Positions 1 to 39,816 of a stretch of DNA of 39,816 bases are shown here, one piece after another. Within the stretch, counting starts at the first letter, position 1. Every line of letters begins with the position of its first letter. The stretch comes from Pricia sp. (GTDB lineage Bacteria; Bacteroidota; Bacteroidia; Flavobacteriales; Flavobacteriaceae). Both the position numbers and the translations under genes were made by a program. A model generated the notes under the pieces. That model saw only the letters and a list, made by a program, of their open reading frames with translations, did no database searches and was not told where the DNA came from. The stretch spans positions 1-39,816 of the forward strand of contig JAGXIC010000017.1 in the NCBI GenBank assembly GCA_024635875.1, in the 5' to 3' direction.

Positions 1-1331
1 GCACCGGCCTGGTTCAGTTGGTGGGCGGAACCGTTACCGCCATAGTTTCCCTTGTGCTGTTGTTGCGCATTAGTCCGGCTATGACACTTTTTACTTTTAT
101 TCCGCTGGCGATTTTTTCATTTATTGCACTGAAGGCGTTTAAGATTATCCGCCCTATTTTTCGCAAACGCGGGAAAATAAATGCAGAGGTCACCGGACGC
201 TTGACCGAGACCTTGGGCGGCATCCGTGTTATCAAGGGCTTTAATGCCGAGGCACAGGAGAACCGGATTTTTGAGGATGGCGTCGAGGAGCTGTTCCAAA
301 ACGTCAAAAAAAGTCTGACCACAACGGCCTTTATGACCAGTTCGGCTACTTTTCTGATTGGAATCGCGACTACCGGCGTAATGGGGTTTGGGGGATATAA
401 AATAATCGAGGGAACCTTGACCATCGGCGACCTTTTGATGTTCACGGTGTTGCTAGGCTTAATGGTTGCCCCGATCGTGCAGATGAGCAATATCGGAAGT
501 CAATTGACCGAGGCCTTGGCAGGACTGGACCGAACCGAAGAACTTATGAATATGACCCCGGAAGCCGATGAGGCCGAACGTACCGAGGTTCTTGCTGATG
601 TGAAGGGCGATATGGCCTTTCATGATGTTTCCTTCGCCTATGAGGAGGATAAGGAAGTACTGCATAACATTAGCTTCGAGGCCAATTCCGGTTCGGTGGT
701 AGCTTTGGTCGGAAGTTCGGGTTCAGGGAAAACGACCATAGCTGGATTGGCCGCCAGCTTTTTGAACCCAGATTCAGGGAAGGTTACTATTGACGGCAGA
801 GACCTATCGAAGGTAGACCTCAACAGTTTCCGCCAACATCTGGGTGTTGTTCTACAGGATGATTTTCTGTTCGAAGGTACCATTCGGCAAAATATTCTGT
901 TCCCACGGCCGGATGCCTCCGAAGAAAGGTTGCAACAAGCGGTCAAAGCCGCATATGTCGACGAGTTCACCGACCGTTTCGACGATGGCCTGGATACCCT
1001 CATCGGCGAACGCGGCATCAAACTCTCCGGAGGGCAGCGTCAACGGATCGCCATTGCAAGGGCGGTATTGGCCAATCCGAAAATCCTTATTCTCGATGAG
1101 GCTACTTCCAACTTGGATACCGAGAGTGAGGCCTTGGTGCAAAAGAGTTTGGCCGAACTTACTAAAGGACGTACCACTTTTGTCATCGCCCATCGGTTGA
1201 GCACGATAAGAAAGGCCGACCAAATATTGGTTATCGAAAACGGCAAGATTGCAGAGCGGGGCACACATGATGGGTTGATAGCTTCCGAAGGGCGGTATTA
1301 TAATCTGTTTACCTACCAAGCGCGAATTTAA
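1..1331 (+). CDS. ABC transporter, fused permease/ATPase (MsbA-like exporter), 5'-truncated
   Basis: The reading frame is open from base 3 to the TAA at 1329-1331 and the start lies outside the window, so about 440 C-terminal residues are present. The first ~180 residues hold the later membrane helices of a type-1 exporter domain (ABC_membrane), with hydrophobic runs such as VSLVLLLRI and MTLFTFIPLAIFSFIALKAF. The nucleotide-binding domain follows, with Walker A GSSGSGKTT near residue 235, signature LSGGQRQR, Walker B ILILDEAT, and an H-loop in FVIAHRLS. This is the half-transporter layout (TMD-NBD) of MsbA/multidrug exporters, which dimerise in the inner membrane and flip lipids or drugs outward. 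The substrate cannot be read from the sequence. Nothing downstream on this strand appears co-transcribed. Assignment to the exporter family is secure, but MsbA orthology is not. Confidence 0.93.
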   Translation, partial: TGLVQLVGGTVTAIVSLVLLLRISPAMTLFTFIPLAIFSFIALKAFKIIRPIFRKRGKINAEVTGRLTETLGGIRVIKGFNAEAQENRIFEDGVEELFQNVKKSLTTTAFMTSSATFLIGIATTGVMGFGGYKIIEGTLTIGDLLMFTVLLGLMVAPIVQMSNIGSQLTEALAGLDRTEELMNMTPEADEAERTEVLADVKGDMAFHDVSFAYEEDKEVLHNISFEANSGSVVALVGSSGSGKTTIAGLAASFLNPDSGKVTIDGRDLSKVDLNSFRQHLGVVLQDDFLFEGTIRQNILFPRPDASEERLQQAVKAAYVDEFTDRFDDGLDTLIGERGIKLSGGQRQRIAIARAVLANPKILILDEATSNLDTESEALVQKSLAELTKGRTTFVIAHRLSTIRKADQILVIENGKIAERGTHDGLIASEGRYYNLFTYQARI

Positions 1332-1343
1332 CTAGGAACACGC

Positions 1344-1438
1344 ATTGCGAGGAGCAATTGTTAGAAGCGTTTACGCGGCGAAGCAATCTGTTAAACTATT
1401 CGAAAGGTCTCAACAGATTGCTTCGCTTCGCTCGCAAT
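1344..1438. repeat. REP-like palindromic intergenic element
   Basis: Nested inverted repeats form one large hairpin. The outer arms are ATTGCGAG (1344-1351) and CTCGCAAT (1431-1438); the inner arms are gaagcaatctgtt (1380-1392) and aacagattgcttc (1412-1424). Degenerate half copies occur at about 27999-28030 and 29711-29740. It lies directly after the ABC exporter stop. The 85-residue open frame over it is an artefact of the palindrome. Confidence 0.75.
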
Positions 1439-1449
1439 TTTGCACAAAA

Positions 1450-1477
1450 AAAGGAACCGTGCCGGCACGGTTCCTTT
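1450..1477 (-). terminator. Rho-independent terminator (possibly bidirectional)
   Basis: This is a perfect 28-bp palindrome, aaaggaaccgtgcc followed by its exact reverse complement. A run of seven A on the plus strand at 1446-1452 becomes a U-tract on the minus strand. It sits about 45 bp past the stop of the minus-strand secreted-protein gene and about 120 bp past the plus-strand exporter gene, so it can serve the former and possibly both. Confidence 0.8.
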
Positions 1478-1520
1478 CTCTAAATTGGTTTGGGTTTATT
1501 CCCAAATCAATTAATTGTTC

Positions 1521-1880
1521 TTATTGCTCAACAGCGTTACCTTCTTCATCAACGATAAGGGCACCTGAAGTTCCATCTTCCAAAGAAACTTCTACTTTAT
1601 AATGACCAGCTTCGTTTTTGGCCGCAGCGTCAACTGTAGCGCCTGGGTAGTTAGTCTCAATCATTGAAGTAACAGCTTCTGGTACTTCTTCGACGGCGAT
1701 TTCACTAAAATCATCTTGGGCAACGGCTTCAGTCGCAGCTTCTTGACCTTCAGCAGCAGCATCAGTTGCTTCGTCTTGTACTTCTGTAGCAGCATCTTGT
1801 GCTTCAGCAGCTTGCTCTTCTTGAGCGAAAGCAGTTAAACTTCCTAATGCAAATACGGCTGTAATAAATACTTTTTTCAT
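1521..1880 (-). CDS. Small secreted Ala/Glu-rich protein with PepSY-like C-terminus
   Basis: 119 residues. Residues 1-19 (MKKVFITAVFALGSLTAFA) are a clear signal peptide with cleavage expected before QEEQ. Residues ~20-60 are a low-complexity acidic linker rich in Ala, Glu, Asp and Gln (EAQDAATEVQDEATDAAAEG), probably disordered. Residues ~61-119 resemble a PepSY-like (beta-lactamase-inhibitor-like) fold: a helix VPEAVTSMIETNYPGA followed by strands HYKVEVSLEDGTSGALIVDE. The protein is therefore periplasmic or outer-surface and soluble. PepSY-like domains are thought to bind or inhibit other proteins, but the partner here is unknown. It is a single-gene unit with its own terminator downstream and an AT-rich leader carrying TGTG/CACA repeats upstream. 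The domain call rests on pattern resemblance only. Confidence 0.8.
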   Translation of the reverse strand: MKKVFITAVFALGSLTAFAQEEQAAEAQDAATEVQDEATDAAAEGQEAATEAVAQDDFSEIAVEEVPEAVTSMIETNYPGATVDAAAKNEAGHYKVEVSLEDGTSGALIVDEEGNAVEQ

Positions 1881-2004
1881 AATATTCTAAGTTTTAATTT
1901 ATAAGTTAAATTCTTAAGCTCAAATGAAAATATAATACCATAAAAACCATTTTTTATAAATTACTGATTCCTAGTAAACTGTATTTATTTCTTCATAGTT
2001 CGAT

Positions 2005-2050
2005 TGTGTAAATATGTGGAAATATTCACAATTTGTGTAAATTTTTCACA
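2005..2050. promoter_or_regulatory. Cluster of TGTG...CACA repeats upstream of the secreted-protein gene
   Basis: Two imperfect palindromes, TGTGGAAATATTCACA (2015-2030) and TGTGTAAATTTTTCACA (2034-2050), follow a third half-like copy beginning TGTGTAAATATG at 2005. They lie between the ferredoxin stop and the secreted-protein start, 125-170 bp upstream of the latter. A regulator-binding site is inferred, with no identified regulator. Confidence 0.35.
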
Positions 2051-2053
2051 GTT

Positions 2054-2380
2054 TCAACTTTCTGGTGCCAACTCAACTTCCAAGCCGTCCAAATCTTCAG
2101 TCATGTGAATTTGGCATCCCAATCGGCTATTATCTTCCACATAAAAGGCCTCGGCCAGCATCGCTTCTTCATCATCCGATTTTTCGGGAAGTTTGTGATT
2201 TGATTTCACATAGCACTGGCAGGAGGCGCACATGGCCATTCCGCCACATATACCGATAGTACCTTCGGGAGCGAGTTCGTAGGAGCGAACGACTTCCATC
2301 AAGTTCATATTCATGTCGGTCGGAGCGTCTATTTCGTGTATGAAGCCCTCGCGGTCGGTTATTTTTAACTTTATATCCAA
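2054..2380 (-). CDS. 2Fe-2S ferredoxin
   Basis: 108 residues, typical for an adrenodoxin/putidaredoxin-type [2Fe-2S] ferredoxin. The cluster-binding pattern is visible as CGGMAMCASCQC (C-x5-C-x2-C) near residues 45-55, with the fourth cysteine in SRLGCQIH around residue 88. It is a small soluble cytoplasmic electron carrier. It is the last gene of a minus-strand run, about 100 bp after a ferredoxin-NADP reductase-like flavoprotein. That arrangement suggests the reductase charges this ferredoxin with electrons from NADPH, possibly for Fe-S cluster assembly or a monooxygenase. The family call is firm and the acceptor is unknown. Confidence 0.93.
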   Translation of the reverse strand: MDIKLKITDREGFIHEIDAPTDMNMNLMEVVRSYELAPEGTIGICGGMAMCASCQCYVKSNHKLPEKSDDEEAMLAEAFYVEDNSRLGCQIHMTEDLDGLEVELAPES

Positions 2381-2483
2381 AAGAAAGTTGATATTAGTGA
2401 ATTCGTTGGTTAGTAAAATAGTGAGTTAATGGGTTAGTGAACTGGTTTTGTTTGGGGAAGATACTTATTTCATTGATTTTATT

Positions 2484-3542
2484 TTAATCTATTGCCTTAA
2501 CCACTGCCTTCGGCGCTTCCTTTTTGCTACCATCAAAACCGGTAACCCCGCCCACCGTAGTATATTTCATGACATATCTTTTATCGGGATAGATACGTTG
2601 ATAAGCACTTTGGCACATCAGGGTCGCTTCATGGAAACCGCACAGAATGAGTTTTAATTTTCCAGGATACGTGTTGACGTCGCCGATGGCATATATACCG
2701 GGTACGTTGGTCTGATAATCGAAAGTGTTTACTTTGATGGCGTTCTTTTCGATTTCAAGGCCCCAATCGGCAATCGGACCCAATTTCGGAGATAATCCGA
2801 ATAATGGGATGAAATGGTCTACTGCTATCCGTATATCCTCTACCGCCGTGGTTTTCTTTCGAATGGTCACCGCTTCCAATTTCTCATCACCTTCAAGAGC
2901 TGTAACTTCAGCAGGGGTTATTAGTCGTATCTTTCCTTGGTTTTTTAAAGACTGTACTTTTTCCACAGAATCCAAGGCGCCGCGGAATTCCTTACGGCGA
3001 TGTACAAGGATTACTTCGGAGGCTACATCCGCTAGAAAGATACTCCAATCCAAAGCGGAGTCGCCACCACCGGCAATCAGCACTTTTTTATCGCGATAGA
3101 CCTCAGGGTCTTTGATGATATAGTCTATGCCGTTATCCTCGTATTTTTTCAAGTTATCCAGTAGTGGTTTTCTTGGCTCGAAACTTCCCAATCCGCCTGC
3201 GATAGCTACAATGGGGGCCTGATGCTTGGTTCCCTTGTTCGTAGTCACGATAAAAGAACCGTCATCTTCCTTTTTAATGGTCTGCGCCCTTTCGCCCAAA
3301 GTAAATCCGGGGGCAAAGGATTTGATCTGTTCCATAAGATTATCCACTAAATCTCCCGCAAGGATTTCGGGAAAACCGGGAATATCGTATATGGGTTTTT
3401 TGGGATAAATCTCCGAGCACTGTCCGCCCGCCTGAGGCAAAGCGTCGATCAAATGGCATTTCAACTGTAACAGGCCGGCTTCAAAAACGGCAAAAAGCCC
3501 AGTTGGGCCCGCACCGATAATCAATATATCAGTAGTAATCAT
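2484..3542 (-). CDS. NAD(P)/FAD-dependent oxidoreductase, ferredoxin-NADP reductase type 2
   Basis: 352 residues, the usual length for thioredoxin-reductase-like ferredoxin/flavodoxin-NADP+ oxidoreductases (YumC/TrxR-like FNR), which lack the CxxC redox pair of true thioredoxin reductases; none is seen here. The FAD-binding Rossmann motif GAGPTG is at residues 11-16. The second dinucleotide motif GGGDSALDW is near residue 160, followed by VHRRKEFRGA, which fits NADP phosphate recognition. The C-terminal FAD motif is GIYAIGDVNTYPGKLKLI. The protein should be a soluble homodimer passing electrons between NADPH and a ferredoxin, and a 2Fe-2S ferredoxin gene lies immediately downstream. About 65 bp separates it from the NifU-type gene upstream, consistent with one operon. 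Confidence 0.9.
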   Translation of the reverse strand: MITTDILIIGAGPTGLFAVFEAGLLQLKCHLIDALPQAGGQCSEIYPKKPIYDIPGFPEILAGDLVDNLMEQIKSFAPGFTLGERAQTIKKEDDGSFIVTTNKGTKHQAPIVAIAGGLGSFEPRKPLLDNLKKYEDNGIDYIIKDPEVYRDKKVLIAGGGDSALDWSIFLADVASEVILVHRRKEFRGALDSVEKVQSLKNQGKIRLITPAEVTALEGDEKLEAVTIRKKTTAVEDIRIAVDHFIPLFGLSPKLGPIADWGLEIEKNAIKVNTFDYQTNVPGIYAIGDVNTYPGKLKLILCGFHEATLMCQSAYQRIYPDKRYVMKYTTVGGVTGFDGSKKEAPKAVVKAID

Positions 3543-3609
3543 TCAAAAATCATCTTTAAAAAATCCACTCCCATCATCAGCTCTCATTTGGGACTGCCAT
3601 CAAAAGCCC

Positions 3610-3861
3610 TTAAGCTACAGGTTGGCCTACATTTACGACCTCTTCGATTTGGGGCGCGTATTTCTTTATGGTCATCTCGACACCGCTTTTTAAGGTCATT
3701 TGATTGACCGAACAACCGATGCAGTTTCCTTCTAATCTCACGTTCACGGATTTCCCGTTATCAATGGATATCAATGAAATATCCCCTCCGTCACTTTGCA
3801 AAAAGGGGCGAATCTCGTCCAAGGCCTTTTCTACGTTCATTGTTAGTTCTTCCGAAGTCAT
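3610..3861 (-). CDS. NifU-like Fe-S cluster scaffold/carrier (Nfu domain)
   Basis: 83 residues from the ATG at 3861. A longer frame from 3888 exists, but residue 1 of the family aligns with MTSEELTMNVEKALDEIRP. The whole protein is a NifU C-terminal (Nfu) domain with the cluster-ligating CIGC motif in GNCIGCSVNQMTLKSGVE around residue 47. Such proteins bind a [4Fe-4S] cluster between two subunits and deliver it to target enzymes in the cytoplasm. The chosen start overlaps the stop of the upstream Mrp gene as ATGA, a sign of translational coupling. Pairing with Mrp/ApbC, itself an Fe-S carrier ATPase, supports a joint role in cluster delivery. Confidence 0.92.
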   Translation of the reverse strand: MTSEELTMNVEKALDEIRPFLQSDGGDISLISIDNGKSVNVRLEGNCIGCSVNQMTLKSGVEMTIKKYAPQIEEVVNVGQPVA

Positions 3862-5006
3862 GATTTCTTTCCTTTCACGGCGGAACATCCCGCCATTGTT
3901 GTTATTTTGATCGCTTCCGTCGGGGGAAGGCTTTTATTGCGGCGCACCAGTTCCTGCACTGTATTTCTGGTCAGTTGCTCGAAGGCTTCTTCAACAGCAG
4001 TGGCTGTTTGCAAAGCGGCAGGTCTTCCAATATCACCGGCTTCCCTTATACTCTGCACTAAAGGAATCTCGCCCAGAAATGGAACGCCGAGGTCCTCGGC
4101 CAAATGCTTTGCGCCTTCCTTTCCAAAGATATAATATTTGTTGTCAGGAAGTTCCTCAGGTGTAAAATACGCCATATTCTCCACAATACCCAATACGGGC
4201 ACGTTAATGGAATCTTGTTGGAACATCGCAACACCTTTGCGGGCATCGGCAAGCGCCACTTCTTGCGGCGTACTTACAACGACGGCACCGGTCACAGGCA
4301 TCGCCTGCATTATACTCAAGTGGATGTCACCCGTACCCGGGGGAAGATCCAGCAGCATAAAATCGAGCTCGCCCCAGTGGGCGTCAAAAATCATTTGATT
4401 GAGTGCCTTTGAGGCCATGGGGCCCCGCCAAATTACTGCTTGGTTCGGCTGGGTAAAAAATCCGATGGACAATAGCTTGACGCCATAACTTTCCACAGGC
4501 TTCATTTTCGATTTTCCATTGACATTGACCGCTAAAGGCTTTTCCTGGGTCACATCGCACATGGTCGGCATAGAGGGGCCATAGATATCGGCATCCAGAA
4601 CGCCGACCTTAAAGCCCATTTTAGCCAATGTCACCGCCAAATTGGCGGTTACGGTGGATTTACCGACACCGCCCTTACCGGATGCCACGGCGATTATACT
4701 CTGAATACCCGGGATTGGTTTACCCTTGATTTCGTTGGTCTTCGGTTTCGCGGCAGGGGCATCGACCTTGATATTGATTTTTATCTTGGCTTTCTCATAG
4801 ACTTCCCTATGGATAATCTTTAGGATTTCGACCTCGGTTTTCTTCCGGGCCTGTAGACTAGGGTTGGCGATCGTGATATCGACCTCGATCTCATCCCCAA
4901 AAATCTGTATGTTCTTGACCGCGCCACTTTCGACCATATTTTGGCCCTCGCCGGGTACGGTGATGTTTTCCAACGCCTTTAGAACTGCTTGTTTTTCAAT
5001 CTTCAT
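3858..5006 (-). CDS. Mrp/ApbC-family Fe-S cluster carrier ATPase
   Basis: 382 residues. Residues ~1-85 form a MIP18/DUF59-type domain (EKQAVLKALENITVPGEGQ). The rest is a ParA/MinD-type P-loop NTPase with the deviant Walker A GKGGVGKST near residue 110, ADIYGPSMPTM just after, and DLPPGTGD at the switch region. Family members bind and transfer 4Fe-4S clusters in the cytoplasm; the usual C-terminal CxxC pair is not evident. The only obvious cysteine near the end is in the tail MAGCSAVKGKKS, so the cluster-binding mode may differ from the canonical one. It is the first gene of the Fe-S operon and overlaps the NifU-type gene by 4 bp. Confidence 0.92.
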   Translation of the reverse strand: MKIEKQAVLKALENITVPGEGQNMVESGAVKNIQIFGDEIEVDITIANPSLQARKKTEVEILKIIHREVYEKAKIKINIKVDAPAAKPKTNEIKGKPIPGIQSIIAVASGKGGVGKSTVTANLAVTLAKMGFKVGVLDADIYGPSMPTMCDVTQEKPLAVNVNGKSKMKPVESYGVKLLSIGFFTQPNQAVIWRGPMASKALNQMIFDAHWGELDFMLLDLPPGTGDIHLSIMQAMPVTGAVVVSTPQEVALADARKGVAMFQQDSINVPVLGIVENMAYFTPEELPDNKYYIFGKEGAKHLAEDLGVPFLGEIPLVQSIREAGDIGRPAALQTATAVEEAFEQLTRNTVQELVRRNKSLPPTEAIKITTMAGCSAVKGKKS

Positions 5007-5099
5007 ATACTCTTGCTAATTCGCTTTATGTAAAGTCTTTCTAAATAGCAAAGATACAGTATGGAGGTGAGATGGTAAAGGGATGGGTATTAAATGTAG

Positions 5100-5762
5100 C
5101 TATATCTTCCTCCCATCCAACAAATTAATAGTTCGTTTCCCGTATGCAGCGTTTTGCTCAGAATGGGTAGCCTGAATGATTGTTACCCCATCATCATTAA
5201 GTTCCTTGAACAGTTCCATAATCTCGGTGCTTTGTTTGGAGTTTAGGTTACCGGTAGGCTCATCGGCCAAAATCAATTTGGGTTTAGAAATCAAGGCTCG
5301 GGCAACACCTACCAATTGTTGTTGCCCACCACTGAGCTGGGTGGGGAAAAGATCTTTTTTACCAACGATGCCAAATCGATCGAGCATGTCCGCGACCATG
5401 GCTTTGCGCTCTGAACCTTTCAGTTTTTTGTACAATAATGGCATTTCGAGGTTTTCGTATACCGTTAGCTCGTCAATTAGATGATAGGCCTGAAATACAA
5501 ACCCGATGTACTGCTTGTAAAGATTGGCCCGGTGTTTTTCTTTAAGCTGGTGTACGGGTTCGTCCAAAAAATTGTATTCGCCTTCGTTGAAATCGTCGAG
5601 AATGCCGATTACATTGAGTAAAGTCGATTTCCCGGATCCAGATGGCCCCATAATGGAGATAAACTCCCCTTCCTCTACTTCGAGGTTGATGTCTTTTAAT
5701 AAAAAGACCCTTTGGCCGCCCTGTTGTACCCATTTGAAAATGTTGTTTAGTTGTAGTAGCAT
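5100..5762 (-). CDS. ABC transporter ATP-binding protein (LolD/MacB-like), atypical signature
   Basis: 220 residues, a stand-alone nucleotide-binding domain of the LolD/MacB/FtsE group. Walker A is GPSGSGKST (~res 39-47), the Q-loop is [17 protein letters not shown], Walker B is LILADEPTG, and the H-loop is QATHS. The signature region reads [15 protein letters not shown]; the family normally has [15 protein letters not shown], so the conserved Arg is Leu and an Ala is Gly. The D-loop reads NLNS where the paralogue at 25931-26626 has NLDS. ATP hydrolysis may therefore be altered. The gene is the last of the minus-strand unit that begins at 11068, after two permeases, and is the obvious energising partner for them. 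A hairpin repeat lies just upstream of its start. Confidence 0.9.
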
Positions 5763-5780
5763 AGATATTTATGGTTTTAT

Positions 5781-5800
5781 ATTCTCGCAAAGGCGGGAAT
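5781..5800. repeat. Short GC-rich hairpin repeat near ATPase start
   Basis: attctcgcaaaggcgggaat is an imperfect copy of the attcccgc/gcgggaat hairpin also found at 14948, 17609 and 20982. It ends about 19 nt upstream of the ATPase start codon on the minus strand. Confidence 0.65.
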
Positions 5801-5840
5801 CTGATTAATTTAAATTCTTCCTTATTTTTTCTGACCGCAT

Positions 5841-5961
5841 GTCCCCTCCCCGAGGGGGAGGGAGCTACCTATTGCCAGTATTGAAAATTTCAATTCTTCT
5901 AAGTTCTTCCATTAAAGGAGTAAACGAGTTCTCCCCCTTCGGGGGGAGTTAGAGGGGGGAC
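5841..5961. repeat. Inverted-repeat intergenic element abutting permease stop
   Basis: The element is bounded by gtcccctcccc at 5841 and the inverse gagggggga-c ending at 5961. Internal hairpins are cccctccccgagggggaggg and ctcccccttcggggggag. It ends 3 bp before the permease stop codon at 5965. Related elements lie at 8421, 15048 and 18500, each next to a permease 3' end. They are either mobile-type palindromes or mRNA-stability/processing hairpins. Confidence 0.7.
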
Positions 5962-5964
5962 TTT

Positions 5965-8346
5965 TCATTCATCCCGCAGCACATCTACCGGATTCTTTCT
6001 TGCGGCCTTGAAACTCTGCCAGCTTACCGTCAATAGGGCGATTGCCATGGATATAAGTCCCGCCAAGGCGAAAATCCACCAATTCACCGTTGTCTTGGTG
6101 GCAAATCCTTCCAGCCATTTTTGCATAGCGTACCATGCAAGAGGTACCGCAATCAAAAACGCGAATACCACCCACTTTAAAAAATCTTTGTTGAGCATCG
6201 CCAATATTTGGGATACATTGGCACCGTTGACCTTTCGAATTCCGATTTCTTTGGTCCTGCTAGCCATGGCGTAAGAGGCCAAAGCGAAAAGGCCCATACA
6301 GGAAAGGATTACGGCCAAAATGGAAAACCAGGTAATCAAAGTATTGACCCGTTGATATTCCTTGTAATAGACATTCAGTTTTTCGTCGGAGAAAAAATGG
6401 GTGAGGGTAGCATGGGGAAGCAGTTGTTTCCATTTATCCTCCAGAAGTTGGATAACTTGGATACTGGCCCCTTTTTTCGCCCGGACGGTGAGATAGTCCC
6501 AATCCGCAAAATTCTCCTGCTTGCTATAAAAATGGGCCAATGGCTGTGTCTCGGTCTGCACGCCTTGGTAGCTGAAATCGTCGATTACACCTACGATGCG
6601 ATAGGGCTCGCCATCTTGTGAACCTTCACGGAGCAATTGCCCTTCGGCGTTCTGTAAGCCCAATTTATCCATGGCGGTCTTGTTGAGTACCACGGTGTTT
6701 TCAAGGGATGCGGCTTCCGTATCAAACCCATGTCCGTTAAGGACGGGGATACCGAGTGTCTTGAAATAATCCTTTCCGACATAGGCCTTTCTCAGACTGA
6801 TGTTGGGCAGACTGCTCTTCGCCTCGGGATAGAACGTATTGTAATTTTCGTCATAATCGCCGGGAACGGTGCCCGTAAAACTAACAGAAGCTACCAACGG
6901 ACTAGCCTCCATCTCCTTGCCGACTACCTCCAGGCTACGTGCCGCAGCCTCAATATCCTTATGCTGCCAATGGCTCGTTTCCGCGACGATTACGTTTTCA
7001 TTATCGAACTTCGGATTCTTGGTAAGCATGTAATCGATCTGTTTCCTAACGAGAAAAGTGCCTGAAATCAGGACAATCGCTATAACGAACTGTACAACGA
7101 TAGAGACATATTTCGAAGCGGACGGCCTGCCTTTTGAGGATATTTTTCCCTGTAGGCTTTCCACTAACTTTCCCCTTGCCCACAGATAGGAAGGTACCGT
7201 GCCCGAGAACAGGCCTACTATGAGCCATATGCCCAAAAGTAGCAAAGCCAAAATCGCTGCATCGAAGGATCTTAGGGCCAACTGCATCTCAAAAAGGGAA
7301 TTAAAAGCCGGAAGCAGTACGGAGGTCAAAAGCAGCAGGCCAAAGCATAGCGCGAACAGGCCCAAGCCCAAGGATTCGACCATAATCTGTTGCACCACAT
7401 GCTTTTTCAATGCTCCGTGTACTTTTTTGATACCGATTTCCTTTGTTCTGGAAAGGGAGTTCGTAATGGCCAGGTTGATGAAATTAACGATGGCTATTCC
7501 CAAAATACCGAAAGCGATAAACGCCAAGATGATAATCAGCGTACGGTCGGATTCCGCCTCGGTGTGATACTCGGCAAAAGGCAGGAGTGCGATTTTGGTC
7601 GTGTTCTCCCCCACGGGAAGAAAATTCTCTTTTACGATATTGCCAAGTTTACTTTTGATGTCCGATGGCCGGATGCCGTCTTGTAGCACCACATAGGTCT
7701 TGGAAAAGGTATTGTACCAATCATGCACGTCTTTGACCCAAGGCGATATGGTTTGCCCGGTGTCATAGGAAGTCACGATATCGAATTTCACCGAGGAGTT
7801 TTCGGGGATGTCCACCACCCCGTTCACAGTCAAAAAGGTATCCACGAAACCAACCTGCAACTGCTGGCCCATCGCCGAAGACGTACCGAAATACTTTTGG
7901 GCAAAGGGCTTACTGACGACCGCCGTGAATTTCTCGTTCAAAACGTCCTTGGCCGACCCTTCGGAAAATGGAAAGGTAAACACGGAGAAAAAACCCTCGT
8001 CCACATAATATACATTTTCGGGAAAGGCCACTTCGTCGTGACTCAGCCGGTATCCGTCCCAATCGAAAATTCGAGTGCCGTTGACGATTTCGGGAATCTC
8101 TTCCCTCATTTTCGGGAAAAGCAATCCTTTAGTCTGCATCCCTTTGCCCTCTTGATATTCCTCTTGTATCCTATAGATATTCGCAAGGTTATCGTTGAAA
8201 TGGTTGTAGGTCAAATCGTTGTACACATATAGTGCGACCGTCAAAAATGAGGCGATACCGATTCCTAGGCCAACGGTATTGATCAAAAAGGTGCCTTTAT
8301 TGTTTTTTATGTTCCTAAAAAATAGTTTTAAGTTGTATCTTAACAT
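5965..8346 (-). CDS. FtsX/MacB-type ABC transporter permease
   Basis: 793 residues from the ATG at 8346. An extension to 8451 runs into a repeat, while MLRYNLKLFFRNIKNNKG matches paralogue starts. It is a duplicated MacB_PCD-FtsX protein. TM1 is near residues 20-41, followed by a large periplasmic domain and a first FtsX block from ~res 268 (LAFIAFGILGIAIVNFINL, then RTKEIGIKKVHGA). A linker helix, a second periplasmic domain and a second FtsX block (FALASYAMASRTKEIGIRK) complete it, ending NPVDVLRDE. One chain thus equals two classical MacB/FtsX subunits. By family it acts as a mechanotransmission-type permease in the inner membrane, not as a channel. It lies between the 8621-11068 permease and the small ATPase, probably in one transcript. 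Its first FtsX loop is more diverged (KKVHGA) than in its relatives. Confidence 0.92.
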   Translation of the reverse strand: MLRYNLKLFFRNIKNNKGTFLINTVGLGIGIASFLTVALYVYNDLTYNHFNDNLANIYRIQEEYQEGKGMQTKGLLFPKMREEIPEIVNGTRIFDWDGYRLSHDEVAFPENVYYVDEGFFSVFTFPFSEGSAKDVLNEKFTAVVSKPFAQKYFGTSSAMGQQLQVGFVDTFLTVNGVVDIPENSSVKFDIVTSYDTGQTISPWVKDVHDWYNTFSKTYVVLQDGIRPSDIKSKLGNIVKENFLPVGENTTKIALLPFAEYHTEAESDRTLIIILAFIAFGILGIAIVNFINLAITNSLSRTKEIGIKKVHGALKKHVVQQIMVESLGLGLFALCFGLLLLTSVLLPAFNSLFEMQLALRSFDAAILALLLLGIWLIVGLFSGTVPSYLWARGKLVESLQGKISSKGRPSASKYVSIVVQFVIAIVLISGTFLVRKQIDYMLTKNPKFDNENVIVAETSHWQHKDIEAAARSLEVVGKEMEASPLVASVSFTGTVPGDYDENYNTFYPEAKSSLPNISLRKAYVGKDYFKTLGIPVLNGHGFDTEAASLENTVVLNKTAMDKLGLQNAEGQLLREGSQDGEPYRIVGVIDDFSYQGVQTETQPLAHFYSKQENFADWDYLTVRAKKGASIQVIQLLEDKWKQLLPHATLTHFFSDEKLNVYYKEYQRVNTLITWFSILAVILSCMGLFALASYAMASRTKEIGIRKVNGANVSQILAMLNKDFLKWVVFAFLIAVPLAWYAMQKWLEGFATKTTVNWWIFALAGLISMAIALLTVSWQSFKAARKNPVDVLRDE

Positions 8347-8420
8347 AATTGCTAATTTTTCACTTATTGTCCCTTTTTCGACTAGCCTGCAAGGTTTAAG
8401 TTCGAGATTCTGCCCGAAAA

Positions 8421-8619
8421 GTCCCCTCCCCAACCCATTCATTCCTCTCACTCCTAAGGTCGCTCGTCGGATGCAAGCGGGGAGGGAGCCACATTTTATA
8501 GGTATTTAAAGCTTCAATTCTTCGACATTCTCCCGTTCAAGGAGAAATCGAGTTCTCCCCCCTCCCTTGTCTCCGAAGAGAGAGGCATGACCGAGAGGAA
8601 GATACAGTTAGAGAAGGGA
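8421..8619. repeat. Degenerate inverted-repeat intergenic element
   Basis: This is a longer, decayed copy of the element at 5841-5961. It starts gtcccctcccc and carries gcggggagggag and gttctcccccctccc inside. Its right arm is eroded (gttagagaaggga) and ends next to the permease stop at 8621. It fills the gap between two permease genes, and I see no gene in the gap. Confidence 0.55.
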
Positions 8620-8620
8620 T

Positions 8621-11068
8621 TTACTCCGTCCGCAAACTTTTCACCGGATTTCTATTCGCCGTAGCAATCGTTCGTATGCTTATAATCACCAATGCAATTA
8701 ACAGCATGGCAACGCCGCTGAGCACAAAAACCCACCAGCTCAGTTCCGTTTTATAAGCGAAATCCTGTAGCCAATTGTCCATACCCCACCAAGCGATTGG
8801 TGCGGCAATAGCAAAGGCAATGCCGACGAGCATCAAAAATTCCTTGCAGAGCAGGAGGTTCAGTTGTGCCAAGGTTGCGCCCAATATTTTCCGGATTCCG
8901 ATTTCTTTTGTCCGGCGTTCAGTGGTGTGGATGACCAAGCCTAGAAGGCCCAGGCAGCTGATGGCTATGGCTAGACCGGTCGCCCATGCCAGTAGTACGG
9001 AAGTTTTTCGTTCTTGTTCATAGAATTGTTTGATGGTGTCGTCCATGAATTTGGGGGCGAATTCAAAGTCGGGATATGTGTTTTCCCAAGCCCTTTCCAA
9101 TTTGGCAATATTTTGCGTCCATTCGCCAGCCCTATCGGGGTCAAAAGAAAGATGCAGGGTGGTAAACTGCGAATACTCTTTCCGGTCCCAATCGCCTATC
9201 AGTGCCATAGGTTCGATTCCCGTTCGTAACGATCGTTGGTAAAAATCGTCCATCACACCTACAATGGGGTACGCATATTCTCCTTCGCCCAAAAGTTTGC
9301 CGACAGCTTCTTCCGGAGCTTCGAAACCTAATTGTTTCATAAAGGTCTTGTTGATGACGTATTCGCGTATGGTATCGTTCAAAGGAGTTCTGCCCGCCAA
9401 CAACTTTAATTTATAAAGTTTCAAATAGTTGGCATCGCCATAAAGCAATTGTAGATCGGAACGTATTTCCGTCTCCCCGTCCTTATACAAAACGGCCGAT
9501 GCATGTGTCCCTCCTGAAGCCGGGGGATTACCGCCTAAGGTAATTGCATTAATTTGCGGAATCGCTTTTATCTCTTCCATAAACCGAAGTTTTTTGTCCA
9601 TTGATCGGTCATGGTACGGGGTTCGTACATAGGCGATGGCGTCGGTCTCAAAACCCATGTTTTTGGTCATCAAAAAATTCAGCTGTTTGCCTACCAACAA
9701 GGTCGCAATGATAAAAATCTGGGCGACGGCAAACTGGAAAACGGTCAAATACTTTCGCAATGAGCCTTTATTATTTCCCGGTAGAATTTGATTTTTTAGG
9801 ACCGACACAGGTTTGAAATGGGAAAGTACCAAAGCAGGATAAAATCCGGATAAGAGGGTCAAAACCAATAATAGACCAATGACCAAAACGATAAGCACCG
9901 GATTTTTAAATATGCCGAAGCCAACCCCTTGGGGCATAAAGTCAACAAAAAATCGCAGTAACCAATGTGATAGCATAATCGACACGATGGCGGCAGCCAA
10001 AGTTAAAATCAAGGTCTCGCCTAGAAATTGGTAGATCAACTGTTTTCGTGAACTCCCCAAGGTTTTTCGGATACCGATTTCCTTGGCACGCTGAGTCGCC
10101 TGTGCGGTATTCAGGTTGATAAAATTGATGCAGCCCAAAAGTAGAAGGAACAAGGCCACGAACGCCAAACTGATTAGCACGGGCCTACTGGCCTGGACCC
10201 TACTGTAATCGTATGTTCCGTAATCGGGATTGAGATGTATATCGGACAAGGGCTGTAGATGGAAATTCTGTCCGTGTCCAAAACTGACCATCTCTTCATC
10301 TTGATGTTCTTTTGCCAATGCCGTCAACTGTTTTTGTAACGCAGTCACATCGGTATTTGGCTTCAGTTTTATAAATAATTGGGAGGCATTATTTGTACTT
10401 GACCAGCCATCGTCTCCCAACAAACCTTTAAGGCCATTGGTACCCAAGGTATTTACAGATATAAATTCCTCAAAAATAAGATCAGTCCGGTTTTTGAAGT
10501 TCTCTACAACACCGGTAACCGTTGTTGGTACCGAATCATTATAGATTAAAGTGCGACCAATTATTTCTCCGGAAGGTATATCGGGAAAATATATATGTGC
10601 CCTATTCTCGGTCAAAACCACCTCGTTGGGATGGGCCAGGGCACTTTTTTCATCTCCGGCTACCCAATTGTATTCAAATATTTGAAAATGGCCGATGGTC
10701 GAATAGATGACATTTTCGGGTTCCATAAAAACCTTATCGGTTTCTTTGTTCTCCACTTTATAAGGCGGATTCGTAAAAAAGGGACTTACGGTTTCAACAT
10801 TCGGCGCCTTTTCTTTTAGGGCCTGTGCCAAAGGTACGGTAATGCCCGAATTGCTAAAGTTTCCTTGTGGCGATGAGAATTGGGTAACAACCCGATAGAC
10901 CCGCTCTCCATCTTTATGGAACGTATCAAAGGTCAAATCATAATATATCATCGCCCCTATGACAAAGGCAGCACTCAGCCCTATCGAAAGCCCGATGATG
11001 TTAATCAGGGAAAACGCCTTGTTCTTCCAGATGTTTCGGAAGGCGATTTTTAGATAGTTTCTCAACAT
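8621..11068 (-). CDS. FtsX/MacB-type ABC transporter permease (first gene of second ABC unit)
   Basis: 815 residues, starting MLRNYLKIAFRNIWKNKAFS. It has the same duplicated MacB_PCD-FtsX layout. TM1 is at ~20-42, the first FtsX block begins SLAFVALFLLLLGCINFINL with the coupling loop RAKEIGIRKTLGSS, and a middle helix lies in VFQFAVAQIFIIATLLV. The second FtsX block has RRTKEIGIRKILGATLAQ and ends NPVKSLRTE. It is the first gene of a three-gene minus-strand unit (two permeases and an ATPase). A sigma-54-like promoter and paired activator sites lie upstream, identical in spacing to those before the TolC gene. It is transcribed divergently from the LpxR-like gene. The substrate is unknown; MacB-type systems move lipoproteins, peptides or lipophilic compounds. 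Confidence 0.93.
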   Translation of the reverse strand: MLRNYLKIAFRNIWKNKAFSLINIIGLSIGLSAAFVIGAMIYYDLTFDTFHKDGERVYRVVTQFSSPQGNFSNSGITVPLAQALKEKAPNVETVSPFFTNPPYKVENKETDKVFMEPENVIYSTIGHFQIFEYNWVAGDEKSALAHPNEVVLTENRAHIYFPDIPSGEIIGRTLIYNDSVPTTVTGVVENFKNRTDLIFEEFISVNTLGTNGLKGLLGDDGWSSTNNASQLFIKLKPNTDVTALQKQLTALAKEHQDEEMVSFGHGQNFHLQPLSDIHLNPDYGTYDYSRVQASRPVLISLAFVALFLLLLGCINFINLNTAQATQRAKEIGIRKTLGSSRKQLIYQFLGETLILTLAAAIVSIMLSHWLLRFFVDFMPQGVGFGIFKNPVLIVLVIGLLLVLTLLSGFYPALVLSHFKPVSVLKNQILPGNNKGSLRKYLTVFQFAVAQIFIIATLLVGKQLNFLMTKNMGFETDAIAYVRTPYHDRSMDKKLRFMEEIKAIPQINAITLGGNPPASGGTHASAVLYKDGETEIRSDLQLLYGDANYLKLYKLKLLAGRTPLNDTIREYVINKTFMKQLGFEAPEEAVGKLLGEGEYAYPIVGVMDDFYQRSLRTGIEPMALIGDWDRKEYSQFTTLHLSFDPDRAGEWTQNIAKLERAWENTYPDFEFAPKFMDDTIKQFYEQERKTSVLLAWATGLAIAISCLGLLGLVIHTTERRTKEIGIRKILGATLAQLNLLLCKEFLMLVGIAFAIAAPIAWWGMDNWLQDFAYKTELSWWVFVLSGVAMLLIALVIISIRTIATANRNPVKSLRTE

Positions 11069-11089
11069 GGTTCTCTTCTTTGTTGTAGT

Positions 11090-11130
11090 GCTCCCATGGC
11101 TTTCAGGGTCGTTCTGACGTTTTTGGGAGC
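11090..11130 (-). promoter_or_regulatory. Hairpin in the leader of the 8621-11068 permease
   Basis: Inverted arms gctccca (11090-11096) and tgggagc (11124-11130) lie in the ~105-nt leader expected downstream of the sigma-54-like promoter. A second small palindrome around gctatagc (11137-11144) lies further 5' in the leader. The function is unknown; a structured 5' UTR is the simplest reading. Confidence 0.35.
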
Positions 11131-11183
11131 CCCTACGCTATAGCTAACGTAAGGAATTTATGGGATTGAAGCCGTTACTCCAA

Positions 11184-11201
11184 AATCGATTTTCGTGCCA
11201 C
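11184..11201 (-). promoter_or_regulatory. Sigma-54-like -24/-12 promoter for the second ABC unit
   Basis: On the minus strand the sequence reads TGGCACGAAAATCGAT. The -24 GG lies at 11198-11199 and matches TGGCACG exactly; ten bases later the -12 dinucleotide is GA (consensus GC). The weak -12 is offset by position: the -24 GG is exactly 65 bp from the near edge of the paired activator sites, as at the TolC promoter (29553-29568). Confidence 0.6.
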
Positions 11202-11263
11202 ATATATAAATAACTATAGTTCAATGTCTTACAAATAAAAAAAGCATTCAAATCTCATCAAAA

Positions 11264-11302
11264 TGTAAAATATTTGGACAGTCGCTGTACAATATATGGA
11301 CA
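11264..11302. promoter_or_regulatory. Paired activator-binding sites (upstream activating sequence), copy 1
   Basis: There are two 17-bp imperfect palindromes, TGTAAAATATTTGGACA (11264-11280) and TGTACAATATATGGACA (11286-11302), with starts 22 bp apart. Both share TGT-N11-ACA and a central AATA with the pair at 29632-29670. They lie between the divergent permease and LpxR-like genes and are inferred to bind the NtrC-type activator encoded at 29753. Confidence 0.65.
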
Positions 11303-11394
11303 CTCCCTAACCTTTTGGTGCCGCTTAAGCGCACTAAAACCATCTAAGGTTTCCCTTTTAAAACCTTCGCCGTATCACTTCCGTAAATTTGGTT

Positions 11395-12342
11395 ATGAAT
11401 CGATGCTTCTTTTTGATGCTTTTTCTTCCGAGCTTTATTGTTGCACAAAAAATAGATCACATGGTCTCTTTTCGCGACCTCAACAGCGCTTCCTATTTTA
11501 GGATCAATTATGATAACGACTTTTTTTCCGCGACCGATAAGGACTATACGCAAGGCTACAACTTGGAACTGGTAGCTCCCTTTCTCAAAAAAAGCCCGCT
11601 CAACTTTCTTCCCTTTGCTCCAAAAGGAACTGTTTCCAAATATGGACTTTCTATTGAACATATTGGTTTTACGCCGCAACAGTATCAACTCCCGGACATC
11701 CAATTCGGCGACCGGCCGTTTGCCGCAGCGATCATGCTCAAAAGTTTTCGTGTGGCGACCGATACCGTTAAAAAATCTAGAATAACATCTTCATTGAGCA
11801 TCGGCCTGATTGGTCCCGGTGCCTTTGGCAGGGAAATGCAGGCGGGCATCCATAGGTGGACCGGTAACAAGGTGCCCTTGGGCTGGCGAAATCAGATCAA
11901 AAACGATGTGGTGCTCAACTTTCGGTTGGCCTATGAAAAACGGCTGTGGTCGTATACCGACCTCATGGCCCTTAACGCTGCGGCGAGCGCGCAGTTGGGA
12001 ACCTTGTTCAACCATGTGTCTGCAGGAATCAATACGGCGATAGGTCTTGTAAACCGCCCCTACACTAAAGATAAAAAAGGGTTTCGATTATACCTTTATA
12101 CACAGCCCACGGTAAAACTCATAGGGTATGACGCAACACTTCAAGGCGGTTTGTTCAATAGGGACAGCCCCTATACCATTTCCGTTAATACCGTGAAACG
12201 CCTTACCGGCCAATTTGATTATGGTCTTGTCATCCAGATCCGAACCTTGTACTTCGAATATACCCGTTCCCTTATCACCCGGGAATTTGACTCAGGACAA
12301 GCTTCCGCTTGGGGCGGGATAAACGTAGGATTTAGCTTTTAG
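11395..12342 (+). CDS. LpxR-family (DUF2219) outer membrane lipid A deacylase-like protein
   Basis: 315 residues from the ATG at 11395; a TTG two codons earlier is less likely. Residues 1-18 (MNRCFFLMLFLPSFIVAQ) are a signal peptide. The mature protein shows LpxR/DUF2219 hallmarks: NYDNDFFSATDKDYTQGYNL (Asn-Asp and YTxG), then SIEHIGFTPQQY with a His, then GDRPFAA, and an aromatic C-terminal strand INVGFSF suited to beta-barrel insertion. Characterised LpxR removes the 3'-acyloxyacyl group of lipid A at the outer membrane. It lies on the opposite strand to the ABC permeases flanking it, which suggests an envelope-related theme. Activity on lipid A in this organism is inferred from family only. 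Confidence 0.85.
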   Translation: MNRCFFLMLFLPSFIVAQKIDHMVSFRDLNSASYFRINYDNDFFSATDKDYTQGYNLELVAPFLKKSPLNFLPFAPKGTVSKYGLSIEHIGFTPQQYQLPDIQFGDRPFAAAIMLKSFRVATDTVKKSRITSSLSIGLIGPGAFGREMQAGIHRWTGNKVPLGWRNQIKNDVVLNFRLAYEKRLWSYTDLMALNAAASAQLGTLFNHVSAGINTAIGLVNRPYTKDKKGFRLYLYTQPTVKLIGYDATLQGGLFNRDSPYTISVNTVKRLTGQFDYGLVIQIRTLYFEYTRSLITREFDSGQASAWGGINVGFSF

Positions 12343-12495
12343 TGTTAAAATTAGTATTCAAAAATTTTAATTGATATGGCTATCCGTTTCGCTAAATCGC
12401 TTTTTTGTACAGCTTTGGTGTTTTAAAATCTTGAATTACATGGCCGATCACCAAAATTTTGCATCACAAACGAAATCAATGCGGTCTGCATTATC

Positions 12496-14928
12496 TTATT
12501 CCGAACCCAAGCTTGTTGCTGGATTCACTATTGCCGCCTTGACACTTTGATAACTTACTGTTAGTATGGCCACCCCGACCGCCAACAGGGCAGCGATTGC
12601 GAAAACACCCCATCCTATTTCCATTCGATAGGAAAAATCTTCGAGCCATTTGTTCATTATGTACCATCCAACGGGCAAGGCTATGGCTATAGCGATTGCG
12701 ACCAGTTTGAGAAAATCAGTGGTGAGCCTATATGTTATTTGACCAATACTGGCTCCCAGAACTTTGCGTATTCCGATTTCCTTGGTCCGTTTTTGGGCGT
12801 TGAAGGCGGCCAGACCGAAGAGACCTAGACACGCAATTAATATGGAGAGCATGGTAAAAACCATAAAGATTTTGCTCAACCGCTGCTCCGCTTCGTAGGT
12901 GGTATTAAAAGATTCTTCCATAAACCTATAACTGAAGGGCTGACCAGGGGCGATGTCGTTCCAAATATCTTCGATATCGACTATGGTAATCTTAAAATTA
13001 TCTGCTTTTAGTTTTACGGCCAAACTTCCCGTAGAAGGTTGCATAAAAAGGCCCAATGCACCGATATTTTTACGTAGGGTTTGATAATGAAAATTTTTAA
13101 CGACTCCTATCACGGTATAGAATACCTTTTCTTCGAGATCGGCATCCTCAGTAATCCGCATCCCCAAGGCTTCGTTAGGGGTAACGCCCATAACCGAGAG
13201 GGTAGCCTCGTTGATGATGACGGATGTTGAATCGGTGATGAAGCTCTTATCAAAATTTCGTCCGGCAATGAGTTGCATGTCAAGAGTAGATAGATAATCC
13301 GGATCAACACCCCATTCCTGCATCTGAATGGCGTGCTCCTGACTCATGGCCCCCTCCTCAAAGAAAGAACTGTCAGATCGGAACGAAGGCGTAGGGAGAA
13401 AACCGCTCATGGTCGCATTTTGCACCCCACCTAGTTTGACCACTTCTTCCTTAAAGGCCCCCGCCTTATCACCCGCTGCATAGGTATCGTTGATAAGAAC
13501 AATTTGATCTTTGGCATATCCAAGGTCCCGACCTTGGATAAATTGTAACTGCTGAAAAACGACTAGGGTGGCCACAATCAAAAAAACGGAAATAGCGAAT
13601 TGAAAGACCACTAGCGTATTTCGGATATTACCACCACCTGCTTTAGTTTGCCCACCGCCCTTTAGGGTTTTCACGGGCATAAAACGGGACATAACAAATG
13701 CAGGGTAACTTCCTGAAAAAAGTCCCAAAAATACGGTTGCTGATAACAAAATTATCCAAAACCAGGGGCTTGTAAACGGTATGGCAACGGACTTTCCGGA
13801 AAGGTCATTAAAAAATGGTAGAGCCACAATAGCGATGACTACGGCAAACACTAGTGAAAGAAACGAAATAAGGCCCGATTCCGTCAAGAATTGGCGTACC
13901 AAATCAGCCTTGTTGGACCCTAAAGTCTTCCGGATGCCGACCTCTTTGGCCCTTTTCAGGGAATGAGCCGTAGAAAGGTTCATAAAATTTACGCCTGCCA
14001 ACACTATTAAGAACAGACCGATAAACAAAAGAATATACACGTTTTGGATACTGCTGTTGGCACTGAGTTCCGTATTGCGGTTCGAATACAGGTGCATATC
14101 GGTCAGCGGCATGGTATGATACCGAATATAGTTGCCGGAAGCTGCAAAAGATTCGGCCGTCATCCCCGGAAAATATTCTTGTGCCCAAGGCAGCATGTAT
14201 TTTTCGAGCATATCCTGTAATTTTACTTCAAAGCGATCGATATTCGCACTAGGAATCAATTTGACGAACGTAAAAAAGTTGTTGCTGCCCCATAGGTTTT
14301 CCCGTGAGGCCGGATTGCCCGCCATGGCCATAAAAACCGTGTAATCCCTTAAAAAGGAATTCTCGGGAAGGTCGTCGATAACCCCATTTACGGTATAGGT
14401 ATCGGTATTGTTCAGCAAAAGGCTTTGTCCCATAGTATCTATGGCACCAAAATATTTTTCAGCAGCTGTTTTCGTAAGCACCAAGGTATTCGGTTCGGTC
14501 AGGGCAGTCTTGGCATCGCCCACAAGCAGACCGATGTCGAACATATCAAAAACAGTGGAATCGGCAAAGGTTACGTGCATTTCCTTCGTATTGGCATTAG
14601 TACCGGATTTTCGGATCAATATACTCCCAAGGTTACGAAACCTAACGGTGTTTTCCACTTCGGAATAATCCCGTTGCAAGGCCCCGGCCATGGGTGGGGC
14701 GGCCTCGGCGGAAAGGATTTCCGCACCGCCAAACTTGATATCGGTATCTATTCTGTAGATGCGGTCGGCATCAGCGAACATTTTGTCGAAGCTCAGCTCA
14801 TGGTAAATGTACAGTGAAATCAGCAGCCCCCCGGCCATTCCGATAGCTAATCCAAACGTATTCAGAAAGGTGAGGAAGGGTTGCTTTTTTAGGCTACGCC
14901 AGGCGATTTTTAGATGGTTCTTGAACAT
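12496..14928 (-). CDS. FtsX/MacB-type ABC transporter permease (last gene of the TolC-led unit)
   Basis: 810 residues, starting MFKNHLKIAWRSLKKQPFLT. TM1 is at ~20-42. The first FtsX block has VLAGVNFMNLSTAHSLKRAK then EVGIRKTLGSNKADLV, the middle helix is in FQFAISVFLIVATLVVFQQL, and the second FtsX block has RTKEIGIRKVLGASIGQI, ending NPATSLGSE. It is the most distal permease of the long minus-strand run starting at TolC, followed by the convergent LpxR-like gene. The first ~26 coding bases are nearly identical to those of the 15174-17591 permease, pointing to a tandem duplication. The periplasmic domains are well diverged, so the paralogues probably differ in partner or cargo. Confidence 0.92.
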   Translation of the reverse strand: MFKNHLKIAWRSLKKQPFLTFLNTFGLAIGMAGGLLISLYIYHELSFDKMFADADRIYRIDTDIKFGGAEILSAEAAPPMAGALQRDYSEVENTVRFRNLGSILIRKSGTNANTKEMHVTFADSTVFDMFDIGLLVGDAKTALTEPNTLVLTKTAAEKYFGAIDTMGQSLLLNNTDTYTVNGVIDDLPENSFLRDYTVFMAMAGNPASRENLWGSNNFFTFVKLIPSANIDRFEVKLQDMLEKYMLPWAQEYFPGMTAESFAASGNYIRYHTMPLTDMHLYSNRNTELSANSSIQNVYILLFIGLFLIVLAGVNFMNLSTAHSLKRAKEVGIRKTLGSNKADLVRQFLTESGLISFLSLVFAVVIAIVALPFFNDLSGKSVAIPFTSPWFWIILLSATVFLGLFSGSYPAFVMSRFMPVKTLKGGGQTKAGGGNIRNTLVVFQFAISVFLIVATLVVFQQLQFIQGRDLGYAKDQIVLINDTYAAGDKAGAFKEEVVKLGGVQNATMSGFLPTPSFRSDSSFFEEGAMSQEHAIQMQEWGVDPDYLSTLDMQLIAGRNFDKSFITDSTSVIINEATLSVMGVTPNEALGMRITEDADLEEKVFYTVIGVVKNFHYQTLRKNIGALGLFMQPSTGSLAVKLKADNFKITIVDIEDIWNDIAPGQPFSYRFMEESFNTTYEAEQRLSKIFMVFTMLSILIACLGLFGLAAFNAQKRTKEIGIRKVLGASIGQITYRLTTDFLKLVAIAIAIALPVGWYIMNKWLEDFSYRMEIGWGVFAIAALLAVGVAILTVSYQSVKAAIVNPATSLGSE

Positions 14929-14947
14929 AAGAATTCTTTATTTTGTC

Positions 14948-14967
14948 ATTCCCGCGAAGGCGGGAAT
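14948..14967. repeat. attcccgcgaaggcgggaat hairpin repeat
   Basis: A perfect 8-bp stem with a short loop, ending about 19 nt upstream of the permease start at 14928 (minus strand). The gap 14929-15173 holds only this hairpin, an AT-rich stretch and the element at 15048. Confidence 0.75.
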
Positions 14968-15047
14968 CTGTTTAATATTATTTAAAAATAATCTTATCCG
15001 CTATTCGTTTTTTTGATTGTTCGCATAATTCGAAAACTTGCCCCAGA

Positions 15048-15174
15048 GTCCCCTCCCCAACCCTCCCCGAGGGGAGGGAGCTCCTGCTTAGAATTAATTT
15101 GAAGTTCCGATTTATTTTCATTTTCAATACTAAAAAGGAGTTCTCCCCCCTACGGGGGGAGCTAGAGGGGGGAC
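15048..15174. repeat. Inverted-repeat intergenic element abutting permease stop
   Basis: It starts gtcccctcccc at 15048 and ends gaggggggac at 15174, overlapping the last base of the stop codon of the 15174-17591 permease. Internal hairpins are cctccccgaggggagg and ctcccccctacggggggag. It is very similar to 5841-5961 in size (~125 bp) and layout. Confidence 0.75.
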
Positions 15175-17591
15175 TACTCCGCCCTTAAACTCTTAAGAGG
15201 CTGAATCAACGCCGCACCGACCGATTGATAGCTTATGGTCAGAATGGCAATGCCTAAGGCAATACCGCCCGCTGCCAAGAATATTTCCCAGCCTATGTCG
15301 ATGCGATATGCGAAATCTTCCAACCATCTGCTCATCGCATACCAACCTATGGGTATGGCAAGGGCTATGGAAATCAGTATCAATTTCATAAAATCCAAAG
15401 TCAACAATTGATAAATACTCCTGAACGGCGCGCCAAGCACCAAACGGATGCTTATTTCCTTTTTACGCTGTTCGACCATAAAGGCGGACAGGGCAAAGAG
15501 GCCCAAGCAGGCGACAAAAATGGCGAACAGTGCAAAGCTGTTAAAAATGATGCCCATTCGCTGAACATCGGCATGCATTTGGGTAAACTCTCGGTCTAAA
15601 AAACTATAGTTGATGGATTGGTTCGGCACGTTTTTGTTCCAAATGGATGTGATGGATGCCAGGGCCTCGTTGATATTCCCTTTTTCCAGTTTTACGGATA
15701 CCGCTCCGATATCTTTACCTATGACCAAGGAAAGGGATGAAATATCCTCCTTCAATGATTTAAAGTGAAAGTCTTCGACAACACCGACTACGGTCAAAAT
15801 TTGGCCATTGTTGTCCAATTCTTTTCCTACTGGGTCGGTCAACACAAGTTCTTGCGCCATTTTGGAATTGATGATGATGGAATTGATGGAATCGGAAGCA
15901 AATTCCCTGGAGAAATCGCGACCTTCTTTCAGCTGAATGCCCAGAGTATTGATATAGTCGTAATCGACCCTCCAGATTTGGGCGGGAATACCCCTGCCCT
16001 CGTTGCCTTCATCGGCCCTTCTAAACGTATTACCGTTTCTACTGCCCCCATCGATTGGCAAATAATTTGTGGCGGTAACTTCTTTTACCTGAGGTAATTG
16101 CAAGAGCTGTTCCTTGAACGTGTCGGAACGGTTTCCCAAAACTCCCGTACCTTCGAGAACTACTACCTGCTCTTTATCATAGCCCAATTCCTTTTTTAGG
16201 ATAAAGTCCATTTGGCGGTAAATGATCAAGGTGCCAATAATCAATATCACCGAAGTGGTAAATTGAAAAATGACGAGGCCACTCCGAAGTTTTCCGCTTT
16301 TGCTTCCTACGCTAAGTTTACCTTTCAATACGTTGACAGGCCTAAATGCCGATAAATAGAATGCTGGATACAGTCCGGCAACAACGCCCACCATTACCGA
16401 AGAGACAAAGAGTATCGGCAAAAACCACCAAGCGGACCAAGGCATGACGATGGTTTTGCCCGCAATGGCATTGAACGAAGGCAGTAACCCCCAAGCCAAT
16501 AAAATACCCAGAACAAAGGAGATAAGGCTAAAAACGACGGATTCGGTCAGAAACTGGGCCACGAGATTTCGCTTAAAAGCACCCACGGTCTTTCTTAGGC
16601 CGACTTCCTTGGCCCTGTTGGCCGATTTTGCCGTAGAAAGATTGATAAAATTGATAACGGCTAAGAGCAAGACGAACCCAGCAATGGCGGCAAACAACCA
16701 AACGAACCGGATGTCGCCGTGTTGTAATCCATCCGCCATCCTAATATCAGTCCGCAAATGGATATCGGTCACTGGCTGCAACTTGTATTCAAAAGTTTTC
16801 AGCACCTCTATAAAATCCGGGCCGCGACCCCGTTCCAATTGTGCGGGAATCAAATATTTCTCTACGAGAGATTTCATTTTTTGTTCCAGTTGCAAAACAT
16901 TCGCATTCGGGTCGACCAAGATATAGGTAAAGTAGTTCTGGTTTGTCCAGCTCCCGCTGGGATCCTCAATAGGAAGTATAAAATCGAAGTCGAGATGCGA
17001 GTTCTTGGGGACATCTTTCATCACCCCCGTTACTTTAAACGGTTTTGAGGCGTCATTATCCAAGATAATGGTCTGCCCCAATGCATTTACGTTCTGAAAG
17101 TATTTGTCGGCCTTCGATTTAGAAATGACAATGCTTTGCGGATCGGTCAGCGCCGATTCCGGGTTGCCCTGCTCTAAGCCAATCTCTAGAATATCGAACG
17201 CCTCTTGGTCGGCAAGAATAAACCCATCCTCAAAAGTGTTCTGCGATTTCCCGGTCAAGCGCATTCCCCGCTTGCCGGCACCGAAAATCTCTATAGTATT
17301 TACTTTGCCCGCTTTAATTATTTCCGGGAAGTCGGTCTGGATGGCATCGGCAAAATGCAGTTGAAAATGCGTGCTTTTGAAAAGCTCGCCTTCGAACGTC
17401 CCTTGCATCACCACCCTGAATATTTGATCTTTGTTGGCGTAATGTTTGTCATAGCTGACCTCATTTCGAATGAACAGGGCTATTAAAAGGCAAGCAGTGA
17501 TACCCACGGCAAAACCACCGATTTTGATGGAGGTAAAGAGCTTATCTTTTCTGATGCTTCGCCAGGCGATTTTTAGATGGTTTTTGAACAT
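15174..17591 (-). CDS. FtsX/MacB-type ABC transporter permease
   Basis: 805 residues, starting MFKNHLKIAWRSIRKDKLFT. TM1 is within IGGFAVGITACLLIALFI. The first FtsX block contains VINFINLSTAKSANRAKEVG and LRKTVGAFKRNLV, the middle helix is FQFTTSVILIIGTLIIYRQM, and the second FtsX block has VEQRKKEISIRLVLGAPFRS, ending PLKSLRAE. It is a duplicated MacB_PCD-FtsX chain placed between the head-GIN gene and the 12496-14928 permease. The second coupling loop (KKEISIRLVLGAP) departs from the RTKEIGIRKVLGAS seen in most copies, so its interface with the ATPase may be tuned differently. The substrate is unknown. Confidence 0.92.
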   Translation of the reverse strand: MFKNHLKIAWRSIRKDKLFTSIKIGGFAVGITACLLIALFIRNEVSYDKHYANKDQIFRVVMQGTFEGELFKSTHFQLHFADAIQTDFPEIIKAGKVNTIEIFGAGKRGMRLTGKSQNTFEDGFILADQEAFDILEIGLEQGNPESALTDPQSIVISKSKADKYFQNVNALGQTIILDNDASKPFKVTGVMKDVPKNSHLDFDFILPIEDPSGSWTNQNYFTYILVDPNANVLQLEQKMKSLVEKYLIPAQLERGRGPDFIEVLKTFEYKLQPVTDIHLRTDIRMADGLQHGDIRFVWLFAAIAGFVLLLAVINFINLSTAKSANRAKEVGLRKTVGAFKRNLVAQFLTESVVFSLISFVLGILLAWGLLPSFNAIAGKTIVMPWSAWWFLPILFVSSVMVGVVAGLYPAFYLSAFRPVNVLKGKLSVGSKSGKLRSGLVIFQFTTSVILIIGTLIIYRQMDFILKKELGYDKEQVVVLEGTGVLGNRSDTFKEQLLQLPQVKEVTATNYLPIDGGSRNGNTFRRADEGNEGRGIPAQIWRVDYDYINTLGIQLKEGRDFSREFASDSINSIIINSKMAQELVLTDPVGKELDNNGQILTVVGVVEDFHFKSLKEDISSLSLVIGKDIGAVSVKLEKGNINEALASITSIWNKNVPNQSINYSFLDREFTQMHADVQRMGIIFNSFALFAIFVACLGLFALSAFMVEQRKKEISIRLVLGAPFRSIYQLLTLDFMKLILISIALAIPIGWYAMSRWLEDFAYRIDIGWEIFLAAGGIALGIAILTISYQSVGAALIQPLKSLRAE

Positions 17592-17608
17592 AAATATCTA
17601 TTTTTGTT

Positions 17609-17652
17609 ATTCCCGAACCTCGACTCCGCTAAGAATAAACCCCGGCGGGAAT
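17609..17652. repeat. Interrupted attcccg/gcgggaat hairpin repeat
   Basis: Arms attcccg (17609-17615) and gcgggaat (ending 17652) are separated by ~29 nt including cctcgactccgct. It begins about 17 nt upstream of the permease start at 17591, matching the placement of the other copies, but the loop has an insertion. Confidence 0.55.
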
Positions 17653-17674
17653 CTGTTTCTTCTCTCTCTGAAAT

Positions 17675-18433
17675 TTACTGTATTTTACGAACTGTTGCCT
17701 CCCCTATAATTATACCTTTGTTGACCTTGGGATTTCCTTCATAAGTCACCGTGGCTTCTCCAAAAGCGGTAACTTTTAGGTCGTCAGTTACTTTCAGGCG
17801 ATAACTACCTTCTCCGTAGGCAATTATCTTGGCAGACTTACTGTCAACACCCAAGGTGTTGATCTTGGTTTCTCCATAAGCCGTAATCTTATGTCGCCCG
17901 ATGTTACCTTCTTGAATCTCTAGATAACTTGCACCGTAAATCGTGGTCTTTAAATGGCCAAGGTCGACTTTGTCGAGATATACTTGGGACGCACCATAAA
18001 TCGTCAAGTTGAACTTTGTAGCCTCCAACGCGCTTTTACATACAATTTTTTCCTCGCCGCGTAGGGAAAGTTCTTTCAGCTGTTTATAGGTCACGGTCGC
18101 CTTTACCACCGTTCCACTATAAATGGATTTCCGTTGTTCGTACCCGTTTTCGTTGGTTTTTTCACTTTTGGTCACATCCCTGGCACCATCGAGATAGATG
18201 CGAAGCGTCTTACCGTTGACCTCTATATTGATGTTATCTTCTGGTTCTGTACTACTTTCTACGGACACGCTTTCGGAATTATCCTGCTGGAAGACTACCT
18301 GTATGTGTGGACTTACGATGACCTTGTCGAAGGTATCGACATTTGTGGTCTTTATTTGGGCGAAACTGGTTTGGATGGCCGAGAAGGCTAATAGAATTGT
18401 GAAAATGGTTTTTGTATTTATTTTTCTTTTCAT
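17675..18433 (-). CDS. Head-GIN domain (DUF2807) putative auto-transporter adhesin
   Basis: 252 residues. The signal peptide spans residues 1-25 (MKRKINTKTIFTILLAFSAI...FA). The remainder is a head-GIN/DUF2807 domain with strand-turn repeats every ~20 residues: LTIYGASQVYLDKVD, TTIYGASYLEIQEGN, ITAYGETKINTLG, IIAYGEGSYRLK, VTAFGEATVTYEG and IIIGEATVRKIQ. Regular G-A/E-[ST] turns suggest a right-handed beta-helix in the periplasm or on the cell surface. It lies between two permease genes on the same strand with <160 bp to either side, so it is probably co-expressed with the ABC array. Whether it is a cargo, a periplasmic partner or a passenger is unknown. Confidence 0.87.
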   Translation of the reverse strand: MKRKINTKTIFTILLAFSAIQTSFAQIKTTNVDTFDKVIVSPHIQVVFQQDNSESVSVESSTEPEDNINIEVNGKTLRIYLDGARDVTKSEKTNENGYEQRKSIYSGTVVKATVTYKQLKELSLRGEEKIVCKSALEATKFNLTIYGASQVYLDKVDLGHLKTTIYGASYLEIQEGNIGRHKITAYGETKINTLGVDSKSAKIIAYGEGSYRLKVTDDLKVTAFGEATVTYEGNPKVNKGIIIGEATVRKIQ

Positions 18434-18499
18434 CGTTGTTGTTTTATGTTTTATCCGGTTAAAATCTTACTGATTTAATTGAACATTCTACCTCCGAAA

Positions 18500-18564
18500 G
18501 TCCCCTCCCCGGCCCATGCATCCCTATCGCTGGTCGGATGCAAGTGGGGAGTTAGAGGGGGGAC
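18500..18564. repeat. Short inverted-repeat intergenic element abutting permease stop
   Basis: It starts gtcccctcccc and ends gttagaggggggac, 3 bp before the permease stop at 18568. An internal arm pair gcatcc/ggatgc is shared in part with the copy at 8421. It is a compact (~65 bp) member of the family seen at 5841, 8421 and 15048. Confidence 0.7.
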
Positions 18565-18567
18565 TTT

Positions 18568-20964
18568 TCACTCTCTCCGTAAACTTTCCACAGGATTCGT
18601 CATAGCCGCTTTTATGGCCTGGTAGCTTATGGTAATCAAGGCGATTGCAACTGCAATGCCTCCGGATAGCACGAACATCCACCACTTCACATCTATACGG
18701 TAGGCGAAATTTTGTAGCCACCGGTCCATGGCGACCCAGGCAATGGGAATGGCAATCAGGGCCGCGATGGCCACCAATCGACCAAAATCCTTGCTCAACA
18801 TTAGCGTTACAGAGGTTATCGATGCTCCCAGTACTTTTCGTACGCCTATTTCCTTTCTGCGCTGTGCGGTCATAAAGATGACGAGCCCTAACAGCCCGAG
18901 GCAGCTGATGATAAAGGCCAGAATGGTAAAAATCACCGACAGTTTTTCCTGTTTTTGCTCGGCCACATATTGCCGGTCAAAATTGTCGTCTAGAAAATGG
19001 ACGTCCACTTGATTCTCGGGGTCGAATTTGTCGAAGGTGTTTTTTAGAAATGCGATACCGGCCTCGGCACGGCCTTTCGCGATCCGTACGTAGAGATTGT
19101 CCCGCTCCCCGTCTTCCGGGGGCAACAGTAGTACCATGGGCTCGATTTTACGCAGCAGCGAAGTGGAATGAAAATCCTTGACCACACCGATTATCTTTCG
19201 GTGGATCGTGCTGTCGTTTTCTGTGTTATATTGGACTCTTTTTCCGATGGCATCCGTATAGCCCAGCGATTTCATCTGGGTCTCGTTGATGAGAACGGCA
19301 TCGGCCGCATCCGTTGACATATCCTTTGAAAAATTCCTTCCCTGTACCAATCCCATTCCGTTGGTCGATATAAAATCAGTATCCACATAAAAGAAACTTG
19401 CCATTTGGGGCGTTGTTTGTATTTTTCCGTCCACCTCAAAATTGAAACCATATTTGCCGATGTAGTCGTTACCAATGGGATTGCCCGCCGTGGCCGCAGC
19501 TTCGATCAATGGACTTTGCAACAATGCTTGTTTTAAGGCCGGTATTTTGCTGCGCAATTCCATATTGTCGATATGGGATATCAGTATCTGTTCTTTCTCG
19601 AAGCCCAGATCTTTTAGGGATACGAACTGCATTTGCCTGTAAATAATGTAGGACCCGCTTATCAGGCAGACCGTGATAACAAACTGTAGTACGACCAGGG
19701 ATTTGCGGAAGACAACGCTCGTGCGCATATTCCCCAACTGGCCTTGCAGCGAGGGAATCATTTTAAACCGGGACAAGAATAGGGCGGGATAACTACCGCT
19801 GAGGATTCCCGTCAAAAAGGTGAAAATGATGATTGACGCCACGGTGTTTGCGATGCCAAAATGCCAAAGGTTCAAATCCTTTTCGGCGAGCCGATTAAAC
19901 ATGGGCAATGCCAATTGGACCAGAAAACAGGCAATCATAGCAGCGATAAAAGTAACGAGCAATGCTTCGAGCATAAACAGGCCTATCAGCTGTTTTTTTC
20001 CCGAGCCCACCACTTTCCGTATCCCGATTTCCTTGAGCCGTAGGGTGGCGCGGGCCGTGGAAAGGTTCATGTAATTGATGACCGCGATCAACAACACGAG
20101 CAGGCCGATCACGATAAACAGGTACACTCGACCGATGCTTCCGTTGCCGCCCATCTCATAGTCCAGATCGGAATGCAAATGGATAGCGGTCAGCGGCTGC
20201 AGTTCCATCCGGAAATCGGTAACATCCATTCGTTGGGCGATGTCTTTTTCAAGGGGAGCCAGCTTATTTTTGAGCGATGTTATATGCGTTCCTTTTTTTA
20301 ATAGGATGTAGGTATACAGGAAGATATCGTCCCAATTTTCACTTTTTAGGTCCTCCTTTTCAAAGGAACGGATTCCGCTGAACTGTAGATGCGAATTCTG
20401 TGGCATATCCCGTATAACACCGGTTACCTTGACCGGATTTTTTCCGCTGCCGAAACCTATAATCCTGTTGATGGCAAGGGACGCATCCCCAAAAATGGTA
20501 CCGGCCAGGCTTTCCGTAACAACAATGCATCCCGGCTCGGCCAAAGCGGTATTCGCATCGCCGTATAAAAAGGGATGGTCGAACAATGTAAAGAAGGAAC
20601 TTTCCGCGTAACAGATATCATCCTGTTTAATGGTTTTTTCGTCGTAGTGCATTACATCGCCGGCCTCGATACCGATACGTACGGCCTCTTCCACTTCGGG
20701 AAAGTCATTTTTTAAAACGGTCGCATAGGGTGGGGAGGTCAGTGCCAGATCAAATTTTCCACCGTCCCAGTTCGCATGCTGCGCGACCCGGTAGATACGT
20801 GGCGCATCGGAAAACGATCGGTCATAGCTGAGTTCATCGGCCACATACAGGGCGATCAACCAAAAGGCCGCCAGCCCGATGGCGATACCTCCGATATTCA
20901 GAAGGCTGTAGCCCTTATGGTGTTTTATGTTGCGCCAGGCGATTTTTAGGTTGTTTTTAAGCAT
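18568..20964 (-). CDS. FtsX/MacB-type ABC transporter permease
   Basis: 798 residues, starting MLKNNLKIAWRNIKHHKGYS. TM1 is in IGGIAIGLAAFWLIALYV. The first FtsX block carries VINYMNLSTARATLRLKEIG then IRKVVGSGKKQLIG, the middle helix is LQFVITVCLISGSYIIYRQM, and the second FtsX block has AQRRKEIGVRKVLGASITSV, ending NPVESLRRE. The large periplasmic domains lie between TM1 and TM2 and between the middle helix and the second FtsX block, the usual MacB_PCD arrangement. Upstream is the 21040-23463 permease (75 bp) and downstream the head-GIN gene. It has slightly higher GC than the neighbouring intact permeases, judged by eye. The substrate is unknown. Confidence 0.92.
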   Translation of the reverse strand: MLKNNLKIAWRNIKHHKGYSLLNIGGIAIGLAAFWLIALYVADELSYDRSFSDAPRIYRVAQHANWDGGKFDLALTSPPYATVLKNDFPEVEEAVRIGIEAGDVMHYDEKTIKQDDICYAESSFFTLFDHPFLYGDANTALAEPGCIVVTESLAGTIFGDASLAINRIIGFGSGKNPVKVTGVIRDMPQNSHLQFSGIRSFEKEDLKSENWDDIFLYTYILLKKGTHITSLKNKLAPLEKDIAQRMDVTDFRMELQPLTAIHLHSDLDYEMGGNGSIGRVYLFIVIGLLVLLIAVINYMNLSTARATLRLKEIGIRKVVGSGKKQLIGLFMLEALLVTFIAAMIACFLVQLALPMFNRLAEKDLNLWHFGIANTVASIIIFTFLTGILSGSYPALFLSRFKMIPSLQGQLGNMRTSVVFRKSLVVLQFVITVCLISGSYIIYRQMQFVSLKDLGFEKEQILISHIDNMELRSKIPALKQALLQSPLIEAAATAGNPIGNDYIGKYGFNFEVDGKIQTTPQMASFFYVDTDFISTNGMGLVQGRNFSKDMSTDAADAVLINETQMKSLGYTDAIGKRVQYNTENDSTIHRKIIGVVKDFHSTSLLRKIEPMVLLLPPEDGERDNLYVRIAKGRAEAGIAFLKNTFDKFDPENQVDVHFLDDNFDRQYVAEQKQEKLSVIFTILAFIISCLGLLGLVIFMTAQRRKEIGVRKVLGASITSVTLMLSKDFGRLVAIAALIAIPIAWVAMDRWLQNFAYRIDVKWWMFVLSGGIAVAIALITISYQAIKAAMTNPVESLRRE

Positions 20965-20981
20965 ATTTAACGTTTTTTGTC

Positions 20982-21001
20982 ATTCCCGCTAAGGCGGGAA
21001 T
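20982..21001. repeat. attcccgctaaggcgggaat hairpin repeat
   Basis: An 8-bp GC-rich stem (attcccgc / gcgggaat), about 17 nt upstream of the permease start at 20964 on the minus strand, the same relative placement as at 14948 and 17609. Confidence 0.75.
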
Positions 21002-21039
21002 CTCTCCAATTAAATCACCAAGTTTCTTCAACATACCAT

Positions 21040-23463
21040 TTATTCCGTACGCAGGCTTTTTGCAGGATTGATCGTTGCTGCCTTGAACGATTGAAAACTG
21101 ACGGTAAGCAGTGTCAATACCAAGCAGGAAAAACCTGCAAACCCGATGGTCCACCACGCAAAATCAATACGGTAAGCAAACCCGGAAAGCCACCTATCCA
21201 GTAAATACCAAGAAATCGGTGCCGCTATCAGCAGACCGATCAACACCAATCTTACAAAATCTTGAGACAGAAGATATAGTAGTTGCGGCACGCTGGAGCC
21301 CAAGACTTTTCGAATCCCGATTTCCTTCGTTCTACTACTTGCTATAAAGGCGCTTGTAGCAAATAGCCCCATACAGGCCAGAAACACCACGATTACGGAA
21401 AAGAAGTTCAAAAGCTTGAAATGTTCCAAATCGGTTTCAAAAAAGCGGGAAAACTTATCATCCAGAATATTCAACTCCATGGGCGTGACGGGATCGAAGG
21501 AATCATTGACACCTTCGAGTGCCGCAAGAGTCGTTGACCAGTCGGATGTTTTGATTCGCAGGGTATAATAATCGATGGAATGTATCGGATTGTTCCAATT
21601 GGCAATAATCAAGGGTTTGATATCGGTCCGAAAATCCTCTATCTGAAAATCTTCGATCAGACCACTAATCTGGACCTGAAAAGGCTCGGGTAAGGGTTCA
21701 CTGCTTCCTCCAAAATTCACGTTAGGTACTTCTACATACTGGCCAACGGGGCTATCAAGGCCCAAAGCCAAAGCCGCCGCTTTGTTGATAAGTACTTTGG
21801 TGCTGTCGGAAGCTGTGCCCGCGAAATTGGTGCCTTCCAAAAGTTTGATATCGTATGCTTTTAAAAAGTCCTTATCGGCACCCATAAAAAGCATATCCTT
21901 GGATGCATTGCTAGCTTGTCCGTTCCGTTTCACTTTGGCTAGAGGAATATTTTTCCATTCCCCGGGAACCCTCGAGCTCACGCTAATGGCCTCCACTTCC
22001 GGAATGCGTAAAAATTCGCTTTTTATCGCCTGAAACTGTCCCCGTAAAATCCCACTATTGATATCGACTGTCGCCAGCCCTTCCTTTTCAAAGCCCAGTT
22101 CCCTGTTCTTCAAAAATTCCATTTGTCCATTGAACACTAAGGAAGCCGTAAGAAATGTAATGACCGCAACGAACTGAAAGGTTAGCATTACTCTTCTAAA
22201 AGGAAGTTTCGAACCCCCGGAGATCGTATCTTTCAATGAGGACGATACGCCCGTTCGCATAATTGCCCAAAATGGATAGGCTACGGATAAAAGTCCTAAA
22301 ACAAGACCCGTAATTAGTACCAGCAACATTTCCCCGAAAGGTATTTGCGTCAAATTTAATGTGGTGCTGAACCATTTTTGAACCATGGGTTGTAACATCC
22401 ATAGTAATGCGTAAGCCAATGTCATTGAAACGGAAATCAGCAAAAGACTTTCGGACAAAAATTGCCGTAATAAATGGGACTTGCTCGCTCCGACAATTTG
22501 GCGAAGTGCAATTTCCTTGAATCGGTCGATAAAGGCAATGTTCAACAGGCCGGCATAATTGAAACAGGCCACTAGAAGAATTATAATAGCTATCCAGAAA
22601 AATAGGTTGACATAAAGCGCATTGCCTTTGGCCTTGTTCATCTCGCCCTCGACTTCGTTTTCATATAAGTGGATGTCCTGAACAGGTTGTACGGTGAACG
22701 TGCTACTGAACTGTTGATCCGTGGGATAGTTCTCCTTGGTCAGTGCGGTAATCTTTTCTCCCAACTTTCCCATTTCAGTACCCGGAACAAGTTTGAAATA
22801 GGTGATTAATTGGTTATTCGTCCAGTTGGATGCCATAAACCCATCATACCAATCGAAAGCTTCCGAAGCCATTTGATGGCTGATGAACACTATGTTTTCC
22901 AAATGGGAATTTTCTGGAAAATCGTCCAAAACACCGACTACGGAATACTGTTCTTCTCCCATTTTTAATAATTTGCCCAAAGCCGGTTCTTTTCCGAAAT
23001 AAAGTTTTTTGGTCGATTTGGTCAAGATGATACCATTGGGGTTTTCCGACAAGGCGTCAACAGTACCTTCAAGTACCGGAAAATCGAAAACCTTTAAAAA
23101 ATTATCGTCCAAAATGGCCATCTCTTGATGGGTTATGGTCTCTGGATCGTTTCCGACATTGGTACGCCCCATATAAAAAATCTGGGTCTGGTTTTCGATT
23201 TCGTCGAACATTCTTCCTGACTCGATTCCCACTTTTGGTGGCGTCTGGGCCATTTCATGCACCGTACCGTTTTCATCGGTAGTCTTCTGTAGCAGCCGAT
23301 AAACCCCTTCTTGATCTTTATCAAAAGAAGTTTCCTTTAAGACATAAGCGTTTAACAGAAAAAAACAAAAGAAGCCCAGCGTTAGCCCAAGTATATTGAC
23401 TATCGCAAACGATGGATGACCTTTTAAATATCTGAACGCAACTTTGAAGTGGTTTTTTAACAT
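21040..23463 (-). CDS. FtsX/MacB-type ABC transporter permease, divergent first FtsX loop
   Basis: 807 residues, starting MLKNHFKVAFRYLKGHPSFA. TM1 is in ILGLTLGFFCFFLLNAYVL. The first FtsX block reads LLVACFNYAGLLNIAFIDRF then KEIALRQIVGASKSHLL, where sister copies have N-[FY]-[MI]-N-L-[SN]-TA and GIRKTLG, so this half is the most derived of the set. The middle helix lies in FQFVAVITFLTASLVF. The second FtsX block is canonical (SRTKEIGIRKVLGSSVPQ), ending NPAKSLRTE. It lies 25 bp downstream of the interrupted permease and upstream of the 18568-20964 permease. By family it is an inner-membrane mechanotransmission permease working with a small MacB-like ATPase; cargo unknown. Confidence 0.9.
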   Translation of the reverse strand: MLKNHFKVAFRYLKGHPSFAIVNILGLTLGFFCFFLLNAYVLKETSFDKDQEGVYRLLQKTTDENGTVHEMAQTPPKVGIESGRMFDEIENQTQIFYMGRTNVGNDPETITHQEMAILDDNFLKVFDFPVLEGTVDALSENPNGIILTKSTKKLYFGKEPALGKLLKMGEEQYSVVGVLDDFPENSHLENIVFISHQMASEAFDWYDGFMASNWTNNQLITYFKLVPGTEMGKLGEKITALTKENYPTDQQFSSTFTVQPVQDIHLYENEVEGEMNKAKGNALYVNLFFWIAIIILLVACFNYAGLLNIAFIDRFKEIALRQIVGASKSHLLRQFLSESLLLISVSMTLAYALLWMLQPMVQKWFSTTLNLTQIPFGEMLLVLITGLVLGLLSVAYPFWAIMRTGVSSSLKDTISGGSKLPFRRVMLTFQFVAVITFLTASLVFNGQMEFLKNRELGFEKEGLATVDINSGILRGQFQAIKSEFLRIPEVEAISVSSRVPGEWKNIPLAKVKRNGQASNASKDMLFMGADKDFLKAYDIKLLEGTNFAGTASDSTKVLINKAAALALGLDSPVGQYVEVPNVNFGGSSEPLPEPFQVQISGLIEDFQIEDFRTDIKPLIIANWNNPIHSIDYYTLRIKTSDWSTTLAALEGVNDSFDPVTPMELNILDDKFSRFFETDLEHFKLLNFFSVIVVFLACMGLFATSAFIASSRTKEIGIRKVLGSSVPQLLYLLSQDFVRLVLIGLLIAAPISWYLLDRWLSGFAYRIDFAWWTIGFAGFSCLVLTLLTVSFQSFKAATINPAKSLRTE

Positions 23464-23488
23464 TTTTATTTCTTTTTTGATTGATGAT

Positions 23489-25888
23489 TTACTCCGTACG
23501 CAAACTTTTTACCGGATTCGCATTCGCCGCCTTGATGGCCTGAAAGCTTACCGTTAAAATCGTTATTGCCAATGCCCCGACAACGGCTAGTGCAAAAATC
23601 CACCAGGATAGTATGACCCGATACGGATAATCCTGTAACCAGCCGTTCATCACGAAATACGAAATGGGAATCGCAATAAAGCAAGAGATAACGACCAATT
23701 TTAAAAAGTCTTTAGACAGCATATTCCACACATTGAAAACAGAGGCCCCCAGAACCTTGCGCACACCAATTTCCTTGGTGCGTTGTTCCGCGACAAAAGA
23801 GGTGAGCCCGAACAGGCCGAGACAGCTGATCAGAATGGCCAGGGCCGTGAAAATACCGGATAACGTACCGATACGTTCTTCGGCCGCGAATTTTTCGCCG
23901 TATTCTTCATCCACAAAATCATATTAAAAGGGAAGATCTGGAAAGTGTGCCTTGAACACCCTTTCAATTACAGCCAAGTTTTGGTTTGCGCTTTGATTCG
24001 GATTCAACCGCAGATTATAAAAACTCGCGTTTCCGCTTTTATCAAAAACGTAGATCCCTTGTTTTACTGGTTCGTAAGGAGATTGGGTAATCATATCTTC
24101 CACCACACCGATGATCTTTAAAGGGTCATTGGGATTTTCTTCGTCATCATCTTTTAAGAACTTGCCGATAGGGTCTGTAAGCCCCATATATTTTAAAGCC
24201 GTTTGGTTGATTAGCACGGCATTGGAATCTGTTGCAAATTTCCTTGAAAAATCCCTCCCCTGCACTATTTTCAAGTTCAGCGATTGGGCATATTCGGGGG
24301 TAACCTCTGTCCAGGCCAAATCTTCTTGAAAGCCTTCGGGCTTGCCCTCCCAAATAAAACCACTACGGTTGGACCATATTTGCGTAGTAGGACTGCTGGA
24401 AGCGGACATTTCAACAACAGCGCCGGAGGCCAAAAACTCGTTGCGCATAAGATCATACTTTCCTTCGAAATCTTGGCTCATGGTCGGAATTTGTACCAAA
24501 CCCTCTTTATCATATCCGATCGGACGGTCTTTGGCATGGTTGATCTGCTGCACTACGATAACCGTTCCGATAATAAAGGCGACCGAGACCGTAAATTGGA
24601 CGACTACCAAAATTTTTCTTGGCAACCCTGCATATTTCCCGCCTCTAAAAGTTCCTTTCAATACGTCAACAGGCCGAAATGAAGATAGGTAAAGGGCGGG
24701 ATAGCTACCGGCCAACAACGAAGTAAACACGATAAAAACGAGTGAAATCAGCCAAAAATTTAAATTTCCCCAGGGAAAATCGATTTCTTTTCTAGACAGT
24801 TCGTTGAACCCGTTCAATGAAATCAGCACAATCACCATGGCCAATAAAAAGGCAAATGCCACTACCAAAAAAGATTCGCTCAAAAATTGATTGATCAGTT
24901 GACCTCTTTGTGAGCCTATGGTTTTTCTGATGCCAACTTCTTTGGCTCTTTTTTCGGATCGTGCGGTACTGAGATTCATGAAGTTGATACAGGCCAACAA
25001 CAGCACAAAGGCTCCAATAATCGCAAATAACCAAACATATTTTACCCTTCCTCCGGCCTGTTTTCCATTTTCAAAATTGCCGTATAAATACCATTCGTCC
25101 ATCGGAAAAAGAAACAATTGTGGGTTGAACTCGACCGAATTTTCGTTCAAGGTCTTCTTAACATCTTTGATGGTAGTGGTAACCCTATCCATTTTAGTAT
25201 TATCTGCAATTTGCACGAACATCTGAAATGAGTTATTGCCCCATTGATCAAAAGCATTTTTTATCCACTCCTGTGTTGTGATGTATTTTTCCCAGGGCAT
25301 TAGAAATTGGGCATCGTTGAAGGAGTTATTTATAGGAATGTCTTCATACATCGCGCTTACGATCATATCGTATTGGCTGTTGACCTTTATTACCTTGCCA
25401 ATCGGTGCTTCATCACCGAACAGGGCATCGGCGGCCGATTCTGAAAGCATGATGGAGTTGATTTCCCTTAGGCCATCCTTTTCGCCTTTGAGAATTTTTA
25501 GATCGAACATTTCAGGGCCCTCCCGCTGCATAAAATGGCCCGTTCTTGTAAGGCTCTTTTCCTTATAGTTAAGATATTGGGAATTATTCCATGAAGCCAT
25601 CACGAGATGTTTGAAGTTGTCAGCATAATCGTCCCGAAAGGCTTTTTCCAAAGGTCTGGGGATGGCCGGGCCTGTATCTGTTTGGCCATTAAACGTCTGC
25701 GATTGAAAGACCTGGGCTATTCGGTCCCGGTTTTCGAAGTAGTCGTTGTACGTCAGTTCGTCTTCGATCCAAAGTCCGATGATCAGGGTCACCGCCATGC
25801 CCAGGGCCAGCCCGCCTATATTGATAATCGAGTAGCCTTTGCTCCGCTTTAAATTGCGCCAAGCTATTTTTAAATAATTTTTGAACAT
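23489..25888 (-). pseudogene. FtsX/MacB-type permease interrupted by an in-frame TAA
   Basis: One frame runs from the ATG at 25888 (MFKNYLKIAWRNLKRSKGYS) to the stop at 23489, ending NPVKSLRTE like the intact paralogues. It is broken once by TAA at 23924-23926. The flanking residues read FPDLPF-stop-YDFVDEEYGEKF with no frame shift, so a single base change (most simply GAA to TAA) explains it. The first part (654 aa) keeps TM1, both periplasmic regions and the first FtsX block (KRAKEVGIRKTIGSQRGQ). The last 141+ residues carry the second FtsX block (EQRTKEIGVRKVLGASVFNV) and its membrane helices, without which the permease should not fold normally. It is the first permease after the ATPase gene. 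A recent inactivation, a sequencing error or readthrough are all possible. Confidence 0.85.
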
Positions 25889-25930
25889 GAGTAACGTTTT
25901 TTTGATTTGATTGATGAATAAACCCCCTTT

Positions 25931-26626
25931 TTACACCCGCACTTCCAGAGCCCGATTATGGCTCTCGGTAACAATTTGCCCGTCGAACAGATTGACCACC
26001 CGGTGGGCGAAATGCGAATCGTGGTCCGAGTGCGTCACCATCACAATGGTGGTACCTTCTTGGTTCAGTTCGGTGAGCAGGTTCATGACTTCAAGTCCGT
26101 TTTTGGAGTCTAGGTTGCCTGTGGGCTCATCCGCGAGAATCAGTTTGGGGTTGGTGACCACCGCCCGCGCGATGGCCACACGTTGTTGCTGTCCGCCTGA
26201 AAGCTGATGCGGGAAATGTTTTTCACGATGGGCGATTTTCATGCGCTCCAGCACCTTCATGACCTTTTCGCGGCGGCTGGTCTTGTTTTCCTTGAGATAA
26301 ATCAAAGGCAGCTCCACATTTTCGAAAACGGTCAATTCGTCAATTAGGTTAAAACTTTGGAAGACGAAGCCCAAGTTTCCCTTTCGTAGCTGGGTACGCT
26401 GACTTTCTTTAAGTCCCGCTACTTCATTGCCGGCGAAATTGTAGCTGCCTTCGGTGGGATTGTCGAGCATACCGATGATGTTCAGCAGCGTGGATTTCCC
26501 GCAGCCCGAAGGCCCCATAATGCCTACGAATTCGCCGTCCTCCACTTTAAGGTTGACCTTATTTAAAGCTAGGGTTTCGACTTCTTCTGTTTTAAAGCTC
26601 TTTTTTAGGTTTTGGATCTGTATCAT
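25931..26626 (-). CDS. ABC transporter ATP-binding protein (LolD/MacB-like)
   Basis: 231 residues, with all motifs canonical: Walker [10 protein letters not shown] (~res 38-46), Q-loop [17 protein letters not shown], signature [14 protein letters not shown], Walker [11 protein letters not shown]-loop NLDS and H-loop VTHSDHD. It is a cytoplasmic ATPase that would bind the coupling loops of FtsX-type permeases. It lies between the HlyD adaptor (upstream) and the interrupted permease (downstream) and is the only fully canonical ATPase in the array. It may therefore energise several of the permeases. Assignment to the MacB/LolD class is firm. Confidence 0.95.
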
Positions 26627-26658
26627 ATTGGATTGATTTTAGTTGTTTTTATTTAAGG

Positions 26659-26703
26659 CATCTCGACTGCGCGTGTGCCGTGCATAATCGAGGTGCTCGA
26701 TAC
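26659..26703. repeat. REP-like sequence between HlyD and ATPase genes
   Basis: catctcgactgcgc is followed by its near inverse (tcgaggtgctcgat), giving an imperfect hairpin in the 83-bp gap. A related fragment, cctcgactccgct, sits inside the repeat at 17609. Low-confidence repeat family member. Confidence 0.4.
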
Positions 26704-26709
26704 GTTATT

Positions 26710-27960
26710 TTATTTTAACACAATCTTCTCCGCCTCCCCAAACGAATCATAATTACTTGTAATCACTTTCTCCCCGGCCTGCAAGCCTTCCAAAACTTCG
26801 TAATAGCGGGAGTTCTGCTTTCCTATTCGGATGTTACGTTTCAAGGCTTGCTCGCCATCCGGGCCGACCACGAAAATCCATTGGCCGCCGGTACTTTGAA
26901 AGAAGCTGCCTTTAGGAAGCAACAGCGCGTCGCTTGATTCGCCCAATTGCAATTTGATGTTATAGCTCTGTCCGGTTCTTATGGTCAGAGGCCTACTATC
27001 AGTGAAAACCAGATCGACCTTAAATTTGCCATTTCGGACTTCGGGATATACCTTGCGCAAACGTAATGGATATTCTTCGCCGTTTCTATCCAGCACGGCA
27101 CTGAGATCACGAACGACCCGGTCGATATAATGTTCGTCGATGGTGGCCTCAATTTTATAATCGGTCAGTACGTTGATCTGTCCGATACGTTCGCCCTGTG
27201 CGATACTTTGTCCAATTTCGGCATCCAAGAAACCCAATTGACCATCGGCGGGGGCGCGGACATTCAGGTGGTCTAATCTTTGGTAGACCATGCCCAGGGT
27301 TTTCTGCATTCGGGCCAAATCTGCATCAAGACCTTTCAATGATGTCTCTCGCAGCTCATTATCATTTTCAGTCTGTACCTTTACGATTTCGAATTGTTTT
27401 TTGGATAGTTCATAGTTTTCTTTGGATAATTGATATTCCTCCTTCGAAATCAGCTCTTCATCATACAAGGCCTGATTTTGCTCAAAGTTCCGTTTCAGCC
27501 TTTGCAAATCGGTACTAGCGGTTGCCAAGGATCTACGACCATCTACTTGACGGGAATCAAAAGTCAGTTTCGTCGAACGCAGGTCATTTTGCTTTAAGGC
27601 CAAATTACTTTCACTGGTCATAATCTGTTCATAGAGGTTAATATTTTCCAGTTTTAATATAATATCCCCCTTTTTGACCATCGCCCCTTCTTCAATTAGC
27701 TTTTCCTCGACGCGACCGCCCTCATAGGCATCCATATAAATGGTGGCAATAGGCGCAACGTTTCCGTTGATGGTAATGTAATCGTCAAACTTGCCCTGTG
27801 TGACCTCAGCAACCGAAAGCTTGTCTTTTTCGGTTCGGAATGTCGAGACCGAACTGGCAAAAATCAGTTGGTAGCCCGCAAAAATTATGAGTAGGCCCAA
27901 GGCGATATAGCCGTAATGTTTCGGGCGGAGTCCTTTTTTCTTTTCTAGTTTTATATCCAT
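26710..27960 (-). CDS. HlyD/RND-type periplasmic adaptor (membrane fusion protein)
   Basis: 416 residues. A cytoplasmic stretch rich in Lys (MDIKLEKKKGLRPKH) precedes a single membrane anchor at ~16-36 (YGYIALGLLIIFAGYQLIFA), so it is not a lipoprotein. A lipoyl/barrel-sandwich half is at ~75-110 (GRVEEKLIEEGAMVKKGDII). A long alpha-helical hairpin follows at ~110-225, rich in Leu, Gln and Glu. The second lipoyl half is LNVRAPADGQLGFLDAEIGQ, and beta-barrel and membrane-proximal domains follow (IRTGQSYNIKLQLGE, EVLEGLQAGEKVITSNYDSF). It bridges inner-membrane permease and TolC in MacAB-TolC-like pumps. It sits between TolC and the ATPase gene and is the only adaptor in the array, so it is presumably shared. 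Confidence 0.94.
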   Translation of the reverse strand: MDIKLEKKKGLRPKHYGYIALGLLIIFAGYQLIFASSVSTFRTEKDKLSVAEVTQGKFDDYITINGNVAPIATIYMDAYEGGRVEEKLIEEGAMVKKGDIILKLENINLYEQIMTSESNLALKQNDLRSTKLTFDSRQVDGRRSLATASTDLQRLKRNFEQNQALYDEELISKEEYQLSKENYELSKKQFEIVKVQTENDNELRETSLKGLDADLARMQKTLGMVYQRLDHLNVRAPADGQLGFLDAEIGQSIAQGERIGQINVLTDYKIEATIDEHYIDRVVRDLSAVLDRNGEEYPLRLRKVYPEVRNGKFKVDLVFTDSRPLTIRTGQSYNIKLQLGESSDALLLPKGSFFQSTGGQWIFVVGPDGEQALKRNIRIGKQNSRYYEVLEGLQAGEKVITSNYDSFGEAEKIVLK

Positions 27961-27998
27961 TTTTTAGTTTTACTTACTTATATTTTTTTAATTCCTTA

Positions 27999-28030
27999 CG
28001 CATTACCAGCGCAGCGAAGTAATCTGTTGA
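27999..28030. repeat. Half copy of REP-like element
   Basis: cgcattaccagcgcagcgaag followed by taatctgttga resembles the left arm of the palindrome at 1344-1438 (cgcattgcgag...cgaagcaatctgtt), without its right arm. It is in the gap between TolC and HlyD. Confidence 0.5.
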
Positions 28031-28095
28031 ACATTCTGCAAGGCTTCAAATCTTTGCCACGTCGCGTAAAATGCTTCACATAGACGTATTTCATT

Positions 28096-28174
<79 letters not shown>

Positions 28175-28181
28175 AAAATCT

Positions 28182-29528
28182 TCATTCTATATCAAAAACA
28201 GGTAACCCCCTATAAAAATTCAACGTACTCTTATTGATTTCAGAACGTAGACGCACCTGAAGGTTTTCGTTTTGGGCACTGGCAAAAAGGTTTTTGGCCT
28301 GAAAAAGTTCCAAGGCATTGATCAATCCCTTTTCGTAGCGTTTTTGCGCAATAGTAAAGGCCAAGTTCTGTGCGTCTACGTTTTGGTCGCTCTGTTCGTA
28401 TTCCACTAACAAAGATTCGTATTCCTGAACCAACTGCTGTATCGTCTGAAAAATGACCTGTTCTTGCACTTCAAGATTGTTTTCTGCGCGAAGACGTTCG
28501 ATTTTCTGCTGTTTGACGCGGGATTGTGCCGACCAAGCATTACTGATGGGTACATTTAAACTCAATCCGATAAACTGAAAGGTATTATCCCGAAATTGAT
28601 CTCGAAATGGTACGGTCGAACCTAGTGAGTCTCGCGTGGTTTCAAAGTAACCGGTTCCAATTCCGGCAAACAATGATACTGATGGAAATAGTCTCCCTCG
28701 CTCTACATCCAACTGTTTTTTTGCTGCTTTTGCCCTAAGCTGTTGTGCCTTGAGGATAGGCATAAATGCTTGCGATTCTTTATAAACCGAATCGGTCTGT
28801 ATCTTCAAGGAATCGTTTGCCCCAAGATTTTCGACTATTTCGGAATGAATGGAAATATCGGCCGCATCCTCTAAATTCATTTCTTGTATCAATCCTAATT
28901 TGGCAGTCGCCAATTGGTTCTTGCTTTGGGTCAGGTTTAAACGATCGGTCAATAAAAGTGATTCCGCTTCGTAAAGATCCGCACCGGCTTTCAGGCCCAC
29001 TTCAATCTGTTTTTCCACCAGGTCATAATTAGACTGTGATACGGCCAATTGCTCTTTGGAAATCGCCACCAGACCTTCTGCAAATCGAATATCATAAAAC
29101 GCCTGCATCACGCGAAAGGCCAAAAGGTATTTTTGCTGCAAGGTCTCTTCTTGGGTCGCTTTATATAAAAACTTTGAGGTCTTGATGGCATTAATTTTCT
29201 GAAAGCCTTGAAACAGGTCCATCGAAGATTCCAATGAATACCGATTCGAAAAAAAATCGGTCGTGACCACGTCGTTCGTAAAAGGATCGGTACTTCGCCC
29301 AAAGTTGACGACATAATCGGTAGAACCGTTTACTCGGGGCAATAAATCACGTATGGACTGACGATAGGTTTCCCGGCCCGATTGCCTCGTGTATTCGAAA
29401 TCGTTCAATTGAAGGTTATTTTGCAGGGCATAGGCCACACATTCGTCCAGCGTCCATTTATCCTGTGCCTGAAGTCGCATGCATAGCGCGGTTAGAAGTA
29501 GGATAGCTATTTTAAATCTTTGATTCAT
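28182..29528 (-). CDS. TolC-family outer membrane efflux protein
   Basis: 448 residues from the ATG at 29528; six upstream codons (MAYQYN) are less likely. The signal peptide is MNQRFKIAILLLTALCMRLQAQ. Two OEP repeats follow, each with long helices (e.g. SKEQLAVSQSNYDLVEKQIE and TIAQKRYEKGLINALELFQA) and beta-strand parts (DYVVNFGRSTDPFTNDV, FIGLSLNVPISNAWSAQSRV). It forms the trimeric outer-membrane duct of a tripartite pump. It is the first gene of the long minus-strand ABC unit, directly downstream of a sigma-54-like promoter, and is divergent from the NtrC-type activator gene. Its natural partners are the HlyD adaptor next door and the MacB-type permeases. Confidence 0.95.
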   Translation of the reverse strand: MNQRFKIAILLLTALCMRLQAQDKWTLDECVAYALQNNLQLNDFEYTRQSGRETYRQSIRDLLPRVNGSTDYVVNFGRSTDPFTNDVVTTDFFSNRYSLESSMDLFQGFQKINAIKTSKFLYKATQEETLQQKYLLAFRVMQAFYDIRFAEGLVAISKEQLAVSQSNYDLVEKQIEVGLKAGADLYEAESLLLTDRLNLTQSKNQLATAKLGLIQEMNLEDAADISIHSEIVENLGANDSLKIQTDSVYKESQAFMPILKAQQLRAKAAKKQLDVERGRLFPSVSLFAGIGTGYFETTRDSLGSTVPFRDQFRDNTFQFIGLSLNVPISNAWSAQSRVKQQKIERLRAENNLEVQEQVIFQTIQQLVQEYESLLVEYEQSDQNVDAQNLAFTIAQKRYEKGLINALELFQAKNLFASAQNENLQVRLRSEINKSTLNFYRGLPVFDIE

Positions 29529-29552
29529 ATTATATTGATATGCCAAAAGATA

Positions 29553-29568
29553 TGCGATCCGCGTGCCA
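29553..29568 (-). promoter_or_regulatory. Sigma-54-type -24/-12 promoter for the TolC-led ABC unit
   Basis: On the minus strand the sequence reads TGGCACGCGGATCGCA. It is TGGCACG-N4-T[C]GCA against the consensus TGGCACG-N4-TTGCA, with the invariant GG (29566-29567) and GC (29554-29555) separated by exactly 10 bases. Transcription would start near 29542, leaving a ~14-nt leader before the TolC ATG. Confidence 0.8.
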
Positions 29569-29631
29569 AGAATGTAAATTCTTGATTACTAGTTTATTAC
29601 TAATAATTTCAAGGAGGAAAGATAATCAAAG

Positions 29632-29670
29632 TGTAAAATAAATGTACATGTATTGTCAAATATTTTTACA
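29632..29670. promoter_or_regulatory. Paired activator-binding sites (upstream activating sequence), copy 2
   Basis: TGTAAAATAAATGTACA (29632-29648) and TGTCAAATATTTTTACA (29654-29670) both fit TGT-N11-ACA with central AATA. Their starts are 22 bp apart. The near edge is 65 bp from the -24 GG of the promoter at 29553. Both spacings equal those at 11264-11302. They also lie ~80 bp upstream of the activator gene, so autoregulation is possible. Confidence 0.7.
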
Positions 29671-29710
29671 GTTTTTGAAAACAAATGGGATTGAAGTTGT
29701 ATTTTTAGAA

Positions 29711-29740
29711 CGTCATTACGAGCGTAGCTTGGCAACCCAT
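29711..29740. repeat. Half copy of REP-like element
   Basis: cgtcattacgagcgtagcttggcaac resembles the left half of cattgcgag-type flavobacterial palindromes (compare 1344-1438). It is 12 bp upstream of the activator gene and has no matching right arm. Confidence 0.45.
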
Positions 29741-29752
29741 AAACTTTAATAG

Positions 29753-31114
29753 ATGCTGGATGCAAAAATCTTAGTGGTCGACGACAACAAAAGTGTACTT
29801 AGCGCTTTGGAGATCCTCTTGCAGTTCGAGTACAATACGGTAAAGACCATTTCAAATCCGAATCAGATATCTTCCTTTCCCGATTTGGATATGTATGATA
29901 TCGTGATGCTGGACATGAATTTTACGGCCGGGGTAAACACCGGTAACGAGGGCATCTTTTGGCTTCGGGAAATCCGTAAAAAAGCGCCCCAGATCTCGGT
30001 CATCATGATGACGGCCTACGGTGCCATAGATTTGGCCGTAAAAGCCCTAAAAGAGGGAGCAACGGATTTTGTGCTGAAACCCTGGAACAATGATAAACTG
30101 CTGGCCACTGTAAAATCGGCCTATGAACTACGGAAATCACAGAAAGAAGTTTCCCAACTTAGAGAAAAGGAGAGCAACCTTAAGCAGGTCATCAATCAGA
30201 GCAGCAACCACATCATCGGTAATTCTAAACCGCTTAACACGGTTTTGTCCCTTACCGCTAAAGTGGCCAAAACGGAAGTCAATGTTCTGGTAACGGGCGA
30301 AAACGGAACCGGAAAGGAATTGATTGCCCGAGAACTTCATAAACTATCCGGGCGTAGCAACGAGGTGTTTATTTCCGTGGATATGGGTTCCATTTCCGAA
30401 AATCTGTTCGAAAGCGAACTTTTCGGCCACACCAAAGGTTCGTTTACCGACGCCAAGGAAGACCGTGCGGGAAAATTCGAAGCGGCCAACGGCGGCACGT
30501 TGTTCTTGGATGAAATCGGGAACCTTTCCCTTCAGGCCCAGGCGAAGTTATTGTCGGCCATTCAGAATAAAACCATCGTCCGAGTCGGATCTAACAAACC
30601 GATTCCCGTAGATATCCGTTTGATATGTGCCACCAACGAAAATTTGGATAAAATGGTTAAGGACGGACTTTTCCGCGAAGACCTATTATACCGAATCAAC
30701 ACCATTCGCATCGAAGTGCCACCGCTGCGTGAAAGAGAAGGCGATATTCTGGTTTTGGCCGATTTCTATCTCAAAAAATTTGCTGTCAAATACGCCAAAC
30801 AGGGTTTACGCATCAACCAATCTGCCCAAGAAAAATTGATGGTCTATCCTTGGCCCGGAAACATCCGTGAACTTTTACATACCTTAGAACGCGCCGTAAT
30901 ACTCTCCGAAGGAAACGTGTTGAATCCTGAAGATTTTCTGTTGGAGGCAAAACCGACGACTTCCGTAACAACCGGTCCGGAAACCTTGGAAGAAATGGAA
31001 CTGCTGATGATTACCAAAGCCTTGAACCAAAACGACGGTAATTACAGCGCGGCCGCCGAGCAACTGGGGATTTCGAGGCAGACACTTTATAACAAATTGA
31101 AAAAGAAAAAGTAA
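29753..31114 (+). CDS. Sigma-54-dependent response regulator (NtrC family)
   Basis: 453 residues in three parts. The receiver domain (1-~120) has the acidic pair D10/D11 and phospho-acceptor D54 in MLDMNF. The AAA+ domain (~145-380) has Walker A GENGTGKE, a GAFTGA-loop variant GSFTDA in GHTKGSFTDAKEDRAGKF, Walker B GGTLFLDEIG, and the R-finger region FREDLLYRINTIRIEVPPLR. The C-terminal Fis-type helix-turn-helix is YSAAAEQLGISRQTLYNKLK. It activates sigma-54 RNA polymerase from upstream sites. It is divergent from the TolC-led ABC unit, whose leader holds a -24/-12 promoter and paired TGT-N11-ACA sites, and it is followed by its likely cognate kinase at 31487. The GSFTDA variant is conservative at the Phe-Thr that contacts sigma-54. 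Confidence 0.95.
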   Translation: MLDAKILVVDDNKSVLSALEILLQFEYNTVKTISNPNQISSFPDLDMYDIVMLDMNFTAGVNTGNEGIFWLREIRKKAPQISVIMMTAYGAIDLAVKALKEGATDFVLKPWNNDKLLATVKSAYELRKSQKEVSQLREKESNLKQVINQSSNHIIGNSKPLNTVLSLTAKVAKTEVNVLVTGENGTGKELIARELHKLSGRSNEVFISVDMGSISENLFESELFGHTKGSFTDAKEDRAGKFEAANGGTLFLDEIGNLSLQAQAKLLSAIQNKTIVRVGSNKPIPVDIRLICATNENLDKMVKDGLFREDLLYRINTIRIEVPPLREREGDILVLADFYLKKFAVKYAKQGLRINQSAQEKLMVYPWPGNIRELLHTLERAVILSEGNVLNPEDFLLEAKPTTSVTTGPETLEEMELLMITKALNQNDGNYSAAAEQLGISRQTLYNKLKKKK

Positions 31115-31127
31115 GCTATAAAATCCT

Positions 31128-31451
31128 ATGAAATTCAAATATATCTATTTGATACTAGCAGTTTTAGGAATTTGTTATACTTGGTATTACAATATTCAAT
31201 GGTTTCAAACAGTAGAAAATCCCACATTTACAAATTTTTTGAATGATGCACAGGCTAATTTTGCGGGCAAATCTCTTGGAGCGGATCTATCAGTGGTCGT
31301 AATAACTTTCTTTGTATTTATGATTTCAGAAAGCCTAAGACTTAAAATCAAATTTTGGTGGCTTTTAATTCCCCTGACGTTTCTAATTGCAATTGCATTT
31401 ACGTTTCCGTTGTTTTTATATATGCGGGAAAACCGATTGGAAAAGATATAG
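31128..31451 (+). CDS. DUF2834 small membrane protein
   Basis: 107 residues with three predicted membrane helices: ~5-22 (YIYLILAVLGICYTWYYNI), ~58-75 (LSVVVITFFVFMISE) and ~80-100 (FWWLLIPLTFLIAIAFTFPL). The spacing and features match DUF2834: an N-terminal TM, an amphipathic stretch with NPTFTNFLNDA, then D-x-x-V at the second TM, E-x-x-R after it and FPLFLYMRE at the end. The function of this family is unknown. It lies 13 bp after the activator and 35 bp before the kinase gene, so it is probably co-transcribed with them. A sensory role is speculation. Its codon use looks more AT-rich than the flanking regulators. Confidence 0.8.
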   Translation: MKFKYIYLILAVLGICYTWYYNIQWFQTVENPTFTNFLNDAQANFAGKSLGADLSVVVITFFVFMISESLRLKIKFWWLLIPLTFLIAIAFTFPLFLYMRENRLEKI

Positions 31452-31486
31452 AACGAAGCTGCTAATACTATAGTTTAAACCGAATA

Positions 31487-32854
31487 ATGGTAAGCAGACA
31501 CATATATTGGCAATTACTATTCCGGATACTCCTAATCTCCGCAGCCGCCCTTGGAACAGGCTTTTTCTTTTTTGATGGGCAATATGTGCTATCCGTATTT
31601 GTATTCGGCTTCCTCGTGCTACAGACCGTTTTTCTTATCCGCTATGTCAATCAGACCAACCGAAAAATCGCCTATTTTTTCGATGCGATAAAAAATGAGG
31701 ATTTCACCCTGCGGTTTCCCGAAAAACTGAGTGTAAAGTCCTTAGAGGAACTGAACCACAGCCTGAACATGCTGAATGCGATGATACAGGACATCCACCT
31801 AAAAAAACAGGCACAGGAGCAGTATTATCAAGAGATTCTGAAACAGGCAGATATCGGCATCCTGACCATTAATCCAAAGGGACACATTCTGTATGCCAAC
31901 CCTACCGTCGAAAAACTGTTGAATTACCGGCCGCTGAACCACATCAAACAATTGAACCAAGTCGACGAAAAACTGTACGGACTATTTGAAAATTTACAAG
32001 CTTTTGAAAGCAAGACCATTCAACTGACCAACGAACGTGAGAAGATACAGTTGGCGCTAAAATCTACGGTAATCAACCTAGAAAAACAATCGTTATTGCT
32101 GGTGGTCGTACAGGATATTCGCAGGGAACTGGATGAAAAAGAAACGGATTCCTATGTGAAACTCATCCGCGTTCTGACCCATGAGATCATGAATACGATT
32201 ACCCCGATCACTTCGATTTCGGAATCCGTTTTAAAATATTTTAAGAAGGACGGGCAGTTGTTAACCACCGACGAATTCGCGGAACACCATATGAAAAGTA
32301 CGGTCAAAGGACTGGAAATCATTAAAGAGCAAGGGAAAGACCTCATGGGATTCGTGCAGTCGTACCGTACGTTTCTCAGTGTACCCGAACCCGATAAAGC
32401 GCTCATACCGGCCCAAAATCTACTAGAAAAAATCAAACTTTTAATGGGTGGGGATAGCGGTCAGGAACACATCGATATCGAGGTCATTGTCGACCCAGAA
32501 GATTTACAGCTTTTTATCGACGAAAAGCAGATTACGCAGGTACTTTTAAACCTTGGGAAAAACGCGCAGCAGTCTTTGATAAATCAAGAAAGTATTACAC
32601 CATCGGATAAAAAGGGACAAATCAAGTTTTTAGCGGGTATCGATGATAAAAATAAAAAAATCATCAAGGTCTGGGACAACGTCCCCGGAATTCCCCAAGA
32701 ACATCTCGATGAAATTTTCGTGCCTTTCTTCACCACTAAAAATACCGGAACTGGTATCGGCCTTAGCCTATCGAAACAGATCATGCGATTGCACGGGGGC
32801 AGTATTCGGGCAGCATCGAAAGAGAATACGGTTTTTACGCTGACCTTTGATTGA
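31487..32854 (+). CDS. Sensor histidine kinase (NtrB/NtrY-like), partner of the sigma-54 activator
   Basis: 455 residues. Two adjacent membrane helices span ~8-50 with almost no periplasmic loop, suggesting sensing within the membrane or cytoplasm. A HAMP-like linker precedes a PAS domain (ILKQADIGILTINPKGHILY). The H-box is RVLTHEIMNTITPITSISES (phospho-accepting His in LTHEIMN). In the HATPase_c domain the N-box is VLLNLGKNAQQSL, the G1 box reads WDNVPGIPQEH, the F-box is PFFTTKNTGTGIGLSLSKQI, and the end is GGSIRAASKENTVFTLTFD. G1 normally reads DNGPGI; here the first Gly is Val, a possible weakness in nucleotide binding. Its gene order with the NtrC-type activator indicates a cognate pair. 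Confidence 0.92.
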   Translation: MVSRHIYWQLLFRILLISAAALGTGFFFFDGQYVLSVFVFGFLVLQTVFLIRYVNQTNRKIAYFFDAIKNEDFTLRFPEKLSVKSLEELNHSLNMLNAMIQDIHLKKQAQEQYYQEILKQADIGILTINPKGHILYANPTVEKLLNYRPLNHIKQLNQVDEKLYGLFENLQAFESKTIQLTNEREKIQLALKSTVINLEKQSLLLVVVQDIRRELDEKETDSYVKLIRVLTHEIMNTITPITSISESVLKYFKKDGQLLTTDEFAEHHMKSTVKGLEIIKEQGKDLMGFVQSYRTFLSVPEPDKALIPAQNLLEKIKLLMGGDSGQEHIDIEVIVDPEDLQLFIDEKQITQVLLNLGKNAQQSLINQESITPSDKKGQIKFLAGIDDKNKKIIKVWDNVPGIPQEHLDEIFVPFFTTKNTGTGIGLSLSKQIMRLHGGSIRAASKENTVFTLTFD

Positions 32855-32864
32855 GACTCCATTT

Positions 32865-32948
32865 AGACCTGTCAGGTTTCGTTTCGAAGCGTCTATTTTC
32901 TATCTTGACAGTTCGTTTTCCGATTACAGATATAAACCTGACAGGTCT
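32865..32948. terminator. Long inverted repeat between convergent genes
   Basis: Arms agacctgtcaggttt (32865-32879) and aaacctgacaggtct (32934-32948) are exact inverse copies separated by 54 bp. It follows the kinase gene and its right arm overlaps the stop of the convergent alkyltransferase-like gene. It may act as a bidirectional terminator or be a REP-like element. The loop is long for a classical terminator. Confidence 0.55.
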
Positions 32949-33285
32949 AACCACCAAGCTCCTTAAAGGGATCCCAAAAATGTGTATCAAAATCCACGAT
33001 TTGGTGATCGACCACTTTGATGCCCTCGTTTTCCAGAAGTTGTTGCATCAGATGGGTTCCATCAAAATGATGTTTGCCCGTCAATAACCCAATTTTATTC
33101 ACTACCCGGTGCGCGGGCACCTCAGGCAGGTTTCCGGCCCCGTTCATGGCCCATCCGACCATTCGCGCACTGCGGGCGGCACCCAAATATTTGGCAATGG
33201 CGCCATAAGAGGTCACTCTGCCCTCGGGAATCTGCCGGGCCACTTCGTAGACTTTTTGGAAGAAATTTTTGTTCTCGGGATTCAT
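32947..33285 (-). CDS. Alkyltransferase-like protein (MGMT family, catalytic Cys replaced)
   Basis: 112 residues from the ATG at 33285; an upstream TTG at 33309 lies in a ttcaaat microrepeat and is less likely. It is a stand-alone O6-alkylguanine-DNA alkyltransferase C-terminal domain. The DNA-binding helix region is GRVTSYGAIAKYLGAARSAR, with the arginine finger in SARMVGWAMN. The active site reads PAHRV at ~57-61, where repair-competent MGMT has PCHRV, so no alkyl transfer is expected. Alkyltransferase-like proteins bind O6-alkylguanine and hand the lesion to nucleotide excision repair; E. coli Atl has Trp at this position. Here it is Ala. It is convergent with the kinase gene at 31487 and lies 170 bp from the LysE gene. 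Confidence 0.88.
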   Translation of the reverse strand: MNPENKNFFQKVYEVARQIPEGRVTSYGAIAKYLGAARSARMVGWAMNGAGNLPEVPAHRVVNKIGLLTGKHHFDGTHLMQQLLENEGIKVVDHQIVDFDTHFWDPFKELGG

Positions 33286-33457
33286 TTCAAATTCAAATGT
33301 CAAATTCAACTATCAAGCTTAAATTCCTTTTTCGACTCCGTGTCCTAACCAGATTTAAGGTTCAATTCTGCCTGGTGGCAGATTCAAGGTTCAAAAGGAT
33401 TCCTTGTAAAATCCTTCAGCATCCATCCTTCATCTTTCATCCGTTATCGGTCACTAG

Positions 33458-34084
33458 TCAATAAAACACCCTAAACAAGGTAATCACCAACAAAACCACC
33501 ATTAATCCGCTTAAAATATAATTGGAATTCTTTGAAAAACGGTTCGTTTTGTTTTCGAGCTTGTTAAAATAAATGGTATACATATAGAGTACTGAAAAAG
33601 TACCCAGACCGGCGGCCAAAATAAAAATAGCGATATCCCAAACCTTAAACTTTATCCATCCGGAGGCATTCCACATGATGTTAAGTCCACTGTAATAGGG
33701 AATGGTCAATAAGTTGACCGCTGCAAGGCCCATCCCCTTAAGAAAACTGTTCTTTTTACTGGTCGTGACCAGCTCTGGATTTGGTACTTTATTCCGTTTG
33801 GCGGCCCAGAAAAAATACACCGCGAAAAAGGCAAAAACGACCGTTGCAGTTTTCAATAGCACGTCGATGACATGGGGGTTATTATCCAAAAATCTTGAAA
33901 TATAGACCGCAACCGTCGCCTGCATCATAATCATGGTAGACACCCCGACACTAAAAATGATGCCGTTCGTTTTTCCTTTCTCGACACTTACCTTTGCCGC
34001 GTTCATATTCAGTAGCCCTGGTGGTACCGTGGCCATAAAAGCTGCCGAGAACGTGGCGAAGAAAAGTATGAAAAGATGGTGCAT
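33458..34084 (-). CDS. LysE-family (RhtB-like) membrane transporter
   Basis: 208 residues from the ATG at 34084. About six membrane helices are visible, e.g. LFILFFATFSAAFMATVPPG, IIFSVGVSTMIMMQATVAVY, VVFAFFAVYFFWAAK, IAIFILAAGLGTFSVLYMYT and YILSGLMVVLLVITLFRVFY. The N-terminal PPG-LLNMNAAKVSVEKG motif is characteristic of LysE/RhtB exporters (PGP-type motif). Family members export amino acids or related metabolites from the cytoplasm; the substrate is not readable here. It is ~60 bp downstream of trmB and may be co-transcribed. The intergenic stretch on either side contains short ttcaaattcaa-type microrepeats. Confidence 0.82.
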   Translation of the reverse strand: MHHLFILFFATFSAAFMATVPPGLLNMNAAKVSVEKGKTNGIIFSVGVSTMIMMQATVAVYISRFLDNNPHVIDVLLKTATVVFAFFAVYFFWAAKRNKVPNPELVTTSKKNSFLKGMGLAAVNLLTIPYYSGLNIMWNASGWIKFKVWDIAIFILAAGLGTFSVLYMYTIYFNKLENKTNRFSKNSNYILSGLMVVLLVITLFRVFY

Positions 34085-34144
34085 GGTTGTCAAGTTCAAG
34101 TTCAGGCGCAAGTTCAATCCCGTTGGCCATAGAAAGATTCAAAT

Positions 34145-34813
34145 TCAAGAAACCCTGAACTGAATATACGTAATCGCCTTTCCTTTATCAAGATACTGTT
34201 TTTCGTAGAAAGTCTGTATCCCAATAACCGCTTTCGGGCTACCTTCATTTTTATAGACGTCGTGATTGGCGTAGATGATTTCCAATCCCAGACCGTGCAA
34301 TATCCCTAAAGTATAGCCATGCATAAATTCGCTATCCGTTTTTAAGTGCACCAGACCTTCCGGACGTAAAATCCTCTTATACTTATCCAAAAAATCAGGG
34401 TTCGTCATGCGGTGCTTGGTACGCTTGTACTTGATTTGGGGATCGGGGAAGGTAATCCATATTTCGGATACCTCGTTTTCGCCAAAAAGTTCGTCTATAA
34501 GTTCGATTTGGGTACGGAGAAAGGCCACGTTTGCAAAATTTTCTTCTAGTGCGGTCTTTGCGCCGCGCCACAAGCGGGCGCCTTTAATGTCAATACCAAT
34601 AAAGTTTTTAGCGGGATGAATTTGTGCTAGACCTACGGTATATTCCCCTTTTCCACAGCCAAGTTCGAGCACTATGGGATGGTCGTTCCCGAAATGGGAT
34701 GCCCAGCTTCCTTTGAGGGAAAATCCATTTTTGATCGTTTCCCGGTCGGGTTGGATGACGTTTTTAAACTGTTCATTTTCTTTGAACCTTTTGAGCTTAT
34801 TTTTGCTTCCCAC
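34145..34813 (-). CDS. trmB: tRNA (guanine-N7-)-methyltransferase
   Basis: 222 residues from a GTG at 34813; the GSKNKLKRFKENEQF N-terminus is typical of Bacteroidota TrmB. The SAM-binding motif I is LELGCGKGEYT at ~residue 49. FIGIDIKGARLW marks motif II, and the tRNA-binding/catalytic signature is WITFPDPQIKYKRTKHR. The C-terminal TFYEKQYLDKGKAITYIQF is also family-typical. The enzyme makes m7G46 in the variable loop of tRNAs, using S-adenosylmethionine in the cytoplasm. The length is normal and nothing looks damaged. It sits 180 bp downstream of the PhoR-like kinase gene on the same strand. Confidence 0.95.
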   Translation of the reverse strand: MGSKNKLKRFKENEQFKNVIQPDRETIKNGFSLKGSWASHFGNDHPIVLELGCGKGEYTVGLAQIHPAKNFIGIDIKGARLWRGAKTALEENFANVAFLRTQIELIDELFGENEVSEIWITFPDPQIKYKRTKHRMTNPDFLDKYKRILRPEGLVHLKTDSEFMHGYTLGILHGLGLEIIYANHDVYKNEGSPKAVIGIQTFYEKQYLDKGKAITYIQFRVS

Positions 34814-34993
34814 TACTTTACTTTAGAGTTTCTATCTTGAAATTACTGAGAAGAAGGTTCAGCCAGTACTCCTTCAAAGAATTTTGCCATGGCTTGATCG
34901 CCAAGCGCCCTAAATATTTGGGCATATAGTGCATGGCGGTAAGCGGATTGTCAACAACGGGTAAAATTAATGAAAACTTGTGTGAAGAAATAA

Positions 34994-36052
34994 CTATTGA
35001 CTCACCTTGACCTTACTCTTTTCCAACGTAAACGAAAACTCGGACCCTACCTCGATTTCACTTTCGACGTAGATTTTTTCTTCGTGGGCCTCAATGATAT
35101 GCTTTACGATGGCAAGCCCTAGACCTGATCCGCCCTCTTTACGGCTTCCGCTTTGGTCGACCCTATAAAAACGTTCGAAAAGCCGGGGTATGTGGCGTTT
35201 CGGAATGCCTTCGCCGTTATCGGTGATCCTGACAATTACCTTGTTTTTGATCAGGTTTTCTACACTGACTTCCGTCGTACCGTCCCGCCGACCATATTTC
35301 ACGGAGTTGACCAAAAGATTGGTAATGACCCGTTGTATTTTTTCCTTATCGGCATACACGTGAATCGGTTGGGAATACTCCATATCAAAAGTAAGAACGA
35401 TATTCTTTTTTTCCACCTTCATTTCCAACAGGTCGAAAACACTTTGTATCAGCTCTACAATATCGAAATCTTCCTTTTCCAGATTGAGTTCACCGACTTC
35501 AAGCTTCGTAATCAGATCGAGATCTTTAACGATGTATATGAGCCTATCGACCCCTTTACTCGCGCGCTGCAAGTATTTTTTACGGATGTTCTTATCGTTC
35601 ATGGCGCCATCCAACAAGGTTTCAATATAGCCTTGCACGGTGAATAGCGGGGTCTTAAGCTCGTGCGAAACATTTCCCAAAAAGTCTTTCCGGTATTCTT
35701 CACGTACCTTTAGGGTATCGATCTCGATTTTCTTGTCTTTGGCGAACTTTTCGATTTCGTCGGTAAGCGTGCGCATGTCGGTGGTGATCGGATCTGACGT
35801 CAATGTTGAGGATTCCAAAAGGGCAACGTCGTCATAGATCTGTTTTATCCTTTTGTAAACAAATTTTTCGATTCGGACTTGAAGGATAAGAAAGGAAGAA
35901 AGAAAAAGGAGTACGGTGGATAGCAAAACGGCCAAAAGGTCAAAAATATGGAAAAAGAAAAGTAGGATGCCCAAGACAAGGGCAAAAATTAAGGCTATCA
36001 AAAGGGATGATCGCAGGGCGAAGCGATATGATCTTTGTAGCTTGATGGCCAT
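34994..36052 (-). CDS. PhoR-like sensor histidine kinase
   Basis: 352 residues. Two closely spaced membrane helices at ~14-55 (LLIALIFALVLGILLFFFHI, LLAVLLSTVLLFLSSFLIL) leave no real periplasmic domain, as in PhoR. A coiled linker precedes the HisKA H-box FLGNVSHELKTPLFTVQGYI (His ~130) and the HATPase domain: N-box VITNLLVNSVKYGRRDG, G1 DNGEGIP, F-box LFERFYRVD and G2 GGSGLGLAIVKHI. All are canonical. The start codon overlaps the regulator stop as TAATG, indicating translational coupling. Together with the PhoB-like regulator and the direct repeats upstream, phosphate sensing is plausible, but the signal is inferred. Confidence 0.92.
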   Translation of the reverse strand: MAIKLQRSYRFALRSSLLIALIFALVLGILLFFFHIFDLLAVLLSTVLLFLSSFLILQVRIEKFVYKRIKQIYDDVALLESSTLTSDPITTDMRTLTDEIEKFAKDKKIEIDTLKVREEYRKDFLGNVSHELKTPLFTVQGYIETLLDGAMNDKNIRKKYLQRASKGVDRLIYIVKDLDLITKLEVGELNLEKEDFDIVELIQSVFDLLEMKVEKKNIVLTFDMEYSQPIHVYADKEKIQRVITNLLVNSVKYGRRDGTTEVSVENLIKNKVIVRITDNGEGIPKRHIPRLFERFYRVDQSGSRKEGGSGLGLAIVKHIIEAHEEKIYVESEIEVGSEFSFTLEKSKVKVSQ

Positions 36053-36738
36053 TACAACACGAACTTATAGCCCACCCCTTTGACCGTCTTAAAATGCTCT
36101 TCCCCGATTTTTTCGCGTAGTTTCCGAATATGAACGTCTATGGTACGGCCACCGACGACCACCTCGCTGCCCCAAACCCGATCTAGGATGGTTTCTCGCT
36201 TGAACACCTTATTGGGCTTTGAGGTCAAAAGGGCCAGCAGTTCGAATTCCTTTCTCGGTAAAATGAGTTCTTTGCCGTGGTTGACAATCTTATATTCCTC
36301 CCGATTGATGACAATTTCGCCCACCTTGGTAATATCGTCTTGGGTTCCGTCGTCTTCTTTCAACCTTCTGAGCAGTGCCTTGACTTTACTTACCAAAACT
36401 TTGGGCCGGATCGGTTTGTTGATATAATCATCGGCCCCGGCATCAAGGCCGGCCACTTGGGAATAGTCTTCGCCGCGCGCCGTCAGAAAGGTGATAATGG
36501 TATTTTCGAGTCCCTTTATCTTGCGTATTTTCTCGCAGGCCTCCATCCCGTCCATTTCCGGCATCATAACGTCGAGAATGATCAAATGCGGCTCCTTTTT
36601 TTTGGCCATGGCGACCCCCTCGATCCCATTTTTCGCAGTAAACACCTGATAGCCTTCCGAGGTAAGGTTATATCCGACGATTTCAAGAATATCGGGCTCG
36701 TCATCGACTAAAAGTATCTTGATGTCTTTCTTTTTCAT
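36052..36738 (-). CDS. PhoB/OmpR-family response regulator
   Basis: 228 residues. The receiver domain (1-~125) has acidic D12/D13, phospho-acceptor D56 in LIILDVMMPEMDG, a Thr in ITFLTARGEDY and Lys in YINKPIRPK. The C-terminal winged-helix Trans_reg_C domain (~135-228) shows VINREEYKIV, LPRKEFELLALLTSKPNKVF and the recognition region TIDVHIRKLREKIGEEHFKT, ending VKGVGYKFVL. It is the upstream partner of the PhoR-like kinase. The divergent TonB-dependent receptor gene starts 182 bp away, and the space between carries 11-bp-phased TAACGT repeats, the kind of site PhoB-type winged helices bind as tandem dimers. The PhoB identity is probable but not proven. Confidence 0.93.
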   Translation of the reverse strand: MKKKDIKILLVDDEPDILEIVGYNLTSEGYQVFTAKNGIEGVAMAKKKEPHLIILDVMMPEMDGMEACEKIRKIKGLENTIITFLTARGEDYSQVAGLDAGADDYINKPIRPKVLVSKVKALLRRLKEDDGTQDDITKVGEIVINREEYKIVNHGKELILPRKEFELLALLTSKPNKVFKRETILDRVWGSEVVVGGRTIDVHIRKLREKIGEEHFKTVKGVGYKFVL

Positions 36739-36799
36739 GGTGTTCTAAAATTTGGTTAACCCGTCAAAAGTAAAGATAATACATCTAGGGTAAAGCGGC

Positions 36800-36870
36800 T
36801 TAACGTTGATTTAATGTCATAACGTTAAGGTAACAGTATTGCAATATAGGTTTAACGTGGAGGTAACATG
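36800..36870. promoter_or_regulatory. Pho-box-like tandem direct repeats
   Basis: Repeat starts: TTAACGTT 36800, TTAATGTC 36811, ATAACGTT 36819, GTAACAGT 36830, (weak GCAATATA 36841), TTAACGTG 36852, GTAACATG 36863. All spacings are 11 bp except 8 between the second and third. The repeats lie in the 181-bp gap between the divergent PhoB-like and TonB-receptor genes. Helically phased 11-bp repeats are the hallmark of PhoB/PhoP-type operators. Confidence 0.65.
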
Positions 36871-36919
36871 ACTTTTACAGCATGTGGCGTTCTTTGCGCC
36901 AAATAATAGAATTTATTTA

Positions 36920-39816
36920 ATGAAAAATTGCTTAACGTTTCTGTTGCTTCTTTTAGGTGTCATTAATCTCACCGCTCAGCGCACAGGAAGTATCGCAGGT
37001 AAATTAACTGACAAAGAATATAATGATGAACCATTGGCCTTTGCGAATATTTTAATAAAAGGAACGACAACTGGCACGACGACCGATTTTGACGGATTGT
37101 ATGAAATCTCTGGTCTTGAGCCCGGCACTTATACGGTGGTCTACAGCTATTTGGGGTATAAAACGGTCGAGATTCCCAATGTTAATGTGGAGGCGGGCAA
37201 GGTCAGCGAGCTCAATGTGCCCATGAGCGCTTCGGAAGGGGTTTCTTTGGATGAGGTCGTTGTGACTACATCTGCGCGAAAGGATTCGGAGACCGCACTC
37301 CTTCTTGACCAAAAAAGGGCTATCGAAATTAAGGAAAGTATCGGTGCAATCGAACTTGGTAACCTTGGTATATCGGATGTAAAGTCGGCCGCAACAAAAA
37401 TTTCCGGGGTTACCGAAAGTGAAGCCTCAGGAGACGTTTTTGTAAGGGGACTTGGAGATAGGTATTTGGTAACCACGTTCAATGGTCTGCCCATCCCTTC
37501 AGATAACATTGAAAAAAAGAATATTGACTTGGGACTTTTTCCGACTAGAGTCATACAAAATGTCAGCATTAGTAAGACGTATTCCGCCTCGGTCTCTGCC
37601 GATCAGGCTTCGGGAAATATTAACATTGCCTCTAGGGAATTGAACGGTGCCGAAGAGCTTGAAGTTGGCGTTACGGGCGGTGTCAATACCAATGCCATCG
37701 GTGATGGTTCAGATGATAATTTTAAGGTTTCCGCTAACTACGATGATACAACATTAGGATTTTATGATACCGATGTAGATATATTCGATCAACTGACCAA
37801 ACAATCTTGGGATCCGAGTACGGTTGAGACTCCCATCAACCGTGGATTTAATCTAAGTGCGGGAAAATCTTTTTTTGACAACAAATTCAAGGTGTTTTTG
37901 ACCGCATCCAATAAAAAGTCTCATCAATACCTGACCCCTGGTGTTTTCAAAATATATGATCAGGTTAATGTTACCGATTCCATAAACGATTTCAGTCAAT
38001 GGGAAACCGAATACGTCAACAACGGACTGTTGGATTTGACCTATCAGAACGAAAAAAATATTGTTAAATCGGTGACTCTCTTCATCAATACGTTAAACGA
38101 TGTGGTTTCCGAAGGGGGAAGGGATGGTAACGGAGATCTTCAAGAAGAGACCATTGGTAATTTTTCCGATTTCTTGAGAGATCAAAATACAAAACAGACC
38201 AGATTATTTGTACAGCAATTCATCGGGAATCATAAAATCTCCGAGAAAAACGAATTAGACTGGGCTGTTAGCTATAATAAACTCAATGCCGATGAGCCGA
38301 ACCGGATACGAAATATCGTAAACTTTAGTTTGGATCCAACCAATGTTTTCCTTTATGAGAATAGTGGCTTTGAATCCAGAAAACTTTCTCAATTGATAGA
38401 TGATGAGGAATATAATGGTCTTATCAAGGACCAAATTAAAGTGATAGATGAGGAAAACAGAAATTTCTATATCGATTTGGGAATTAATTACAGGAGAAAA
38501 ACGAGAGATTTCGAGTCTACCTTTTACGGTGTTTCCAATGTAGGTGAAAATAGGGCCAACTCTAATTCCTTGGACGAGTTTGACCAAATTTTTACAGTGG
38601 CCAATTTTCAGAACGACCTGCTTGAGATATCTTCTTTCCAGTCTAATGCAGATGGTGAGGTTCAAGATGAATACAAAGGAGAATATGAGTCCAAAGCTGC
38701 ATTTGCACAGTTCAATGTAAGTTTCGACAAATGGAATATCAACGCTGGACTGCGCGCTCAATTAGATGACCTTGTTGTCGATTATGATGTAACCAGTGCC
38801 CCTGGTGGTGATGTAGGGACGGTCACTCGCGACTATTCCAATTTTTATCCAAGTTTAAACCTTAAATATTCCATAACAGATGAACATGCGGTTAGATTTG
38901 CTGCCAGTCGCAGCATAACACTACCCGAGTTTAAAGAAATCGCTCCCTTTCGATACATATCTCCCACTGGCCAACAGGTTTTTGGAACGGTTGGCGAAAA
39001 TGCCTTGGAGGCGTCCTTTTCAAACAACTTCGATTTAAAATGGGAATTCTTTCCAAGTAGGGGCGAATTGATTTCCGGATCATTGTTTTATAAATCAATC
39101 GAAGACCCCATTAATAAAGTGCGTGCCAGGGGAGCTGATGGGGCTTTGTTTACTTTTCGAAATTCGGGAGACGAAGCCACTGTTTATGGTATTGAAATCG
39201 AATCCAAAATCGATTTGGTTAAACCCGAAACTGATGACGAAGGAAGTCCAGTCGGACCAGAACTAAACCTAGTCTTCAATGCCAGTAGAATGTGGCACAA
39301 ACAGGACTTACGCGAGGTACGTGCCGAGAATAATCCCGACCTTATTGCAGAGACTTTCAGATATGGTACTAATACGGAGTCCGGTCTTCAAGGTGCCTCC
39401 GATTGGGTCGCCAACTCAAGCCTGAACCTAAAAACCTCTGGTGACAATCCATGGACGGCGAACCTTTCGGCGAGTTATGCTTCTGACAAAATATTCGCTC
39501 TCGGTTTCGCACGTAGCCAACAAGATTGGGACGTTCGTTACAACGATGCGATTATTGAGAAAGGCTTTGTGGTTCTGAATAGCCGGGTAAGTAAAGAATT
39601 TGGCGAGCATTTGGAAGTTTCACTGTCAGGTCAAAACCTCTTAAATCCCTTTATTAGTCAGACTATCGATGTGTTGACCTCAGAAAGTAGGGCTGAGCTC
39701 GAAGCCTTTTCCGACGAAAGGGACGAACGCTTAGGCCCTAACGCCCCGGAGAGGGACGTGTTTACCGATGTAGTAAGATCGTACAAAATAGGCCGTACGT
39801 TTAAATTGGGCCTTAC
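36920..39816 (+). CDS. TonB-dependent outer membrane receptor, 3'-truncated
   Basis: The frame opens at ATG 36920 and stays open to the window end (about 965 residues seen). The signal peptide is MKNCLTFLLLLLGVINLTAQ. A carboxypeptidase-regulatory-like domain follows at ~22-110 (GSIAGKLTDKEY, ANILIKGTTTGTTTDFDGLY, YTVVYSYLGYKTVE). The next region is a plug-like domain (LDEVVVTTSARK, SGDVFVRGLGDRYLVTTFNG, ASGNINIASREL) and then many long beta-strands of the barrel. Such receptors import large nutrients or chelates across the outer membrane using TonB energy. The divergent PhoB/PhoR-like pair and phased repeats upstream suggest control by phosphate starvation, so a phosphorus-containing ligand is possible. 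The C-terminal strand lies outside the window. No SusD partner can be seen within it. Confidence 0.93.
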   Translation, partial: MKNCLTFLLLLLGVINLTAQRTGSIAGKLTDKEYNDEPLAFANILIKGTTTGTTTDFDGLYEISGLEPGTYTVVYSYLGYKTVEIPNVNVEAGKVSELNVPMSASEGVSLDEVVVTTSARKDSETALLLDQKRAIEIKESIGAIELGNLGISDVKSAATKISGVTESEASGDVFVRGLGDRYLVTTFNGLPIPSDNIEKKNIDLGLFPTRVIQNVSISKTYSASVSADQASGNINIASRELNGAEELEVGVTGGVNTNAIGDGSDDNFKVSANYDDTTLGFYDTDVDIFDQLTKQSWDPSTVETPINRGFNLSAGKSFFDNKFKVFLTASNKKSHQYLTPGVFKIYDQVNVTDSINDFSQWETEYVNNGLLDLTYQNEKNIVKSVTLFINTLNDVVSEGGRDGNGDLQEETIGNFSDFLRDQNTKQTRLFVQQFIGNHKISEKNELDWAVSYNKLNADEPNRIRNIVNFSLDPTNVFLYENSGFESRKLSQLIDDEEYNGLIKDQIKVIDEENRNFYIDLGINYRRKTRDFESTFYGVSNVGENRANSNSLDEFDQIFTVANFQNDLLEISSFQSNADGEVQDEYKGEYESKAAFAQFNVSFDKWNINAGLRAQLDDLVVDYDVTSAPGGDVGTVTRDYSNFYPSLNLKYSITDEHAVRFAASRSITLPEFKEIAPFRYISPTGQQVFGTVGENALEASFSNNFDLKWEFFPSRGELISGSLFYKSIEDPINKVRARGADGALFTFRNSGDEATVYGIEIESKIDLVKPETDDEGSPVGPELNLVFNASRMWHKQDLREVRAENNPDLIAETFRYGTNTESGLQGASDWVANSSLNLKTSGDNPWTANLSASYASDKIFALGFARSQQDWDVRYNDAIIEKGFVVLNSRVSKEFGEHLEVSLSGQNLLNPFISQTIDVLTSESRAELEAFSDERDERLGPNAPERDVFTDVVRSYKIGRTFKLGL

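Follow-up and report, generated by a model that had tools for sequence, protein, structure and literature searches.

A conserved 11-bp repeat array between a phoB-like gene and a TonB-dependent receptor gene of Pricia is very probably the Pho box of Flavobacteriaceae

Pho boxes are 11-nt direct repeats to which the regulator binds head-to-tail (review PMC4415409). The promoter elements of Bacteroidetes are a -7 element (TAnnTTTG) and a -33 element (TTTG) (PMC2483708). In Flavobacterium johnsoniae, Pi depletion raises PhoB (log2 +3.06), the adjacent TonB-dependent receptor Fjoh_0545 (log2 +8.02) and the lipoprotein behind it (log2 +9.91) (PMC8115612). For this phoB-linked receptor the increase is about 2^8-fold (RNA-seq/proteomics), and, according to the authors, receptors of this type are induced by Pi depletion alone, Fe and N limitation having served as controls; the term 'pho box' is absent from the main text of that paper. 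The PhoB protein of Bacteroides fragilis binds the pstC promoter, with no motif given in the accessible part of the source (PMC3547664). For PhoP of Riemerella anatipestifer, the accessible part of PMC9603813 reports TTTAACA as the most conserved nucleotides (DAP-seq) and binding to its own promoter and to a TonB receptor promoter (EMSA), and in that part no 11-bp array or -7 spacing was found. The Riemerella motif has been likened to that of ArcA and the regulon is broad (PMC9603813, accessible part, and PMC5399024), while pstS is raised in the mutant, opposite to the classic Pho system (PMC5399024). A Pho-box consensus for Bacteroidetes was not found in the literature searched.

The window (the whole stretch of DNA analyzed, 39,816 bases) is the entire contig, and the reading frame of the TonB-dependent receptor, which starts with the ATG at 36920 (+ strand) and is divergent from the phoB-like gene (- strand), is open at the contig end (Table 1). 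The 36052-36738 product has the architecture of a PhoB-like OmpR-family regulator, with both PF00072 and Trans_reg_C (PF00486) above the cut-off, and is the top PhoB-type match in the genome (203 bits vs 167 and 162 for the next ones; the genome is 79.6% complete). Two more PhoB-type regulators are encoded in this Pricia genome. The product scores below the curated NCBIfam PhoB equivalog cut-offs (209 vs 296.2 bits for TIGR02154 and 203 vs 270 bits for NF053854), and is for this reason named PhoB-like here. The 34994-36052 kinase is likewise below the curated PhoR equivalog cut-offs (236.7 vs 334.2 bits for TIGR02966, 160.5 vs 500 bits for NF053855), and its PnpS score is also under the NCBIfam equivalog cut-off. 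Near phoBR, a response regulator of the sigma-54 activator type (29753-31114, + strand) is followed by a histidine kinase (31487-32854), a neighborhood which is kept in some relatives (e.g., L045 and L063). Lipoprotein-like genes come after the receptor in the relatives L045, L069 and L115; in the window that place is beyond the contig end. Very small proteins (about 100 aa), mostly with a Por_Secre_tail type IX sorting domain (L045:2235-2543, L115:3311-3652 and others), are encoded behind the receptor and the lipoprotein or, in loci lacking the receptor, immediately opposite phoB.

Table 1. Coordinates of the genes, half-sites and promoter elements around the intergenic region.
Feature	Position	Strand	Remarks
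PhoR/PnpS-like sensor histidine kinase	34994..36052	-	NCBIfam PnpS 247 bits, PhoR 237 bits
PhoB-like response regulator	36052..36738	-	receiver PF00072 and OmpR-type winged helix PF00486 (Pfam)
-7-like element of the phoB promoter, TATCTTTAC	36770..36778	-	GTAAAKATA upstream of phoB
Half-site pair TTAACG-N5-TTAATG (36800, 36811)	36800..36816	+	upstream (-33) side of the phoB promoter
Core pair of the probable Pho box, ATAACG (36819) and GTAACA (36830)	36819..36835	+	most widely conserved part, near-constant distance to phoB
Degenerate half-site GCAATA, third position of the register	36841..36846	+	weak conservation as nAAATA
Receptor-proximal half-sites TTAACG (36852) and GTAACA (36863)	36852..36868	+	TAA 1.64 bits per column, 43 loci
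Sixth half-site TTTACA, occupying the -33 position of the receptor promoter	36874..36879	+	exactly +11 from 36863; 19 bp before TTTG
-7 element of the receptor promoter, GTTCTTTGC (Bacteroidetes TAnnTTTG type)	36889..36897	+	TTTGC near-invariant
TonB-dependent receptor with carboxypeptidase-like N-terminal domain	36920..39814	+	PF13715, PF07715, PF00593 (Pfam)

The array consists of six half-sites in exact 11-bp register (36819, 36830, 36841, which is degenerate, 36852, 36863 and 36874), with the consensus NTAACR. The first five had been listed in the initial annotation and are correct in letters, places and spacing; the list was short by one, as TTTACA at 36874 extends the register. A further pair (36800/36811), which had also been described as 11 bp apart, was verified as TTAACG and TTAATG. 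It ends 2 bp ahead of the main array and is off its register. The pair is kept as TTAACrTTsATTTAAT in most loci, several of them with a divergent neighbor other than the receptor, and probably serves phoB and not the receptor. The isolated TTAACCCG noted at 36756 is present in its letters (TTAACC). It was left out of the array because it is not conserved (just 18/80 loci have TTAA[CT][CG] in the 50 bp next to the phoB start) and, in the window, is flanked by the -7-like element and the ATG of phoB.

A regulator-based scan of species genomes gave 80 loci (75-89% identity, best segment), and about 40 of these have a divergently oriented, homologous TonB receptor, mostly 165-230 bp away. Dozens of Flavobacteriaceae having the phoB-like gene and the divergent receptor share the array as a strong phylogenetic footprint. 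It is present in the Flavobacterium loci covered, which have a matching phoBR/receptor gene order and come from members other than F. johnsoniae. In an ungapped alignment of 43 loci, the TAAC cores at 36820, 36831, 36853 and 36864 are near-invariant and the spacers vary; TTTAC (36874-36878) and TTTGC (36893-36897) are near-invariant as well. Since the 36819/36830 pair served as the anchor of this set, and the presence of TTTACA (or a near match to it) as the selection criterion, these elements are conserved partly by construction. The conservation of 36852, 36863 and TTTGC is independent of it, as the two half-sites played no part in the anchoring or the selection. Loci with other neighbor genes usually retain at least the core pair beside phoB (e.g., L049, L060, L095 and L109), at a near-constant distance even when the divergent neighbor changes. 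The core pair points away from phoB and yet travels with it, across quite different divergent genes; for autoactivation such an orientation is odd. In loci with no receptor (L101 and L106; also L095, L097, L104, L105, L107 and L109), a sigma-54-like element is found downstream of the Pho box, in the divergent promoter (TTTTGGCAC-TAATT-TTGCA in L101).

In the receptor promoter, the TTTG of the -7 element is preceded by half-sites at distances of 19, 30 and 41 bp. On the other side, GTAAAKATA (+ strand) is found upstream of phoB in 69/80 loci, mostly 20-36 bp from the ATG, and in the loci carrying it the distance to the core pair is most often 46-50 bp. The same spacing is observed away from phoB. 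Of the 20 PiT promoters in which a box-like match is seen, 15 have TTTG exactly 41 bp after the first half-site, a distance equal to that from 36852 to 36893 in the window. Several porin promoters show an offset of 30 bp, and overall the TTTGC offsets are in the 11-bp register (30 or 41) in 20 of 25 cases.

The PiT promoters were identified with a sequence-only profile (R1), trained on phoB promoters alone, with which the core pair scores 18.6 bits (its sequence is included in the training). The best non-self match in the genome (G000:C277:5749, 17.2 bits, E 0.029) lies directly before the gene of a PHO4-family PiT permease, with a Porin_O_P gene on its other side. For this genome and its relatives, matches of at least 13 bits are found in the forward orientation upstream of 17/30 PiT genes, mostly 140-147 bp before the domain start, and in the reverse orientation in 1/30. 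As the PiT promoters are homologous to one another, these are not 17 independent events. The controls gave 0.2% for shuffled sequences and 0/30 upstream of ribosomal L16. Just 5/30 Porin_O_P genes have the box upstream (R1, at least 13 bits), and PhoX was rejected as a target, with the box in 0/15 upstream regions. The search before phosphate genes, which the initial annotation had suggested, was thus positive for PiT (that of the own genome included) and for several porin/pst promoters, and negative for PhoX. The own-genome R1 matches below 15 bits (L128-L132) have no clear link to phosphate. A short 17-base pattern was rejected as a search tool, since its 14 matches in the genome, mostly coding or unrelated, compare with 15 for the reversed control, and alone it lacks specificity.

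PstS passes the cut-off in just 6 of 37 genomes, and among these genomes no pst gene was found at that cut-off in the genus Pricia. G010 has pstS, and there a box is found before the porin gene that immediately precedes it. In 12/19 genomes, receptor homologues and PiT or pst are at most 9 kb apart (about 0.15 expected). The PiT permeases (L126 and other PiT loci) are long, with open frames of about 750-820 aa, and the PF01384 match is in two pieces. A Pho-box-like pair (TTAACATTTTGATAACG; ATAACATTAAGATAACA) is also seen before a SusC-type receptor gene in L127 of this genome (G000:C188, about 2442) and, in another genus, in L135 (G004:C16). The receptor is adjoined by an HTH regulator and a TIGR03351 phosphonatase-like hydrolase, and is a possible second phosphate (phosphonate) target.

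That the array is a product of chance, or an AT-rich low-complexity repetition with no function, can hardly be maintained. The TAAC core is short and AT-rich, and four phased units alone are unremarkable window-wide (5/100 shuffled windows), but the best whole-window match to five units (18/20, at 36820) was reached in 0/100 windows and 0/5000 intergenic regions, with shuffles attaining at most 16, and the six units (21/24) were equaled in 0/100 and 0/5000, the null model being first-order Markov resampling and not an exact dinucleotide shuffle. Period 11 gave the top score among periods 6-20, and the footprint conserved across the family rules chance out. It is also very unlikely that the array is the target of a different OmpR-family regulator encoded in the genome, with the PhoB-like gene adjacent only incidentally. 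Recognition of tandem direct repeats is common to the family, and the two further PhoB-type regulators would be candidates; the array, however, stays with the phoB-like gene, at a near-constant distance, when the divergent neighbor differs.

The points which count against the Pho reading are the regulator and kinase scores under the NCBIfam cut-offs, the results for PhoX (0/15) and Porin_O_P (5/30), the homology of the PiT promoters to one another, the orientation of the core pair away from phoB, and the raised pstS in Riemerella. The regulator scores, the PhoX genes with no box and the Riemerella system, with its ArcA-like motif, broad regulon and raised pstS (PMC9603813, accessible part, and PMC5399024), would also fit a regulator which binds the array but senses a non-phosphate signal (e.g., redox or envelope stress), with the receptor in that regulon. 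This we consider unlikely in view of the box of fixed geometry before PiT in many genera, the location of the receptor near PiT or pst, and the F. johnsoniae receptor reported as induced by Pi depletion only (PMC8115612). A divergent Pho promoter, at which the PhoB-like regulator switches on the receptor and phoBR, and also PiT elsewhere in the genome, under phosphate starvation, is on the whole highly probable.

On each feature that can be tested in the sequence, the array acts as a Pho box: tandem direct repeats with an 11-bp period, half-sites on the -35/-33 side at a fixed spacing to the -10/-7 element, and occurrence before phosphate acquisition genes (PiT in 17/30, some porin/pst promoters). 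Because it is conserved family-wide and recurs before a phosphate transporter gene, it very probably acts as a DNA switch for phosphate starvation, in the role of the Pho box of Flavobacteriaceae. The proposal that the repeats define such a box is in this way supported by the 11-bp footprint, the PiT boxes and the spacing to the -7 element. The accompanying one, that the receptor belongs to the phosphate-starvation regulon, is supported by the PiT/pst synteny and by the F. johnsoniae RNA-seq/proteomics (PMC8115612), and would hold for the present organism by analogy.

From the sequence, its conservation, its geometry and its association with phosphate transporter genes, we infer regulator binding, activation and a phosphate signal in this organism. 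The intergenic region would act as a divergent Pho promoter: when phosphate is scarce, the regulator would be phosphorylated by its kinase and would bind the half-sites (NTAACR-N5) head-to-tail, each half-site taking one subunit. The subunits on the receptor side would be placed on 36852, 36863 and 36874 (41, 30 and 19 bp upstream of TTTG), the last half-site replacing the -33 element, so that RNA polymerase would be recruited by the regulator as it is at pho promoters of E. coli, and the receptor would be turned on together with the lipoprotein genes expected downstream of it. The proximal half-sites would confer autoregulation of phoBR, and the same box with the same geometry would drive the PiT permease. 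We give an even chance to the wider reading, in which this geometry (19/30/41 bp to TTTG, last half-site replacing -33) is specific for Bacteroidota and the six-unit array is one bidirectional switch for phoBR and a TonB receptor in phosphorus uptake, in a lineage with no Pst that relies on PiT.

Pho boxes are already known as a kind, and the family-wide definition and the promoter geometry appear to be new as far as the literature was searched. With a box of fixed promoter spacing, the phosphate regulon may be traced in the genome of any flavobacterium, cultured or not, and the defined box gives single-base predictions testable with reporters. In Bacteroidota, large outer-membrane systems are induced by phosphate starvation.

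The PhoP box of Bacillus subtilis has a TTAACA-like core. It consists of direct repeats with similar features (PMC4415409), but the regulator and the sigma factor are Gram-positive ones. The E. coli pho box shares with the array the 11-nt direct repeats with a conserved core and a less conserved spacer, next to the promoter, and the tandem head-to-tail binding of PhoB (PMC4415409) is predicted for the array as well. The core, however, is CTGTCAT in E. coli and NTAACR here, up to six units are in register here, and the sigma-70 -10 element is replaced by the spacing to a TAnnTTTG-type -7 element. Riemerella anatipestifer belongs to the same class, Flavobacteriia, and its PhoP, with the TTTAACA motif and both its own and a TonB receptor promoter bound, has a proposed role in virulence/redox and not in phosphate (PMC9603813, accessible part). 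In the F. johnsoniae phoBR locus (PUSIV, Fjoh_0541-0549), phoR-phoB are found beside a TonB receptor and a lipoprotein and Pi depletion results in strong induction (PMC8115612), whereas the receptor in the window is a divergent homologue.
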